Of a DNA stretch of 64,000 nucleotides, positions 1-64,000 are shown piece by piece. Positions within the stretch are counted from its first letter, which is position 1. Each line of letters starts with the position of its first letter. The notes beneath the pieces were generated by a model. The model made no database searches. It was given only the letters and a program-made list of their open reading frames with translations, and was not told the origin of the DNA. Origin of the DNA: Actinopolyspora erythraea. GTDB taxonomy: Bacteria; Actinomycetota; Actinomycetes; Mycobacteriales; Pseudonocardiaceae. The position numbers and the translations under genes were made by a program. The stretch lies in NCBI RefSeq assembly GCF_002263515.1, contig NZ_CP022752.1:4526001-4590000 (forward strand), read 5' to 3'.

Positions 1-53
1 ATTGCTGTTGGTCCCCTCTGCGTGATGTGGAAATGCGGCGGATGTCACCGAGC

Positions 54-371
54 TCAGCCGTTGAGCATGCCCTCGATCTTGGAGACCTCGGCGGCCTGCT
101 CCTCGTCGCGCTGCGCGTAGTCCTGACCCGAGGACTTGATGTTGTCGCTGATTTCCTGCAGCTGAGTGGTGATCGTGTTCGCGTTCTCCTTGAACTGCTC
201 CATCAGCTTGCGGAAGACCTGCGCGGCCTGGCCGCTCCATCCCGCCATGACCGGTTCGAGCTCACCGTTGAGCTTCTGGATCGCCTGATCGACGTTGTTG
301 CGAACGTCCTCCACCTGAGCGGCGGACTTCTGCATCAACTCGACATCTGTCCCGAATCCCTGTTGAGACAT
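54..371 (-). CDS. WXG100 family protein, type VII secretion substrate
   Basis: 105 residues, the usual size of ESAT-6/CFP-10-like proteins. It is almost entirely helical, with the diagnostic turn W-S-G (MAGWSGQAA, residues 43-51) between two helices. Family members are secreted as four-helix dimers by the ESX machine encoded next door, and this is a likely substrate or partner. The ATG at 371 follows a GGGGGA ribosome site 8 nt upstream. The C-terminal segment has YAQRDEEQAAE, resembling the YxxxD/E secretion signal of ESX substrates. At the left edge (1-25) the minus strand shows an AGAGGGGA ribosome site and then AT at the last two bases, so a second WXG100 gene probably begins just outside the window. 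Function by family and context; the exact esx orthologue cannot be named. Confidence 0.9.
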   Translation of the reverse strand: MSQQGFGTDVELMQKSAAQVEDVRNNVDQAIQKLNGELEPVMAGWSGQAAQVFRKLMEQFKENANTITTQLQEISDNIKSSGQDYAQRDEEQAAEVSKIEGMLNG

Positions 372-546
372 GGGTTCAGTCCCCCTTCGTCACGTGGCCG
401 CGAAAGATCGGTCGAACTTCCGACGCAGACATTGCCAGAACGGTTCCACCGGTGTCGCGGTTTTCCGCGGATCACGTTGCGCGAGTAAACGCGCCGAGTC
501 CCGAACACCGCGCGAACCGTTCCCGGCTCCCGTCACGCGGTGAGAA

Positions 547-1344
547 TCAACGCACCGACACACTGCTCACGACCTGTTCGCAGGCCGCCGTCACCCGAGA
601 CTTCCCGGCCGGGGCGTACTGGCAGCCCACGCTGATCCGGGTCTCCGAGCGGTGCAGCACGTACCAGTCCACGACGGAACCGCTCAGTCGTTCGCTGTAG
701 TGCACCACTCGCTCACCCGCGAACCGGGTGTCGGGCTCGAAACCGGACAGTTCGCTGTCGGAACCGTCGAACTCCTCCCGCAACTCGCGCACGGAACGCT
801 CGCGGCTGGCCGCCACGTCGTAGCCCGGCCTGCCCGCCCGCACCGAAACGAGCTCCTCCCCGTCGGAGCCGGGCGGCCGGATGCGCGTCTCCCACAGCTC
901 GGGATCACCGCCGCCCTGCTCCCAGCGCGCCGGGTACTCGAACTGGTAGCCGTAGCGGGCCACGTGAGCGTCGCGTGCGCCCGGGAGCAGCCACACCACC
1001 GACAGGACCACCAGAACCGCCAGCACCAGGGCCAGCCCCCCGAACAACCACCTCCTCCGGGAGACGCGCCCGGAAGTGCCGGAGGCCGAGGGCGGCCCCT
1101 GACCGGGCCCGCTCCCGCCGTGGGGAAGGAAACCCGGTTCCGGCCGCCGGAGGCGCGGGCACCGGGTGGTGGCCCCGGTCGGCCACGCTCGCCCTCGGCG
1201 TCGGACCACGGACGCGCCACCGGTCCCGCCTGCCCACCGGGCCCGCCCCGGAGGTCCGGGGCGCCGAGGCGGGGCCCGCCCGCGAAGGGACGCCCCCGGG
1301 CCGGTGCGGCTCGGAGGAGACCGGCAGGGCGCGCGTGACGTCAC
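547..1344 (-). CDS. type VII secretion-associated protein, C-terminal membrane part (probably frameshifted from the Hsp70-like gene)
   Basis: Only the region below about 1130 looks genuinely coding in this frame. It has a basic stretch (RVSRRRW), one membrane segment (LFGGLALVLAVLVVLSVVWLL) and a ~140-residue domain beginning GYQFEYPARWEQ. This matches the C-terminal part of Rv3446c-type secretion-associated proteins, which in one polypeptide join an Hsp70-like domain to a transmembrane anchor and an extracytoplasmic domain. Here the Hsp70 part lies in a different frame (905-2413). The low-complexity Pro/Arg/Gly residues after the ATG at 1344 read as out-of-frame translation of the linker. 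The domain is thus either the tail of a frameshifted gene or a separate gene with a start I cannot identify. 2413 to 547 is 1867 nt, one more than a multiple of three, as expected for a single one-base shift. Confidence 0.6.
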   Translation of the reverse strand: MTSRAPCRSPPSRTGPGASLRGRAPPRRPGPPGRARWAGGTGGASVVRRRGRAWPTGATTRCPRLRRPEPGFLPHGGSGPGQGPPSASGTSGRVSRRRWLFGGLALVLAVLVVLSVVWLLPGARDAHVARYGYQFEYPARWEQGGGDPELWETRIRPPGSDGEELVSVRAGRPGYDVAASRERSVRELREEFDGSDSELSGFEPDTRFAGERVVHYSERLSGSVVDWYVLHRSETRISVGCQYAPAGKSRVTAACEQVVSSVSVR

Positions 1345-2413
1345 GTGCCGGGTCCTCCCGCACGGCGCGCAGCGCGCCCCGGGCGACCACGGTCTCGGGC
1401 TGGTCCAGTGTGGTCGGCACGATCCCCGTCCGCTCGTGGAGCAGCCGTGCCACCATCGGCACCCTGCTGGAACCTCCGACGAGGAAGACCGCGGCCAGCT
1501 CCTCCGTCGTCACGCCCCCGTCGGCCAGCACGGCGAGCACGAGGTCGGCCACGTTGCTCAGCGGCGTCACGATCAGTGACTCCAGGTCCGACCTGGTGAC
1601 GTGGGTGTCCGAGAACGGTGGCGGGAGCGGGACGTCGGTGTAGCTGTGGCGGGAGAGCGTCTCCTTGGCGCCCCGGACGTCCTGCCGCAGCACCCGCCTG
1701 CGGCGCCTGTCGGCGATCTCACGTCCCTCGACGAGCCGGCGCCAGGCGGCGGGGTCGAGCGGTTCGGCCGTCCCGCCGACGTGGTCCAGCAGGGCCTGGT
1801 CGATGTCGGCCCCGCCGAAGTCAGGTTTCCCCCGAGTGGCCAGCACCCGGAACGTCTCCTCGGAGCGGCGCACCAGGCTGGCGTCGACCGTCCCGCCGCC
1901 GAGGTCGAGAACGGCCAGCGCCGCGCCGTCCGGCAGACCGCGGTCGGCGGAGTGGAACACCGCCGCCCCGACCGGTTCCGGCACCAGCACGATCTCGGCG
2001 GCCAGCCCGGCGGCGGCGCGGCGCAGTTGTCCGGTACGCACCGTCCCCCAGTCGGCGGGATGGGTCAGCACCAGCAGATCGACGGCCACCCCGCCCGCGT
2101 AGCGCCGGGCCTCCTCGACCGCTCGGGTCAGCACCGCGCGGACGGCGTCGCCCACGGCGAGCACGGTGCCGCCCAGCAGCAGTTCGGGCTCGTCGATGCG
2201 GCGTTTGGGGTGCGGCTCGAAGCGCGCCGGGTCGACGGCGGCCTGGCGTTCGGCCTCCTGACCGACGAACAACGTGCCGTCGCCCGAGGCGAAGACCGCC
2301 GAGGAGAGCAACGGCTGCCCGTCGATGACGACCACGTGTGGTTCGGCACCGTCGAGCGAGGCGACGGTGCAGGTGCTGGAGGTACCGAAGTCCACCGCGA
2401 CGTGCAGGGTCAC
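905..2413 (-). CDS. Hsp70/DnaK-like actin-fold ATPase of the type VII secretion locus
   Basis: The N-terminus VAVDFGTSSTCTVA is the phosphate-1 loop of the Hsp70/actin ATPase fold. LAVLDLGGGTVDASLV is phosphate 2, and VFLVGGSSRVPMVARLL is the adenosine-binding loop, all in the correct order. The GTG at 2413 is chosen because AAGGAG lies 6 nt upstream and the fold starts four residues later; the open frame upstream is G/C-rich non-coding sequence. The Hsp70 fold ends near residue 350 (LRAVREDP). Beyond that a linker follows, and below about 1130 the frame no longer looks coding (Arg/Gly/Pro-rich), while the expected transmembrane domain appears in the neighbouring frame. There is no substrate-binding domain, as in Rv3446c-like proteins. 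Role in secretion is by family and context only. Confidence 0.7.
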   Translation of the reverse strand: MTLHVAVDFGTSSTCTVASLDGAEPHVVVIDGQPLLSSAVFASGDGTLFVGQEAERQAAVDPARFEPHPKRRIDEPELLLGGTVLAVGDAVRAVLTRAVEEARRYAGGVAVDLLVLTHPADWGTVRTGQLRRAAAGLAAEIVLVPEPVGAAVFHSADRGLPDGAALAVLDLGGGTVDASLVRRSEETFRVLATRGKPDFGGADIDQALLDHVGGTAEPLDPAAWRRLVEGREIADRRRRRVLRQDVRGAKETLSRHSYTDVPLPPPFSDTHVTRSDLESLIVTPLSNVADLVLAVLADGGVTTEELAAVFLVGGSSRVPMVARLLHERTGIVPTTLDQPETVVARGALRAVREDPARDVTRALPVSSEPHRPGGVPSRAGPASAPRTSGAGPVGRRDRWRVRGPTPRASVADRGHHPVPAPPAAGTGFPSPRRERARSGAALGLRHFRARLPEEVVVRGAGPGAGGSGGPVGGVAAPGRTRRSRGPLRLPVRVPGALGAGRR

Positions 2414-2678
2414 GCACAACTCCTTCGCCGTCACCGGTTCGCGAGCACCGGCACCACCGGAGATCGATCCGATCAGCACCCTAGTAGTGCGCGGCCCTCG
2501 CGGGGGAACTCGCTCAACGGGCCGGGCACCCGGGACGCGGGTCGGCGGGCCGGGAACCGCCGCCGGACACGCGGAACGGGCGCGGCCCGGCCCGTTACGG
2601 CGACGGGGGCGCCCCCGCTGCCGGAAGCCGCCGCGAGCCCCCGGAAGCGGGACCACCCCGCCGTCGTCGGTGAGCCGG

Positions 2679-5600
2679 TCACTCCGGCTGGATGTAGGCG
2701 GTCTGGATCAGTTGCGGACCTCCCTTGAGACTGCGGCTGACCAGGGTGCCCCTACCCGGTGGCAGTTGCCTGGACTTGATGTTGCCGACGAGCTGGCCGT
2801 CGTCCTTGTTGGCACTCATGGCCAGGCCGGGTGCCGAGGACTCGCGCATCTTGCCGATGATCGGCTCGAACAACGCCCTGCCCGCACCGCCGGAGTTGCG
2901 GGCCAGCACCACGTGCAGCCCCACGTCACTGGCCTGGGGGACGAACTCGGCCAGCTGCTGCATCGGGTTGTTGCCCTGCGGCGCCACCAGGTCGTAGTCG
3001 TCGACCACCACGAACAGTTCCGGTCCCGACCACCAGGAGCGGTTCTTGAGCTCCTCCTGGGTCAGGTCCGGTCCCGGCAGTCGCTTCTTCAGCGCGTTGC
3101 AGACGTCGTTGATGTTGCCGCGGAGCTGGTCAGCGGAGACGGCGTACTCCATCAGGTGCCCCGTGTCCAGGAAACCGAGCATGGTGCGCCGGTAGTCCAC
3201 CAGCAGGATCAGCGCCTCCTTCGGCGTGTAGCGGGTGGTGATACCGCGCACGATGGTGCGAAGCAGCGAGGTCTTGCCCGCCTCCCGCTCGGCGAAGGCG
3301 TAGAAGTGCGGTTCGGCGTCGAAGTCCAGGTAGACCGGATGCAGGCCGTCCTCGTTGATGCCGATCGGCACCAACCGCTGCTTGGGCTGTTGCTCCGGCG
3401 TGGGCAGCTGCTCGTGAGGAAGCACCTCGGGCAGCAGCCGCACCTTCGGGGCGGGCCTGCCCTGCCAGGAGTTCCGCACCCTGGTGACCAGGTCCGCGAC
3501 TCCTTCGGAGAGGTCCTGGTTGTAGGCCTCCCAACCGACGCGGTCACCGAGGTTCTCACTGTCGACCCTGGGAATGGCGGCGAGGAAGTGCAGCTTGCTG
3601 GGGTGCAGTCCGCGCCCCGGCCTGCCGGAGGGAACGTTGACGGCCACCTTGCGGTCCACTTCGGACTCACTGGGGTCGCCCAGCCGGAGTTCGAAGCGCG
3701 TCCCGATCAGGTCCTTGAGAGCGGGGCGGATCTCGGCCCAGCGGTTGGCCGAGACGAACACGTGCACCCCGAAGGTCAACCCCTGGGCCGCCAGGTCGAG
3801 CACGTCCTGTTCCAACGAGTCGAAGTCGTTGCGGAACGCGCCCCAGCCGTCGATGACCAGGAACACGTCCCCGTAGGGATCCTCGGTTATCCGGCCGTCC
3901 GCCCTGCGCTTGCGGAAGTCGGCCATCGAGTCCACCCCGAGCTGCTGGAACCGCGCTTCGCGCTCGGACACCAGCTGCTTGATCTCGGCGATGGTCCTGC
4001 GCACCACGTCCTGGTCGCGACGACCACCGAAACCGCCGACGTGCGGCAGGTTCTGCAGCGCGGACATGGAACCACCGCCCAGATCCACGCAGTAGAACTG
4101 CACCTCCTGCGGCGTGTGGGTCAGGGCCAGCGAGGAGATCAGCGTTCGCATCAGGTTGGACTTGCCGGACTGCGGACCGCCGACCACGGCGCCGTGACCG
4201 TTGGCACCCCCGAGATCGACCACCATGTGGTCCTGGCGCTGCTGGTAGGGCATGTCGATTATGCCCACCGGGACCTGCAGCTTCCCGTTCCCGACGTTGC
4301 CGACCGGCGTGTAGCCGCGCTCCTCGGTGGCGGAGAGCGGCGGCAGCAGCGAGTCCAGGGTGGGCGGGGCGTCCAGCGGCGGCAACCAGACCTGGTGGGC
4401 GGGCGGCCCCTGCCCCTGCACCTTGTTGATCACCAGCTGGAAGTCGCTGTCCGGCAGACCGTCACCGTCGTTGTCCACCATCTCGGACTGCTCCGGTTCG
4501 GGCTCCGGCTGGACGGGCTGCTCCGGTTCGGCGGGCGGCTCGATGTAGTCCGGCACGAAGAACCTGGGGCGCTTCTCGCCGGTGACGGGCGAGGCCGCCA
4601 CCGTGCGGCGCTTGCCCCCGCCCTGGTGCATGTGCCCCGAGACGTAGGCGGCCCGGAACCGCTCCATGCCGCCCGGATGCTTCAGGTAGCCGTGCCCACC
4701 GGTGGCGGGCAGGTCACCGGCGTCGGGAACGCCGATCGCCGCACGCGACTCCGCCTGGTTGAAGGTCTTGAGTCCGATCCGGTAGGACAGGTGCGAGTCC
4801 AGCCCGCGCAGCTTGCCCTCCTCCAGGCGCTGCGAGGCGAGCAGCAGGTGCACCTGCAACGAACGCCCCAGCCGTCCGATCATGTTGAACAGCTCGGCGA
4901 ACTCGGGCTTGGTGGAAAGCAGCTCGGAGAACTCGTCGATCACCACGAACAGGGCGGGCATGGGCGCGAGGTCCGACCCGGCCTGCCTCGCCTCCTCGTA
5001 GTCCCAGACGTTTTTGACCTTGGCCTTGTTCAACTCCTCCTGGCGCCGGTTGAGCTCGCCCGCCAGCGCGTCCTGCATCCTGTCGACCTGGGTCAGATCG
5101 TCGGCGAGGTTGGTGATCGTCGCCGAGACGTGCGGGGCCGCCTCGAAACCGTTGAACGTCGCACCACCCTTGAAGTCGACCAGCACGAAGTTCAACGCCG
5201 TCGAGGAATGGGTGGCCATCAGACCGAGCACGATCGTGCGAAGGAACTCCGACTTTCCGGAGCCGGTGGCGCCGATGCACAACCCGTGCGGCCCCATGCC
5301 GCCGGAGGCGGTCTCCTTGATGTCCAGGGAAACGATCTGGCCGTACTCCCCCGGGCCGATGGCCACCTTGTAGCGCTCCGGTATCGGACGCGGCCGCCAC
5401 GCCTCGTTGAGGTCGAACGAGATCGGATCGCCGCTGAGCCCGAGCTGCTCGATGTAGTTGAGCGGGGTGGTGAGCGGCTCCTGACCGCTGCTCTCCGTCT
5501 CGGTCTGGCCGCCGCGCGCCGACATCATGCGGTAGGGGGACAGCTGCCGCGCCAGGGCGGTGGTCTCCTCCTTGGTCATCGAGTCCGGCACGCCGAACCA

Positions 5601-6725
5601 CTCGACGTTGTTGCCGCTGCGGGCACCCACGTGCTGCTCCTCGACGACCATGCGCATCCCCCGCTTGGTCGTCAGCGTACCGAGCACATCGGACAGATCG
5701 ATCAGCGTGACACCCGTCACGCCGCCTTCGAGGATGATCTGCTCCTCGCGGCTGATCTCGGCGTCGTCGAGCACGATCACGACGTGCGGGCCGTCAGGAG
5801 GGGCGTTGTTGCGGTTGAAGCGGGGCCTGCCGTCCAGCTGGTCGGCGAGCATCTCCTCGATGGCGCGCAGCGAACCCGCCATCAGGCGCTGCTGGCCGAT
5901 CCCGTCCGTCAGGTCGGGGTGCTGGGCGTGGGGCAACCACTTGACCCAGTCCCACTCGACCCGGGAACGCCCACCGCTGGCAACGGCGATGACCACGTCG
6001 TCGGGCGTGTGGAAGGTCGCCAGCTGCGCCAGCATCGCACGGGTCAGCGCCCGCGTGGTCTCACGGTCACCCTGCAGTCCGATCGCTGCGAAACCACGTA
6101 ACGAGGTGGCCACCGGCAGCTCCGAGACCAGCGAGTGCGCGCGGACGAACCGGCGCAGCGCCAGCGTCGTGATCGGCTCCAGCTCGTCAACGGGGCCGGT
6201 CTGCGGCGGAACGAGCCGGGTCTCCAGCCGCTGCGACCCCAGGCCGACCCGGATCTGGCAGAAGTCGCCGTCGCCCGCACGGCGCTCCCACATCCGACGG
6301 CTGGTGGCGATCGACCACAGCGTCGAGGGGTCGGGGTGAACCCAGGTGCGCGCCAACCGCTGCTCGTCGGCAGCCTGCCTGGCCCGCTCCCGCATCTGCC
6401 CGAGGTACCGCAGGTAGTCCTTGCGGTCCTCGTTCATCTCGGCCTTGCTCTGCCCGCCGCCCTGGTTACCACCGGCCATCATGCCCACGGTGGAAACCAG
6501 CATCATCATCGGCATCATCATCATCATCGGGTTGTTTCCGGCCCGCTGAAGCATGAAGACCATCATCCCGAGAGATGCCACGATCATGACGGCCGGAAGG
6601 AGCTTCTGCACGATGCTTCCGGGAACCGCTCTCGGAATCTCGGGAGGAGACTCGAGATGAACCTCGCCACCCGGCGGCTTAGGAGCGGCCATGCGTGGCG
6701 GTCGCTTGAACTGCAGCGTGCTCAC
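2679..6725 (-). CDS. eccC: EccC, FtsK/SpoIIIE-type ATPase of the type VII secretion system
   Basis: 1348 residues, the size of fused EccCa-EccCb. The N-terminus has the family-typical STLQFKRPPRMAAPKPPGG, then two membrane segments separated by a methionine run (NNPMMMMMPMMML), then a cytoplasmic stalk and three FtsK-type nucleotide-binding domains. Walker A motifs are GATGSGKSEF (about residue 485), GGPQSGKSNL (about 850) and a degenerate EREAGKTSLL (about 1150). Domain 1 has the Walker B-like ALFVVIDEF. EccC is the motor that recognises WXG100 substrates and forms the membrane core with EccB/D/E. The GTG at 6725 is preferred because homologues start at STLQFK; an in-frame ATG at 6746 exists but has no ribosome site. 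Divergent from eccD. Confidence 0.95.
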   Translation of the reverse strand: MSTLQFKRPPRMAAPKPPGGEVHLESPPEIPRAVPGSIVQKLLPAVMIVASLGMMVFMLQRAGNNPMMMMMPMMMLVSTVGMMAGGNQGGGQSKAEMNEDRKDYLRYLGQMRERARQAADEQRLARTWVHPDPSTLWSIATSRRMWERRAGDGDFCQIRVGLGSQRLETRLVPPQTGPVDELEPITTLALRRFVRAHSLVSELPVATSLRGFAAIGLQGDRETTRALTRAMLAQLATFHTPDDVVIAVASGGRSRVEWDWVKWLPHAQHPDLTDGIGQQRLMAGSLRAIEEMLADQLDGRPRFNRNNAPPDGPHVVIVLDDAEISREEQIILEGGVTGVTLIDLSDVLGTLTTKRGMRMVVEEQHVGARSGNNVEWFGVPDSMTKEETTALARQLSPYRMMSARGGQTETESSGQEPLTTPLNYIEQLGLSGDPISFDLNEAWRPRPIPERYKVAIGPGEYGQIVSLDIKETASGGMGPHGLCIGATGSGKSEFLRTIVLGLMATHSSTALNFVLVDFKGGATFNGFEAAPHVSATITNLADDLTQVDRMQDALAGELNRRQEELNKAKVKNVWDYEEARQAGSDLAPMPALFVVIDEFSELLSTKPEFAELFNMIGRLGRSLQVHLLLASQRLEEGKLRGLDSHLSYRIGLKTFNQAESRAAIGVPDAGDLPATGGHGYLKHPGGMERFRAAYVSGHMHQGGGKRRTVAASPVTGEKRPRFFVPDYIEPPAEPEQPVQPEPEPEQSEMVDNDGDGLPDSDFQLVINKVQGQGPPAHQVWLPPLDAPPTLDSLLPPLSATEERGYTPVGNVGNGKLQVPVGIIDMPYQQRQDHMVVDLGGANGHGAVVGGPQSGKSNLMRTLISSLALTHTPQEVQFYCVDLGGGSMSALQNLPHVGGFGGRRDQDVVRRTIAEIKQLVSEREARFQQLGVDSMADFRKRRADGRITEDPYGDVFLVIDGWGAFRNDFDSLEQDVLDLAAQGLTFGVHVFVSANRWAEIRPALKDLIGTRFELRLGDPSESEVDRKVAVNVPSGRPGRGLHPSKLHFLAAIPRVDSENLGDRVGWEAYNQDLSEGVADLVTRVRNSWQGRPAPKVRLLPEVLPHEQLPTPEQQPKQRLVPIGINEDGLHPVYLDFDAEPHFYAFAEREAGKTSLLRTIVRGITTRYTPKEALILLVDYRRTMLGFLDTGHLMEYAVSADQLRGNINDVCNALKKRLPGPDLTQEELKNRSWWSGPELFVVVDDYDLVAPQGNNPMQQLAEFVPQASDVGLHVVLARNSGGAGRALFEPIIGKMRESSAPGLAMSANKDDGQLVGNIKSRQLPPGRGTLVSRSLKGGPQLIQTAYIQPE

Positions 6726-7053
6726 CGGACAGCAGCACCCTTCCATGTTGTCGGCGATCTGTCGTCAACTGCGCAAGCAGCATTCTGTAACCAGCCGGGC
6801 CGCGCCCCGTCCCGGGGGCGGAAAACCACGGCACAGCCGCAGGACAGCCCGCTCACGGTGATCCTCGAGGAACCGGCTCGCGACAGTTCTGGCAAACCGA
6901 ACCCGCGATCCGGTCCGCACGGCCATACTAAGAGGACCACGCGCCGGAGTGGGGTGTTTTCGTGGAATTCCATCCCGCTTGGTTGGATCGAACGGAGCGC
7001 GTAGAGCACACACATGGATCGGACATCGAAGGACGAGGGAGTAGGGGGCCCAA
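6726..7053. other. divergent intergenic region between eccC and eccD
   Basis: 328 nt holding the start regions of the two divergent secretion genes. A GAGGGAG-like ribosome site precedes the eccD GTG. A TACTAA hexamer at 6926-6931 could be a -10 box for eccD, but no convincing -35 box lies 16-19 nt upstream. No repeat, RNA gene or conserved small reading frame was recognised. Confidence 0.4.
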
Positions 7054-8466
7054 GTGGCGACCGGGACCACGGTATTCAGCCGCGTGACGGTGGTGGCGCC
7101 GAAGACGCGCATCGACCTCGCGTTACCCGCGGACGTCTCGGTGGCGGATCTGCTGCCGATGCTGCTCGACATGGCGCACGAGGCCACCCCGGACGGTGGA
7201 GCACGTCACGGCGGGTGGTGCCTGGCGAAGCTGGGTGACGCACCGCTGGACCCCAGCCAGACGCTCGCCGCACTGGGCATCGTGGACGGTGACATGCTCC
7301 AGCTGCGGCGCAAGTCGGACGACCCCCCACCGCCGCTGTACGACGACGTCGTGGACGCGCTCGCCGAGGCCGAGCCGGGAGGTTACCGTCCCTGGACCAA
7401 GGAGACCGCCGCCCGGACCGGGCACGCCGCAGGAGCGCTGGCGATGCTCGCCTCCGCCGTCGCCCTGGGGATGGCCACCGTCCCGGAGGGCATCATCTTC
7501 CACGTCATCGCCGCGGTGACCGGACTCGCGGTGGCGATCTTCGCGACCGGTATCGGCGCGATCGTCGCCCGCGCCTACGGGGCGGCGACCACCGGCACGG
7601 TGCTGGCGGCCGCGGGCGGCCTGCCCATGGCGTTCGTCGCCGGTCTCAACATCGTTCCCGGCCAGGACATGCGACCGAAACTGCTGCTGGCCAGCGCGCT
7701 CGTGCTCATATTCGCCTCGGTGTCGATCATGGTGATCGGCGCGGGCATCATCACGTTCATCGCCGCGGCCACGATGTCGCTGTTCGCCGTGATCGGCTTC
7801 CTGGTCGCGACGCTGGTACCCGCGGCCACCGCCGCGGGGGTGGCCGCGGGCGCCGCTGCCGTCGGCCTGGCCGGGATCTCCATGCTCCCCCGCATCACGA
7901 TCCAACTGGCCAAGCTGCCCCTGCCGCACGTCCCCGGCAGCTCCGAGGATCTCAAGGAGGACGACGGCTTCCCCGACTACCACGAGATCCAGCGCCAGTC
8001 CGGCCTAGCGCACCGGTACATGACCGGGCTGATCGTGGGATGCGGCGGCACGGCCGCCCTCGGCGCCGTGATCGCGACCACCGCGTCGAACATCTGGGGC
8101 CCGCTGCTGGCCGTGGTGGTCTCGGCCGTGCTGATGCTGCGGGGCCGCAACTACGCCAACGGCAGCCAGGCGATCGCGCTGCTGCTCAGCGGACTCCTGG
8201 CGGCCCTGGGCATGACGGTTCAGCTGCTGCTGCCCACGATGACCACCTCGCAGCAGAAGCTCACCTGGGTGTTCTGGCCGCTGCTGCTGCTGGGTGTGGC
8301 CGCGATAGTCCTCGGCGTGGTGTTCCCCAACCGGCGGTTCTCCCCCGTGCAGCGCCGCAGCGTGGACATCCTCGAGGCGGTGTTGATCGCGCTCGTGCTT
8401 CCGCTGGCCCTGGGCGTCATGGACGTGTACATGACCATCCGCGACCTCAACATCAGCCTGTTCTGA
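7054..8466 (+). CDS. eccD: EccD, integral membrane channel subunit of the type VII secretion system
   Basis: 470 residues. The first ~85 form the ubiquitin-like YukD domain (SRVTVVAPKTRIDLALPADV ... DGDMLQLRR). After a short acidic linker come about eleven hydrophobic segments filling residues ~120-470. This is the standard EccD layout, whose membrane part builds the ESX pore. The start is GTG at 7054, after GAGGGAGTAGGGGG. It begins a plus-strand unit with mycP, 69 nt downstream, and is divergent from eccC. Confidence 0.95.
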   Translation: MATGTTVFSRVTVVAPKTRIDLALPADVSVADLLPMLLDMAHEATPDGGARHGGWCLAKLGDAPLDPSQTLAALGIVDGDMLQLRRKSDDPPPPLYDDVVDALAEAEPGGYRPWTKETAARTGHAAGALAMLASAVALGMATVPEGIIFHVIAAVTGLAVAIFATGIGAIVARAYGAATTGTVLAAAGGLPMAFVAGLNIVPGQDMRPKLLLASALVLIFASVSIMVIGAGIITFIAAATMSLFAVIGFLVATLVPAATAAGVAAGAAAVGLAGISMLPRITIQLAKLPLPHVPGSSEDLKEDDGFPDYHEIQRQSGLAHRYMTGLIVGCGGTAALGAVIATTASNIWGPLLAVVVSAVLMLRGRNYANGSQAIALLLSGLLAALGMTVQLLLPTMTTSQQKLTWVFWPLLLLGVAAIVLGVVFPNRRFSPVQRRSVDILEAVLIALVLPLALGVMDVYMTIRDLNISLF

Positions 8467-8538
8467 CCCCTCGATGAGTAGGTGGCACAACTCGGCAGGA
8501 CGGTCGGTTCGCCGAACAGCCGCTGAGAAGGAAACGTG

Positions 8539-9981
8539 ATGCGTTCAACCACCACCGTGCACCGTGGCCGTTTCCGGCGTGCCCTGGCGATGTCGGCCGC
8601 GTTCGCCACGCTCGTCGTGTGCGGCCCGGTACAGCCCGCCACCGCCCAGGACGAGGAGGGAACCGCGCCCGACAGCGAACAGGCGGTACAGCCGCCCCCA
8701 CTGCCGGACGGCGTGGGAGTGCCCTCGGGAAAGCTCGGCGCCGACGACGGCTTCACCAGGCAGCGGGCGTGCCTGGCCGCCAGTGAGGACGGATCGCGGA
8801 TCAGGCGGCAGCCCTGGAGCCAGCGGGTACTCGGCTTCGGCCGCGCCCACGACCAGGGGCTCACCGGAGCGGGACAGACGGTGGCAGTGATCGACACCGG
8901 GGTGAACGAACACCCCAGGCTGGGGGGAAGGCTCGTCGACGGCGGCTCCACCATCAATACCGGAGCGCTGCGGGACTGCGACGGGCACGGCACGGTCGTC
9001 GCGGGCATCATCGCGGCCGGCCACTCGGACGAGACCGGCTTCGTCGGAGTGGCACCGGAGAGCACCGTCCTGTCGATACGCCAGTCCTCCGACGTCTACA
9101 AGAACGAGAACAGCGGCAAGAAGGTCGGCAACACGAGGACCATGGCCCAGGCCGTGGCCAGCGCCGTGGCACAGGGCGCGGATGTGATCAACATCTCGCA
9201 GGCCTCCTGCCAGTCGATCGCGCGGGCACTGGCCCCCAACAGGCCCAACCAGCAGCTCCAGAAAGCCGTCAAGCAGGCCTACGAGCAGGACGTGGTGGTG
9301 GTCGCCGCCGCGGGCAACGCGGGGGGCGAGTGCGAGAAGAACGAACCGGGCGACCCCGGCACCGCCGTGCTGCCCGCCTGGTTCGACGAATACGTGCTGA
9401 CCGTCGCCTCGGTCAACCGGCAGGGGGCACCGTCCGAGTTCACCATTCCCGGCCCCTGGGTGGACGTCGCGGCCCCCGGCGAGGACCTGATCTCGCTCGA
9501 CCCGGGGAACAACGGCAGCGGGCTGGTGAACCGGGTCACCCACGAGTCGGGCAGCCAACCGGAACCGTTGCAGGGCACCAGCTTCGCCGCCCCGTACGTC
9601 TCCGGACTGGCCGCGCTGATCAAGGAGAAGCACCCGGAACTGTCGGCGGCCCAGGTCATGGGGCGGATCACCGAGACCGCCCAGCACCACGGCGGCGCGG
9701 ACGGCAGCAACGACATCATCGGATACGGCATGGTCAATCCGATGGCGGCGATCAACGACGTCGTCCCGGCCGAGCACGACGCCGCGGCCGCGCCTGTCGA
9801 GCCGCGACGGCTGGAGGCGCACGTGTTCCCGCAGCGGAACTGGGCAGCCATCGCGGTGGCCATGGGCGGAACCATCGGCGGGCTGGCCACCGTGCTGTTC
9901 ACCGCGTTCCTGCTCAACGCGGTGCGGCGGGTGCGGGCGCGACGCCGTAACGAGTCCCCGACCGAGCCGGGAACCTCCTGA
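8539..9981 (+). CDS. mycP: mycosin, subtilisin-like serine protease of the type VII secretion system
   Basis: 480 residues. Signal peptide (RRALAMSAAFATLVVCG ... ATA-QDEE), then an S8 peptidase domain with the complete triad: Asp119 in VAVIDTG, His150 in DGHGTVVAG, Ser348 in GTSFAAPYVSG. The oxyanion Asn lies in VVVAAAGNAGG. A Pro/Glu linker leads to one C-terminal membrane segment (AAIAVAMGGTIGGLATVLF) and a basic tail, so the protease faces outside. Mycosins stabilise the ESX membrane complex and cleave some substrates. The ATG at 8539 is preferred over the adjoining GTG at 8536 because AAGGA at 8528-8532 then has a 6-nt spacing. Cotranscribed with eccD, convergent with eccB. Confidence 0.95.
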   Translation: MRSTTTVHRGRFRRALAMSAAFATLVVCGPVQPATAQDEEGTAPDSEQAVQPPPLPDGVGVPSGKLGADDGFTRQRACLAASEDGSRIRRQPWSQRVLGFGRAHDQGLTGAGQTVAVIDTGVNEHPRLGGRLVDGGSTINTGALRDCDGHGTVVAGIIAAGHSDETGFVGVAPESTVLSIRQSSDVYKNENSGKKVGNTRTMAQAVASAVAQGADVINISQASCQSIARALAPNRPNQQLQKAVKQAYEQDVVVVAAAGNAGGECEKNEPGDPGTAVLPAWFDEYVLTVASVNRQGAPSEFTIPGPWVDVAAPGEDLISLDPGNNGSGLVNRVTHESGSQPEPLQGTSFAAPYVSGLAALIKEKHPELSAAQVMGRITETAQHHGGADGSNDIIGYGMVNPMAAINDVVPAEHDAAAAPVEPRRLEAHVFPQRNWAAIAVAMGGTIGGLATVLFTAFLLNAVRRVRARRRNESPTEPGTS

Positions 9982-10036
9982 CCCCCACCCGGTGATCCAC
10001 CGGCGGCCCGCCCCTCGACGGCGGGCGAACGAACTC

Positions 10037-10067
10037 GCGGCCCGGGACCGGCTCGGTCCCGGGCCGC
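10037..10067. terminator. bidirectional hairpin between convergent mycP and eccB
   Basis: A perfect 13-bp inverted repeat (GCGGCCCGGGACC / GGTCCCGGGCCGC) with a 5-nt loop lies between the 3' ends of the two convergent genes. There is no U-tract on either strand, which is common for actinobacterial terminators. Confidence 0.65.
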
Positions 10068-10232
10068 CGCACTACCCTGCGAGGTGATCTCACCCGGCGG
10101 GACCCCACGGGATCCCCCGGGTGGGCCCGGTGCGCTGCGAGCCCTCGCGAGAGGGGCCACCGGGAACGGGAGGAGAGGAGTCGCCGGGAGGTCCCGTCGC
10201 GGATCCTCCCGGCGGGTCCCGACGACGATCCG

Positions 10233-11813
10233 CTAGTCGGCTGCGACGCCGCTGCCTCCCTGCCGCTGGTCCTCCTCGGGCGCCCGGTTGACTCCCGCGC
10301 CGGACTCGACGGGGATGGAGTCGTAGACGAAGCTGGCCTGCGCCGGGTCCAGGAAGTCACCGGAGGGCAGCGTGCCGAGCACGGAGGCGGGGGCCGCGCC
10401 GATGTCCCCCGCGCCGTTGACGACGCCGAGCCCCTTGGCCGTGGCCACGTCCTTGATCCCGTAGGTGACCCCCCGGTTCGAGACCAGGTAGATGGGGCCG
10501 CCCTCGGCGGTGTCGGGCCCTGTCGTGCCCCGCACCACGGCCGCCTTGCCCGGTGGCATGTAGAAGTAGTCCACCCTCGGGCCCGTTCCGTCGAACTGGG
10601 CCAGTTTCACCGGCGCCTTGGGAGCGGGCGAACCGGAGCCGACGGTGACCGTGACACGCTGCTCACCGGAGGAGTCGGACCAGCTCAGGCAGGAGCGGTT
10701 CGCGTCCTCGAAGGAAAGCGGCTGCGGAACGCCCGCCGGGAAGTGGTCCACGTCGAGCTCGTCGGCGGCATCGGCGCTGCCGATGTCGGTGAGCATGCCC
10801 GTCGCGTTGGGGATCTCCTTGGAGCTGTACCGCGAAGCGTGCAGCACCGCGGCCGCTCCCCGGGTGATGCGCTGCTTGCCGCTGGGGCGCAGCACGAACA
10901 GCTGCGCCGGTTCGCCGGGCACACTGCGGGCGAGGACGTCACCCACCTGGTAGCTGCCGCTCTCGTACCGCGGTGTCGTCTCCCGCAGCTCGGGAACCTC
11001 CAGCGAGTCCACCTCGGGGATCGCGTTGAGCAGGTTGGTGCTGATCCGACGCGGGACCGCGTCGTCGAGGCCGAACATCTCGGCCACGGCCGTGTCCTCC
11101 TCCGCGAGGCTCGCCCTGACCACGCGGGCCCCGGTGTTGTTGCCCCGCTCGGCGCGGTAGATCAGGTACGGCTCCTCAGCGGAGGCGTCCACCACGTACA
11201 GCGCCTCGTCGCGCCCCAGTTCCGCACCGTGACTCGTCACCCCGCCCAGCACGGTGGTCCTCACCTCGGCCGCGTTCAACATGTCCTCGGTGTCCAGCGC
11301 CTTGTTGAGCTCGGCGACGTCGCAGATCGCCCACGCCGGGGTGGCCGCCTGGTCGGGATCGGGCAGGAAGTCCGGGGCGTTGGGCAGCCCCGTCCTGGGA
11401 CCACGCGGTAGCTCCGCGAGGGCGGCCTGATCGACCTTGGTGGGTTCGATCGCCTGTCCCTGACCGTTCCCCTTCGCCATGACGAGCAGCTTCGCCGAGG
11501 CCATGTTCAGCATCGGGATCAGGCGCTTGTCGGCCTCGTCGTCCGAGGTGACGACGTAGACGCTGCCGCTGCCCTTCGCGATGACCACCGACCCCGGTTT
11601 GGGAACGGTGCCCTGGCCGCCGAACAACCCCCACACCAGGAAACCGATCATGCCGATGCAGGCGATGATCGCACCCGCGATCGTGGCGCGTTTGTGCGAA
11701 CCGAGCGGATCGTGCAGCATCACCGCGTCTTTGCGGGCGAGTGCCGACTCCATGCGACGTATGACGAACCTGTACGCCTGGACTTGCGATTTGGTCGTGG
11801 GTGTTGATGCCAT
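10233..11813 (-). CDS. eccB: EccB, membrane-anchored core subunit of the type VII secretion system
   Basis: 526 residues beginning MASTPTTKSQVQAYRFVIRR, the highly conserved EccB opening. A single transmembrane helix (TIAGAIIACIGMIGFLVWGLF) follows near residue 45-65, and then a long extracytoplasmic repeat region. EccB forms the periplasmic-side part of the ESX core with EccC/D/E. Homologues carry a disulfide in this region, and cysteines occur in WAICDVAEL and NRSCLSWSD. It stands alone on the minus strand, divergent from eccE with ~180 nt between starts. Confidence 0.95.
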   Translation of the reverse strand: MASTPTTKSQVQAYRFVIRRMESALARKDAVMLHDPLGSHKRATIAGAIIACIGMIGFLVWGLFGGQGTVPKPGSVVIAKGSGSVYVVTSDDEADKRLIPMLNMASAKLLVMAKGNGQGQAIEPTKVDQAALAELPRGPRTGLPNAPDFLPDPDQAATPAWAICDVAELNKALDTEDMLNAAEVRTTVLGGVTSHGAELGRDEALYVVDASAEEPYLIYRAERGNNTGARVVRASLAEEDTAVAEMFGLDDAVPRRISTNLLNAIPEVDSLEVPELRETTPRYESGSYQVGDVLARSVPGEPAQLFVLRPSGKQRITRGAAAVLHASRYSSKEIPNATGMLTDIGSADAADELDVDHFPAGVPQPLSFEDANRSCLSWSDSSGEQRVTVTVGSGSPAPKAPVKLAQFDGTGPRVDYFYMPPGKAAVVRGTTGPDTAEGGPIYLVSNRGVTYGIKDVATAKGLGVVNGAGDIGAAPASVLGTLPSGDFLDPAQASFVYDSIPVESGAGVNRAPEEDQRQGGSGVAAD

Positions 11814-11916
11814 TCTCAGCCTAAAGCTCTCCCGTCCGAGGTACCGTTCAGCAGGGTAGCCGGGAAAGGTTGCCGCGTGGGTACGGTTCGACCGACTCGG
11901 CGCAGTATTCTCTTCG

Positions 11917-11929
11917 ATCGGTTACCGAT
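11917..11929. promoter_or_regulatory. short palindrome in the eccB/eccE divergent region
   Basis: ATCGGT-T-ACCGAT is a perfect 6-bp palindrome with a one-base centre, lying 65 nt upstream of the eccE start in a relatively AT-rich patch (TATTCT at 11907, GATACC, TACACT). It could be an operator shared by the divergent genes. No regulator is identified. Confidence 0.3.
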
Positions 11930-11994
11930 ACCTACACTCGCCCGCACCCACAGTGGGCAGACGCATCTACCTGCGAGGGGGAGAGACCCAACGG

Positions 11995-13308
11995 ATGTCC
12001 GTGACCACGCAGCATTCGGCCCCGCCGAAAGCATCTGGATCGTCCGGCGCCGGGCCCACCAACACGACGCGGGCACGAATCCAGGCGCGGCGCCGCACCA
12101 ACGGCGCCCGGCTGGGGGCACTGCCGGTGTCCAACCTCGTCGTCATGGAGCTCGGCATCGCGGCCGGGCTCGTCATGGTCGGCATCGACCGAACACTGTG
12201 GCCGGTCGCGGCGGGAGTCGCCGGAGTCGCCGTCATCATCGCCCTGCTGCGCAGGCGCGGCCGATGGTTCACCCAGATGTTCGGGCTGGTACTGGGGTAC
12301 AAGTTCCGCAACCACACCAGCGTGGTCCACCCTGTCACCCCCGGGCTGACCGAAGGTGGCGACGAGAACGGCGACGGGGTGATCGGCCCGGAGGAGAACC
12401 ACCGCGTCTCACTGCTGCGGCTGGTCGTCCCGGACCTCGTCGTGGCACACGGCCAGGACCACGACCGCAACCACGTCGGGATGGCCTTCAACGACGGCAA
12501 GTGGACCGCCGTCCTCATGGTGGAGCCGACTCCCTCCCTGGTCACCGAGATCGGCAAGGCTCCGAACCTTCCGCTCGGTTCGCTCACCCCGTGCCTGGAG
12601 GACCGGGGCGTGGTCCTCGACGCGATACAGGTGATCTGGCACTGCTACCCGGGCAGCGCCGCGCTGCCCTCGAACTCGCCCGCGCTGAACTCCTACCTTG
12701 AGGTGCTGGGACCGCTACCCGCGGCGGCCCGCCGCACCACCTGGGTGACGGTACGGCTGGACCCGAAGCGGTGTGCCAAGGCCGTGGGCGAACGCGGCGG
12801 CGGCATCGTGGGCGCCCACCGCGCGCTGATCGGCGCGCTGTCCCGCGTGCGCAGCGCGTTGGAGCGCGAGTCGGTGCCGACCCGCCCGCTGGATCCGGAC
12901 GAGCTGCTGCAGGCGGGTATCGCCTCGGCCGAGCTGCAGTCGGTGCTGGGCTCGGAACGCTCGGTGGGGCTGAAGGAACGCTGGGACGGGGTCACGGCGG
13001 GCGGAGTGGGCCACTCCAGCTACGCGATCACCGGCTGGCCCTCGCAGCTGAGCAACAACATCAACGCGCTCACCGGAGTACGCGCGCTGTCCTCCACCGT
13101 GGCGCTGTCCATCTCCCCCACCGGTGAGAACGACGAGGTGGGGTTGCGCAGCCTGGTCAGGGTCAGCGCCCGCACGCCCGACGAGCTGGACACCGCCGAC
13201 GAGCGGCTCCGCACGCTCAGCAACCGGCTGGGCGTGACCCTGACGCCGCTGCGGGGCGTGCAGCTGGCGGGCTTCACCGCGACACTGCCGTTGGGAGGCG
13301 CCATATGA
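11995..13308 (+). CDS. eccE: EccE, type VII secretion membrane subunit
   Basis: 437 residues. After a Ser/Pro-rich basic N-terminus come two membrane segments (VSNLVVMELGIAAGLVMVGI and LWPVAAGVAGVAVIIALL), then a soluble domain with the EccE-type pattern WFTQMFGLVLGYKFRNH. EccE sits at the periphery of the ESX core. The ATG at 11995 is chosen because GAGGGGGAGAG lies about 10 nt upstream and the extra upstream residues are unlike the family. Its stop overlaps the next start (ATGA at 13305), so the two are translationally coupled. Confidence 0.85.
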   Translation: MSVTTQHSAPPKASGSSGAGPTNTTRARIQARRRTNGARLGALPVSNLVVMELGIAAGLVMVGIDRTLWPVAAGVAGVAVIIALLRRRGRWFTQMFGLVLGYKFRNHTSVVHPVTPGLTEGGDENGDGVIGPEENHRVSLLRLVVPDLVVAHGQDHDRNHVGMAFNDGKWTAVLMVEPTPSLVTEIGKAPNLPLGSLTPCLEDRGVVLDAIQVIWHCYPGSAALPSNSPALNSYLEVLGPLPAAARRTTWVTVRLDPKRCAKAVGERGGGIVGAHRALIGALSRVRSALERESVPTRPLDPDELLQAGIASAELQSVLGSERSVGLKERWDGVTAGGVGHSSYAITGWPSQLSNNINALTGVRALSSTVALSISPTGENDEVGLRSLVRVSARTPDELDTADERLRTLSNRLGVTLTPLRGVQLAGFTATLPLGGAI

Positions 13309-14039
13309 GCCGCAGCAGGACCATCGACACCCCCGACGAGCTGCGCGAGGCGGTTCCGGAATTCCTCGTACCGCCGGAAACGCTCGATGCCATAAGCCCG
13401 TCCGGTGATCGCGGCGGCATGATCATCGGATCGGGACCGCACGGTGAACCGATCTCGACCTCGGTCCTGCGGCCGCAGCCCACCAGGATGGTCACGGTGG
13501 GCGGGCTGTACCTGGCACGGCAGATCGCGCTGCGCGCCATGGCCACCGGCGCGTGGGTGATCATCGCGACCGGACGGCCCGACTCCTGGAAGAACCTGGA
13601 GGCGGCCGCGGGCACCACCCCCGACGGCAGGCCCGTGCCGCTCGTGCAGATCCGACGACTCACCCCGTTCGACCTGCCGCGTTCCAGCGAGGACGCCCCG
13701 CTGCTCGTCATCCACGACGGCGGAGCCGTGCCGCAGGAGCTGTTCCCGCCGCGTTCGGCGTGGCAGACCACCATGTACGTGCTGCCGTACCTGCATCCCC
13801 AGGTGGGCAACGGCACCGCCGCGAACACGGCGGATCTGGTGCTGTTGCAGCGGATCCCGATGAACCAGGCACAGCTGGCCGGCCGGATCTGGCACCTGCA
13901 CCCGCCACAGGTGCAGCAGCTGACCACGCTCAAGGACGACGGCATCATCGCCCTGGGCAACATGCTCTGGAGCCCGATCCAGCTCGTGACGAACAAGCGC
14001 GAGCAGGAGATCCTGGGGCCCATCCGGCGCGGGGACTGA
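13305..14039 (+). CDS. uncharacterised protein translationally coupled to eccE
   Basis: 244 residues, not recognised as a named family. No signal peptide or membrane segment. There are alternating hydrophobic strands (MVTVGGLYLARQIALRAMAT, WVIIATGRP, APLLVIHDGG, MYVLPYL, TADLVLLQRIPM) and a C-terminal helical part ending KREQEILGPIRRGD. The strand/helix pattern suggests a Rossmann-like or degenerate P-loop fold without a Walker A motif. The ATG shares the eccE stop (ATGA), so it should be made in step with EccE; a cytoplasmic accessory of the secretion machine is likely by context only. Confidence 0.8.
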   Translation: MSRSRTIDTPDELREAVPEFLVPPETLDAISPSGDRGGMIIGSGPHGEPISTSVLRPQPTRMVTVGGLYLARQIALRAMATGAWVIIATGRPDSWKNLEAAAGTTPDGRPVPLVQIRRLTPFDLPRSSEDAPLLVIHDGGAVPQELFPPRSAWQTTMYVLPYLHPQVGNGTAANTADLVLLQRIPMNQAQLAGRIWHLHPPQVQQLTTLKDDGIIALGNMLWSPIQLVTNKREQEILGPIRRGD

Positions 14040-14052
14040 CCCCGCTCGTCCC

Positions 14053-14076
14053 GCGGTTTCGCGAGAGATCGACGCC
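14053..14076 (-). repeat. short palindromic box, copy in the 13.3k gene/truA convergent region
   Basis: Minus-strand GGCGTCGATCTCTCGCGAAA-CCGC closely matches boxes at 20203-20226 (+) and 46996-47018 (-), with shorter relatives at 20137-20158 and 47064-47085. Like those, it lies between the 3' ends of convergent genes. Confidence 0.55.
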
Positions 14077-14108
14077 ACCCCGAGCTTCGGTTTCCCGCGA
14101 ACCGCGGA

Positions 14109-15002
14109 TCAGAGGGAACGTCGTGCCCGGGTCGTCCTGACCCGCTCGGCCAGCTGCTCGTCGGGGGGATAGTCGATCCCGGTCAGCGTCAGCCCGTGAG
14201 CGGGAGCCACCGCACTGGTCTTCGTGCCCTCACGCAGCATCTCGGCCGGCCACTCGACGCCGCGCCTGGCGTCCCCGGACATCAGCACCGAACCAACCAG
14301 GCTGCGAACCATGGAGTGGCAGAAGGCATCGGCGGTGAGGGTCGCCACCAGCAGGTGCCGGTCGACCCGCTCCCACTCGAACGCCTGCAACTGCCGGATC
14401 GTCGTCGCGCCCTCGCGCGGCTTGCAGAAGGCAGCGAAGTCGTGCAGCCCCACCAGGTCGTTCGAGGCCAGTTTCAACCGCCGCAGATCCAACGGCCGGT
14501 TCCAGGCCAACGTGTCCCGGCGCAGCAACGGGTCGACTCCCCACGGGGCATCGGAGACCCGGTAGCGGTAGTGCCGCCGCATCGCCGCGAACCGCGCGTC
14601 GAAACCGCTCGGCGCGACGTCGGCCCGCAGCACCCGCACGTCCCCGGGCAGAATCCGGTTCCAGCGGCCGCACAACCTGGTCAGGTCGGGCACGCCGTAC
14701 TCGTCGAGCTCCAGCCGGTGCCGGTCACCGGCGGTGAGGGGCACGGCGTCGACGTGCACCACCTGACGGTCGGCGTGCACTCCGGCATCGGTACGCCCGG
14801 CGACCACGACCGGCCCGGCCAGTTCCCTGCCGGGCGGCTGTTTGCGCAACGCGTCCTCGAACAGCCCCTGTACGGTGCGCAGTCCGGGCTGACGCGCCCA
14901 GCCGGAGAAATCGGTACCGTCGTAGGCCAGCTCGACGCGAACACGAACGAACCCGCCCTCCCTTTCGGGAGCGGCGGGTTCGTCAGTGGCTTCGGCACAC
15001 AA
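14109..15002 (-). CDS. truA: tRNA pseudouridine(38-40) synthase TruA
   Basis: 297 residues. The N-terminus VRVELAYDGTDFSGWARQP is the TruA hallmark, and the catalytic Asp is in AGRTDAGVHADRQVVH. The C-terminal half has FAAFCKPREGATTIRQL and FCHSMVRSLVGSVL. TruA isomerises U38-40 in the anticodon arm of many tRNAs. The start is a TTG at 15002; no in-frame ATG or GTG exists between the rplQ stop and the conserved YDGTDF. It lies 5 nt after rplQ, as in most actinobacteria, and is probably translated from the same transcript. Confidence 0.95.
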   Translation of the reverse strand: MCAEATDEPAAPEREGGFVRVRVELAYDGTDFSGWARQPGLRTVQGLFEDALRKQPPGRELAGPVVVAGRTDAGVHADRQVVHVDAVPLTAGDRHRLELDEYGVPDLTRLCGRWNRILPGDVRVLRADVAPSGFDARFAAMRRHYRYRVSDAPWGVDPLLRRDTLAWNRPLDLRRLKLASNDLVGLHDFAAFCKPREGATTIRQLQAFEWERVDRHLLVATLTADAFCHSMVRSLVGSVLMSGDARRGVEWPAEMLREGTKTSAVAPAHGLTLTGIDYPPDEQLAERVRTTRARRSL

Positions 15003-15007
15003 CGGGA

Positions 15008-15553
15008 TCAGGACTGGTCCTTGTTCTCGGTGTCCTCGTCGCTGGTGCTCTCGGCCTCGGAGGTCTCGGAAGCGGACTCCACGGCGCTCGTCTCCTCGGA
15101 CTCCGCGGCCTCGGCGCTCTCCGAGCTCTCGGCCGCGGCCTGCTGGTCCTTGGCGAACTTGGTGCCGCGAGCGGCCTCCGCCTCGGAAGTGGCCGTCTTC
15201 TCGTTGACCAGCTCGATGATCGCCATCTGGGCGTTGTCGCCCTTGCGCGGCATGGTCTTGGTCACCCTGGTGTAGCCACCGGGACGATCGGAGAAGAACG
15301 GTCCGATCTCCGCGAAGAGCTTGTGCACGACGTCCTTGTCACGGATCGTCTTCAACACCTCGCGACGATTGTGCAGGTCACCCTTGGTGGCCTTGGTGAT
15401 GAGGCGCTCGGCCAGCGGCTGAACCCGCTTGGCCTTCGCCTCGGTGGTGGTGATCCGCCCGTGCTCGAAAAGCGCGGTGGCCAGGTTCGCCAGGATCAGC
15501 CGCTGATGCGACGGCGACCCGCCAAGACGCGGACCCTTCGTTGGGCTGGGCAT
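15008..15553 (-). CDS. rplQ: 50S ribosomal protein L17
   Basis: 181 residues. The first ~120 are canonical L17 ([19 protein letters not shown] ... [20 protein letters not shown]). About 60 further residues form an acidic Ser/Glu/Asp tail ([17 protein letters not shown] ... [10 protein letters not shown]) typical of high-GC actinobacteria. It follows rpoA by ~50 nt in the alpha operon. Confidence 0.97.
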
Positions 15554-15604
15554 CGGTTGCTCCTCTCAAGGTGCGGCCGGAAACCAGTCCGCGAAGCGCA
15601 GCCG

Positions 15605-16723
15605 TCAGAGCTGCTCAGTCTCCGCGTAGTCCTGGCCGTCGTCGTCATAACCGTCGAAGCCGGTGTCGTAACCGCTGTCGAGACCGGTGTCGAAACCGCC
15701 GGCGGGCATGCCCTGGGACATTCCCGGCTCCTCCGACCAGCCTTCCGAGGGGTACTCGGCGGCAGCCGCGGAGGGGTCGAATCCCGGGGGGCTGTCCTTG
15801 AGGGTCAGGCCCAGACCGACCAGCTTCATCTTGACCTCGTCGATCGACTTCGCACCGAAGTTGCGAATGTCGAGCAGGTCGGCCTCGCTGCGCGAGACCA
15901 GCTCGCCGACGGTGTGGATACCCTCGCGCTTGAGGCAGTTGTACGAGCGTACCGTGAGATCGAGATCCTCGATCGGCATGGAGTACGCTGCGATGGTGTC
16001 CGCCTCGGCGGGCGACGGACCGATCTCGATGCCCTCCGCGTCGACGTTGAGCTCACGGGCCAGGCCGAACAGTTCGACCAGCGTGCGGCCTGCCGAGGCG
16101 ACCGCGTCGCGCGCGGTCATCGACGGCTTGGTCTCGACATCGAGTACGAGTCGGTTGAAGTCCGTGCGCTGTTCCACACGAGTCGCCGTAACGTCGAACG
16201 AGACGTTTCGGACCGGCGAGTAGATCGAGTCCACCGGAATCCGGCCGATCTCGGCTCCGGACTCCTTGTTCTGTGCCGCCGGAACGTAGCCACGCCCCCG
16301 CTCGACCACGAGCTCGATCTCCAGCTTGCCCTTGGAGTTCAGGGTGGCGATGTGGAGATCGGGATTGTGTACCGTCACGCCGGCGGGCGGGACGATGTCG
16401 GCGGCGGTGACGTCACCCGGGCCCTGCTTGCGCAGGTACATGGTGACGGGCTCGTCGTCCTCGGAACTGACCACGAGTTCTTTGATATTCAGGATGACGT
16501 CTGTAACGTCTTCCTTGACCCCCGGAATCGTGGTGAATTCATGCAGCACACCGTCGATACGCAGGCTGGTCACGGCCGCACCCGGGATCGAGGACAGCAG
16601 GGCACGGCGGAGCGAATTGCCGAGGGTGTAACCGAAGCCGGGCTCCAGCGGCTCGAAGGTGAACCGGGAGCGCGTCTCCGAAATAGGCTCCTCGGACAGT
16701 GAGGGTCGCTGGGAGATGAGCAC
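15605..16723 (-). CDS. rpoA: DNA-directed RNA polymerase subunit alpha
   Basis: 372 residues. The N-terminal assembly domain is [20 protein letters not shown] ... and the C-terminal helix-hairpin-helix domain includes [19 protein letters not shown], used for UP-element and activator contacts. A 60-residue Gly/Tyr/Asp tail ([18 protein letters not shown]) extends beyond the usual ~315-350 residues. The start is GTG 16723: GAAAGGA lies ~8 nt upstream and the conserved LISQRP follows. The long open frame upstream of it is not coding. Confidence 0.97.
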
Positions 16724-16874
16724 TGTCGTTTTTCCTTTCCACACGGCGCCCGCCATTTTACGCCGAAGGGATGGCGTGCCCGCTGCGAACAGTGGGCGAG
16801 GTGGGGACGCGTCGCGTCCCCACCCGTACCGGACCGCGGAGCAGCCATCGATGCGGTAGCCGCTCCGCCCGGTA

Positions 16875-17480
16875 TCACTTCGAGTAGAGCTCGACGATGA
16901 GCTGCTCGGTGACCGGAGTGTCGATCTGCGCACGCTCCGGCAGCTGGTGCACCAGAACGCGCAGCGACGAGGGCACCACTTGCAGCCAGGCCGGGCAGGG
17001 CCGCTCACCAAGGGTCTCCTTGGCGATGATGAACGGCGTCGTGTTCAACGACTTCGGCTTGACGTCGATGATGTCGAACTTGGCGACCTGATAGCTCGGG
17101 ATGTCGACCTTCCTGCCGTTGACCAGGAAGTGCCCGTGGTTGACCAACTGGCGGGCCTGCCTGCGGGTGCGCGCGAGCCCCGCACGGTAGACCACGTTGT
17201 CCAACCGGCTCTCCAGCATCTGCAGCAGGTTGTCACCGGTCTTGCCGGGCCTGCGGTTGGCCTCTTCGTAGTAGGACCGGAACTGACGCTCCAGCACCCC
17301 GTACGTGAAGCGGGCCTTCTGCTTCTCCTGGAGCTGCTGCAGGTACTCGGTTTCCTTGATGCGCCCACGGCCGTGCTGCCCCGGCGGGTACGGACGACGC
17401 TCGAACGACTGGTCACCGCCGATGAGGTCAACCTTCAACCGGCGGGACTTGCGGGTCGCGGGACCGGTGTAACGGGCCAT
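16875..17480 (-). CDS. rpsD: 30S ribosomal protein S4
   Basis: 201 residues, beginning [19 protein letters not shown]. The S4 RNA-binding domain is [20 protein letters not shown] / [19 protein letters not shown]. It lacks the N-terminal Cys4 zinc site of some S4 proteins. Primary 16S binder; alpha operon gene upstream of rpoA. Confidence 0.97.
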
Positions 17481-17505
17481 TGCGTTTCTACTCCTCTCCC
17501 GCTTC

Positions 17506-17910
17506 TCAGACCCGACGCCGCTTCGGCGGGCGGCAGCCGTTGTGGGGCTGCGGGGTCACGTCCTGGATGGTTCCCACTTCGAGGCCGGCGGCCTGCAGCG
17601 AGCGGATCGCCGTCTCACGGCCGGAGCCCGGTCCCTTGACGAACACGTCGACCTTCTTCATGCCGTGCTCGGCAGCCTTGCGGGCGGCGTTCTCGGCCGC
17701 CATCTGCGCGGCGAACGGCGTGGACTTGCGGGAGCCCTTGAAGCCGACGTGGCCGGCGGAGGCCCAGCTGATCACCGAACCGCCGGGGTCGGTGATCGAG
17801 ACGATCGTGTTGTTGAACGTGCTCTTGATGTGCGCCTGTCCGTGCGCTACATTCTTTTTTTCCTTGCGCCGGACCTTCTTGACGGTCCCGGCGCGACCCT
17901 TCGGTGGCAT
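17506..17910 (-). CDS. rpsK: 30S ribosomal protein S11
   Basis: 134 residues. Core motifs are [18 protein letters not shown] and [20 protein letters not shown], ending [13 protein letters not shown]. It forms part of the 30S platform near the mRNA exit. 23 nt upstream of it in the operon is rpsM. Confidence 0.97.
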
Positions 17911-17933
17911 TAGTGCTTATCTCCTCGCGAGGC

Positions 17934-18311
17934 TTACTTCCTGGCCTTCTTCTTGCCTGCGACCGTCTTCTTCGGCCCCTTGCGGGTACGGGCGTTGGTC
18001 TTGGTCCGCTGCCCGTTCAACGGCAGGTGACGACGGTGCCGCATCCCGGCGTAGGAGCCGATCTCGATCTTCCGGCGAATGTCGGCCTGCACCTCGCGGC
18101 GGAGGTCGCCCTCGACCCGGTAGTTGTTCTCAACGTGTTCACGCAGCTTGGCGAGCTGCTCGTCGTCGAGATTCTTGGCGCGGGTGTCCATGGAAATACC
18201 CGCGTTGCTCAGAATCTCCTTCGAGCTGCTGCGGCCGATGCCGTAGATGTAGGTCAGCGCGACCTCGATGCGCTTCTCGCGCGGTAGGTCGACGCCGGCG
18301 ATCCTTGCCAT
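17934..18311 (-). CDS. rpsM: 30S ribosomal protein S13
   Basis: 125 residues from the ATG at 18311 ([19 protein letters not shown]). The reading frame is open to 18428 but the upstream part is not S13-like. It contains the helix-two-turn-helix [14 protein letters not shown] and a basic C-terminal tail ([12 protein letters not shown]) that contacts tRNA in the 30S head. Confidence 0.97.
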
Positions 18312-18544
18312 CTGGCAGGTGCTCCTCACTCGTCGTTCCAGGTCTACTCCCCGACCGTCCTCGTGCACGGAGCCAACCCGGCCGGAGCCCTCCGAAACCG
18401 GAAAGTCCGTCCGGACCCGTACCCACACGAAGCCCCGGCCTGGTTCCGGGGGTGAACCGGCTCAACTCCCGAGCCGGCAGGTCGCGGGGAGGTCCCTTGT
18501 ATCGCTTGGTTTGTTGTTAGCGGTAGCGATCGCGTCGCCGCCGG

Positions 18545-18658
18545 TCAGCCCTGACGCTGCTTGTGACGACCGTTGTCGCAGATCACAAGGACCCGTCCGT
18601 GGCGACGGATCACCTGGCAGTTATCGCAGATCTTCTTGACACTCGGTTTGACCTTCAC
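18545..18658 (-). CDS. rpmJ: 50S ribosomal protein L36
   Basis: 37 residues starting with [19 protein letters not shown] ... [12 protein letters not shown]. The zinc-binding C-x2-C ... C-x4-H set (Cys11, Cys14, Cys27, His32) is intact, so this is the zinc-type L36. It lies between infA and rpsM, its normal place. Confidence 0.95.
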
Positions 18659-18711
18659 GGCCGTGCTCCCCTGATCGCGACGCGTGTCCGTAACCCCGGA
18701 CACCGTGGAGG

Positions 18712-18933
18712 TCACTTGTAGCGGTAGACAATGCGCCCACGGGAGAGGTCGTAGGGAGACAGCTCCACGACGACCTTGTCCTCGGGCAGGATGCGGATGT
18801 AGTGCTGGCGCATCTTGCCACTGATGTGTGCGAGGACCTTGTGGCCGTTCTCCAACTCGACTCGGAAGGTCGCGTTGGGGAGCGGCTCGATCACCCGACC
18901 CTCGACCTCAATGGCCCCGTCCTTTTTGCCCAT
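18712..18933 (-). CDS. infA: translation initiation factor IF-1
   Basis: 73 residues, S1-like OB fold: [20 protein letters not shown] ... [19 protein letters not shown] ... [18 protein letters not shown]-1 occupies the 30S A site during initiation. A GCGGAGG ribosome site lies just upstream. It starts the infA-rpmJ-rpsM-rpsK-rpsD-rpoA-rplQ-truA unit. Confidence 0.97.
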
Positions 18934-19420
18934 GTCCTCCGCGTTTCGTGACGGTGACAGTTCATCTTCTCGGCACTTCGTACCGTTGTTTTACCGCTGA
19001 CGCCGGAGCCGGCACCAAAGGCAGACCCACTCCGACGCGGTTCGGCCGCCCTACCACCCACGGACACGCTGGCCCGGAGGACACACACAGGAATCACGGC
19101 CCCGCGTCCGGGAAACCGCGCCACTGCCCGCCCCAGCGGGCCACGCCTCCTGCGAACAGAACGGCATGACGAACCGGCGCCACGAGTGCGCCGATACTCC
19201 ACTGTACGCGCACGCGCGAATGCCACCCAAATCGGGGCTGGACATCGCGTCGCCGGTCACTTTAAGCGATCAGAAAACACTTGGAGTAACCATCGGAACG
19301 GTGCTGCCGCCCGCTCCACGCCCGGCACGGCGGCGCACCTCACCGCCGAACCGAGCATACCCACGAACGTGGTGGGTATCACTCGAAGCGGAGGAAACGT
19401 ACGCCGACGGGGATGTCGGT
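18934..19420. other. divergent intergenic region between infA and the methyltransferase
   Basis: 487 nt, expected to hold the promoter of the infA-rpoA unit on the minus strand. A GGTAAAACAACGGTACGAA stretch about 60-75 nt before infA is the most AT-rich part, but no -35/-10 pair with good spacing was convincing. On the plus strand TATCAC at 19377 is a weak -10 candidate. No RNA gene was recognised. Confidence 0.35.
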
Positions 19421-20116
19421 ATGATCGACGACCGTCCCGAGCGGGATCCGGTCAGGTACGCCGAGGAGAGACAGTTGACGACCCAACGCCACGGCCGCTT
19501 CTCACCCGCCCAGTGGTTGCGGAACGCACCGGCCGCCGACTACCGGCGTTTCCTCACAGCGGCGATCCGGCGCCCCGGCACCGTCGGGGCTGCCACCCCG
19601 ACCTCGAACGCCGTGGCGAGCACGGTCGCCCGAGTGGTCCCCCCGCACGGTGAACCGGTGGTCGTCGAACTCGGGCCGGGAACGGGATCGCTCAGCGTCG
19701 GGATACGCGACCGCCTGCCCGCCGCGGGCAGGCACGTGGGCATAGAACTCGACGAGAGCATGGTTCGGCACCTGCGCCTGCGGCTTCCCGAGATGGAGAC
19801 GGTCCACGGCGACGCGCGCGAGCTGCGGAACACACTGCCACGGCTCGGCATCGACAGCGCGGACGTGATCGTGAGCAGCATTCCCTGGTCACTGCTGTCC
19901 GACGAGGAGCAGCGCGACCTGCTGCGGCAGTGCTGCCGGAACCTGGCACCCGGTGGGGCGTTCACAGCCATGACCTACCTGCCCATGCGGCACAGCCCCG
20001 GTGGGCGCAGGTTCCGGAACCACCTGGAAACCAGTTTCGGCGAGGTGGTGACCCAAACCACCTGGCGCAGCGTGCCACCGATGCTGCACTACACCTGCCG
20101 CCACCCGATCGTGTGA
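19421..20116 (+). CDS. class I SAM-dependent methyltransferase (phospholipid/rRNA-dimethylase-like)
   Basis: 231 residues. The SAM-binding motif I is VVVELGPGTGSLSVGIRDRL, the acidic motif II GIELDESMVRHL, then HGDARELRN, and motif IV DVIVSSIPWSLLSDEEQ. The SSIPWSL in place of the N-[LIV]-P-Y of true rRNA dimethylases, together with the C-terminal TYLPMRHSPGG and FGEVVTQTTWRSVPPM, resembles PmtA-like phospholipid N-methyltransferases. The substrate is therefore uncertain. The ATG at 19421 follows a weak GGGGA; a TTG at 19475 with GAGGAGAG upstream is a serious alternative giving 213 residues. It interrupts the usual map-infA junction on the opposite strand. Confidence 0.75.
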   Translation: MIDDRPERDPVRYAEERQLTTQRHGRFSPAQWLRNAPAADYRRFLTAAIRRPGTVGAATPTSNAVASTVARVVPPHGEPVVVELGPGTGSLSVGIRDRLPAAGRHVGIELDESMVRHLRLRLPEMETVHGDARELRNTLPRLGIDSADVIVSSIPWSLLSDEEQRDLLRQCCRNLAPGGAFTAMTYLPMRHSPGGRRFRNHLETSFGEVVTQTTWRSVPPMLHYTCRHPIV

Positions 20117-20136
20117 GCCGTCATCCCCAGGCCCGC

Positions 20137-20158
20137 GCCGATTTCTCGCGAAATCGCC
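20137..20158 (+). repeat. short palindromic box
   Basis: Contains the perfect palindrome GATTTC-TCGC-GAAATC. It is related to the box 66 nt downstream at 20203-20226 and lies between the convergent methyltransferase and map genes. Confidence 0.5.
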
Positions 20159-20202
20159 GCGCCTGCGATGCTCCCGATGCGTGAGGTGGTCCGGCCTGGG
20201 TG

Positions 20203-20226
20203 GGCGTCAATCTCTCGCGGAATCGC
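20203..20226 (+). repeat. short palindromic box
   Basis: GGCGTCAATCTCTCGCGGAA-TCGC, matching the copy at 14053-14076 (minus strand) at most positions. Positioned ~70 nt before the long hairpin element copy at 20296. Confidence 0.55.
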
Positions 20227-20295
20227 CGTGCCGCTACGACGCAATGCCGAACTCCAACCACTCCCGCAGGCCGAACCCCGACCATGCCCGCAGTC

Positions 20296-20410
20296 GGCAC
20301 CGCCGCGGGTTCTCCGGTGCGGCTCTCGCGAGGACGGCCCCGACGTTGTGTAGTACCTACCCGAGGTCTCCGGCACCCGCAGCGAGAGCCGCGCCAGAGG
20401 TTCCGCCACG
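20296..20410 (+). repeat. dispersed hairpin element, copy 1
   Basis: About 115 nt. Outer arms CACCGCCGCGGGTTCTCCGG ... AGAGGTTCCGCC enclose a perfect 11-bp stem GCGGCTCTCGC / GCGAGAGCCGC. The apical part has GTTGTGTAGTACCTACCCGA, with the conserved palindrome-like GTAGTACCTAC. Homologous copies occur at 46821-46930 (minus) and 47123-47233 (plus). It lies between the convergent 3' ends of the methyltransferase gene and map, so it may also act as their terminator. Confidence 0.8.
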
Positions 20411-20443
20411 GAACCACCCACCAAAACCGGGGGCACGGTCGCC

Positions 20444-21232
20444 TCACTCAGCGGCGGTGAGCACCCAGGGCCCGTCCTCGGTGATCGCCACGGTGTGCTC
20501 CCAGTGCGCCGCGCGGGAACCGTCGGAGGTCACCACGGTCCACTCGTCGGACAACTCCTCGCTGTCCGGAGGACCGAGGGTGAGCATCGGCTCGACCGCC
20601 AGCGCCATCCCCACGCGCAGCTTCGGGCCCTTGCCCGGCTTGCCGAGGTTGGGCAGGAAGGGCTCCATGTGCATCCGGGTTCCGATGCCGTGACCGCCGT
20701 ACTCGGCGATGATCCCGTAGTCGATCCCGTCCGAGGAAGCCGCCGACCTGGCCGCGGTCTCCACCGCGTGCGAGATGTCGGTCAACCGGTTGCCCGCCGC
20801 GACCTTGTCGATCCCCGCCCACATGGCGCGCTCGGTGGCGGCGGACAGCGCCAGGTCGCGTCCGCTCACCGAACCGACCGGAATGGTTACGGCCGAATCG
20901 CCGTGCCAGCCGTCCAGAATCGCACCGCAGTCCACGGAGATCAGGTCGCCGTCGGCGAGCACCTCGGTCTCCGAGGGGATGCCGTGCACGATCTTCTCGT
21001 TGATCGAGGCGCAGATCGAACCCGGGAAACCGTGGTAGCCCTTGAAGGAGGGAATCGCACCGGCCTCCCGGATGACACCTTCGGCGAGGGAGTCGAGCTC
21101 GGCGGTGCTGACACCCGGCTTCGCGTGTTCGGTCACCGTCGCGAGCGCCCGCGCCACGACGAGACCCGCCGCACGCATCGCCTGAATCTCACCACTGCTC
21201 TTGAGCTCGATATCCTTACCGCGACGCAACAC
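20444..21232 (-). CDS. map: type I methionine aminopeptidase
   Basis: 262 residues. Metal ligands are visible in order: [20 protein letters not shown] (two Asp), [12 protein letters not shown] (His) and the Glu of MALAVEPML, with a final Glu near [12 protein letters not shown]. The substrate-binding His is in [15 protein letters not shown]. It removes the initiator Met from nascent proteins. The start is GTG at 21232 with GGGAGGGG upstream. It is the last gene of secY-adk-map on the minus strand, separated from adk by ~245 nt. Confidence 0.95.
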
Positions 21233-21476
21233 CGCGCCCCTCCCGTCAAGTCAACGGCCGTTCAGAACGATTGTCGCCCCACCACGGCTCCCGGGGTAAT
21301 CCGGGCCCGAGCTCGGGTAGCCGCGCGAGCCGGGCGCCCCTCCGGGTCAGGACGCCCGGCGGCGGGCGATCCGAGGGCCGTCACGAACGCGCGGCGCCTC
21401 GCTCCCCTCCGGTCCGGCTCCGGGGTCGGGCTCCGTCGTCGGGCACCAGCCCCCCGGGCCGCGGACCGGAAACCGC

Positions 21477-22028
21477 TCAGGCGCGAGCGCGCAGCGCCTC
21501 CAGGGCCCGCGAGGTGACCTCCTCGACCGGGCCGAAGGCGTCGATGGTGATCAGCTTGTCCCGGTAGTAGTTCAGCAGCGGCGCCGTCTCCGAGTCGTAC
21601 ACGTCCAACCTGCGGCGGATGAGCTCCTCGGTGTCGTCCGAGCGACCACGGTCCAGCAGCCTGCGGACCAGTTCCTCCCGGGGAACCTCGAACTGCACCA
21701 CAGCGGTGAGCGACATCCCGTTCTCGGCGAGGATGTTGCCGAGCACGTCGGCCTGCGGGGTGGTACGCGGGAATCCGTCGAGCAGAAAGCCCTCGGCCGC
21801 GTCACTGGCGGCGAGTCGCTGACGGACCATCTCGTTCGTGACCTCGTCCGGAACCAGCTCTCCGGCGTCGAGGTAGCTCTTGGCCTCCTTGCCCAGTGGC
21901 GTGACGTTGTCGATGTTCTCCCTGAACAGGTCGCCACTGGAGATGTGGGGGACCGCGAGATGTTCACTCAGCACGGCCGCTTGGGTGCCTTTGCCCGCGC
22001 CTGGCGGGCCGACCAGAACCAATCGCAC
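21477..22028 (-). CDS. adk: adenylate kinase
   Basis: 183 residues. The P-loop is [15 protein letters not shown], the AMP site [11 protein letters not shown], then [15 protein letters not shown] and [17 protein letters not shown]. The LID is the short, zinc-free form typical of actinobacteria. It catalyses ATP + AMP to 2 ADP. The start is GTG 22028; an in-frame TTG just before it has better spacing from GGAGG (7 nt), so one extra residue is possible. Confidence 0.95.
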
Positions 22029-22316
22029 CAAGGGTCTGCCTCCGAATCCGTGATGATGGCTCACGCCACCGGTTGGCGGGCACTTCCGTCCCGTCTGTCA
22101 TCGCACGTCCGCGCCGCGGCGCGGCCGGGAACGACTCCCGGCGCGGGCACCGTCGGCGCGGACATCGAGCGATCGACACCGTAACCGACGTGGCCGATTT
22201 CGCCATGGCCACCGCCCGAAGTGTGGGAAACCACTCCCGGCGGGCCCGCCCACTCGCGAGGCGAGCCCCACCGAACCGGCGGCGGCCACGGAAATCGTTG
22301 CCGGGATCCTTCGAGC

Positions 22317-23627
22317 CTACCGGAGGAAGCCCTCGTAGCTGCGCTGCGTGAGTTGGCTCTCGACCTGTTTGACGGTGTCCAACCCCACGTTGACCATGAT
22401 CAGAACCGCCGTACCACCGAACGGGAAGTTCTGCGCACCACCCTGTCCGCCGGTGACTCCGAGGAAGAAGTTCGGCAGCACCGCGATGATGCCGAGGTAG
22501 AGCGCGCCGGGCAGCGTGATGCGCGAGAGGACGAAGCTCAGGTACTCGGCGGTGGGCCTGCCAGGACGGATACCGGGGATGAAGCCGCCGAACTTCTTCA
22601 TCTCGTCGGCACGTTCCTCGGGGTTGAACGTGATGGAGACGTAGAAGTAGGCGAAGAAGATGATCATCGCCATGTACAGCAGGATGTGAACCCAGCTGGA
22701 CGGGTCGACGATGTAGGTCTGGATGAAGCGGGACCACCAGGTGTTCTGGTTGCCCGCGAGCTGCCCGAGCAGCTGCGGGAGGTAGAGCAGCGAGGAACCG
22801 AAGATAACCGGGATGACACCGGCCTGGTTGACCTTCAGCGGCAGGTAGGTGGAGGTACCACCGTACATCCGGCGCCCGATCATGCGCTTGGCGTACTGCA
22901 CCGGGATGCGGCGTTGCGCCTGCTCGACGAACACCACGCTGGCGATGATGACCAGACCGAAGCAGCAGATCACGGCGAAGACGAAGCTGCCGCTGTTGTT
23001 CAGGATGTTGCCGCCCTCGGCGGGGATGCGGGAAGCGATCGAGGTGAAGATCAGCAACGACATGCCGTTGCCGACCCCGCGCTCGGTGATCAGCTCACCC
23101 ATCCACATCAACAGCGCCGCGCCCGCGGTCATCGTGACGACGATGACCACCATGTTCAGCACGGAGTTGTCCGGGATGACCTCCTGCTGACACCCTGGGA
23201 AGAGCTGGCCCCGCACGGCCAGGGCCACGATGCCCGTGGCCTGCAGCACCGCCAGTGCGACCGTCAGGTAGCGGGTGTACTGCGTCAGCTTGGCCTGGCC
23301 GGACTGGCCTTCCTTCTTCAACTGCTCGAACCGCGGAATCACCACCTGCAGCAGCTGAACGATGATGCTGGCGGTGATGTAGGGCATGATCCCGAGGGAA
23401 AGCACCGACAGTTGAAGCAGGGCTCCGCCACTGAACAGGTTCAGCAACGAATAGACGCTCTGACTCTCGCCTTGCAGAACCTCCACACACTGCTGGATGT
23501 TCGGATACGACACCCCGGGGGAAGGAATCGTGGCACCCAACCGGTACAGCACGACCATTCCCAGTGTGAACAGGATCTTGCGGCGCAGGTCCGGCGTCGT
23601 CAGAGCCGAGCGGAAGGCGCCGAGCAC
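22317..23627 (-). CDS. secY: protein translocase subunit SecY
   Basis: 436 residues with ten hydrophobic helices. The start MLGAFRSALTTPDLRRKILF and the plug/pore region (PSPGVSYPNIQQ, FSGGALLQLSVLSLGIMPYI) are typical, as are FAYFYVSITFNPEERADEMK and the cytoplasmic GIRPGRPTAEYL loop. It forms the Sec channel. It heads the secY-adk-map segment, set apart from rplO by a 452-nt gap containing terminator hairpins. Confidence 0.97.
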   Translation of the reverse strand: MLGAFRSALTTPDLRRKILFTLGMVVLYRLGATIPSPGVSYPNIQQCVEVLQGESQSVYSLLNLFSGGALLQLSVLSLGIMPYITASIIVQLLQVVIPRFEQLKKEGQSGQAKLTQYTRYLTVALAVLQATGIVALAVRGQLFPGCQQEVIPDNSVLNMVVIVVTMTAGAALLMWMGELITERGVGNGMSLLIFTSIASRIPAEGGNILNNSGSFVFAVICCFGLVIIASVVFVEQAQRRIPVQYAKRMIGRRMYGGTSTYLPLKVNQAGVIPVIFGSSLLYLPQLLGQLAGNQNTWWSRFIQTYIVDPSSWVHILLYMAMIIFFAYFYVSITFNPEERADEMKKFGGFIPGIRPGRPTAEYLSFVLSRITLPGALYLGIIAVLPNFFLGVTGGQGGAQNFPFGGTAVLIMVNVGLDTVKQVESQLTQRSYEGFLR

Positions 23628-23805
23628 GCAGACCTCCTGTGCGCGAGCCGGTAGTCACCGGCCGATGTCGGTGGCCGACTCACGAGTCGCCCACGGCTGG
23701 ATTCCGTCAACGATTCCGTTACCACCGTGCGGCACGGAATCACCGCACGGACTCTAACAGCACTCACCCCGCCCGCAGTAGCCACCTACGGACAACGGCG
23801 ACGAA

Positions 23806-23836
23806 ACGATATCCGACCAACACCGACAGTGATCAA
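23806..23836 (-). promoter_or_regulatory. possible secY promoter
   Basis: On the minus strand TTGATC (23831-23836) and ATATCG/TATCGT (23806-23812) are spaced 18-19 nt, within the 452-nt secY leader and ~180 nt before the start. The -10 match is modest. Confidence 0.3.
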
Positions 23837-23972
23837 GGGGAGACCTTTTTGGACACTGTTCGCGATCGGCGAAGCCCGTGCCTCACCGCCGCCCCACGAT
23901 CCGCTTCCCGGAAACCGGCACCTGGGCACCCGCCGCTCGCCGGGACACCGCGAACCGGCCCCGAACAGAAAT

Positions 23973-24004
23973 CGGGCCGGTCGACCGAGTGGTCGACCGG
24001 CCCG
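23973..24004 (-). terminator. intrinsic terminator downstream of rplO
   Basis: A perfect 14-bp stem CGGGCCGGTCGACC / GGTCGACCGGCCCG with a 4-nt loop. On the minus strand it is followed by ATTTCTGTT, a short U-rich run. Confidence 0.75.
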
Positions 24005-24040
24005 AACCGGTGAGCCGCCGAGCGGCTCCGTTGCGGAACA

Positions 24041-24064
24041 CCGAGAGACGTCTCCGTCTCTCGG
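24041..24064 (-). terminator. second hairpin directly after rplO
   Basis: A perfect 10-bp stem CCGAGAGACG / CGTCTCTCGG with loop TCTC, 15 nt after the rplO stop. It forms a tandem terminator with the hairpin at 23973-24004. Confidence 0.55.
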
Positions 24065-24079
24065 GCGGTTCGTACGAAC

Positions 24080-24529
24080 TCAGCGCTCCCGCTTGGTGGT
24101 GCTGCCGCCCGCGGCGGCGATCTTCTCCTTGGCGCTGCCCGTGAACGCGTGCGCGGTCACGTCCAGTTTCACCCCATCGAGATCGCCACCACCGAGGATC
24201 TTGACGAGTTCGCCCTTCTTGAGCAGACCGGCGGCGATCAGCTCGTCGACGCCGACCTTGCCACCCTGCGGGAAGCGCTCGGCCAGCTTGCCGACGTTGA
24301 TGCCCTGGTACTCGACCCGGCTCGGGTTCCTGAAGCCACGCAGCTTCGGCAGCCGCATCTGCAGCGGCATCTGACCGCCCTCGAAGCCGGGGGCAACCGT
24401 CTTGCGGGCCTTGGTCCCCTTGGTACCGCGACCCGCGGTCTTGCCCTTGGAGGCTTCACCACGGCCGACCCGGATCTTCTCCCGCTTGGCGCCGGGAGCG
24501 GGCCGCAGATCGTGAATCTTGATGGCCAT
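24080..24529 (-). CDS. rplO: 50S ribosomal protein L15
   Basis: 149 residues: [40 protein letters not shown], and [19 protein letters not shown] are diagnostic. Its ATG overlaps the rpmD stop by one base (TAATG). Last gene before the secY gap. Confidence 0.97.
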
Positions 24530-24711
24530 TACTCGACCTCCTCGACCGAAACAAGGTGGCCGACGGTGTCGACCTGACCACGAACCGTGGGGCTGTTCGG
24601 ACGAACGACCGCCTGGCCGATCTTACGAAGCCCGAGGGTGCGCATCGCGGCACGCTGATTGGGCTTGGTGCCGACGATGCCCCGCGTCTGGGTGATCTTG
24701 AGTTTGCTCAT
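24529..24711 (-). CDS. rpmD: 50S ribosomal protein L30
   Basis: 60 residues from the ATG at 24711: [20 protein letters not shown] ... [20 protein letters not shown]. The open frame further upstream overlaps rpsE and is not coding. Translationally coupled to rplO. Confidence 0.96.
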
Positions 24712-24716
24712 CGGAT

Positions 24717-25328
24717 TCAGACCTCCTGACCCGCGCGCTGCCGCAGCATCCGGGCCGGGGCCACGTCCTCGAGCGGGAGACCACGGCGAGCCGCGACCTC
24801 CTCGGGACGCTGGAGTTCCTTCAGCGCCGTGATCGTGGCCTGCACGATGTTGAGCGCGTTGCCGCTGCCCAGCGACTTGCTCAGCACGTCGTGCACACCG
24901 GCGCACTCCAGCACCGCACGAACCGGACCACCCGCGATGACACCGGTACCCGGACTGGCGGGGCGCAACAGCACCTTGCCCGCCGCGTCCTCACCCTGCA
25001 CCGGGTGCGTGATGGTGCCCGCGACCCGCGGTACGCGGAAGTAGTTCTTCTTGGCTTCCTCGACCCCCTTGGCGATGGCGGAAGGCACTTCCTTGGCCTT
25101 TCCGTAGCCAACGCCGACGAGGCCGTCGCCGTCACCGCAGACGACCAGCGCGGTGAAGCTGAACCGCCGGCCACCCTTGACGACCTTCGCGACCCGGTTG
25201 ATGGTCACTACGCGCTCGAACTGCGGGGATTTTTCCTGGGCCGCCCCGCCACGGCCACCGTCGCGGCGGTCCTTGCGGTCCTTGCCGCCGGATTCCGAAC
25301 CGCCTTCACGCCGAGTGCGTCCAGGCAT
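24717..25328 (-). CDS. rpsE: 30S ribosomal protein S5
   Basis: 203 residues. A Gly/Arg/Lys-rich N-terminal extension precedes the double-stranded-RNA-binding fold ([20 protein letters not shown]) and the second domain (GAGVIAGG-like segment [18 protein letters not shown]). Contributes to decoding accuracy. Confidence 0.97.
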
Positions 25329-25392
25329 CAGGCGTCCCTTCCGTTACGTGCTGTCATCCTTCGTACGACGACGATGTGGTAATTGCGCACTG

Positions 25393-25803
25393 TCAGAACT
25401 CCAGACCGCCGCCGCGTGCGGCATCCGCGAGAGCGGCTACCCGGCCGTGGTAGTCGTGACCGCCGCGGTCGAAGACGACCTTCTCGACCCCGGCCTGCGT
25501 GGCACGCTGGGCGACCAGCTCGCCCACGCGAGTGGCCTTGGCCGTCTTGTCTCCCTCGAACGAGCGCATGTCGGGCTCGTGGGTGGAGGCGGCGGCCAGG
25601 GTGTGACCGATCGTGTCGTCGATGACCTGCGCGACGATGTGCTTCGTGGAGCGGCTGACGACCAGACGCGGCCGCTGGGGGGTGCCGCTGATCTTCTTGC
25701 GGATCCGAACGTGCCGCTGGGTGCGGGCACGGCGACGCACGCCCGCGATGCTCTTGCCCACCGGCTTCTTCCTGGTGGCTGTGGTGCTCTCGCTCATGGT
25801 CAC
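25393..25803 (-). CDS. rplR: 50S ribosomal protein L18
   Basis: 136 residues: [40 protein letters not shown] and [20 protein letters not shown] identify it. Binds 5S rRNA with L5. Overlaps the rplF stop by 4 nt. Confidence 0.97.
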
Positions 25804-26339
25804 TTACCCGTCTTCCCGACCTTGCGGCGGATCTTCTCGCCCGCGTAGCGCACGCCCTTGCCGTTGTAGGGCTCGGGCAGACGCAGCTTGCGGATCCTGG
25901 CGGCTACCTCACCGACGAGCTGCTTGTCGACGCCCTTGACCGACAGTTTGGCGGGGCCGTCCGTGGCGAACTCGATGCCTTCGGGGGGCTCCATGATCAC
26001 CGGGTGGCTGTAGCCGAGGGCGAACTCCAGGTTCTGCCCCCGCTGCACCACGCGGTAGCCGACTCCCTGGATCTCCAGATCCTTCTGGAAGCCCTGGCTG
26101 ACCCCGACGACCATGTTGTTGATCAGGCTTCGCGAGAGACCGTGCAGCGAGCGGCTGGCCCGCTCGTCGTCCGGCCGCTTCACCAGCAGCGAGCCGTCCG
26201 AGTCCTTCTCGACCCTGATCGGTTCGGAAATGCGTTGTTGCAGCTTGCCCTTGGGGCCGTTCACCGTAACCGTCTGGCCGTCGATGTCCACATCGACGCC
26301 GGAGGGAACGGTGATCGGCAACTTCCCGATGCGCGACAT
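25800..26339 (-). CDS. rplF: 50S ribosomal protein L6
   Basis: 179 residues from ATG 26339, with GGAGGAG ribosome site ([20 protein letters not shown]). The C-terminal signature is [20 protein letters not shown]. The open frame above 26339 overlaps rpsH and is spurious. Confidence 0.97.
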
Positions 26340-26355
26340 ACCGTAAACTCCTCCT

Positions 26356-26754
26356 TCACCAGACGTAGGCGAGGACTTCCCCGCCCACACCGTTTCGCAT
26401 CGCTTGACGGTCCGTCTGCAGACCACTCGACGTCGAGATGATGGCGATGCCGAGTCCCCCCAGCACCTTGGGCAGGTTCGTGGACTTGGCATACACCCGC
26501 AGACCAGGCTTGGAAACCCGGCGCAGCCCGGTGATGGACTTCTCGCGGTTGGGCCCGTACTTGAGCTCCACGACCAGTTCCTTGGTCTTGGAGCCCTGCT
26601 GCTCGCGAGAACCGGCCACGTAGCCCTCGCGCTGAAGAATGTCGGCGATGTTCGCCTTCAGTTTGGAGTGCGGCATCACGACCTCGTCGTGGTATGCGCG
26701 ACTCCCGTTGCGCAGACGTGTCAGCATGTCTGCGATCGGATCGGTCATCGTCAT
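26356..26754 (-). CDS. rpsH: 30S ribosomal protein S8
   Basis: 132 residues from ATG 26754 ([20 protein letters not shown]), ending [24 protein letters not shown] second ATG two codons later is an equally good start. S8 is a primary 16S rRNA binder. Confidence 0.96.
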
Positions 26755-26988
26755 GGTGACCCTGTCAACCTTTCTCGTTCGGTTCCCCGGGCCCGGATGC
26801 CGCGAACTCGCGTCCGCAGGTCTGGGCCCTGGCCTAAACGAAGTCGGGGTACTGGCTGTCCGCTTCGCGAAGAATTCCGCGGCGGCCAGTCCGTTGTCGT
26901 CGCGAGCCGTTGCCGGGCTGCAGCCACTGGTTTCGGTGCCGGTGACGAGACGCTCCCCCACGGGCGGAGCCATCCCGTCGTCACAACC

Positions 26989-27174
26989 TCACCAGGAAGA
27001 CTTGCTAACCCCGGGCAACTCGCCCGCGTGAGCCATCTCGCGGAAGCAGATCCGGCACAGCCCGAACTTGCGCAGGACCGCACGGGACCTTCCGCAACGC
27101 TGGCAACGAGTGTAGGCACGCACCCGGAACTTCGGCCTGCGCGCCGCCTTGTTGATCAGTGCTTTCTTGGCCAT
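26989..27174 (-). CDS. rpsN: 30S ribosomal protein S14, zinc type
   Basis: 61 residues. The Cys4 zinc site C-Q-R-C ... C-R-I-C is complete, so this is the constitutive type Z S14. A 234-nt gap without a gene follows before rpsH. Confidence 0.97.
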
Positions 27175-27217
27175 CGGCTCAGTTCTCCTAGTCTCGGTCC
27201 GCAGCGACGGCCACGAG

Positions 27218-27793
27218 TCACTGTTCCCGGAACGGGAAGCCCAGCTGCCGCAGCAGCGACCTGCCTTCTTCGTCGGTGGTGGCCGTTGTCACTACCGTGA
27301 TGTCCATACCGCGCGACCGGTCGATCGAGTCCTGGTCGATCTCGTGGAACATCGACTGGTCGTTGAGACCGAACGTGTAGTTGCCGTTACCGTCGAACTG
27401 CTTCGGCGACAGCCCCCGGAAGTCCCGGATCCGCGGCAGGGAGATGCTGACCAGCCGGTCCACGAACTCCCACATCCGGGCGCCGCGCAGCGTCGCCCTG
27501 GCGCCGATCGGCATGCCCTCGCGGACCTTGAACTGCGCGATGGACTTGCGCGCCCTGCGCACCTCGGCACGCTGGCCGGTGATCGTGGCGAGGTCGCGGA
27601 CCGCGCCCTCGATCAGCTTGCTGTCCCGCGCGGCATCGCCCACACCCATGTTGACGACGACCTTGACCAAACCCGGCACCAGCATGGGGTTGGAGTACTC
27701 GAACTCCTGCTTGAGCGCCGGAATGATCTCGTCGCGGTAGCGGGCCTTCAGCCGCGGGACAATCCTCTCGGTGTTCTTCTCCGTGGTAGTCAC
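27218..27793 (-). CDS. rplE: 50S ribosomal protein L5
   Basis: 191 residues: [40 protein letters not shown] and [20 protein letters not shown] are typical. Binds 5S rRNA in the central protuberance. Confidence 0.97.
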
Positions 27794-27796
27794 GAG

Positions 27797-28111
27797 TTAG
27801 ATGTCCTTACCGTTGCGGCGAGAGATCCGAACCTTCTTGCCGTCTTCGCCAGTGCGGTAGCCGACGCGGGTGGGCTTACCGTCCGAGTCCACGACCATGA
27901 TGTTGCTGACGTGGATCGGGGCCTCCTGCGTCACGATGCCGCCGGACTGCGCACCGCGCTCGGTGCGCGAGACGCGCGTGTGCTTCTTGATCTGGTTGAC
28001 GCCCTCGACCAGCACACGCTCCCGTCCCGGGAAGGCCTGGATGACCTTGCCCCGGGCACCCTTGTCCTTACCGGCGATGACGACGACCGTGTCGCCCTTC
28101 TTCACCTTCAT
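27797..28111 (-). CDS. rplX: 50S ribosomal protein L24
   Basis: 104 residues with the KOW motif [20 protein letters not shown]. The ATG at 28111 overlaps the rplN stop (ATGA) with GGAGG 7 nt upstream; a GTG one codon earlier is less likely. Confidence 0.96.
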
Positions 28112-28479
28112 CACAGCACCTCCGGGGCGAGCGAGATGATCTTCATGAACTTCTTGTCACGCAGCTCGCGCCCGACGGGACCGAAGATACGGGTACCGCG
28201 CGGGTCACCACCCGGCCTGATCAGGACGGCGGCGTTCTCGTCGAACCGGATGTAGGAACCGTCCGGACGACGCTTCTCCTTCTTCTGGCGGACGATTACC
28301 GCCTTGACCACATCACCACGCTTGACACCGGCGGCGGGTATGGCCTCCTTGACGGTGGCCACCACCACGTCGCCGATCCCCGCGTAGCGCCGACCCGAAC
28401 CACCGAGCACCCGGATCGTGAGGATCTCCTTGGCCCCGGTGTTGTCGGCGACTCGCAGTCGCGACTCCTGCTGGATCAC
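28111..28479 (-). CDS. rplN: 50S ribosomal protein L14
   Basis: 122 residues starting with GTG at 28479 ([19 protein letters not shown]), AGGAG 5 nt upstream. Other marks are [20 protein letters not shown] and the C-terminal [16 protein letters not shown]. First gene of the spc-like segment. Confidence 0.97.
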
Positions 28480-28569
28480 CTTTACTCCTGACCCTAAGTT
28501 TCCGCACCCGCTGTGCGGAGACACTTTGGCATGCCCGATTTCCGACCCGGCATGCGCGGTCACAACAAC

Positions 28570-28599
28570 CCGCGGGGGGCATGCTGGCGCCCCCCGCGG
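28570..28599 (-). terminator. terminator between rpsQ and rplN
   Basis: An 11-bp perfect stem CCGCGGGGGGC / GCCCCCCGCGG with an 8-nt loop, lying between rplN and rpsQ just upstream of the rpsQ start side. As minus-strand transcription runs from rpsQ (28884 to 28606) into it, it sits directly after the rpsQ stop and is followed by GTTGTTGTG on that strand. It marks the S10/spc operon boundary. Confidence 0.7.
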
Positions 28600-28605
28600 A
28601 TGGCG

Positions 28606-28884
28606 TTACTTGGCCTTCTCCTGGATCTCGACCAACCGCCAGCGCTTCGTGGCCGACAGCGGACGAGTCTCCATCAGCAACACCCGGTCGCCGATACCCG
28701 CTTCGTTGTTCTCGTCGTGCGCCTTGACCTTGGTGGTCTTGCGCATGATCTTGCCGTAGAGCGGGTGCTTCTTGCGGTCCTCGAGGGCCACGACCACGGT
28801 CTTGTCCATCTTGTCCGAGACCACGTAGCCCTCACGGGTCTTGCGCTGGTTGCGCTGCTGCTCTTGCGTGACTGTTTCGCTCAT
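28606..28884 (-). CDS. rpsQ: 30S ribosomal protein S17
   Basis: 92 residues: [20 protein letters not shown] and [20 protein letters not shown]. Start overlaps the rpmC stop by 4 nt. Last gene of the S10-like operon. Confidence 0.97.
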
Positions 28885-29123
28885 GCCGCGCCCTCCTCGG
28901 CGCCCTCGGGAGACACGGAAAGGCCCAACTCACGTTCACGCATGATCGTGTAGATCCGAGCGATGTCCCGGCGAACGACGCGCAACCGTCGGTTGTTCTG
29001 CAATTGCCCGGTAGCCATCTGGAACCGAAGGTTGAACAACTCCTCCTTCGATTCACGCAGCCGGGAGACGAGCTCCTCGTCGTTGAGTTCCCGGAGCTCG
29101 GTAGCGGTGACACCAGCCGCCAT
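28881..29123 (-). CDS. rpmC: 50S ribosomal protein L29
   Basis: 80 residues, a two-helix protein: [20 protein letters not shown] ... [20 protein letters not shown]. Coupled to rplP (1-nt overlap) and rpsQ. Confidence 0.96.
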
Positions 29124-29542
29124 CAGAAGTCACCACCCTCGCGGGACACGATCTTGCACTTCATCGGAAGCTTGTGGACCGCGCGCCTCAATGCCTCGTA
29201 AGCGATCTTCTCGTTCGGGTAGTTCAGTTCGAAAACCACCCGGCCCGGCTTGACGTTGGCGATCCAGTACTCCGGCGAACCCTTACCCGAACCCATGCGG
29301 GTCTCGGCGGGCTTCTTCGTCAGCGGGCGGTCCGGGAAGATGTTGATCCACACCTTGCCACCACGCTTGACGTGCCGGGTGATCGCGATACGGGCCGACT
29401 CGATCTGCCGGTTGGTCACGTAGGCTTGTTCCAGCGCCTGGATGCCGTACTCACCGAAGTTGATCCGGGTGCCGCCCTTGGCGAAGCCCTTACGCTTCGG
29501 CGCGTGGCTCTTGCGCCACCTGACCTTGCGTGGGACGAGCAC
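29123..29542 (-). CDS. rplP: 50S ribosomal protein L16
   Basis: 139 residues: [40 protein letters not shown] and [20 protein letters not shown]. Located near the A-site tRNA elbow. Confidence 0.97.
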
Positions 29543-29545
29543 TTG

Positions 29546-30472
29546 TCAGTCCTCCGTCTTCTCATCAGCGTGCGGCTCGCTGACAGCCGGAGCGTTCGCG
29601 GCGGCGGCGTCCGTCGCCGTCTGCTCCTGCTGCGGGCTCTCGGCTGAGCCACCGGACTTTCCGCCCTTCGCGGCGGCACGGCCACCCTCGGTACCCACGT
29701 TCGTGGTACCGGAAGCGCCCGAACGACGACGGCCACCACGCTCGGAGCGGCCACCGCGACCGCCCTCGCGGCCGCCACCGCCACCGCCGCCGCCCTCACC
29801 GCGCGGCGGACGCACCTCGGACTCCTGCTGCTTCTGCTTCAGGCCGCCGATGAGCTCGCCCTTGTAGATCCAGACCTTCACACCGATGCGGCCGAAGGTC
29901 GTGCGAGCCTCGAAGAACCCGTAGTCCATGTCCGCACGCAGCGTGTGCAGCGGCACCTGTCCCTCGCGGTAGAACTCCGAACGGGACATCTCGGCACCGC
30001 CGAGCCTGCCACTGCACTGCACCCGGATTCCCTTGACCTGGGACGAGCGCATCGCCGACTGGATGCCCTTGCGCATGGCCCTGCGGAAGGAAACCCGGTT
30101 CGACAGCTGCTCGGCGATACCCTGCGCGACCAGCTGTGCGTCGGCCTCGGAGTTCTTGACCTCGAGAATGTTGAGCTGAACCTGCTTGCCGGTCAGCTTC
30201 TCCAGCGAACCGCGGATACGGTCCGCCTCCGCACCACGGCGGCCGATGACGATGCCCGGCCGGGCGGTGTGGATGTCCACCCTCACCCGCTCGCGGGTGC
30301 GCTCGATCTCCACCTTGGAGATCCCGGCGCGCTCCATCCCGCGGGAGAGGTGACGGCGGATCTTGACGTCCTCCGCGACGTACTCCGCGTATTGCTTGTC
30401 GGCGTACCAGCGCGACTTCCAGTCCGTGGTGATGCCGAGCCGGAAGCCGTGCGGGTTGATTTTCTGACCCAC
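29546..30472 (-). CDS. rpsC: 30S ribosomal protein S3 with extended low-complexity tail
   Basis: 308 residues. The conserved part ([22 protein letters not shown] domain around [20 protein letters not shown], then [20 protein letters not shown]) ends near residue 215. The last ~90 residues are a Gly/Arg run ([20 protein letters not shown]) followed by an Ala/Ser/Glu acidic tail. Such tails are common but variable in actinobacterial S3. Confidence 0.97.
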
Positions 30473-30897
30473 TACCGGGCACTCCCCTTCTGGCTGCGCT
30501 TACGAGACTTGCCCTGGCCCTTCGGCTGGCGCGACTCGACCTCGACCGTGATGTGGCTGGTCCGCTTGCGGATCCGGAAGGCCCGGCCCTGAGCACGCGG
30601 GCGGAACCTCTTCAGCGTCGGTCCCTCGTCCACATACGCGCGGTGTACCCACAGCGTGCTCGGATCGAGCGCGTTGTTGTTCTCCGCGTTGGCCATCGCA
30701 CTGGCGAGCACCTTCGACACCTGACCACTGGCGGTCTGCGGCGCGAACTTGAGCACGTCCAGGGCTTCGCTGGCGCTCCGGCCCCTGATGAGATCGACCA
30801 CGCGGCGCGCCTTCATGGGCGACACGCGGACGAAGCGGGCCCGCGCCACTGCACGCGGATTATCAACCGCGGCACTGTCGTCGGTACGGGCATTCAT
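30472..30897 (-). CDS. rplV: 50S ribosomal protein L22
   Basis: 141 residues: [20 protein letters not shown], then the extended hairpin [25 protein letters not shown] lining the exit tunnel. One-base overlap with rpsC. Confidence 0.97.
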
Positions 30898-30966
30898 CCT
30901 GCTACCCCTTTGCCCCGGATCGTCGAACTCCTGCGACGACCCGGCTCGTTCGTGTCACAAAACCGC

Positions 30967-31248
30967 TCAGCGGCGGCGAGACTTCCGGTCTTCCTTGACG
31001 TGACCCTTGAAAGTACGGGTCGGGGCGAACTCGCCGAGCTTGTGCCCGACCATGTTCTCGCTGATGAACACCGGCACGTGCTTACGGCCGTCGTGCACCG
31101 CAATCGTGTGCCCCACCATGTCCGGAATGACCGTGGACCGGCGCGACCAGGTCTTGATCACTGTCTTCTTGCCGGACTCGTTCAGTGCGTCCACCTTCTT
31201 GAGCAGGTGGTCGTCCACGAACGGGCCCTTCTTCAGGCTACGTGGCAT
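30967..31248 (-). CDS. rpsS: 30S ribosomal protein S19
   Basis: 93 residues: [40 protein letters not shown] and [20 protein letters not shown]. 30S head protein partnering S13. Confidence 0.97.
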
Positions 31249-31266
31249 CGGTCGTTACCTCCCTGC

Positions 31267-32106
31267 TCAGCGCCGCTTCTTCTTGCCGGTGCGGCGGCGC
31301 CGAACGATGAGCTTGTCACTGGACTTACTGCGGCGGGTACGACCCTCGGGCTTGCCCTTCGGGTTGACCGGGTGACGACCGCCGGAGGTGCGTCCCTCAC
31401 CACCGCCGTGCGGGTGGTCGATCGGGTTCATGACGACACCGCGGACGGTCGGGCGCTTGCCCTTCCAGCGGTTGCGCCCCGCCTTGCCCCAGTTGATGTT
31501 GGAGTGCTCGGAGTTGCCGACCTCGCCAACCGTGGCCCGGCAGCGGACATCGACGTTGCGGATCTCGCCCGAGGGCATCCGCAACTGGGCGTAGGGGCCT
31601 TCCTTGGCCACCAGCTGGACCCTGGTTCCCGCCGAACGCGCGATCTTCGCTCCGCCACCGGGGCGGAGCTCGATGGCGTGGATCACGGTACCGGTGGGGA
31701 TGTTGCGCATCGGCAGGTTGTTGCCGGGCTTGATGTCGGCCCGCGGCCCGCTCTCCACCATGTCGCCCTGCCGGACCTTGTCCGGCGCGATGATGTAGCG
31801 CTTCTCGCCGTCCCGGTAGTGCAGCAGCGCGATGCGCGCACTGCGGTTGGGGTCGTACTCGATGTGCGCGACCTTGGCCGGCACGCCGTCCTTGTCGTTG
31901 CGACGGAAGTCGATCACGCGGTAGGCACGCTTGTGCCCGCCACCCTGGTGACGGGTGGTGATCTTGCCGTGCCCGTTCCGGCCGCCCTTGCCGTGCAGCG
32001 GACGGACCAGCGACTTCTCCGGGTGGGATCGGGTGATCTCGGAGAAATCGGCCACGCTCGAACCGCGACGACCCGCCGTCGTCGGCTTGTACTTGCGAAT
32101 GCCCAT
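31267..32106 (-). CDS. rplB: 50S ribosomal protein L2
   Basis: 279 residues: [20 protein letters not shown] and the peptidyl-transferase-proximal [20 protein letters not shown] with the conserved His. Ends [10 protein letters not shown]. Confidence 0.98.
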
Positions 32107-32151
32107 CTCTATCGCAGTCCTCAGTCTCCTTCGGTCGGTTCCGCACGCCCG

Positions 32152-32451
32152 TCAGGCGGCCGAACCACCGAAGATCTCAATCGGCTTGCTATCGGGGGAC
32201 AGCGTCACGATCGCCCGCTTGGTGTCCTTGCGTTTGCCGAAACCGGTGCGGGTCCGCTTGCGCTTGCCCTGGCGGTTGATCGTGTTGACACTCTTGACCT
32301 GCACGCCGAAGATCTTCTCGACCGCGATCTTGATCTCGGTCTTGTTCGAGGTCGGGCGCACCAGGAACGTGTACTGGTTCTCGGAGATGAGGCCGTAGCT
32401 CTTCTCGGAGATCACCGGCGCGATGATGATGTCTCGCGGATCGGGGATCAC
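32152..32451 (-). CDS. rplW: 50S ribosomal protein L23
   Basis: 99 residues: [20 protein letters not shown] and [20 protein letters not shown]. Docking site for trigger factor and SRP at the tunnel exit. 4-nt overlap with rplD. Confidence 0.97.
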
Positions 32452-33146
32452 TGGTCTGCCTCCTCAGCCTGACTCGAAGTCGCGTCGGAAGTGACCGCGG
32501 TCTTGGCCGAACGACCCGGAGACCGTTCCGCGACGAAACGCTCGAAGGCTTCCTTGCTGAACACGATGTCGTCGTTGACCAGAACGTCGTAGGTGTTCAG
32601 CTGACCGGGGTCGATGATGTGCACGTGGGGGAGGTTACGCAGGCTCAGCCACGCGATCTCCTCGGTGCGGTTGAGCACCACCAGCACGTTCCTGGCGTCA
32701 GTGACGTTGTGCAGCGCGGCCTTGGCTTCCTTGGTGGAAGGCTTGTCGCCGGTGGTCACCTGGTTGATGACGTGCAGCTGCTCGGAACGAGCACGGTCGG
32801 ACAGCGCACCGCGCAGCGCGGCCGCCTTCATCTTCTTGGGGGTGCGCTGCGAGTAGTCCCGAGGGGTCGGGCCGTGCACCGTGCCACCGCCGACGAACTG
32901 CGGAGCGCGGATCGAACCCTGCCTGGCGTTACCGGTCCCCTTCTGGCGGTACGGCTTCTTGCTACCGCCGGAGACCTCGCCCCGGGTCTTGACCGAGTGC
33001 GTGCCCTGCCGCGCCGCCGCGAGCTGGGCGGTCACGACCTGGTGCATCAGCGGCACGTTCGCCTGCGCGTCGAACAGCTCCGCGGGCAGCTCGACCTGCC
33101 CGTCGGTCTTGCCGTCCGGAGTGCGGACGTCGAGCTTCGCGGCCAT
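32448..33146 (-). CDS. rplD: 50S ribosomal protein L4
   Basis: 232 residues: [20 protein letters not shown] and [20 protein letters not shown] form the tunnel loop. The ATG at 33146 overlaps the rplC stop (ATGA); a GTG one codon earlier is possible. Confidence 0.97.
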
Positions 33147-33796
33147 CACGCACCACCCTTCGTAGAGCTCTTGACCAGCACGAGGCCACCGTTCGGACCG
33201 GGGATCGCGCCCTTGATCAGCAGCAGCCCGGACTCCTCGTCGACCCGGTGCACCCTGAGGTTCTGGGTGGTCACGCGCTTACCGCCCATACGACCGGGCA
33301 TCTTCTTGCCCTTGAAGACCCTGGCGGGGTAAGCACAGCCACCGATCGAGCCCGGCTTGCGGTGCACGGCCTGCGTACCGTGGCTCATCGGCTGCCTGCC
33401 GAAGTTGTACCGCTTGATCGTGCCCGCGAAGCCCTTGCCCTTGCTGGTGCCGACCACGTCGACACGCGAACCCGACTCGAACACCTCGGCCGTCAGTTCC
33501 TGACCGAGTTCGTAGTCGGCGGCGTCCGAGGTGCGCAGCTCGACCAGATGACGGCGCGGCGTCACCCCGGCGCGGGCGAACTGACCGCTGCGGGGCTTGC
33601 TCACCTTGCGCGGGTCGATGGCGCCGAACGCCAGCTGCACGGCCTGGTAGCCGTCGTTCTCCTTGGTACGGATCTGGGTCACCAGGTTGGGCCCGGCCTG
33701 CACGACCGTCACCGGGACCACCCGGTTGTTGTCGTCGAAGACCTGGGTCATCCCGAGCTTGGTGCCCAGAATCCCCTTCATCTGCCTTTCAGACAT
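33146..33796 (-). CDS. rplC: 50S ribosomal protein L3
   Basis: 216 residues: [20 protein letters not shown] and the [20 protein letters not shown] loop near the peptidyl-transferase centre. The ATG at 33796 adds five residues (MSERQ) before a second in-frame ATG that has GAAAGG close upstream; either start is possible. Confidence 0.97.
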
Positions 33797-33847
33797 GGGT
33801 CTCGTTCTCTCCGCCGCCTGTCACTGAAACGAATGCGCGTCGACCGC

Positions 33848-34153
33848 TCACTGGATGTTCACATCGACACTGGCCGGCAGGTCGATGCGCATGAGCGCAT
33901 CCACCGTCTTGGGCGTCGGCTCGACGATGTCGATGAGCCGCTTGTGCGTCCGCATCTCGAAGTGCTCCCGCGAGTCCTTGTACTTGTGCGGGGAGCGGAT
34001 GACGCAGTAGACGTTCTTCTCGGTAGGCAGCGGCACCGGCCCGACGACCGAAGCGCCGGTGCGCGTCACGGTCTCGACGATCTTGCGCGCGGACGCGTCG
34101 ATCGCCTCGTGGTCGTAGGCCTTGAGCCGGATGCGGATCTTCTGTCCCGCCAT
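33848..34153 (-). CDS. rpsJ: 30S ribosomal protein S10
   Basis: 101 residues from ATG 34153 ([20 protein letters not shown]), then [20 protein letters not shown] and [20 protein letters not shown]. The longer open frame upstream lies in the leader and is not coding. First gene of the S10 operon; AGAGGAA lies 12 nt upstream. Confidence 0.97.
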
Positions 34154-34334
34154 AGTGGCTTGCCGTTCCTCTAGTCTCGTGCCGCTAGTACCTAGCGCGG
34201 TGCGCAGACCCGGCGCCGTCGCCGCGCCGACCCGCCGACGACGTGCGAAGAGCACGTCTCGTACCGATCTCGCGAACGCGACACCACGGTTCGCAGCCCG
34301 CCCCTGTTCAGGTGTCTGGGTGCCCGGCACACGC

Positions 34335-34352
34335 GGTCGGGCGTGTCGCCCG
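34335..34352 (-). promoter_or_regulatory. leader motif of rpsJ shared with rpsL
   Basis: The 18 nt here (minus strand CGGGCGACACGCCCGACC) are identical to 39213-39230 in the rpsL leader. The first 15 nt fold as CGGGCG-ACA-CGCCCG. It lies ~180 nt before the rpsJ start in a 527-nt intergenic region that also contains a TACGGATCC direct repeat and the palindrome CGCTAG-TAC-CTAGCG (34182-34196). Confidence 0.5.
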
Positions 34353-34525
34353 CACGATGAAAGCCGGTCCCATCGATCGTCGCCGATGAGATGGATCCGT
34401 AGGGATCCGTACACCTCGGGTTGCCACCTATATCGGCCCCGGCCGGAACGTGTGTCCGGCGGCACCCGCGCAACCGGAAGCGCCGCTACCGCGAAGGAAA
34501 ATCACGGCGACGGCGCGCCCAAGTC

Positions 34526-34584
34526 GGGGCGGTCGAACCGATCACGAACCGTGATTCACACGGGTCAGGAAGGTCGACCGCCCC
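34526..34584 (-). terminator. possible terminator downstream of tuf
   Basis: Arms GGGGCGGTCGA (34526-34536) and TCGACCGCCCC (34574-34584) pair perfectly, and inside them ATCACG-AAC-CGTGAT makes a second stem. It lies ~100 nt after the tuf stop. No U-tract. Confidence 0.45.
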
Positions 34585-34680
34585 AACAGGCAACCCATTC
34601 AGGGTGACACACCGGATGTGCCGCCCTCGAATCGGGGGTGGGTTCCGAGCCCGGTCAACGCCGGAACCGGAACCCTGCCA

Positions 34681-35874
34681 TCACTTGTTGACCTTGATGA
34701 CGCGGCCCGCGCCGACGGTCCGGCCGCCCTCACGGATCGCGAAGCGCAGCCCCTCCTCCATGGCGATGGGCTGGATGAGCTGCACCGACATCTCCGTGTT
34801 GTCACCGGGCATGACCATCTCGGTGCCTTCGGGAAGGGTCACCACACCGGTCACGTCGGTGGTGCGGAAGTAGAACTGCGGACGGTAGTTGTTGAAGAAC
34901 GGCGTGTGCCTACCGCCCTCGTCCTTGGACAGGATGTAGACCTGCGCCTCGAACTCGGTGTGCGGGGTGGTGGAGCCGGGCTTGACGACGACCATGCCCC
35001 GCTCGACGTCCTCACGCTTGACACCACGCAGCAGCAGACCGACGTTGTCGCCGGCCTCACCGCTGTCGAGCAGCTTGCGGAACATCTCGACACCGGTGAC
35101 GGTGGTCTTGATCGGCTTCTCCTTGATGCCGACCATCTCGACCTCTTCGTTCACCTTGATGACACCGCGCTCGACACGGCCGGTGACCACGGTCCCGCGA
35201 CCGGTGATGGAGAAGACGTCCTCCACCGGCATCAGGAACGGCTGGTCGGTGGCACGCTGCGGGTCCGGGACGCTGGAGTCGACCGCGTTGAGCAGGTCCA
35301 TGATCTTCTGGCCCCACTCGGCGTCGCCCTCGAGCGCCTTGAGCGCGGAAACCCGGACGATCGGAACGTCGTCACCCGGGAAGTCCTGCTCGCTGAGCAG
35401 CTCACGGACCTCCATCTCGACCAGGTCCATGATCTCCTCGTCGTCGACCATGTCGGCCTTGTTCAGGGCGACGAGGATGTAGGGGACGCCGACCTGCTTG
35501 GCCAGCAGCACGTGCTCGCGGGTCTGCGGCATCGGGCCGTCGGTGGCCGCCACGACCAGGATCGCACCGTCCATCTGGGCGGCACCGGTGATCATGTTCT
35601 TCACGTAGTCCGCGTGGCCAGGAGCGTCCACGTGGGCGTAGTGCCGCGCCTCGGTCTGGTACTCGACGTGCGCGATCTGGATCGTGATGCCGCGGTCCTT
35701 CTCCTCCGGCGCCTTGTCGATGTCCTCGAAAGGCGTGTAGGGGTTCAGGTCCGGGTGGTTGTCGTGCAGGACCTTGGTGATAGCCGCGGTCAGGGTGGTT
35801 TTGCCGTGGTCAACGTGACCGATGGTCCCGATGTTGACGTGCGGCTTGTCCCTCTCGAACTTCGCCTTCGCCAC
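34681..35874 (-). CDS. tuf: elongation factor Tu
   Basis: 397 residues. G1 GHVDHGKTT (residues 19-27), G3 [10 protein letters not shown]4 LNKADMVDD, all canonical. Domains 2 and 3 are complete, ending [14 protein letters not shown]. Delivers aminoacyl-tRNA to the ribosome. It follows fusA by 162 nt; that gap contains an inverted repeat GGCCCGTT/AACGGGCC (35985-36009 region) that may modulate read-through or mark a separate tuf promoter. Confidence 0.98.
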
Positions 35875-36036
35875 TGGAATGTCCTCCTGGACTTGTCATG
35901 ATTTCCGCTCCGCTACACCGCTCCCCGCACGCGCCCTCTCGCGTGGGAACCAGCTCCGGGCGGAGTCCTGTCGGGTTGTGCCACCGGCCCGTTCTCCCTG
36001 GCGCGGAAACGGGCCGATGCGGGGACTACAGCGGAG

Positions 36037-38139
36037 TTACTCCCCCGTAGCCTTCGCGATGATCTCCTTGGCCACGTTCGCCGGAACTTCGCCGTAGGAG
36101 TCGAACACCATCGAGTAGTTCGCGCGACCCTGCGTCTTGGAGCGCAGGTCGCCCACGTACCCGAACATTTCGGACAGCGGAACCAACGCCTTGACGACGC
36201 GGGAACCGCCACGCTCCTCCATGGCCTGAACGTGACCACGGCGGGAGTTGAGGTCGCCGATGACTTCACCCATGTACTCCTCGGGTGTCGTCGTCTCGAC
36301 CGCCATCAACGGTTCGAGCAGCGCCGGACTGGCCTTGGCGCAGGCCTCCTTCATCGCCATCGAACCGGCGACCTTGAACGCCATTTCCGACGAGTCCACC
36401 TCGTGGTACTGGCCGTCCACCAAGGTCATCTTGACACCGACCATCGGATAGCCCGCCAGCACGCCGACCTGCATAGCGTCCTGCGCGCCTTCGTCCACCG
36501 AAGGAATGTACTCGCGGGGGATGCGCCCACCGGTGATCTGGTTGTCGAACTCGTAGGTCGCGCTCTCCGCCGTCTGCTCGATCGGATCCAGGTTGACGAC
36601 CACGCGCGCGAACTGACCGGAACCACCGGTCTGCTTCTTGTGCGTGTACTCGTGCTTCTGGACCGACTTGCGGATCGTCTCGCGGTAGGCGACCTGCGGC
36701 TTGCCGATGTTGGCCTCGACCTTGAAGTCGGTCTTCATCCGGTTGACCAGGACCTCGAGGTGGAGCTCACCCATGCCCTTGACGATGGTCTGCCCGGTCT
36801 CCTCGTCGAACTTGACCTGGAAGGTCGGGTCCTCCTCGGCGAGTTTCTGGATCGAGGTGGACAGCTTCTCCTGGTCGGCCTTGGTCTTCGGCTCGATCGC
36901 GACCTCGATGACCGGGTCGGGGAAGCTCATCGACTCCAGAACGATCTGGTTCTGCGGATCGCAGAGGGTGTCGCCGGTGCTGGTGTCCTTCAGCCCGACG
37001 ACCGCGTAGATGTGCCCGGCCTGCGCCTCGTCGACCGGGTTCTCCTTGTTGGAGTGCATCTGGAAGAGCTTGCCGATGCGCTCCTTGCGGTCCCGGATGG
37101 AGTTCATCACCTGGGCACCCTGCTCGATCTTGCCCGAGTAGACCCGGACGTAGGTGAGCTTGCCGTAGAACGGGTGCACCGCGACCTTGAACGCCAGGGC
37201 CGAGAAGGGCTCCTGGGTGCTGGCCTGGCGCGCGGCGGCCTCGCCGGAACCGGGCAGCACACCCTGCACGGCCGGGATGTCCAGCGGCGAGGGGAGGTAC
37301 TCCACGACCGCGTCCAGCATGGGCTGCACGCCCTTGTTCTTGAAGGCCGTCCCGCACATCACGGGGAAGGCCTCCTGGTTCAGCGTGAGCGCACGGATGC
37401 CCTGCTTGATCTGGTCGACGGTGAGTTCCTCACCGCCGAAGTAGGCCTCCATGAGCTCCTCGCTGGACTCGGCCACCGACTCGAGCAGCTCGCTGCGGTA
37501 CTCGTTGGCGGTCTCGACCAGGTCGGCCGGGATGTCCTCGATCTCGTACTGGGTACCCTTGGCGACGTCGCCGCGCCAGGTCAGCGCCTTCATGCTGACC
37601 AGGTCGACCACACCCTCGAAGTCGGACTCGCTGCCGATGGGCAGCTGCAGCACCAGGGGCTTGGCGTTGAGCCGCTCCCGGATGGTGCCGAGGGTGAAGT
37701 AGAAGTCGGCGCCCATCTTGTCCATCTTGTTGACGAAACAGATGCGCGGGACGCCGTACTTGTCCGCCTGGCGCCACACCTGCTCGGACTGGGGCTCGAC
37801 CCCCTCCTTGCCGTCGAAGACCGCGACGGCGCCGTCGAGCACGCGCAGCGAACGCTCCACCTCGGCGGTGAAGTCGACGTGCCCGGGGGTGTCGATGAGG
37901 TTGATCTGATGTTCCTGCCAGAACGTCGTGGTGGCAGCCGAGGTGATCGTGATACCCCGCTTCTGCTCCTCCGACATCCAATCCATCGTCGCGGCGCCGT
38001 CGTGCACCTCACCGAGCTTGTAGTTGATCCCGGTGTAGTACAGGACCCGTTCGGTCGTGGTGGTCTTGCCCGCGTCGATGTGGGCCATGATGCCGATGTT
38101 GCGGACCTTGGTCAGGTCGGTCAGCACGTCGCGTGCCAC
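36037..38139 (-). CDS. fusA: elongation factor G
   Basis: 700 residues, full-length. The P-loop is [19 protein letters not shown], then [20 protein letters not shown] and [10 protein letters not shown]. Domain IV ([37 protein letters not shown]) is intact. Drives translocation. The start codon is GTG at 38139. Str operon between rpsG and tuf. Confidence 0.98.
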
Positions 38140-38217
38140 GAGTTAGTCCCCGTTCCTACAGCAAGCCTGAAGCCGTCGAATCGGTGAGCCGAGGCGGGCA
38201 ATACAGCCGTCCCGACC

Positions 38218-38687
38218 TCACCACCGGTAATGCGCGAAAGCCTTGTTGGATTCCGCCATCTTGTGCGTGTCCTCGCGCTTCTTGACACTCGCACCGAGAC
38301 CGTTGCTCGCGTCGAGCAGCTCGTTGGTGAGGCGCTCGATCATGGTCTTCTCACGACGCTGACGGGCGAAGCGAACCACCCAGCGCAGGGCCAGCGTGGT
38401 CGAACGGCCGGCGCGCACCTCGACCGGGACCTGGTAGGTCGCGCCACCGACGCGGCGGCTGCGTACCTCCAGCGAGGGCTTGACGTTGTCCAGTGCGCGC
38501 TTGAGCGTCACGATCGGATCGGTGCCGGTCTTCTCACGGCACCCCTCGAGCGCCGAGTAGACGATGCGCTCGGCCAGTGAACGCTTGCCGTCCACCAGCA
38601 CCTTGTTCACCAGCTGGGTGACCAGCGGCGAGCTGTACACGGGATCGGCACTCAGCGACCGCTTCGGGGCCGGACCCTTCCGGGGCA

Positions 38688-38688
<1 letters not shown>
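38218..38688 (-). CDS. rpsG: 30S ribosomal protein S7
   Basis: 156 residues: [40 protein letters not shown] and NKAFAHYRW at the end. Primary binder of the 30S head. Overlaps the rpsL stop by one base. Confidence 0.97.
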
Positions 38689-39062
<374 letters not shown>

Positions 39063-39203
39063 GGACCGGCTTTCTTCTCGAGCGTTCGCTTCTTGGTGGT
39101 ACTCGTTAACAGCAGCGCTCGTTCGAGCACCGTTCGCACCCCTGGCGCCGAGCACCGCGTACGTAGGTCTCTGTGTACTTGGGCCTCTCCCGCGCCCTCA
39201 CCC

Positions 39204-39230
39204 GCGACACGAGGTCGGGCGTGTCGCCCG
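39204..39230 (-). promoter_or_regulatory. two mutually exclusive hairpins in the rpsL leader
   Basis: Hairpin A is CGGGCG-ACA-CGCCCG (39216-39230). Hairpin B pairs GCGACACG (39220-39227 on the minus strand) with CGTGTCGC (39204-39211), sharing bases with A. The 18-nt core 39213-39230 recurs exactly in the rpsJ leader. This is an attenuator-like arrangement ~150 nt before the rpsL start. Confidence 0.45.
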
Positions 39231-39391
39231 TTCCTCGGCCGTGTGGCGGGGCTGCGTCCCAGCGGGCGGGTGCCCAGATGGGCCGTCAGGAGAGTTCCGC
39301 ACCATCCACGGGCGCTCCCCCGCCGACCACGCGGGCGGTTCTCGCGCACGGACATGCGGAGTGACCCGAGGGGTTTCGGGTCCAAGTCGTA

Positions 39392-39421
39392 AAGATACCT
39401 GCCCCGTTTGCAGAGGGTCAA
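39392..39421 (-). promoter_or_regulatory. rpsL (str operon) promoter
   Basis: Minus-strand TTGACC (39416-39421), 18-nt spacer, TATCTT (39392-39397). This is a good match to the primary sigma factor consensus and would give a leader of about 320 nt before rpsL. The rest of the 543-nt gap to 39605 holds no recognised gene. Confidence 0.7.
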
Positions 39422-39605
39422 AACGGGGGTGCGCGCCCGACTCGCCAACGTCCGCTCCCGACTCTACTTGGGAGGACAAGAGATGACGAGTCCCGAGCCG
39501 CACCCTCCCGCACCGTGGGTGCGACCCACCGGTTCCACGGCCGGAGCGCGCCGAGCACGGCCGCCACACCCCGGCCGGAAGCGGCTCGCGCCGTACCGCG
39601 AGCGC

Positions 39606-42600
39606 TCAGGACTCGTCCAGCACGTCGAGCCGCCCGGAACTCACGCTGTTGATGCGGCGAGGCGCCGGCTTCGGGTGGTGTGCCTGCCCGGTACCGGCCT
39701 CGGGGGTCTCCCGTTCCGCCCCCGGCCCCGGCTCCCCGCCGTGGGAGCCGGGACGCTTCACCGGTTCCGGCTCCTCCGGCGTGTCGGCCGTGCCGGTCCC
39801 GGCGGAACCGGGCGCCGAGGCCCTCCCGCCGCCGGGATCCGCCCCGGCCTCGGAACCGGCCGTCGCGGCGGAGCTCCCGTCCGAGGCGCCGTCCGCCACC
39901 GCCGGGATCACATGTGTGCTCCGGGCGTCATCCGGTTCCGGGAGGGACTCGCCCGCTGCTCCCGGAAGAGGTGCCTGTACACGGGGATCCCCGCCGTCGG
40001 GACCGGTCCCGACCTCGCCCGGTTCGGTCCACCCGGCCGGAGACGTGGGGGCGGCGCCGGAGTCGGGGAGCCGTCCTCCGGCGGCCGGTTCCGGAGCGGA
40101 AGCGGGGAAGGGGTCGTCGAACACCGCGCGCTCCGCGTCGTCCGAGGCCCCGGAGGGCCCGGACCGCTCCCCGGCGGGTTCTTCCTCCTCCGTGCGGATG
40201 ACCGTGCTCCCCCGCGCGGAGGACTCGGTACGGGAATCACCGAACGGTTCCGGGACCCACTCCTCGGAGGTCGGGCCGTCCGGGAAACCGGTGGAGGTGC
40301 CGGGACCGTCGAAGCTCTCCCCGACCGAGGGAGACCGTGAACCTCCAACGGGTTCGGCCTCCTCAGGTATCGCCCGCTCCACGGGTGGCTCCGGCTCCGG
40401 CGCGTCCGGGAGGCCGGCGGAGGCCCCCTGCGCGGAGTGGGAGCTCCGGTCCTGGGCCCACCGGCTCCGGGAGGGGTACCTGCGGCGCCACTCACCGTCG
40501 AACGCCGGGGATTCCTCCTCGGCGTCGCGCTCCGGGCGCAGCCCGGCGTAGAAGGCGGCGACGCAGTCCATGGCCATCCGTTCCACGACCTCCCGGAGTT
40601 CGAGCTCGGCCAGCCAGTCCATCGGCAGCGAGCCCACCCCCAGCAGCGCACCGGCGATGGAGCCGCAGACCGTACCGGCGGCGCTGCTGTTGCCCGAATG
40701 ACGAACCGCGATGCGCAGCGCGCCGCGCACGTCCTCGGCCACCAGGGTCGCGCACACGGCGGTCGCGAGGGCCTCGGCCGCCCGGCGCCCCTCTCCCAGC
40801 CGCCGCACGAGCAGTTCGGGCTCCGGCTCCCCGTTGGCGGCGAGGTCCACGGCGGCGGCGAGCGCGGCGCTGGTGTCCTCGTGCCCCTGCCACGTCTCCA
40901 GCACCTGCAGCGCCAGCCAGACTCCTTCGTCGAGTCCCCTGCCGAGCACCGCCTGCTGCACGATCACCGCGAACGCACCGGCGGGCAGGTAACCACTCGG
41001 ATGACCGTGGGTCAGCGAGGCCAGTCGCACCCCGACCTCGAAGACCTCGGCCGGTTCGGCGGACCAGAACGCGGCCGGGGCGGCCCGGACCAGCGCGCCG
41101 CACCCGGTGGAGTTGTCCACCGGAGCCGTCTGCTCGCCGTGGGCGGAGCGCTCCCCGAAGGCCTCCAACTCGCCGTGGACGGAGGAGCCGGGTGAGCGCA
41201 CGGCGAACAGGGCCGGGACCTCGACCAGCCAGCCGTCGGGCTCCGGGTGCTCGGCGAACAACTCCCCGGCCGCCCAGTGCCAGGAAACGCCCTGGGTGTG
41301 GAGCCAGCGCTGCGCGGCCAGCCGCAGCTCGGGCAGCGGGTCCACGGCGTCCGGCGAGCCCGGGTCCCCGGTACGGGCGCGGATCAGTCCCTCGGTGGTG
41401 AACAGCGTGGTCTGCGTGGCCGCGGTCACCGATCCCCTGGCACCCGCGTACTCCGGCAGCTCGACGGGCCCGGCCACACCGTGGCGGGCGATGATCTCCT
41501 CGGCGCTCTCCGGCGTGATCCCGGCACCGAGCGCGTCCCCGAGTGCTCCGCCGAGCAGGCAGCCGAGGATCCGCTCGGTCAGTGAGGGCCCCACCGCGTC
41601 GGAGTCCTCCGCGATCGCGTGCCCACCCCCGGCTCGGCCCCCGAGCGGGTGGGACTCGGGAGCGGGGGTCTCGCCGTGGTCGGCGGTGGTGCGGTCCGAA
41701 GGGGCCGCGTGTTCCAGCGACTCCGGCTGCCCGTCCGCCTCGGTCGGTTCCGGATCGGCGTCCCGGTCCGGGCGTTCGCCCTCCCCGGTGTTCTCCTCCC
41801 CGGAGACCGGCTCCCCGTCCCCGAGGTGCGTTCCACCGGCGGGGGCCCCTCCGACAGAGGATTCTCCGTCGGGGGACTCCCACGTCGTCTCGTAGTCCGA
41901 GGGCTCGTCCCGCTCGACGCCGGAGTGCGTGACGGGGGCGGCCGTCTCCAACCCGGCGTCCCCGGGCTCGTCCGGCGGTCCGCTACCGGTCCGGGAGACC
42001 TCGTCGTCCTGTTCCGCCTCCTCGGATGCCTCCCGAGCGGACCGCCCGGCTTCCGGTGGCCACGCCACGTCCGGCGCGGAGTCGAGTATCGAGGACAGCT
42101 CGGGAGAGGCGGTATCGGCGGGCGGGGCCCCGGCGGTCCTGTTTCCGGGTAACGGTGGGAGCTGGTCCACACCGGGGAGCCGGATGCGCGGGGCGGAGCG
42201 CACCTCGGACTCGTCGGGGAACGTGAGTTCCGCGTGGTCGCCTCGTGCGTCCTCGGTGCCGCTGGGTCCCGAGGGGCCCGCCGCGGCGGGCGCGGGCTCG
42301 GGTGCGATGAACCCCCGGGACAGCGGATCGGTGGAGTCCGCCTCGCTGTCGTCCACCGGCGGGGCTGCCACGCCTTCCGGGTGCTCGGTCTCCGCTACGT
42401 CCCCCACGGGCTCGGCGGTCACCTCCTCCACCGGCCCGGCGGCGCCTCCCTCGGGATGACCGGGCGTTTCCGGCCAGGAGACGTCGGCGTGGGACTCCGC
42501 ACCGGCCGAGCTCGCGGAGTCCGGCGAAGGCGCGGAAGTACCGCGCAGCACTATGCGGTCGGTTCCCGGGTCGATGCCGCTGACCGGGAATGGGTCGGTG

Positions 42601-43898
42601 TCCGCCCGCGCTTCATCCTCTCCGGAGTTCGTCGTCTCCTCCGCCTCGTCGCCACCGATCGCGGGCAGCACCTGGGTCGGTGGGGCGGCGGCGTCCACGG
42701 TCCAGGCCGTCGCGTCCAGCCCCCGCGTGTGCTCGGCGGTGTTGTCGACGTAGCGCTGGGCCCACTTGGGGGTGGGTGGCGGCGGCGCGAACGCCTCGGC
42801 GGCGTCGGCGGCCAGCGTCTCCACGATCTCGCGAAGTTCCAGCTCCGCCACCCAGCGCTCGGGAACGGCGGCGGCGCCGTGCACCGCCCCGGCCAGCTGC
42901 CCGGCCAGGGCCCCGGCGATGCTGCTGTCGGCGGAGTGGTTGACCGCCGCCGTGACGGCATCGGCGAACGTCGCGGCGGAAGCCACCGAGGCGAACGCTA
43001 TGCCGATCTCCCCCAGCCCGTTGGAGGGGAAGAACTCGATGTCCAGCACTCGCGGATCCACGAGTCCGCCCTGCCGGGCCGTGAACACGGCCGCGTGCAG
43101 CGTGCGCAGCACCCCGGCGGGCGGGACGCCCTGCTCCAGCTGCGAGCGGTGGAGCTCCCAGGAGCGCACGGCGTCCCACAGCGGGACGCCGTTGATCAGC
43201 GCGCCGAGCACGTCGGCGTGCAGCGCGCACGCGGCACGCGTCTCGTAATCCGAGGTCAGCAGCCACGGGACCCGCGAGGCCACCGCGTCGACGGTCCGGG
43301 CCTCACCGCTCCAGACCATCACCGGGGCGGTCCACACCAGACTGTCCGCGAGTGGGCGGTCGTCCGGCGGGACGGCAGCGGGCTGCCCGGGGGTGAGCTG
43401 TTCGGCCGGGATCCGGTCCGTCAGCGCGGACAGCGTGCGGAGGGCGGGACCTCCCGGGTTCCGGGTGGAGAACAGCTCGGACCTGCCGAGCAGCCAGCCG
43501 CTGGGTTCGGGGTGGGCACGCCAGTACCCCGACATCGCGTACCCCCAGGGAACCCCCTGGGTGTAAAGCCAGGCCATGTGGTTGGCGCGGATCACCGGCA
43601 GCGGATCCTGCTCGCCGGTGGCGCGGGCCCGCAGCAGGGCGTCCATCGTGAACACCGTCAGCTGGGTCAGGTCCGTGACACCGCCCCGGTGACCGAAGAC
43701 GGGGAGGTTGTCCACGACACCGCGCGGCCCGAGCCACTGCCGGATGGCCGAGGAACTCCAACCGCGCACCCCAGCTCCCAGCGCGTCACCGACCGCACCT
43801 CCGAGCAGCGCGCCGCGCAGTCGGTCTGACCAGCTCGGCTGCCGGGAGGCACCGATGTGACCGGCGGACTGGGCGGGCCTGGACTGCCTGTCGGTCAT
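39606..43898 (-). CDS. large protein with two tandem degenerate ADP-ribosylglycohydrolase-like domains
   Basis: 1430 residues from ATG 43898 (AGGAG 10 nt upstream). Domain 1 (about 24-400) starts WSDRLRGALLGGAVGDALGA; domain 2 (about 760-1120) starts LTERILGCLLGGALGDALGA. Each is the ADP-ribosylglycohydrolase (DraG/ARH) fold. They are joined by ~350 residues, and followed by ~300 residues, of acidic Pro/Ser/Glu-rich disorder. The metal-binding T-D-D motif is T75-D76-L77 in domain 1 and T825-A826-A827 in domain 2. The second motif (D-x-D type) is AD324SS in domain 1 and GN1070SS in domain 2. Hydrolase activity is therefore doubtful; binding of ADP-ribose or modified proteins is possible. No signal peptide. 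It stands alone upstream of rpsL. Confidence 0.8.
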   Translation of the reverse strand: MTDRQSRPAQSAGHIGASRQPSWSDRLRGALLGGAVGDALGAGVRGWSSSAIRQWLGPRGVVDNLPVFGHRGGVTDLTQLTVFTMDALLRARATGEQDPLPVIRANHMAWLYTQGVPWGYAMSGYWRAHPEPSGWLLGRSELFSTRNPGGPALRTLSALTDRIPAEQLTPGQPAAVPPDDRPLADSLVWTAPVMVWSGEARTVDAVASRVPWLLTSDYETRAACALHADVLGALINGVPLWDAVRSWELHRSQLEQGVPPAGVLRTLHAAVFTARQGGLVDPRVLDIEFFPSNGLGEIGIAFASVASAATFADAVTAAVNHSADSSIAGALAGQLAGAVHGAAAVPERWVAELELREIVETLAADAAEAFAPPPPTPKWAQRYVDNTAEHTRGLDATAWTVDAAAPPTQVLPAIGGDEAEETTNSGEDEARADTDPFPVSGIDPGTDRIVLRGTSAPSPDSASSAGAESHADVSWPETPGHPEGGAAGPVEEVTAEPVGDVAETEHPEGVAAPPVDDSEADSTDPLSRGFIAPEPAPAAAGPSGPSGTEDARGDHAELTFPDESEVRSAPRIRLPGVDQLPPLPGNRTAGAPPADTASPELSSILDSAPDVAWPPEAGRSAREASEEAEQDDEVSRTGSGPPDEPGDAGLETAAPVTHSGVERDEPSDYETTWESPDGESSVGGAPAGGTHLGDGEPVSGEENTGEGERPDRDADPEPTEADGQPESLEHAAPSDRTTADHGETPAPESHPLGGRAGGGHAIAEDSDAVGPSLTERILGCLLGGALGDALGAGITPESAEEIIARHGVAGPVELPEYAGARGSVTAATQTTLFTTEGLIRARTGDPGSPDAVDPLPELRLAAQRWLHTQGVSWHWAAGELFAEHPEPDGWLVEVPALFAVRSPGSSVHGELEAFGERSAHGEQTAPVDNSTGCGALVRAAPAAFWSAEPAEVFEVGVRLASLTHGHPSGYLPAGAFAVIVQQAVLGRGLDEGVWLALQVLETWQGHEDTSAALAAAVDLAANGEPEPELLVRRLGEGRRAAEALATAVCATLVAEDVRGALRIAVRHSGNSSAAGTVCGSIAGALLGVGSLPMDWLAELELREVVERMAMDCVAAFYAGLRPERDAEEESPAFDGEWRRRYPSRSRWAQDRSSHSAQGASAGLPDAPEPEPPVERAIPEEAEPVGGSRSPSVGESFDGPGTSTGFPDGPTSEEWVPEPFGDSRTESSARGSTVIRTEEEEPAGERSGPSGASDDAERAVFDDPFPASAPEPAAGGRLPDSGAAPTSPAGWTEPGEVGTGPDGGDPRVQAPLPGAAGESLPEPDDARSTHVIPAVADGASDGSSAATAGSEAGADPGGGRASAPGSAGTGTADTPEEPEPVKRPGSHGGEPGPGAERETPEAGTGQAHHPKPAPRRINSVSSGRLDVLDES

Positions 43899-44228
43899 GG
43901 GGAGGCTACTCCTGCTCGGTTCGGTCTTGCCGGGCCGCGACACCGGAAACGCTCGGGGTGGCCGGTGACGACGCCGTCCGGACCACCCCGGCAGTCCGGT
44001 TCCGACAGTCGCACGCTCACCTCGAACGGTTCCAGGAGGTTCACCCGTTCTCGCGTCCCACATCGAGCCACGGCGCGAACGGCCGGACGACGCGCGTTCC
44101 CGCGGGAACCGCACGGCGTCCGAGGCACTCCGGTGTGCCGAGAAGTCCGGATCACCGCCACGACCGTGAGAGTACCAACCGCGCGGGAGCCCGATTCCGC
44201 GCAGAACGGCCCCGGCCGGCCCGTCGGA
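43899..44228. other. intergenic region upstream of the tandem ADP-ribosylglycohydrolase-like gene
   Basis: 330 nt between two minus-strand genes. Expected to hold the promoter of the large gene, but no convincing -35/-10 pair, hairpin terminator or small gene was seen. Confidence 0.35.
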
Positions 44229-44693
44229 TCACTCCGGCCGCTCCGGAGGCTGCGCGCGCGAGGTGATCGCCAGCCGGTTCCAGGTGTTGATCCCCGCTGC
44301 GGCCCAGGTCAACGCGGCCGCCTCCGCCTCGGAGAGGACCCCGCGCACGCGTCGCCACACCTCGTCGTCGACGTGGCTCTCGCCCACGAGGGTGATCGCC
44401 TCGGCCAGTTCGAGCGCGGCGCGCTCCCGCTCGGAGTACACCGCCACCTCGCGCCAGGCGGGGAGCAGGTCGAGCCGTTGTTGGGCGATGCCGAGCCGCC
44501 GGGAGTCCGCCAGGTGCATGTCCAGGCAGAACGCGCAGCCGTTGAGCTGCGAGGTCCGGATCTTGACCAGTTCGTACACCTCCGGTTCCACCCCGACCCG
44601 TTCCAGCTCCCGCTGGATCGAGCGCTCCAGCTCGCGCATCGCCCCATACACCTCGGGGGTCACTTCGGAGAGGTTCATGCGTCGTTCGGTCAT
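44229..44693 (-). CDS. carboxymuconolactone decarboxylase/AhpD-like family protein
   Basis: 154 residues, all-helical. The family motif is LNGCAFCLDMHLADSRRLG with the redox C-x2-C and the following His. Members are alkylhydroperoxidase-like (AhpD) peroxidases. The C-terminal half (EVWRRVRGVLSEAEAAALTW) is typical. The start is ATG 44693, 45 nt from the divergent MocR regulator, which suggests that the regulator controls it. Confidence 0.9.
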   Translation of the reverse strand: MTERRMNLSEVTPEVYGAMRELERSIQRELERVGVEPEVYELVKIRTSQLNGCAFCLDMHLADSRRLGIAQQRLDLLPAWREVAVYSERERAALELAEAITLVGESHVDDEVWRRVRGVLSEAEAAALTWAAAGINTWNRLAITSRAQPPERPE

Positions 44694-44738
44694 GCCGCGA
44701 ACCTAAGTGCTCACGGGGCGCCGATATGGTCCAGTGCG

Positions 44739-46157
44739 ATGCGTGACGACGGGTCCAGTTCGGAACGTTCCGGAACGGGCGGAATCGACCTCCACCTGGA
44801 CCGGCGGGCGGGGGTGGGCAGCGGCGAACTGGCCGCCTCGCTGCGAACCGCCATCCGGGAGAACCGGCTCACCGCCGGTAGCAGGGTTCCCTCCACCCGG
44901 CTCCTGGCCACCGACCTCGGCGTGTCCCGGGGCACGGTCACCCGCGCCTACGAACTGCTGGTGGCCGAGGGGCTGCTCGTCACCCGGCAGGGTGCGGCGA
45001 CCACCGTCGCCGCCGTCGACTCCCCCGTTCCGGAGAGGCGCCGGGAGTCGGCCACCCGCAGGGCCACCGAACTCCGCTGGGATCTGCGCCCCGGCAAACC
45101 GGACCTGAGCGGATTCCCCCGCGCGGACTGGCTGGCCGCCCAGCGACGCGCGTTGCGCGCGGTTCCCGCCGAGGAGCTCGACTACGGCCACCCGGCGGGG
45201 CATCCGGCGCTGCGCGGGGCGCTGGCCGAGTACCTGGCACGGGTGCGCGGGGTGCGCACCTCACCGGAGCGGATCGTCGTCTTCGGCGGCTACGGCGAGG
45301 CACTGGGGATGCTGTGCGAAGTGCTGGCACGACGCGGAGTGTCCGCTGTGGACTTCGAGGACCCCTCGTTGCCGGAGCTGCGCCGGATCGCCGGGGAGAG
45401 CGGGCCGCGGGTGCGCGGTGTTCCGCTGGACGGGTCGGGCATCGAGCCCGCCGGGGCGCACAGTCCGGTCGTGGTGGTGACCCCGGCGCACCAGTACCCG
45501 CTGGGGATCACCATGTCGGCCGAACGACGCATCGAGCTCGGCAGGCTCGCACGCGCCGAGGACCGGCTGATCGTCGAGGACGACTACGACGGGGAGTTCC
45601 GGTTCGACCGCGAGCCGGTCGCGGCGTTGCAGCGGATCGCACCGCGGCAGGTGGTGTACGCGGGAACGGCGAGCAAAACCCTGGCCCCCGGGCTTCGGCT
45701 GGCCTGGCTGGCGCTGCCGGAACGCCTGGTGGAACCGGTCCGCGAGCACAAGGCGAACGGCGACCGGACACCACCGGTCACGGAACAGCTCACCCTGGCC
45801 GAGATGCTGCGCTCCGGAAGCTACGATCAACACGTGCGGCGCTGCCGGGCCGGTTACGAGCGACGACGACAGCGGGTGGTGGCCGCGCTCACCGAGTCGA
45901 AGGTGCGCCACGAGCTGTATCCCGCCGGAATCGCGGCGGGCCTGCACCTGACGCTGCGACTGGCTCCGGAAGGACCTTCCGAACGGCGGGTGCTGCGACG
46001 GCTGCGTCGGCACTCCGTCGCGGTCAAGGGGCTCTCCGAGCACTGGATGGACGACCGGCTGCGCCAGGAGGGGCTGGTGATCGGTTACGCGGCTCCGCCG
46101 GGGCACGCGTTCGGGCAGGCGCTGCGTGCGCTGTTACGTGCTCTGACGGAGGACTGA
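44739..46157 (+). CDS. MocR/PdxR-type transcriptional regulator (GntR wHTH fused to aminotransferase fold)
   Basis: 472 residues. An N-terminal winged helix (LAASLRTAIRENRLTAGSRV, then LGVSRGTVTRAYELLVAEGL) is fused to a fold-type I aminotransferase domain. The PLP lysine is K313 in YAGTASKTLAPGLRLAW and the PLP-binding Asp region is IVEDDYDGEFRFDREP. Such proteins sense PLP or an amino compound and usually regulate a divergent gene, here the AhpD-like gene. The ATG at 44739 has a TATGGT 8 nt upstream and no ribosome site, so the mRNA may be leaderless. The reading frame is open back to 43857, but that part is not coding. Confidence 0.9.
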   Translation: MRDDGSSSERSGTGGIDLHLDRRAGVGSGELAASLRTAIRENRLTAGSRVPSTRLLATDLGVSRGTVTRAYELLVAEGLLVTRQGAATTVAAVDSPVPERRRESATRRATELRWDLRPGKPDLSGFPRADWLAAQRRALRAVPAEELDYGHPAGHPALRGALAEYLARVRGVRTSPERIVVFGGYGEALGMLCEVLARRGVSAVDFEDPSLPELRRIAGESGPRVRGVPLDGSGIEPAGAHSPVVVVTPAHQYPLGITMSAERRIELGRLARAEDRLIVEDDYDGEFRFDREPVAALQRIAPRQVVYAGTASKTLAPGLRLAWLALPERLVEPVREHKANGDRTPPVTEQLTLAEMLRSGSYDQHVRRCRAGYERRRQRVVAALTESKVRHELYPAGIAAGLHLTLRLAPEGPSERRVLRRLRRHSVAVKGLSEHWMDDRLRQEGLVIGYAAPPGHAFGQALRALLRALTED

Positions 46158-46244
46158 ACCGGGAACTCGAAGGACGCGGCGGCGGAGTCCGGCCGCGGCT
46201 TCGCCTTTCCCTCAGTGGCGGTGGCAGCACCGCACGAAGCGATA

Positions 46245-46260
46245 TCGAACAGACGTTCTA
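46245..46260 (+). promoter_or_regulatory. LexA/SOS-box-like operator
   Basis: TCGAAC-AGAC-GTTCTA differs from the actinobacterial LexA site TCGAAC-N4-GTTCGA at one base. It overlaps a possible -10 box (TATCCT, 46259-46264) 40 nt before the small gene at 46300. Confidence 0.6.
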
Positions 46261-46299
46261 TCCTGATCTTTTTCGCCGGTGCGACCCGAGAGGGGAAAA

Positions 46300-46773
46300 G
46301 TGAGCGAACAGCAAGAACCGACCTCCGACCAGCCCACCACCGAGCAGACCGCTCCGGAACAGCCCACCACCGGCCAGGAGGCCACCGGCCAGGGTGACGC
46401 GGAGCGGCAGGCCGAAGCCTCCGAACCGAGCGGCGGCAGCGGCAACGCGGACCAGGGCACCCAGAAGAAGACCAAGGGGCGCAAGCAGGGCGGCGCGCGC
46501 AAGACACGCCAGGTGGAGCTCACGCTGACGGTCAGCGGCACCGCCGAGGGCGAGTGGCAGGCCGACCTGACGCACGCGGGCAAGAAGATCGTGCAGGGGC
46601 TGCCCATCGCGGCGTCCTCGGTGTCCAAGGCGGCCGGTGAGCTGCACGACGACATCTCGGAGGCCATCGAGTCGGTGCTGTCCGAGGCCCGCCAGCAGCA
46701 CGAGGCCAGGCTGGCCGAGCTGGAGGCGGAGTTGCAGCGGGTGCGCAAGACCCTGGAAGAGTTGGAGAGCTGA
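46300..46773 (+). CDS. small protein with disordered N-terminus and C-terminal coiled coil
   Basis: 157 residues, family not recognised. Residues 1-65 are Gln/Thr/Glu/Pro-rich disorder ending in a basic KKTKGRKQGGARKTRQ. Then comes a compact stretch (VELTLTVSGTAEGEWQADLT ... KKIVQGLPIAASSVSKAAGE) and a coiled coil (ARQQHEARLAELEAELQRVR-KTLEELE). The basic segment suggests nucleic-acid contact. The GTG at 46300 is chosen for AGAGGGG 4 nt upstream; a GTG at 46279 is in frame but lacks a site. The preceding LexA-like box suggests damage-inducible expression. Confidence 0.8.
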   Translation: MSEQQEPTSDQPTTEQTAPEQPTTGQEATGQGDAERQAEASEPSGGSGNADQGTQKKTKGRKQGGARKTRQVELTLTVSGTAEGEWQADLTHAGKKIVQGLPIAASSVSKAAGELHDDISEAIESVLSEARQQHEARLAELEAELQRVRKTLEELES

Positions 46774-46820
46774 CCTCCGGCGTGAGCACTTCCGCCCCGG
46801 TTGCGGAGGGGCTCGCCTGA

Positions 46821-46930
46821 CGGAACCTCTGGCACGGCTCTCGCTCCGGTGAGGCCCGACATCGGGTAGGTACTACACAACGTCGGGCCTTCCTCGCGAG
46901 AGCCGCACCCGAGAACCCGCGGCGGTGCCG
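46821..46930 (-). repeat. dispersed hairpin element, copy 2
   Basis: Minus-strand copy with outer stem GCGGCTCTCGC / GCGAGAGCCGT and a perfect inner stem AGGCCCGAC / GTCGGGCCT around GTTGTGTAGTACCTACCCGA. It lies 48 nt after the small coiled-coil gene. Confidence 0.8.
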
Positions 46931-46995
46931 GTGGAGTGAGTGGTGGGAGTCGGCCCACGAGGGTGGTCGGTGTTCGCCACTGCGCCGGGAAGCCA

Positions 46996-47018
46996 GCGAT
47001 TTCGCGAGAATTGACGTC
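46996..47018 (-). repeat. short palindromic box
   Basis: Minus-strand GACGTCAATTCTCGCGAAAT-CGC, matching the boxes at 14053 and 20203 in sequence and, with 20203, in its distance from a hairpin element. Confidence 0.55.
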
Positions 47019-47063
47019 GCCCTTGAACACCACGGCACGCAGTTCGCACCGCCACATCGGATC

Positions 47064-47085
47064 GGCGATTACGCGGGAAATCGAC
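47064..47085 (+). repeat. short palindromic box, diverged
   Basis: GGCGATTACGCGGGAAATCGAC keeps the GATT...AATC arms. It lies ~40 nt before hairpin element copy 3, like the box-element order at 20203-20296. Confidence 0.45.
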
Positions 47086-47122
47086 GGATCGAACGACGCC
47101 GACCACTTACGGCTGCGCATCC

Positions 47123-47233
47123 CGCACCGCCGCGGGTTCTCACGGGTCGTCTCGCGAGGACGGCCTCGACGTGGCGTAGTACCTACTCGATGTCGAGGGT
47201 CCCGCAGCGAGACGGCCCGTGAGGTTCCGCCAC
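47123..47233 (+). repeat. dispersed hairpin element, copy 3
   Basis: Stem TCACGGGTCGTCTCGC / GCGAGACGGCCCGTGA (16 bp with one G-T pair) and inner stem CCTCGAC / GTCGAGG around GTGGCGTAGTACCTACTCGA. Several stem pairs differ from copies 1 and 2 on both sides at once. It lies between the small coiled-coil gene and rpoC, which converge. Confidence 0.8.
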
Positions 47234-47275
47234 CGGCACCGGCACGCGAACCGGCCCCGAAGTTTTACGACGCAA

Positions 47276-47312
47276 AAGGCTCCCTGCTCGGAGGAGACGA
47301 GCAGGGAGCCTT
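47276..47312 (-). terminator. rpoBC intrinsic terminator
   Basis: A perfect 14-bp stem AAGGCTCCCTGCTC / GAGCAGGGAGCCTT with a 9-nt loop. On the minus strand it runs into TTTTGCG. It lies ~50 nt after the rpoC stop. Confidence 0.85.
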
Positions 47313-47324
47313 CTTCGACCGCGA

Positions 47325-47356
47325 CGGTGCGCCGAACTCCCGGGTCCGGCGCACCG
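47325..47356 (-). terminator. first hairpin after rpoC
   Basis: Stem CGGTGCGCCG / CGGCGCACCG with a 12-nt loop, 6 nt after the rpoC stop; forms a tandem with 47276-47312. Confidence 0.5.
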
Positions 47357-47362
47357 TTCGTG

Positions 47363-51274
<3,912 letters not shown>

Positions 51275-51366
51275 GTCGGGTCTTCTCCCTTTGTTGGGTG
51301 TGTGCCGGGTGGACGTGGGGCCGGTTCGCGGAAGCCCGGCGCGGCTTCCGCGAACCGGCGACGAGG

Positions 51367-54300
51367 TCAGTTGACAACGTCGTCGACCGAGGGCGCCTCG
51401 TTCTTGGACAGGTTGATGCCGAGGTTGGCCGCCGCGCGTTCGAGGTCCTCGTCGTCGCCGTCACGCATCTCGATGGCGGCGCCGTCGCTGGAGAGCACCT
51501 CGACGTTCAGGCACAGCGACTGCAGCTCCTTGAGCAACACCTTGAACGACTCCGGAATACCCGGTTCGGGGATGTTCTCGCCCTTGACGACAGCCTCGTA
51601 GACCTTGACGCGGCCGAGCACGTCGTCGGACTTGATCGTCAACAGCTCCTGCAGGGTGTAGGCGGCGCCGTAGGCCTGCATCGCCCAGCACTCCATCTCA
51701 CCGAAGCGCTGGCCACCGAACTGGGCCTTACCACCCAGCGGCTGCTGGGTGATCATCGAGTACGGCCCGGTCGACCGGGCGTGGATCTTGTCATCCACCA
51801 GGTGCAGCAGCTTGAGGATGTACATGTAGCCGACCGCCACGCGGTGCGGGTACGGCTCCCCGCTCCGCCCGTCGATCAGCATCGCCTTGCCGTCGCCGTC
51901 CACGACGCGCTCACCGTCCCGGTTCGGCTTCGTCGACGACAGCAGACCGGTGATCTCCTCCTCGCGAGCACCGTCGAACACCGGGCTCGCCGTCTTGGTG
52001 CCCGGCTCGACGTCGTAGAGCTCCTCGGGGATCTTGTTCGCCCAGTCCGGATCGCCGTCGATGGACCAGCCCTGCGAGGCGATCCAGCCGAGGTGCGTCT
52101 CCAGGACCTGCCCGATGTTCATACGCCTCGGCACACCGTGGGTGTTGAGGATGATGTCCATCGGGGTGCCGTCCTTGGTGAACGGCATGTCCTCGATCGG
52201 CAGGATCTTGCCGATGACGCCCTTGTTACCGTGCCTGCCGGCGAGCTTGTCACCGTCCTGGATCTTGCTCTTCTGGGCCACGTAGACCCGGACCAGCTCG
52301 TTGACGCCGGGGGGAAGTTCGTCGTCCTCCTCGCGGTTGAAGACGCGGACGCCGATGACCTTGCCGGTCTCGCCGTGCGGCACCTTCAGCGAGGTGTCCC
52401 GGACCTCCCTGGCCTTCTCGCCGAAGATGGCCCGGAGCAGCCGCTCCTCGGGGGTCAGCTCGGTCTCACCCTTGGGGGTGACCTTGCCGACGAGGATGTC
52501 GCCGCCCTGCACCTCGGCACCGATCCGGACGATGCCGCGCTCGTCGAGGTCGGAGAGCACGTCCTCGGAGACGTTCGGGATGTCCCTGGTGATCTCCTCG
52601 GAGCCCAGCTTGGTGTCGCGGGCGTCCACCTCGTGCTCCTCGATGTGGATCGAGGTCAGCACGTCGTCCTGCACCAGCCGCTGGGAGAGGATGATCGCGT
52701 CCTCGTAGTTGTGCCCCTCCCACGGCATGATGCCGACCAGCAGGTTCTTGCCCAGCGCCATCTCGCCGTTCTCGGTCGAGGGACCGTCGGCGATGACCTG
52801 GCCGGCCTCGACCCGGTCGCCCTCGTTGACGATCGGCTTCTGGTTGATGCAGGTGCCGTGGTTGGAGCGGGCGAACTTCTGCAGCCGGTAGGTGCGCCGG
52901 TTGCCGTCGTCGTCCATGATCGTGAGGTAGTCGGCGCACAGCTCCTCGACGACGCCCGCCTTCTCGGCGGTGATGACGTTGCCCGCGTCGACGGCGGCGC
53001 GCAGCTCCATGCCGGTGCCGACGAGCGGGGACTCGCTGCGCAGCAGCGGAACGGCCTGCCGCTGCATGTTGGCGCCCATCAGGGCGCGGTTGGCGTCGTC
53101 GTGCTCCAGGAACGGCAGCATCGCCGTGGCCGCCGAGACCATCTGACGCGGCGAGACGTCCATGTACTCGATCTCGGTGGGGGCGAGCAGCTCGACCTCG
53201 CCGCCCTTGCGCCTGCCGAGTACGCGGTCCTCCAGGAAGTTGCCGTCGTCGTCGATCGGCGTGTTGGCCTGCGCCTTGACGTAGCGGTCCTCCTCGTCGG
53301 CGGTGAGGTAGTCCACCTGGTCGGTGACCACACCGTCGACCACCTTGCGGTAGGGCGTCTCGATGAACCCGAAGGGGTTGACCCTGCCGAAGGTCGCCAG
53401 CGAACCGATCAGACCGATGTTCGGCCCCTCCGGCGTCTCGATCGGGCACATCCGACCGTAGTGCGAGGGGTGCACGTCACGGACCTCGACGCCGGCGCGC
53501 TCCCGGGACAGACCGCCCGGCCCCAGGGCCGAGAGTCGCCGCTTGTGCGTCAGCCCGGCCAGCGGGTTGGTCTGGTCCATGAACTGGGAGAGCTGCGAGG
53601 TGCCGAAGAACTCCTTGATCGCGGCGACCACCGGACGAATGTTGATCAACGTCTGCGGTGTGATCGCCTCGACGTCCTGGGTGGTCATGCGCTCGCGGAC
53701 GACGCGCTCCATCCGGGAGAGGCCGACCCGCACCTGGTTCTGGATGAGCTCACCGACGGTGCGCAGCCTGCGGTTGCCGAAGTGGTCGATGTCGTCGAGC
53801 TCGACCGGGACCTCGTTGCCCTCGGGGCCCATCGAGTTCTCGCCCGCGTGCAGCCGCACCAGGTACTCGATGGTGGTGGCGATGTCGTCGTGGGTGAGCA
53901 CGCCCGAGGTGAACGGCAGGTCGATGCCGAGCTTCTTGTTGACCTTGTACCGGCCGACGCGCGCGAGATCGTACCGCTTCTCCTTGAAGAAGAGGTTCTC
54001 CAGCAGCGTCTGCGCGCTCTCCTTCGTCGGAGGCTCGCCGGGACGCAGCTTGCGGTAGATGTCCAGCAGGGCCTCGTCCTGGCCGGTGGTGTGGTCCTTC
54101 TCCAGCGTCGAGAGCATCGTCTCGGAGAAGCCGAACCGCTCGCGGATGCCCTCCGCGGTCCACCCCAGCGCCTTGAGCAGGACGGTCACCGGCTGGCGGC
54201 GCTTGCGGTCGATCCGCACGCCGACGGTGTCGCGCTTGTCGACGTCGAACTCCAGCCAGGCACCCCGGCTGGGGATGATCTTCGCGCTGTAGACGTCCTT

Positions 54301-54849
54301 GTCCGTCGACTTGTCGACGGTCTGGTCGAAGTACACGCCGGGCGAACGGACCAGCTGGGAGACCACGACACGCTCGGTGCCGTTGATGATGAACGTGCCC
54401 TTGTCGCTCATCACGGGGAAGTCCCCCATGAAGACGGTCTGGCTCTTGATCTCGCCCGTCGTCTGGTTTATGAACTCCGCCGTGACGAACAGCGGAGCGG
54501 CGTAGGTCATGTCCTTGTCTTTGCACTCCTCGATGGAGGCCTTGACCTCGTCGAATCGCGGGTCGGAAAAGGACAGCGACATGGAGCCCGAGAAGTCCTC
54601 GATCGGGGAGATCTCGTTCAGGACTTCTTCCAGACCACCAACGGGCATTTCCTCGCCGGCATCGACCCGGCGCTGGAACCAGGCCTCGTCACCGACGAGC
54701 CATTCGAAGGATTGGACCTGCAGATCGAGCAGGTCTGGTACTTCCAGCGGCTCACGGATCTTCTCGAATGAGACCCGCCTGGGGGCCCCAGGGATCCCCC
54801 TCGTGAAGTTGGAAGCTGCAGAGACCTTGGTCGCGCGGGAGACTGCCAA
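51367..54849 (-). CDS. rpoB: DNA-directed RNA polymerase subunit beta
   Basis: 1160 residues. It starts with TTG ([20 protein letters not shown]), with AAGGA 6 nt upstream, as in related actinobacteria. The rifampicin-binding region [20 protein letters not shown] / [20 protein letters not shown] keeps the Asp, His and Ser whose substitution gives resistance, so the allele looks rifampicin-sensitive. The C-terminus ([20 protein letters not shown]) is complete. Confidence 0.98.
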
Positions 54850-55030
54850 GATGCGTCCTTCCGGGACTCTGAACTGGCTGCAACCGCTTCCGGAGCGTTG
54901 GGTGTAGGTGTCCGGATAGCACGGCTGTCAAGGGTGCAATGGCGCCCGCGATCCGGAAAGCCCCAGCTCAGGGCCACCATTACTGAGTCCTCAGGCCAGG
55001 GAACGGGGAAAGCGGGCAGCGCAACGTAGC

Positions 55031-55059
55031 AGTCTAGCGCGCGTGTCGCCCGCTGTCGA
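55031..55059 (-). promoter_or_regulatory. rpoB promoter
   Basis: Minus-strand TCGACA (55054-55059), 17-nt spacer, TAGACT (55031-55036). Predicted start near 55024, giving a ~175-nt leader. A further TTGACT at 55160-55165 has a weaker CACGCT 17 nt on and may be a second promoter. The intergenic region to the CHAT gene spans 774 nt in all and holds no recognised gene. Confidence 0.65.
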
Positions 55060-55453
55060 GAGGGGGCCGTTACCGCCCGCCTCGGCGATCACCGCATCAC
55101 CCGCTAGGTCATCCGCTCCGGCGTCTACCGGGAACAAGCGTGACCGCCCGGAGGCCGTGAGTCAAGAGCTCCACGTCGCATCACCCTCCCGAACGAAAGC
55201 ACGGTCACACGATGTGACTACACACCACGCCACGCGCTCCGATCGTCACTCTACGCCGCGACCGAGGTCACAGCTCACCCGCCCCTGACGTCCCGGCGAG
55301 CGGCCCGGCCTGCCCCGCCCTGGGCGGGAAGCCGCCCCCGCGAACCGAACCGCAGCACGTGGTCCGGCCGCACCCCGCTGCCAGGGCCAACGGGAGGGTG
55401 AACGCCGCAAGAACCTCGCGTGTTCCCACATCCCGGAAGATCGATGCGAATTT

Positions 55454-55483
55454 TTGACCGATACCCCGGCGGAACCGTACGAC
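55454..55483 (+). promoter_or_regulatory. possible promoter of the TPR-CHAT gene
   Basis: TTGACC (55454-55459), 18-nt spacer, TACGAC (55478-55483), ~140 nt before the start. The -35 is good, the -10 weak. Confidence 0.35.
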
Positions 55484-55623
55484 GCACTCGTATCGTCTGC
55501 ACCGAGCAACGGTCGTGACACGATCGACGCGTGACCGTGCGGAATCGCGATCCTACTCGGTGGACGCGCAGGCACCGAGGAGTCGGCCCCGGTTTCGCAC
55601 CCGCGGTGACACGGGAGAACAGG

Positions 55624-58600
55624 ATGAACGACCAGTTGAACCAGCAGGACCGAACGTCCCGGAGCCAGGACCCCTCCGGGGGACCGACGCCGGAACGGCG
55701 AACGAGCGGTACCGCCAACAGCTGGTTCACCAACGAGGCGGACGACCGCCCCTCCCAGGAGCAGCCCCCGCAGCAGCAGCCCGCCCCCCAGGGGCGGAGC
55801 ACCACCCCACCCCGTTCGCCGGAGCAGGACGCCGAGCAGCGCTACGCGGAGGCGCTGGCCGCCCTCAACCGGATGATGAGCACCTTCGACTTCACGGAAC
55901 TGTCCTGGGTGACCGAGGTGCTGCGCGCCACGGCGGGGGCGCTGCCGGAAAACGACCCCTCACGCCCCGGGGTCCTCAACAACCTGGGAAGCGCCGCCCA
56001 GCTCGCGCACCTGGCCTCCGGTGATCCGGCGCACCTGGAGGACGCCGTGTCCTACTACCGCGCCGCGGCGGACGCCGCCAGGCGCGACGACCCCGACGAG
56101 GTGCTCTACCTGGGCAACCTGGCACTGGCGCTGACCGACTCCGCGAACCGCACGAACTCGGCCGAGCAGGCCGCCGAGTCCGTCGAGATCGCCCGCCTCG
56201 GCGTCGAGCGCACCGAGAGGACGGCCCCCTCCTCGGTGGGCGACCCCGCCGAGGACCTGCGGCGCCACCGGGGCACCGCCCTGATCAGGCTGGGCAACGC
56301 GCTGAAGCTGCACGCCAGGCTGGCCGCCGACAGCGACTCGGACGACGAGTCGATCGAGGTCTTCCAGGCCGCGCTGCGCGAGTCCGCCGGCCAGGACGGC
56401 GGTGCCCCCACCGACAGCCCCGACCTGCTGATCAGTCTGGGCACGGCCCTGCTGCGCAGGCACGAGCGAACCGCCGACCCGAACGACCTCGACGAGGGGA
56501 TCAAGTACCTGCGGAGCGGCGTGGGAATGCTCCCGGACGGTCAGCACCGCCGTTGGATGCTGCTCCGCTTCGCGGAGGCGCTGCGGCTGCGCTACCGCCA
56601 GCGGGGCGACCTCGCCGACCTGCAGTCCGCGATCAACGAGCTGTTCGGAGTGCTGGAGGACCTGGACGCGGGCAATCCCGTGCTGGGCAAGTTGATCTGG
56701 AACCTCACCTCCTCGACCGTGGAGCACCTGGACAGCAGCGGCGAGTCCGGCAACCTCTACCGCGCGCTGAAGACGATCAGCCCGGTGATGCGCAACCTGG
56801 CCGGCGACGACCCGAACCGTGCCGTGGCGCTGGCCAGCTACGGTGCGCTGGCCCGCAGGCACTACCTGCACGCGGGCAACACGGCCGCGCTGGACACGGC
56901 GGTGTCCGCCGGGGAGGCCGCCACCGACAGCGAGACCACCCCGGCCAAGCGCTGCGCGGTGCTGAACTCGCTCGCCTCCACGCTGATCACGAGGTTCGAG
57001 CGGGCGGGCCAGCAGTCCGACCTCGACCGGGCGGGGGAAGCGGCCGAGGAGGCGCTGCGGAACTCCCAGCAGCGCACCGCGCCGCAGTACACCGCCTACG
57101 CGCAGCTGGGCGTCGTGGCCGCCCACCGCCACCGGCTCAACTCCCGCAACGAGGAGTTGGACACGGCGATCGAGATGTTCGACAGAGCGCTGATCGCCAT
57201 GCCGGACTCGGCACCGGAGCGGGTCACGGTCGCCACCCACCTGGGGCGAGCGCTGCAGACGCTCTACCGCCGCACCGGCAGGCGGAAGCTGTACCGCTGG
57301 GCCCGCAAGACGCTGACCGACGCGGCGACGCTGCCGACCGGTCCCGCCGACCAGCGGCTCAAGGCGGCCAACCTGTGCGGCAGGCTCGCCGCCCAGGCGC
57401 ACCGCTGGTCCGAGGCGCTGGAGTCGTTCACGCTGGCCGTCGAGTTGCTTCCGCTGGTCACCCAGGGCAAGCGCGCCGTGGCCACCCCGACCGTGCAGCG
57501 CCGCTGGGCCCACGTGACCGCCGACGCGGCGGCCTGCGCCATCGAGGTCGGCAAGCCGGAGCGGGCGGTGGAGCTGCTGGAGCACGGCCGCGCCGCGCTG
57601 CTGTCCGAGCTGTTGCCGGCCGGCAGCGAACTCGGCCAGCTCAACCTGAGCCACCCGGAGCTGGCCACCGACGCGGTGCGGCTGCGCAGACTCCTCGACC
57701 GGCATCCCGAGGAACCGGTCCTCGGGGGGGTGGACGTCATCGACGACGTGCGCCGCAGGCGTTGGCTGGCCGACACCTGGGAGGAGCTGCTCGCCGAGAT
57801 CCGCGCGGAGCCCGGGCACGAGGGCAGGCTGCGGACCCGGACCTTCGACGCGCTGGCCGAGGCGGCCGACGAGGGAGCGGTCGTGCTGGTCAACCTGAGC
57901 GAGTACCGTTCCGACGCGGTAATCGTTTTCGGCGGTCGGGCGCTGGTGGTGAGCCTGCCCTCCGTGACCCCGGAACTGGCCGAGGAGCACGCCGCCTCGG
58001 CCCTGAACGCCGCCCAGCAGGCGCAGCGCACCGCAGACACCGAACGCGCGCTCGCCACCACGCTGGACTGGCTGTGGCGGAACGTCACGCGCCCCGTCCT
58101 CGACCGGATGGGCTACACCCGGATGCCGCCGCAGGGCGCGCGCTGGCCCAGGCTGTGGTGGAGCACGCAGGGCGCGGCAGCCTTCCTTCCGCTGCACGCC
58201 GCGACGTCCACCGCGGGGGAGAGCGCGCTGGACCGCGTGATCTCCTCCTACACGCCGGGGCTGCGCGTGCTGCTGGCGGCCAAGCACCGCCGGGAGCGGG
58301 CGGAGGCCGACGGGGCGCTGATCGCCGGACCGGCCGACGAGCGGACCCCCGAGCAGCCGGGCAGGATCCCGGCGCGGCACTGGCCCTCGGCGACGCTGAT
58401 GTCGGAGCGCGACCACACCGCCGACGACGTGTTCGCCGCGTTCGACCAGCACCAGCTGGTCCACGTCTGCGAGCCGAGCACGCAGCACGCCGCCCAGCCC
58501 GCCGCCGGGCTGGTGCTGGACCGGGAGGAGCGCGCGAGGTCGCTGAACCTGCTGGAGCTGGGCCAGCGCGACTTCGGCGACGCGAAGTTCCTGTGCCTGG

Positions 58601-58878
58601 CCCGCTGCAGGACCAAGGACACCCCCTCGGCCGCCGCGTTGACGATGGCTGGCGCGTTCGCCTTCATGGGCTTCAGACACGTGATCAGCACCCTGTGGGC
58701 GATGCACCGGGGGCCGGCGGAGGACGTGCTCTCGGCGCTGTACGCGGAGCTGGCCCGTGACGGCGAGTTCCGCGCCGAGTTCTCCCCGAGCGTGCTCAAC
58801 GCGACGACGCGCAGGCTGCGCAAGCGGTATCCCGACGCACCGACGCTGTGGGCCGGTTACACCCACGTGGGGACCTGA
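55624..58878 (+). CDS. TPR-repeat protein with C-terminal CHAT (caspase-like) domain
   Basis: 1084 residues from ATG 55624 (GGGAG 6-8 nt upstream). A disordered Gln/Pro N-terminus (~60 residues) is followed by ~550 residues of TPR-like helical pairs (LNNLGSAAQLAHLASGDPAH, LYLGNLALALTDSANRTNSA and similar). The C-terminal ~300 residues are a CHAT domain (GAAAFLPLHAATSTAGESAL, FLCLARCRTKDTPSAAALTM, GFRHVISTLWAM). In active CHAT proteases the His lies in an H-x2-C-H-G-like motif and the Cys in S-A-C. Here the first motif reads H947-V-C-E-P-S-T, lacking the H-G, while C995 remains. Protease activity is therefore uncertain. It is divergent from rpoB. Confidence 0.85.
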   Translation: MNDQLNQQDRTSRSQDPSGGPTPERRTSGTANSWFTNEADDRPSQEQPPQQQPAPQGRSTTPPRSPEQDAEQRYAEALAALNRMMSTFDFTELSWVTEVLRATAGALPENDPSRPGVLNNLGSAAQLAHLASGDPAHLEDAVSYYRAAADAARRDDPDEVLYLGNLALALTDSANRTNSAEQAAESVEIARLGVERTERTAPSSVGDPAEDLRRHRGTALIRLGNALKLHARLAADSDSDDESIEVFQAALRESAGQDGGAPTDSPDLLISLGTALLRRHERTADPNDLDEGIKYLRSGVGMLPDGQHRRWMLLRFAEALRLRYRQRGDLADLQSAINELFGVLEDLDAGNPVLGKLIWNLTSSTVEHLDSSGESGNLYRALKTISPVMRNLAGDDPNRAVALASYGALARRHYLHAGNTAALDTAVSAGEAATDSETTPAKRCAVLNSLASTLITRFERAGQQSDLDRAGEAAEEALRNSQQRTAPQYTAYAQLGVVAAHRHRLNSRNEELDTAIEMFDRALIAMPDSAPERVTVATHLGRALQTLYRRTGRRKLYRWARKTLTDAATLPTGPADQRLKAANLCGRLAAQAHRWSEALESFTLAVELLPLVTQGKRAVATPTVQRRWAHVTADAAACAIEVGKPERAVELLEHGRAALLSELLPAGSELGQLNLSHPELATDAVRLRRLLDRHPEEPVLGGVDVIDDVRRRRWLADTWEELLAEIRAEPGHEGRLRTRTFDALAEAADEGAVVLVNLSEYRSDAVIVFGGRALVVSLPSVTPELAEEHAASALNAAQQAQRTADTERALATTLDWLWRNVTRPVLDRMGYTRMPPQGARWPRLWWSTQGAAAFLPLHAATSTAGESALDRVISSYTPGLRVLLAAKHRRERAEADGALIAGPADERTPEQPGRIPARHWPSATLMSERDHTADDVFAAFDQHQLVHVCEPSTQHAAQPAAGLVLDREERARSLNLLELGQRDFGDAKFLCLARCRTKDTPSAAALTMAGAFAFMGFRHVISTLWAMHRGPAEDVLSALYAELARDGEFRAEFSPSVLNATTRRLRKRYPDAPTLWAGYTHVGT

Positions 58879-58879
58879 G

Positions 58880-58921
58880 GCGCCGGTCCGGCAGCGCCGG
58901 TCCGGCAGCGCCGGTCCGGCG
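58880..58921 (+). repeat. tandem 14-nt repeat after the CHAT gene
   Basis: Three units of GCGCCGGTCCGGCA (last base of the third differs) directly after the CHAT stop codon, inside the 235-nt gap before the next gene. Confidence 0.8.
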
Positions 58922-59113
58922 GCATCGGTCGGAGCACGGAGCTGGGGAGCACCGACCTGGGGGCGCCTGTCCGCACGACGGGCGCGCGAACCGATGGGGG
59001 CGGTGCCGATTCCTCGGGGACGGCCCGCACGCGGGGCCGTGGAACCGGTGCTGGAACCGGGGACCGGGCCGGGTGGATTCGGGAGTCGTCGCGGGCCGAG
59101 GAGTGTCGCGAGG

Positions 59114-59455
59114 TTACTGGGAGACGTCGCCCTGGGAGACGCTGCCCTGGGAAGCGTCGCGGAGCGCGTGGACGAGCTGGTCAACGGTGGGGGAACCGGT
59201 GAGACCGTCCGGTGTGGTGTAGACCCGGCAGGTCAGGCCGTACGTCCCGGCCGTGGTCGGGAACGCGTCGTGGCCGTTGACGCGGACGGTGGGAGATCCC
59301 GGGAAGCGCAGGTCCCGGGCCTGCTGGTCCGTCTCGACAGCGCGCAGGCGGACCTCCACCTCCGGGTGGCCCGCGGTCCTGAGGGCCTGGTCGAGCCGTT
59401 CCCGGGTCAGGTACCAGCTCGGGCAGTCCGCGAAGTAGAGCAGTTCGACGTCCAC
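59114..59455 (-). CDS. thioredoxin-fold protein (alkylmercury lyase/DUF-type, single-Cys)
   Basis: 113 residues from GTG 59455. DVELLYFADCPSWYLTRERL is the family start, with C-P-S-W where thioredoxins have C-x2-C. Next come EVRLRAVETDQQARDLRFPG and SPTVRVNGHDAF, with the conserved cis-Pro. Then YGLTCRVYTTPDGLTGSPTV, and a short SQGSVSQGDVSQ tail encoded by an internal repeat. Relatives are annotated thioredoxin-like proteins in actinobacteria, function unknown. A GTG at 59470 is also possible. Confidence 0.7.
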   Translation of the reverse strand: MDVELLYFADCPSWYLTRERLDQALRTAGHPEVEVRLRAVETDQQARDLRFPGSPTVRVNGHDAFPTTAGTYGLTCRVYTTPDGLTGSPTVDQLVHALRDASQGSVSQGDVSQ

Positions 59456-59619
59456 GACCTCATGGTGCACCGAGGCGCGGGCAGCTGTCTCCGGCTGTCG
59501 GGCTCCCTTCTCGCCCCACCGGCCGCGATCGGAGCTCGCGGACCTCGGAGGCCCTCGCGCCCGAAGTTCGGGGAGGCGGTGGCCGGGAGGGGCCGGCGGC
59601 CGGTTCGCGGTGAGGTTCA

Positions 59620-59829
59620 CGCTGAACCGCTCCCCGGAAGTCGGGGCCGAAACTCGGCACCGCCCCCGAGAAGCGGTTCGGACCGGTTCACGAACCGGGA
59701 CGCCGCACGAGCCGTCGGCTCACTCGAACCGCTCGTTCTTCACGGCGTCGATGAACGCGGCCCACTGGGTGCCGGTGGCGGTGAAGTACCCGGCCGCGCG
59801 ATCCTTGGTGTCACGCACGGCGGCGCCGT
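59620..59829. repeat. 210-nt direct repeat, left copy
   Basis: Nearly identical (one inserted base) to 60344-60554, ~725 nt apart. It covers the last ~37 codons of a DUF397 gene and ~100 nt downstream, including the hairpin CCGGTTC-AC-GAACCGG. Confidence 0.9.
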
Positions 59830-59914
59830 TCGGGGTACGGCCGACCTCGACGCAACTCGTTTCCTGCGAGGAATAACTGGCTTTGCGCCAGTTACTCGGG
59901 TGTACGCTCTTCAT
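59720..59914 (-). CDS. DUF397 domain protein
   Basis: 64 residues: HPSNWRKASYSSQETSCVEV ... GAAVRDTKDRAAGYFTATGT ... WAAFIDAVKNERFE. This is the standard DUF397 partner found next to XRE/DUF5753 regulators in actinobacteria. It overlaps the upstream regulator fragment by 4 nt. Its 3' half is identical in DNA to that of the paralogue at 60445-60636. Confidence 0.85.
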   Translation of the reverse strand: MKSVHPSNWRKASYSSQETSCVEVGRTPNGAAVRDTKDRAAGYFTATGTQWAAFIDAVKNERFE

Positions 59915-60315
59915 GCGTTAGCCTCCATCTCGTCGGCAATCGTGGCGATGAACTCGGCGCTGTCTGTTGGGTGCATCGCCGCCGACCGGAGGTTAGTCGC
60001 CGCATCGCTGTAGGTTCGAACGTCCCCAGCGTTCGACAGGAACGCTGATGACGACAAGTGTTCGACGTGCACGATCGGCGCAGCTTTTGGAAATTCGAAC
60101 AGGATGAACGGCCCAGCGTGCGCGGGAGTCCATTCGGTCGATCCGCTTCGGACCACCTGAATGGTCACATTGTCCAGCTCACTCAACTTCAGGAGCTGGT
60201 GTAACTGGTCCGTCATCACCTCGCGGCCACCGATGGGCTCCCGCAAAGCGCCCTCCATGACGATCGCCACTAACGACGGTGGGCGTCGCCGCGTGAGTAC
60301 GTCGCGACGCCCCAC
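59911..60315 (-). pseudogene. truncated XRE/DUF5753 regulator, C-terminal fragment
   Basis: 134 residues aligning to roughly the last 135 of the intact regulator at 60633-61493 (GRRDVLTRR, ELDNVT, PAHAG-FxLFEF, HVEHLxSxAFLS). The helix-turn-helix and the first half of the DUF5753 domain are missing. Similarity continues in frame for only a few codons (VAIRV) upstream of 60315 and is then cut at 60344, exactly where the right copy of the 210-nt repeat begins. The fragment is still open and could be translated from GTG 60315, but DNA binding is lost. Confidence 0.75.
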
Positions 60316-60343
60316 ACGGATCGCTACGCGCCGTTGCGGTCCG

Positions 60344-60554
60344 CGCTGAACCGCTCCCCGGAAAGTCGGGGCCGAAACTCGGCACCGCCCCCGAGAAGCG
60401 GTTCGGACCGGTTCACGAACCGGGACGCCGCACGAGCCGTCGGCTCACTCGAACCGCTCGTTCTTCACGGCGTCGATGAACGCGGCCCACTGGGTGCCGG
60501 TGGCGGTGAAGTACCCGGCCGCGCGATCCTTGGTGTCACGCACGGCGGCGCCGT
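60344..60554. repeat. 210-nt direct repeat, right copy
   Basis: Partner of 59620-59829. Its outer edge is the breakpoint of the truncated regulator. Confidence 0.9.
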
Positions 60555-60636
60555 CACCGACGCGGCCGATCTCGACGCAGTGCGAGTGTTGGTTCGAGCG
60601 GCTAGACTTCCGCCATCCTCGGGGGTGTACCGTCAT
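60445..60636 (-). CDS. DUF397 domain protein
   Basis: 63 residues: HPRGWRKSSRSNQHSHCVEI then a C-terminal half identical to the paralogue at 59720. It overlaps the intact XRE regulator stop by 4 nt and is translationally coupled to it, the usual arrangement. Confidence 0.88.
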   Translation of the reverse strand: MTVHPRGWRKSSRSNQHSHCVEIGRVGDGAAVRDTKDRAAGYFTATGTQWAAFIDAVKNERFE

Positions 60637-61493
60637 TCCTGGCTGTCCTCCAACTCCGTTGCGATGCTGGCGATGAGTTCCGCCGAGTCCTCTGGACTCA
60701 TCGCCACGCCACGGAGGTTAGCCGTCGCTTCCTGGTACACCTCGATCTCCCCAGGGCTGCTGAGAAACGCATCGGATCGCAGGTGTTCCACGTGCACCAC
60801 CGGTGCCGCCTTGGCGAATTCGAAGAGCAGGAAGTGACCCGCGTGCGCGGGTGTCCACTCGCCGGTCCTGCTGGGGATCACGCGCATGGTCACGTTGTCG
60901 AGTTCGGCCATCTTGGCGAGGTGCCGTAGCTGGTCGGCCATGATTTCGGCACTGCCCATCGGCTCGTGCAGCGCCCATTCACCGATGAACGAGTGCAGCG
61001 TCGGGGCGTTTCGTCTTGTCAGCACGTCACGCCGCCCCACGCGCATCGTGACTTGTGCTTCCAGCTCTTCCGAAGGTGTCCCGCTGGACATGACCGCTCG
61101 TGCGTAGTCCGCGGTCTGGAGCGGTCCCGGAATCATGATCGGTGAGACGTCCACGATCGAGGTCGCTGTCCGCTCGAACTCGATCAGCGTGGTCAGATCT
61201 TGGTTCACCGATCGTGTTCTCGGCTTGATCCAGTTCGTTTCGTCTGTCGCATCGCGGGCCATTGTCGCGAGCCTGTCGCGCTCGGATTCCGATGCTCCGT
61301 ATGTCGTGAGCAGTGCGACAACCATTTCCGGGGACTGCGGCGTCTGCCCGGTTTCGAGTCTGGCGTACTTCGAGTGGTGCCCGCCGAGGCGCTCCGCTAC
61401 ATCGCGCACTGTCATTCCTGCTTGTTCGCGGAAATCGCGCAATTCTGCGCCAAGAGCGCGCGCCCTGGGAGAAGTTCGCTTGGTGTTCGCCAT
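60633..61493 (-). CDS. XRE-family helix-turn-helix regulator with DUF5753 domain
   Basis: 286 residues. An N-terminal helix-turn-helix (LGAELRDFREQAGMTVRDVA, then GGHHSKYARLETGQ) is followed by the DUF5753 ligand domain (IPGPLQTADYARAV, GRRDVLTRR, WTPAHAGHFLLFEF). This is the Scr1/WhiJ-type regulator group that pairs with DUF397 proteins. The ATG at 61493 sits one base from a CGACA-N6-TGTCG site (61495), so autorepression is likely. Confidence 0.92.
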   Translation of the reverse strand: MANTKRTSPRARALGAELRDFREQAGMTVRDVAERLGGHHSKYARLETGQTPQSPEMVVALLTTYGASESERDRLATMARDATDETNWIKPRTRSVNQDLTTLIEFERTATSIVDVSPIMIPGPLQTADYARAVMSSGTPSEELEAQVTMRVGRRDVLTRRNAPTLHSFIGEWALHEPMGSAEIMADQLRHLAKMAELDNVTMRVIPSRTGEWTPAHAGHFLLFEFAKAAPVVHVEHLRSDAFLSSPGEIEVYQEATANLRGVAMSPEDSAELIASIATELEDSQE

Positions 61494-61494
61494 G

Positions 61495-61510
61495 CGACAA
61501 GATTATGTCG
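61495..61510. promoter_or_regulatory. operator 1, CGACA-N6-TGTCG
   Basis: Perfect palindromic half-sites flanking AGATTA, directly upstream of the XRE start codon. The same pattern recurs at 61567. Confidence 0.6.
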
Positions 61511-61566
61511 CTGATACTTTTCTGTGTACCAACATCACTCGATCGAAGCATTGTGAATGGTGCGCA

Positions 61567-61582
61567 CGACAAAATACTGTCG
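61567..61582. promoter_or_regulatory. operator 2, CGACA-N6-TGTCG
   Basis: Same half-sites around AAATAC, 72 nt from operator 1 centre to centre, in the AT-richer divergent gap between the regulator and the small plus-strand genes. Confidence 0.6.
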
Positions 61583-61645
61583 CATCAGATGGTCACGAGG
61601 AGCGAAAACAGCTGATCGCTCCGCGAAAAATAGGGAGCTTGTCGA

Positions 61646-61864
61646 ATGTCCCAGAGATACGAGACGTCCGGTTTCGGGGTGCGGGTGAGATGTCGTCACG
61701 AGGGTGGTGAGGGGGCGCTTCGGGTGTGGCGGTCACAGTGGACTCCCGGGGTGATCCGCATCGAGACGCCGACGGTCTACAACCGGACGGTGTGGACGGT
61801 GCGGCAGGCCCGGGAACTGCGGGCGGTGCTCGACGCGGCGATCCGGGCGAGTGAGCTCTCATGA
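61646..61864 (+). CDS. small hypothetical protein
   Basis: 72 residues, family not recognised. Beta-rich middle (RVRCRHEGGEGALRVWRSQW) and a C-terminal helix (WTVRQARELRAVLDAAIRAS). GGGAG lies 8 nt before the ATG. Its stop overlaps the next start (ATGA). It is divergent from the XRE regulator and may be controlled by the paired operators. Confidence 0.6.
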   Translation: MSQRYETSGFGVRVRCRHEGGEGALRVWRSQWTPGVIRIETPTVYNRTVWTVRQARELRAVLDAAIRASELS

Positions 61865-62103
61865 GCAGCCCGCACGCCGAGATCGCGATCCTGGCACGAC
61901 GCTGCGAGTGGCTGATGAGCGACGCGGCCTTCGCGCTGGGCTGGCGCCGTTACAGTCCGGCGCAGTGCCGTGATGCCGCCGCCGCGCTCGAAGAGTTCGC
62001 CACCGCCCTGCGTCAGCACGCCGAGACCCTGCCCGCCGGGGAACTTCCCGGTCATGAGCCGAACGGGCGGGCCGCCCCCGTCGAGGGGGATTCCGATGCC
62101 TGA
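61861..62103 (+). CDS. small helical hypothetical protein
   Basis: 80 residues, not recognised: AEIAILARRCEWLMSDAAFA, then RYSPAQCRDAAAALEEFATA, all predicted helix with an acidic disordered tail. Coupled to the genes on both sides by overlaps of 4 and 8 nt. Confidence 0.6.
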   Translation: MSSPHAEIAILARRCEWLMSDAAFALGWRRYSPAQCRDAAAALEEFATALRQHAETLPAGELPGHEPNGRAAPVEGDSDA

Positions 62104-62458
62104 GTCGTCACGGGGCGCCGCTCGCCGACGGAGCCGGGACGCGGCCACCAATCGCCACGGCGAACACACCATCCCCACAGCGGGGCCGGGTGCGTTCACC
62201 GTCCAGCGGCTACGACGAGAAGCAGGCCGCACCGGGCCCGAGGAGGTGCGGGCCGACGCGGCCCTGACCGAGATCATGCCCGCCCTCGGAGGAGGCCGGT
62301 TCACGCACTGGCGCGGCACGCTGCCGCTGTCGGCGGTGACAAAGCGCCGACCAGGTAGGGGCTATCTACCTGGTCGGCCCGCCCAGGCTACCGCGTCCGA
62401 CGAGCGGCCCTCGACGGCTCTGCTCGACCGTCTCCTGGCCGGGCTACGCACCTTGTAG
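62096..62458 (+). CDS. small basic hypothetical protein
   Basis: 120 residues from ATG 62096 (GAGGGGG 6 nt upstream; overlaps the previous stop). Arg-rich N-terminus (SSRGAARRRSRDAATNRHGE), then FTVQRLRREAGRTGPEEVRA and a C-terminal helix (TALLDRLLAGLRTL). A 13-bp hairpin lies inside the coding sequence at 62346. Frame support is mostly codon bias and the ribosome site, so this is less certain than its neighbours. Confidence 0.45.
   Translation: MPESSRGAARRRSRDAATNRHGEHTIPTAGPGAFTVQRLRREAGRTGPEEVRADAALTEIMPALGGGRFTHWRGTLPLSAVTKRRPGRGYLPGRPAQATASDERPSTALLDRLLAGLRTL
62346..62378. other. 13-bp perfect hairpin within the small basic gene
   Basis: GCCGACCAGGTAG / CTACCTGGTCGGC with a 7-nt loop. 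Such a long perfect stem inside a coding region is unusual; it may be a terminator or the remnant of an insertion. Confidence 0.5.
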
Positions 62459-62466
62459 CGAACACG

Positions 62467-62504
62467 GTCCGGTGCCGCTGACCCCCCGACACCCGGCACC
62501 GGAC
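62467..62504 (+). terminator. hairpin after the small gene operon
   Basis: Stem GTCCGGTGCCG / CGGCACCGGAC, 16-nt loop, 9 nt after the stop at 62458. Confidence 0.6.
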
Positions 62505-62512
62505 CATCCCCG

Positions 62513-62548
62513 CCCGGCCGGTGCCCACCCCCGAAGGCACCGGCCGGG
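62513..62548 (+). terminator. second hairpin of a tandem terminator
   Basis: Stem CCCGGCCGGTGCC / GGCACCGGCCGGG, 10-nt loop; a short A-run (GCGAAAAACCC) follows at ~62570. Together with 62467-62504 it insulates the upstream small genes from the RiPP precursor. The rest of the 300-nt gap is C-rich, with a weaker GTTCGGCG/CGCCGAAC repeat. Confidence 0.6.
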
Positions 62549-62758
62549 CCACCCCAGCGCGAAAAACCCCCACGACCACGGTTCGGCGACACCACCCCGA
62601 CCACCGCCGAACTGCTGCCGCCGGGCCGGTGCCTCCGCGTCAACCGCCGACCCGGCGGTATCCACCCGGTCGCTACCGGGAGTACCCGGCGGTTCTCCGA
62701 AGCCGTCGGGGACGACACGAGCAGGGCAGGACTGCCCGGAAAGGAAGGAGAACAGGTT

Positions 62759-63097
62759 ATGACAACGCCAACCAGTGAGCGCGACGAAACGTTCGCCCAC
62801 GAGCCGGTGGCCTCGCACTCGGCCCAGTTCCCGCTGGCACGCCCGCAGGATGAACAGCTCACCGGCCCCTTCTCACAACCGTGGGGACTGCGGAACATGG
62901 TCGCCGTCGGCGATCCGACGGACAGGGCACTGAACGGCCGCTACGACCACGACCGCCAGGTCGCCGTCGACGAGCGGGGCATGCCGCTGCACGAACTTCA
63001 CATGGGCATGACCACGACCAACATGGACGGCAACGAAGGCCCCTCCGAGGACTGGTCGGCCAAGGACTTCGCCCCGGACATGTCCGAATCGAACTGA
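62759..63097 (+). CDS. ATP-grasp-modified RiPP precursor peptide
   Basis: 112 residues. The leader has FPLARPQ (24-30) and PWGLRNM (41-47), then YDHDRQVAVDERGMPLHEL (62-80). The C-terminal core starts TTTNMDGNEG (85-94) and goes on SEDWSAKDFAPDMSESN. This is the layout of the putative ATP-grasp target RiPP family, whose core is rich in Thr and Asp/Glu that the partner ligase can join as side-chain esters or amides. AAGGAAGGAG lies ~9 nt before the ATG. The maturase gene starts 18 nt after the stop, so the two are one operon. The core sequence and ring pattern are not known to me. Confidence 0.8.
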   Translation: MTTPTSERDETFAHEPVASHSAQFPLARPQDEQLTGPFSQPWGLRNMVAVGDPTDRALNGRYDHDRQVAVDERGMPLHELHMGMTTTNMDGNEGPSEDWSAKDFAPDMSESN

Positions 63098-63115
63098 TCC
63101 GGAAAGGCTTCATCC

Positions 63116-64000
63116 GTGACAGTGCTCATCCTCGCCCGCGACATCGACCCCAGTGCGGACGCGATGGTCGAGGCCGTCCAACAACGCGGCACGCGGGTTC
63201 ATCGGGTGAACACCGGATGGTTTCCCGCGCGGCTCGGCCTGGCCGCCGAGCTGCGCGGGGATCGCTGGTGCGGACACCTGACCACTCCCACGCGCACCAT
63301 CGATCTGTCCGAGATCACCGGTGTGTACTACCGCGCACCCGAAGCGTTCCGGTTCCCGAACGAGTGGGAACCACAGGTACGCCAGCACGCGTTCCTCGAA
63401 GCGAAGTACGGCCTGGGTGGGGTGCTGGCCTCGCTACCCGCGATATGGGTCAACCATCCGTCCCGACTGGCCGACGCCGCGTACAAACCGGTGCAGCTCG
63501 CCACGGCGAGCCGGCTCGGCCTGTGCGTGCCCGAGACGGCGTTGACCAACGAGCCGACTTCGTTCACCTCGTTCGCGGTCCGGGGGCGAACGATCACGAA
63601 AATGCTCGGCAACACCAGCCTCACCAGCGACGACACCCACTCCGTTGCCTGGACACGGGTGCTCGACGCGGCCGACCTCGACGACCTGAACGGCATCGAG
63701 TCGACCGTGCATCTGGCCCAGCGATGGGTACCGAAGCGGGCCGAGGCACGTGTCATCGCGGTTGGTGACACGATCACTACCGTGCGTATCGAAGCGGGAA
63801 ACGCCGCGTCGCACGTGGACTGGCGCAGCGACATCGGAGCACTGCACTACGAGCTCGTCACCCCACCGCAGCGGGTCGCCGACGGCGTGCGCGCGCTGAT
63901 GCGGAGATTCGGTCTGCTGTACGGCGCGCTGGACTTCGTGATCACTCCCGAGGGCCAGTGGGTCTTCCTGGAGATCAACCCGGGCGGTCAGTACGGGTGG
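63116..64000 (+). CDS. ATP-grasp ribosomal peptide maturase (partial, runs off the right edge)
   Basis: At least 295 residues, no stop within the window. Start GTG 63116 with AAAGG 8 nt upstream. The N-terminal pre-ATP-grasp part reads TVLILARDIDPSADAMVEAV ... VHRVNTGWFPARLG. The centre has NHPSRLADAAYKPVQLATAS and LGLCVPETALTNEP; TITKMLGNTS gives a nucleotide-binding Lys. The C-terminal LYGALDFVITPEGQWVFLEI-NPGGQYGW holds the metal ligands Glu and Asn of the family signature (E-x-N-P-x-G-Q-[YW]-x-W). Members of this group (the SAV_5884-type maturases) activate acidic side chains of the precursor as acyl phosphates. A methyltransferase gene often follows, here beyond the window. Confidence 0.88.
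   Translation, partial: MTVLILARDIDPSADAMVEAVQQRGTRVHRVNTGWFPARLGLAAELRGDRWCGHLTTPTRTIDLSEITGVYYRAPEAFRFPNEWEPQVRQHAFLEAKYGLGGVLASLPAIWVNHPSRLADAAYKPVQLATASRLGLCVPETALTNEPTSFTSFAVRGRTITKMLGNTSLTSDDTHSVAWTRVLDAADLDDLNGIESTVHLAQRWVPKRAEARVIAVGDTITTVRIEAGNAASHVDWRSDIGALHYELVTPPQRVADGVRALMRRFGLLYGALDFVITPEGQWVFLEINPGGQYGW

Follow-up and report, generated by a model that had tools for sequence, protein, structure and literature searches.

The precursor, ligase and methyltransferase genes

The window analysed here is a stretch of 64,000 nucleotides (G000:C1:4526001-4590000) in a genome that consists of one contig of 5.24 Mb. At its right-hand end lies a gene for a short precursor peptide, followed by the gene for an ATP-grasp ligase, which crosses the window edge, and by a gene for a PIMT-type methyltransferase beyond the edge (Table 1). 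The genes were followed past the edge in locus L002, where a position plus 60000 gives the window count.

Table 1. Positions of the graspetide genes, the upstream regulators and the second locus of the genome.
Feature	Position	Strand	Evidence or remark
Precursor peptide gene, 112 aa	62759..63097	+	ORF; TIGR04186 match
Predicted core T85-N112	63011..63094	+	A2 alignment; spacing versus fuscimiditide
ATP-grasp ligase, 327 aa	63116..64000, on past the edge (L002:3116-4099)	+	TIGR04187, PDB 5ig9
PIMT-type methyltransferase, 382 aa	L002:4086-5234, wholly beyond the window		Third gene; TIGR04188, PF01135
XRE-DUF5753 regulator	60633..61493	-	PF19054, PF13560
DUF397 partner of the regulator	60445..60636	-	PF04149
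Second graspetide locus including regulators	G000:C1:2540817-2545265 (L093:1817-6265)		Precursor to methyltransferase at 2542860-2545265

A purine-rich ribosome-binding site, GGAAAGGAAGGAGAA, stands directly 5' of the precursor gene. The original prediction had described a 112-residue precursor with a PWGLR motif and a core of T85-N112 containing one TTT block and seven acidic residues, and the open reading frame agreed with this exactly. The leader motif is located at P41-W42-G43-L44-R45, and the core comprises a hydroxyl arm (T85-T86-T87), an Asp-Gly site (D90-G91) and an acidic arm (D98, D103 and D107), the seven acids being D90, E93, E97, D98, D103, D107 and E110. The C-terminus of the precursor reads TTTNMDGNEGPSEDWSAKDFAPDMSESN. 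Residues D90, G91, E97, D98, D103 and D107 were invariant in an alignment of 26 precursors (A2), and the closest named precursors were Actinopolyspora proteins. A comparison with the TIGR04186 profile, proposed earlier as a check, yielded a score of 31 bits at a curated cut-off of 25; this exceeds chance expectation, and similarity to the ATP-grasp target family is present. Searches of the PDB with the precursor and its profile returned only matches with E values of 0.27 or worse, by name to unrelated enzymes or eukaryotic proteins, and a PDB search with the core alone returned no match.

The ligase gene starts with a GTG codon 18 nt past the precursor stop and encodes EINPGGQYGW at the window edge, and this is the maturase with the motif E-x-N-P-G-G-Q-Y-G-W that had been noted before. 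Its integrity beyond the edge had been singled out for inspection, and the frame was found to be open to its end in L002 with no internal stop. Residues 1-324 align with PDB 5ig9 (E = 6.7e-44), and other solved relatives (5ig8, 9bou, CdnC 7mgv and AMdnB 7m4s) also align along the protein. The ligase scored 347.1 bits (E = 8.5e-104) with TIGR04187, just below the curated naming cut-off of 350, and contains a match to the MvdD pre-ATP-grasp domain (PF21068). A broken maturase was rejected since the ligase is intact past the edge.

The methyltransferase, suggested earlier as a gene that might come next, overlaps the end of the ligase with its start by 14 nt and scored 338.1 bits (E = 7.4e-101) with TIGR04188, below the curated naming cut-off of 380. 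Two other identities were discarded: a precursor-ligase pair without a methyltransferase, because the third gene is present, and a housekeeping PIMT, because the models for PIMTs gave at most 107.8 bits versus 338.1 for TIGR04188. The protein contains GTGTG at residue 115 and WLTHGKP at residues 347-353, near the C-terminus, and the latter fits by its sequence the WXXXGXP motif that PMC13001092 gives for RiPP-associated PIMTs. In an alignment of 20 sequences, G115, T116, G117, G119, W347 and P353 were invariant and G351 varied.

The earlier proposal had been to look for a transporter to the right of position 64,000; none was seen directly after the methyltransferase, nor was a gene for an exporter or a leader protease seen in the cluster or directly downstream. 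The next gene-like ORFs lie on the opposite strand, from L002:5459, and from their translations we take them to be an Mce-type operon. A scan for sigma-70 promoters found 0, and terminator-like sites numbered 2 versus 1.5 expected.

Assignment to the graspimiditides

The original assignment to a graspetide-type RiPP cluster was borne out by the family matches of all three genes. Judged from the sequences, the gene set has the published composition of group 13 graspetides, or graspimiditides: a graspetide-type ATP-grasp ligase adjoins the precursor, a PIMT-homologous methyltransferase is part of the cluster and appears to carry the C-terminal WXXXGXP extension, and the putative loop corresponds to the description in PMC12291112 of Thr and Asp flanking 10-12 residues with a methylated Asp, T87 and D98 enclosing 10. 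According to PMC13001092 and PMC10787088, 962-1,432 clusters of this group have been reported and four graspimiditides are characterised, namely fuscimiditide, amycolimiditide, albusimiditide and SsfA(BM). The earlier remark that few products have been characterised thus stands with the four in print, but the subclass itself is well charted, and PMC13001092 mentions eight clusters of graspimiditide core motifs. Among the papers searched, none named both Actinopolyspora and graspetide.

We consider that these genes form a complete and functional three-gene graspimiditide cluster with the mechanism proposed below, with a probability of roughly 80%. The enzymes are of the ordinary kind for this class, but the arms of the peptide are rearranged, and a slightly different ring pattern may result.

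We also examined the arrangement of genes at 30 ligase loci using tblastn. A methyltransferase followed the ligase in all 30, although L050 contained two small pieces only, and a precursor-like match preceded the ligase in 23; with stop-bounded ORFs, a whole or partial precursor was also recognised in L033, L043, L044 and L049. In the last of these, from Saccharopolyspora spinosa, two ligase-methyltransferase sets are located within about 5 kb, with a different core beside the first. Ligase identities outside Actinopolyspora were 47-62% at these loci, including a 60% identical ligase (L031) on a probably mis-binned contig labelled Candidatus Melainabacteria. The ligase also matched 77 plasmid records, all at <60% identity, of which 39 were from Streptomyces.

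Comparison with fuscimiditide and related precursors

The system for fuscimiditide in Thermobifida fusca (ThfA/ThfB/ThfM; PDB 7LIF) likewise consists of a precursor, an ATP-grasp ligase and a PIMT-type methyltransferase. Its inner ester links Thr7 to Asp18 and encloses a loop of 10 residues, its outer ester joins Thr3 and Asp22, and the aspartimide is situated in the loop, as described in PMC12291112 and PMC13003496. Residues 3-22 in PDB 7li2/7lif are TMRVTYPDGQKPGQSDVEKD. We read the aspartimide as D10-G11 since this is the sole Asp-Gly within these residues and since glycine follows the methylated Asp in all characterised members according to PMC13001092. On this numbering, T7, D10-G11 and D18 have the spacing of T87, D90-G91 and D98, with T87 at -3 and D98 at +8 from D90 and a loop of 10 residues in both. 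The outer residues differ, being a pair at -7/+12 in fuscimiditide, whereas the hydroxyls of T85/T86 are at -5/-4 and the aspartates D103/D107 at +13/+17 here; the leader motif is RPFG in the former (PMC13003496) and QPWG in the latter. By their published description in PMC13001092, rather than by core sequence, amycolimiditide, albusimiditide and SsfA(BM) are graspimiditides that have an A-B-M cluster and a DG within the loop, as here.

A family in the Pseudonocardiales annotated as 'putative ATP-grasp-modified RiPP', with the core PTA-xx-V[ST]-xx-DGDEGPSED[WF]-xY-D[FY]-x-PD, has the leader, the DG site, the ED pair and the aspartates in common with the window precursor. Searching with a profile built on 26 precursors gave 531 matches, and the best 120 of these together with relatives from a separate search made up the 126 proteins compared; distant cores are under-sampled, because the proteins compared are the best-scoring part of the matches. 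We anchored 123 of the 126 on the core, leaving out the truncated P0021 and P0063 as well as P0080, in which EDR replaces ED-aromatic. Among these best-scoring relatives, DG and a Ser/Thr at -3 were present in 123/123, a Ser/Thr at -8 from the DG aspartate in 117/123, and a spacer of two residues from ED-aromatic to the following Asp also in 117/123.

Five of the 123 anchored cores (P0001-P0005) are of the window type. This set comprises the window core, two cores from A. mortivallis records, that of A. alba and one from a further protein. All five have no hydroxyl at -8, carry T-[T/S]-T across positions -5 to -3 and are one residue longer in the acidic arm, which reads EDW-SAK-D. The only other anchored core with no Ser/Thr at -8 was P0099, an A. 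mortivallis paralogue with a one-residue deletion, and the only other three-residue spacer was in P0110, which has a repeated EDWEY. The acidic arm of P0110, EDWEYEDWEYDFWPD, is a natural extension of this arm. Three proteins that keep both the -8 hydroxyl and the two-residue spacer (P0022, P0042 and P0093) also contain Ser/Thr at all of -5, -4 and -3; the TTT block and acid count, noted in the original prediction, are hence not distinctive. On these alignments, the core is distinguished by two features in combination, a lost -8 hydroxyl and an additional residue in the acidic arm.

The same division was seen in 31 distinct cores on the retrieved loci: 25 had Ser/Thr at -8 and -3, 4 were of the window type, and the 2 others were Actinopolyspora paralogues in which the anchor is displaced by DGDG or by deletion of one residue. 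A DNA pattern for the inserted arm matched 4 of 397 sampled genomes of the order, all from Actinopolyspora (1 of 85 genera), and the precursor family itself was found in 85 of 390 genomes and 24 of 46 genera of the taxonomic family. In the largest precursor cluster of Makarova et al. (PMC8939145), as presented there, only the aspartates are conserved, the positions of the hydroxyls vary, and 504 of the 958 proteins match no named core motif. Given that variation, a shifted hydroxyl arm is to be expected in that cluster; what these data add is that both arms have changed together in one genus, inside an otherwise uniform subfamily.

Proposed chemistry

By analogy with these systems, the ATP-grasp ligase would bind the leader around PWGLR and phosphorylate the aspartates of the acidic arm, on which the more N-terminal threonine hydroxyls would attack to give nested omega-esters. 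The inner ester is predicted to join T87 and D98 around the 10-residue loop; T85, and perhaps T86, would be linked to D103/D107 by one or two outer esters. The methyltransferase would recognise the cross-linked stem-loop and methylate D90, after which D90-G91 could close to an aspartimide, which in turn could open to isoaspartate. The best evidence for the inner ester and for an aspartimide at D90 is the -3/0/+8 spacing, which agrees with fuscimiditide. A host protease would cut off the leader; PMC12291112 describes the native leader proteases as undetermined for any graspimiditide as of 2025.

A new stem geometry with up to three esters, running from the contiguous T-[T/S]-T block to aspartates spaced by five and then four residues and arising when both arms changed in concert within one lineage, is the less likely reading. 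The product could instead be an ordinary bicyclic graspimiditide with T87-D98 inside, T85 joined to D103 or D107 outside, and T86 spare, a reading to which we assign only slightly less than even odds. Two nested links are present in fuscimiditide, the ligase of which, as reported in PMC12291112, made no extra links immediately adjacent to existing ones in engineered cores, so that the use of all of T85-T86-T87 is less favoured. Against such a limit of two esters, a hydroxyl at position 86 (T or S) is kept in all five window-type precursors, the three aspartates are invariant in alignment A2, and members of the class are credited in PMC13001092 with two to five links.

The lasting product may also differ from an imide. 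SsfA(BM) was isolated as a mixture of isoAsp and Asp (PMC10787088), and in two other members hydrolysis turns the aspartimide chiefly into isoAsp (PMC13001092), which would suit a product with isoaspartate at position 90 and the imide merely as an intermediate. We regard this as a tentative alternative, since purification yielded the aspartimide for three of the four characterised members according to PMC13001092.

Evolution of the cluster

For the ligase tree, we used 28 of 29 prepared sequences, an A. mortivallis paralogue having been dropped for an early stop. Several other loci were outside the tree, as was the frame-broken A. xinjiangensis copy (L024), at which the precursor is intact and the ligase matches lie in three frames near a contig end, by decay or sequencing error. 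The window clade consisted of 3 sequences with support of 100/100 on a branch of 0.51, placed within a group of 22 sequences (89/93). Both this group and a 13-sequence group inside it (94/96) are below the mark for firm support of the tree tool. The other 19 members of the 22-sequence group yielded 18 readable cores, one of these from a split precursor frame, and all 18 were canonical; for one no precursor was found. Because the window clade nests among ligases with canonical cores, the shifted form, with its compressed hydroxyl arm and an acidic arm that is one residue longer, looks derived.

Canonical paralogues are also present in Actinopolyspora (L009, L010, L027 and L046). Both core types occur in A. 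xinjiangensis and A. mortivallis, and the window genome contains only the shifted type, plus the distant second locus. The genus thereby offers a natural comparison between canonical paralogues and a form whose stem arms have both moved. This comparison is relevant to the pairing of side chains by ATP-grasp ligases and to the application of these enzymes in peptide cross-linking. The bigger challenge named in PMC13001092, that of tying aspartimidylated RiPPs to a biological function, is not solved by the Actinopolyspora cluster.

We estimated pN/pS for the orthologous precursors of the window genome, A. alba, A. mortivallis and A. xinjiangensis. The ratios were <1 in all six pairs, at 0.27-0.48 for the leader and 0.18-0.82 for the core, where changes are few and the values come with no significance figure. 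The hydroxyls and aspartates of both arms were kept among the four, T86 changing to Ser only. It is very improbable that the cluster is decaying and that the intact frames are remnants no longer used, given these ratios and the integrity of the three genes in the window genome as well as in A. alba and A. mortivallis. Possibly indicative of decay are the A. xinjiangensis ligase, split by frame shifts near the contig end, a 67-residue ligase stretch beside a methyltransferase in another species (G002), and the lack of a ligase match in 3 of 10 Actinopolyspora genomes. However, a sequencing error at the contig end could explain the A. xinjiangensis break, and the G002 stretch is possibly of the paralogous type.

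Second locus and neighbouring genes

The second graspetide locus of the genome has the order XRE-DUF5753, DUF397, precursor, ligase and methyltransferase. Its 97-residue precursor scored 23.4 bits with TIGR04186, below the cut-off of 25, and the 328-residue ligase and the methyltransferase scored 381.2 bits with TIGR04187 and 324.2 bits with TIGR04188, respectively. The order from precursor to methyltransferase and an upstream XRE-DUF5753/DUF397 pair, here about 0.9 kb from the precursor, are common to both loci, whereas the second precursor differs in its leader (RPFGLT) and in its core, which ends in TRQDTRYDSQWFVDRD, and the two ligases are only 36-37% identical.

At the window cluster, the start of the XRE-DUF5753 gene is about 1.3 kb from that of the precursor. 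With 40 DUF5753 matches in the window genome, we estimate that, if they were randomly scattered, one would be found in the 3 kb preceding a given gene in about 2% of cases. The association of XRE-DUF5753/DUF397 with groups 11 and 13 has already been published (PMC13097080), and an earlier list (PMC8939145) includes DUF5753 regulators next to ATP-grasp genes of actinobacteria. The XRE-DUF5753 protein, together with its DUF397 partner, probably regulates the cluster.

Adjoining the intact pair (60445-61493), positions 59720-60315 contain a partial DUF5753 protein without a helix-turn-helix and, by eye, a small DUF397-like ORF; the partial protein is probably a truncated tandem copy. Two small ORFs at 61646-61864 and 61861-62103 gave no family match, and relatives of one or both are located upstream of the graspetide loci L006, L009, L010, L012, L014, L016 and L024 in other Actinopolyspora genomes. 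Farther upstream, at 55591-58878, the window encodes a protein of about 1,100 residues, the C-terminal domain of which is of the CHAT (caspase-like) type (E = 8.4e-15).
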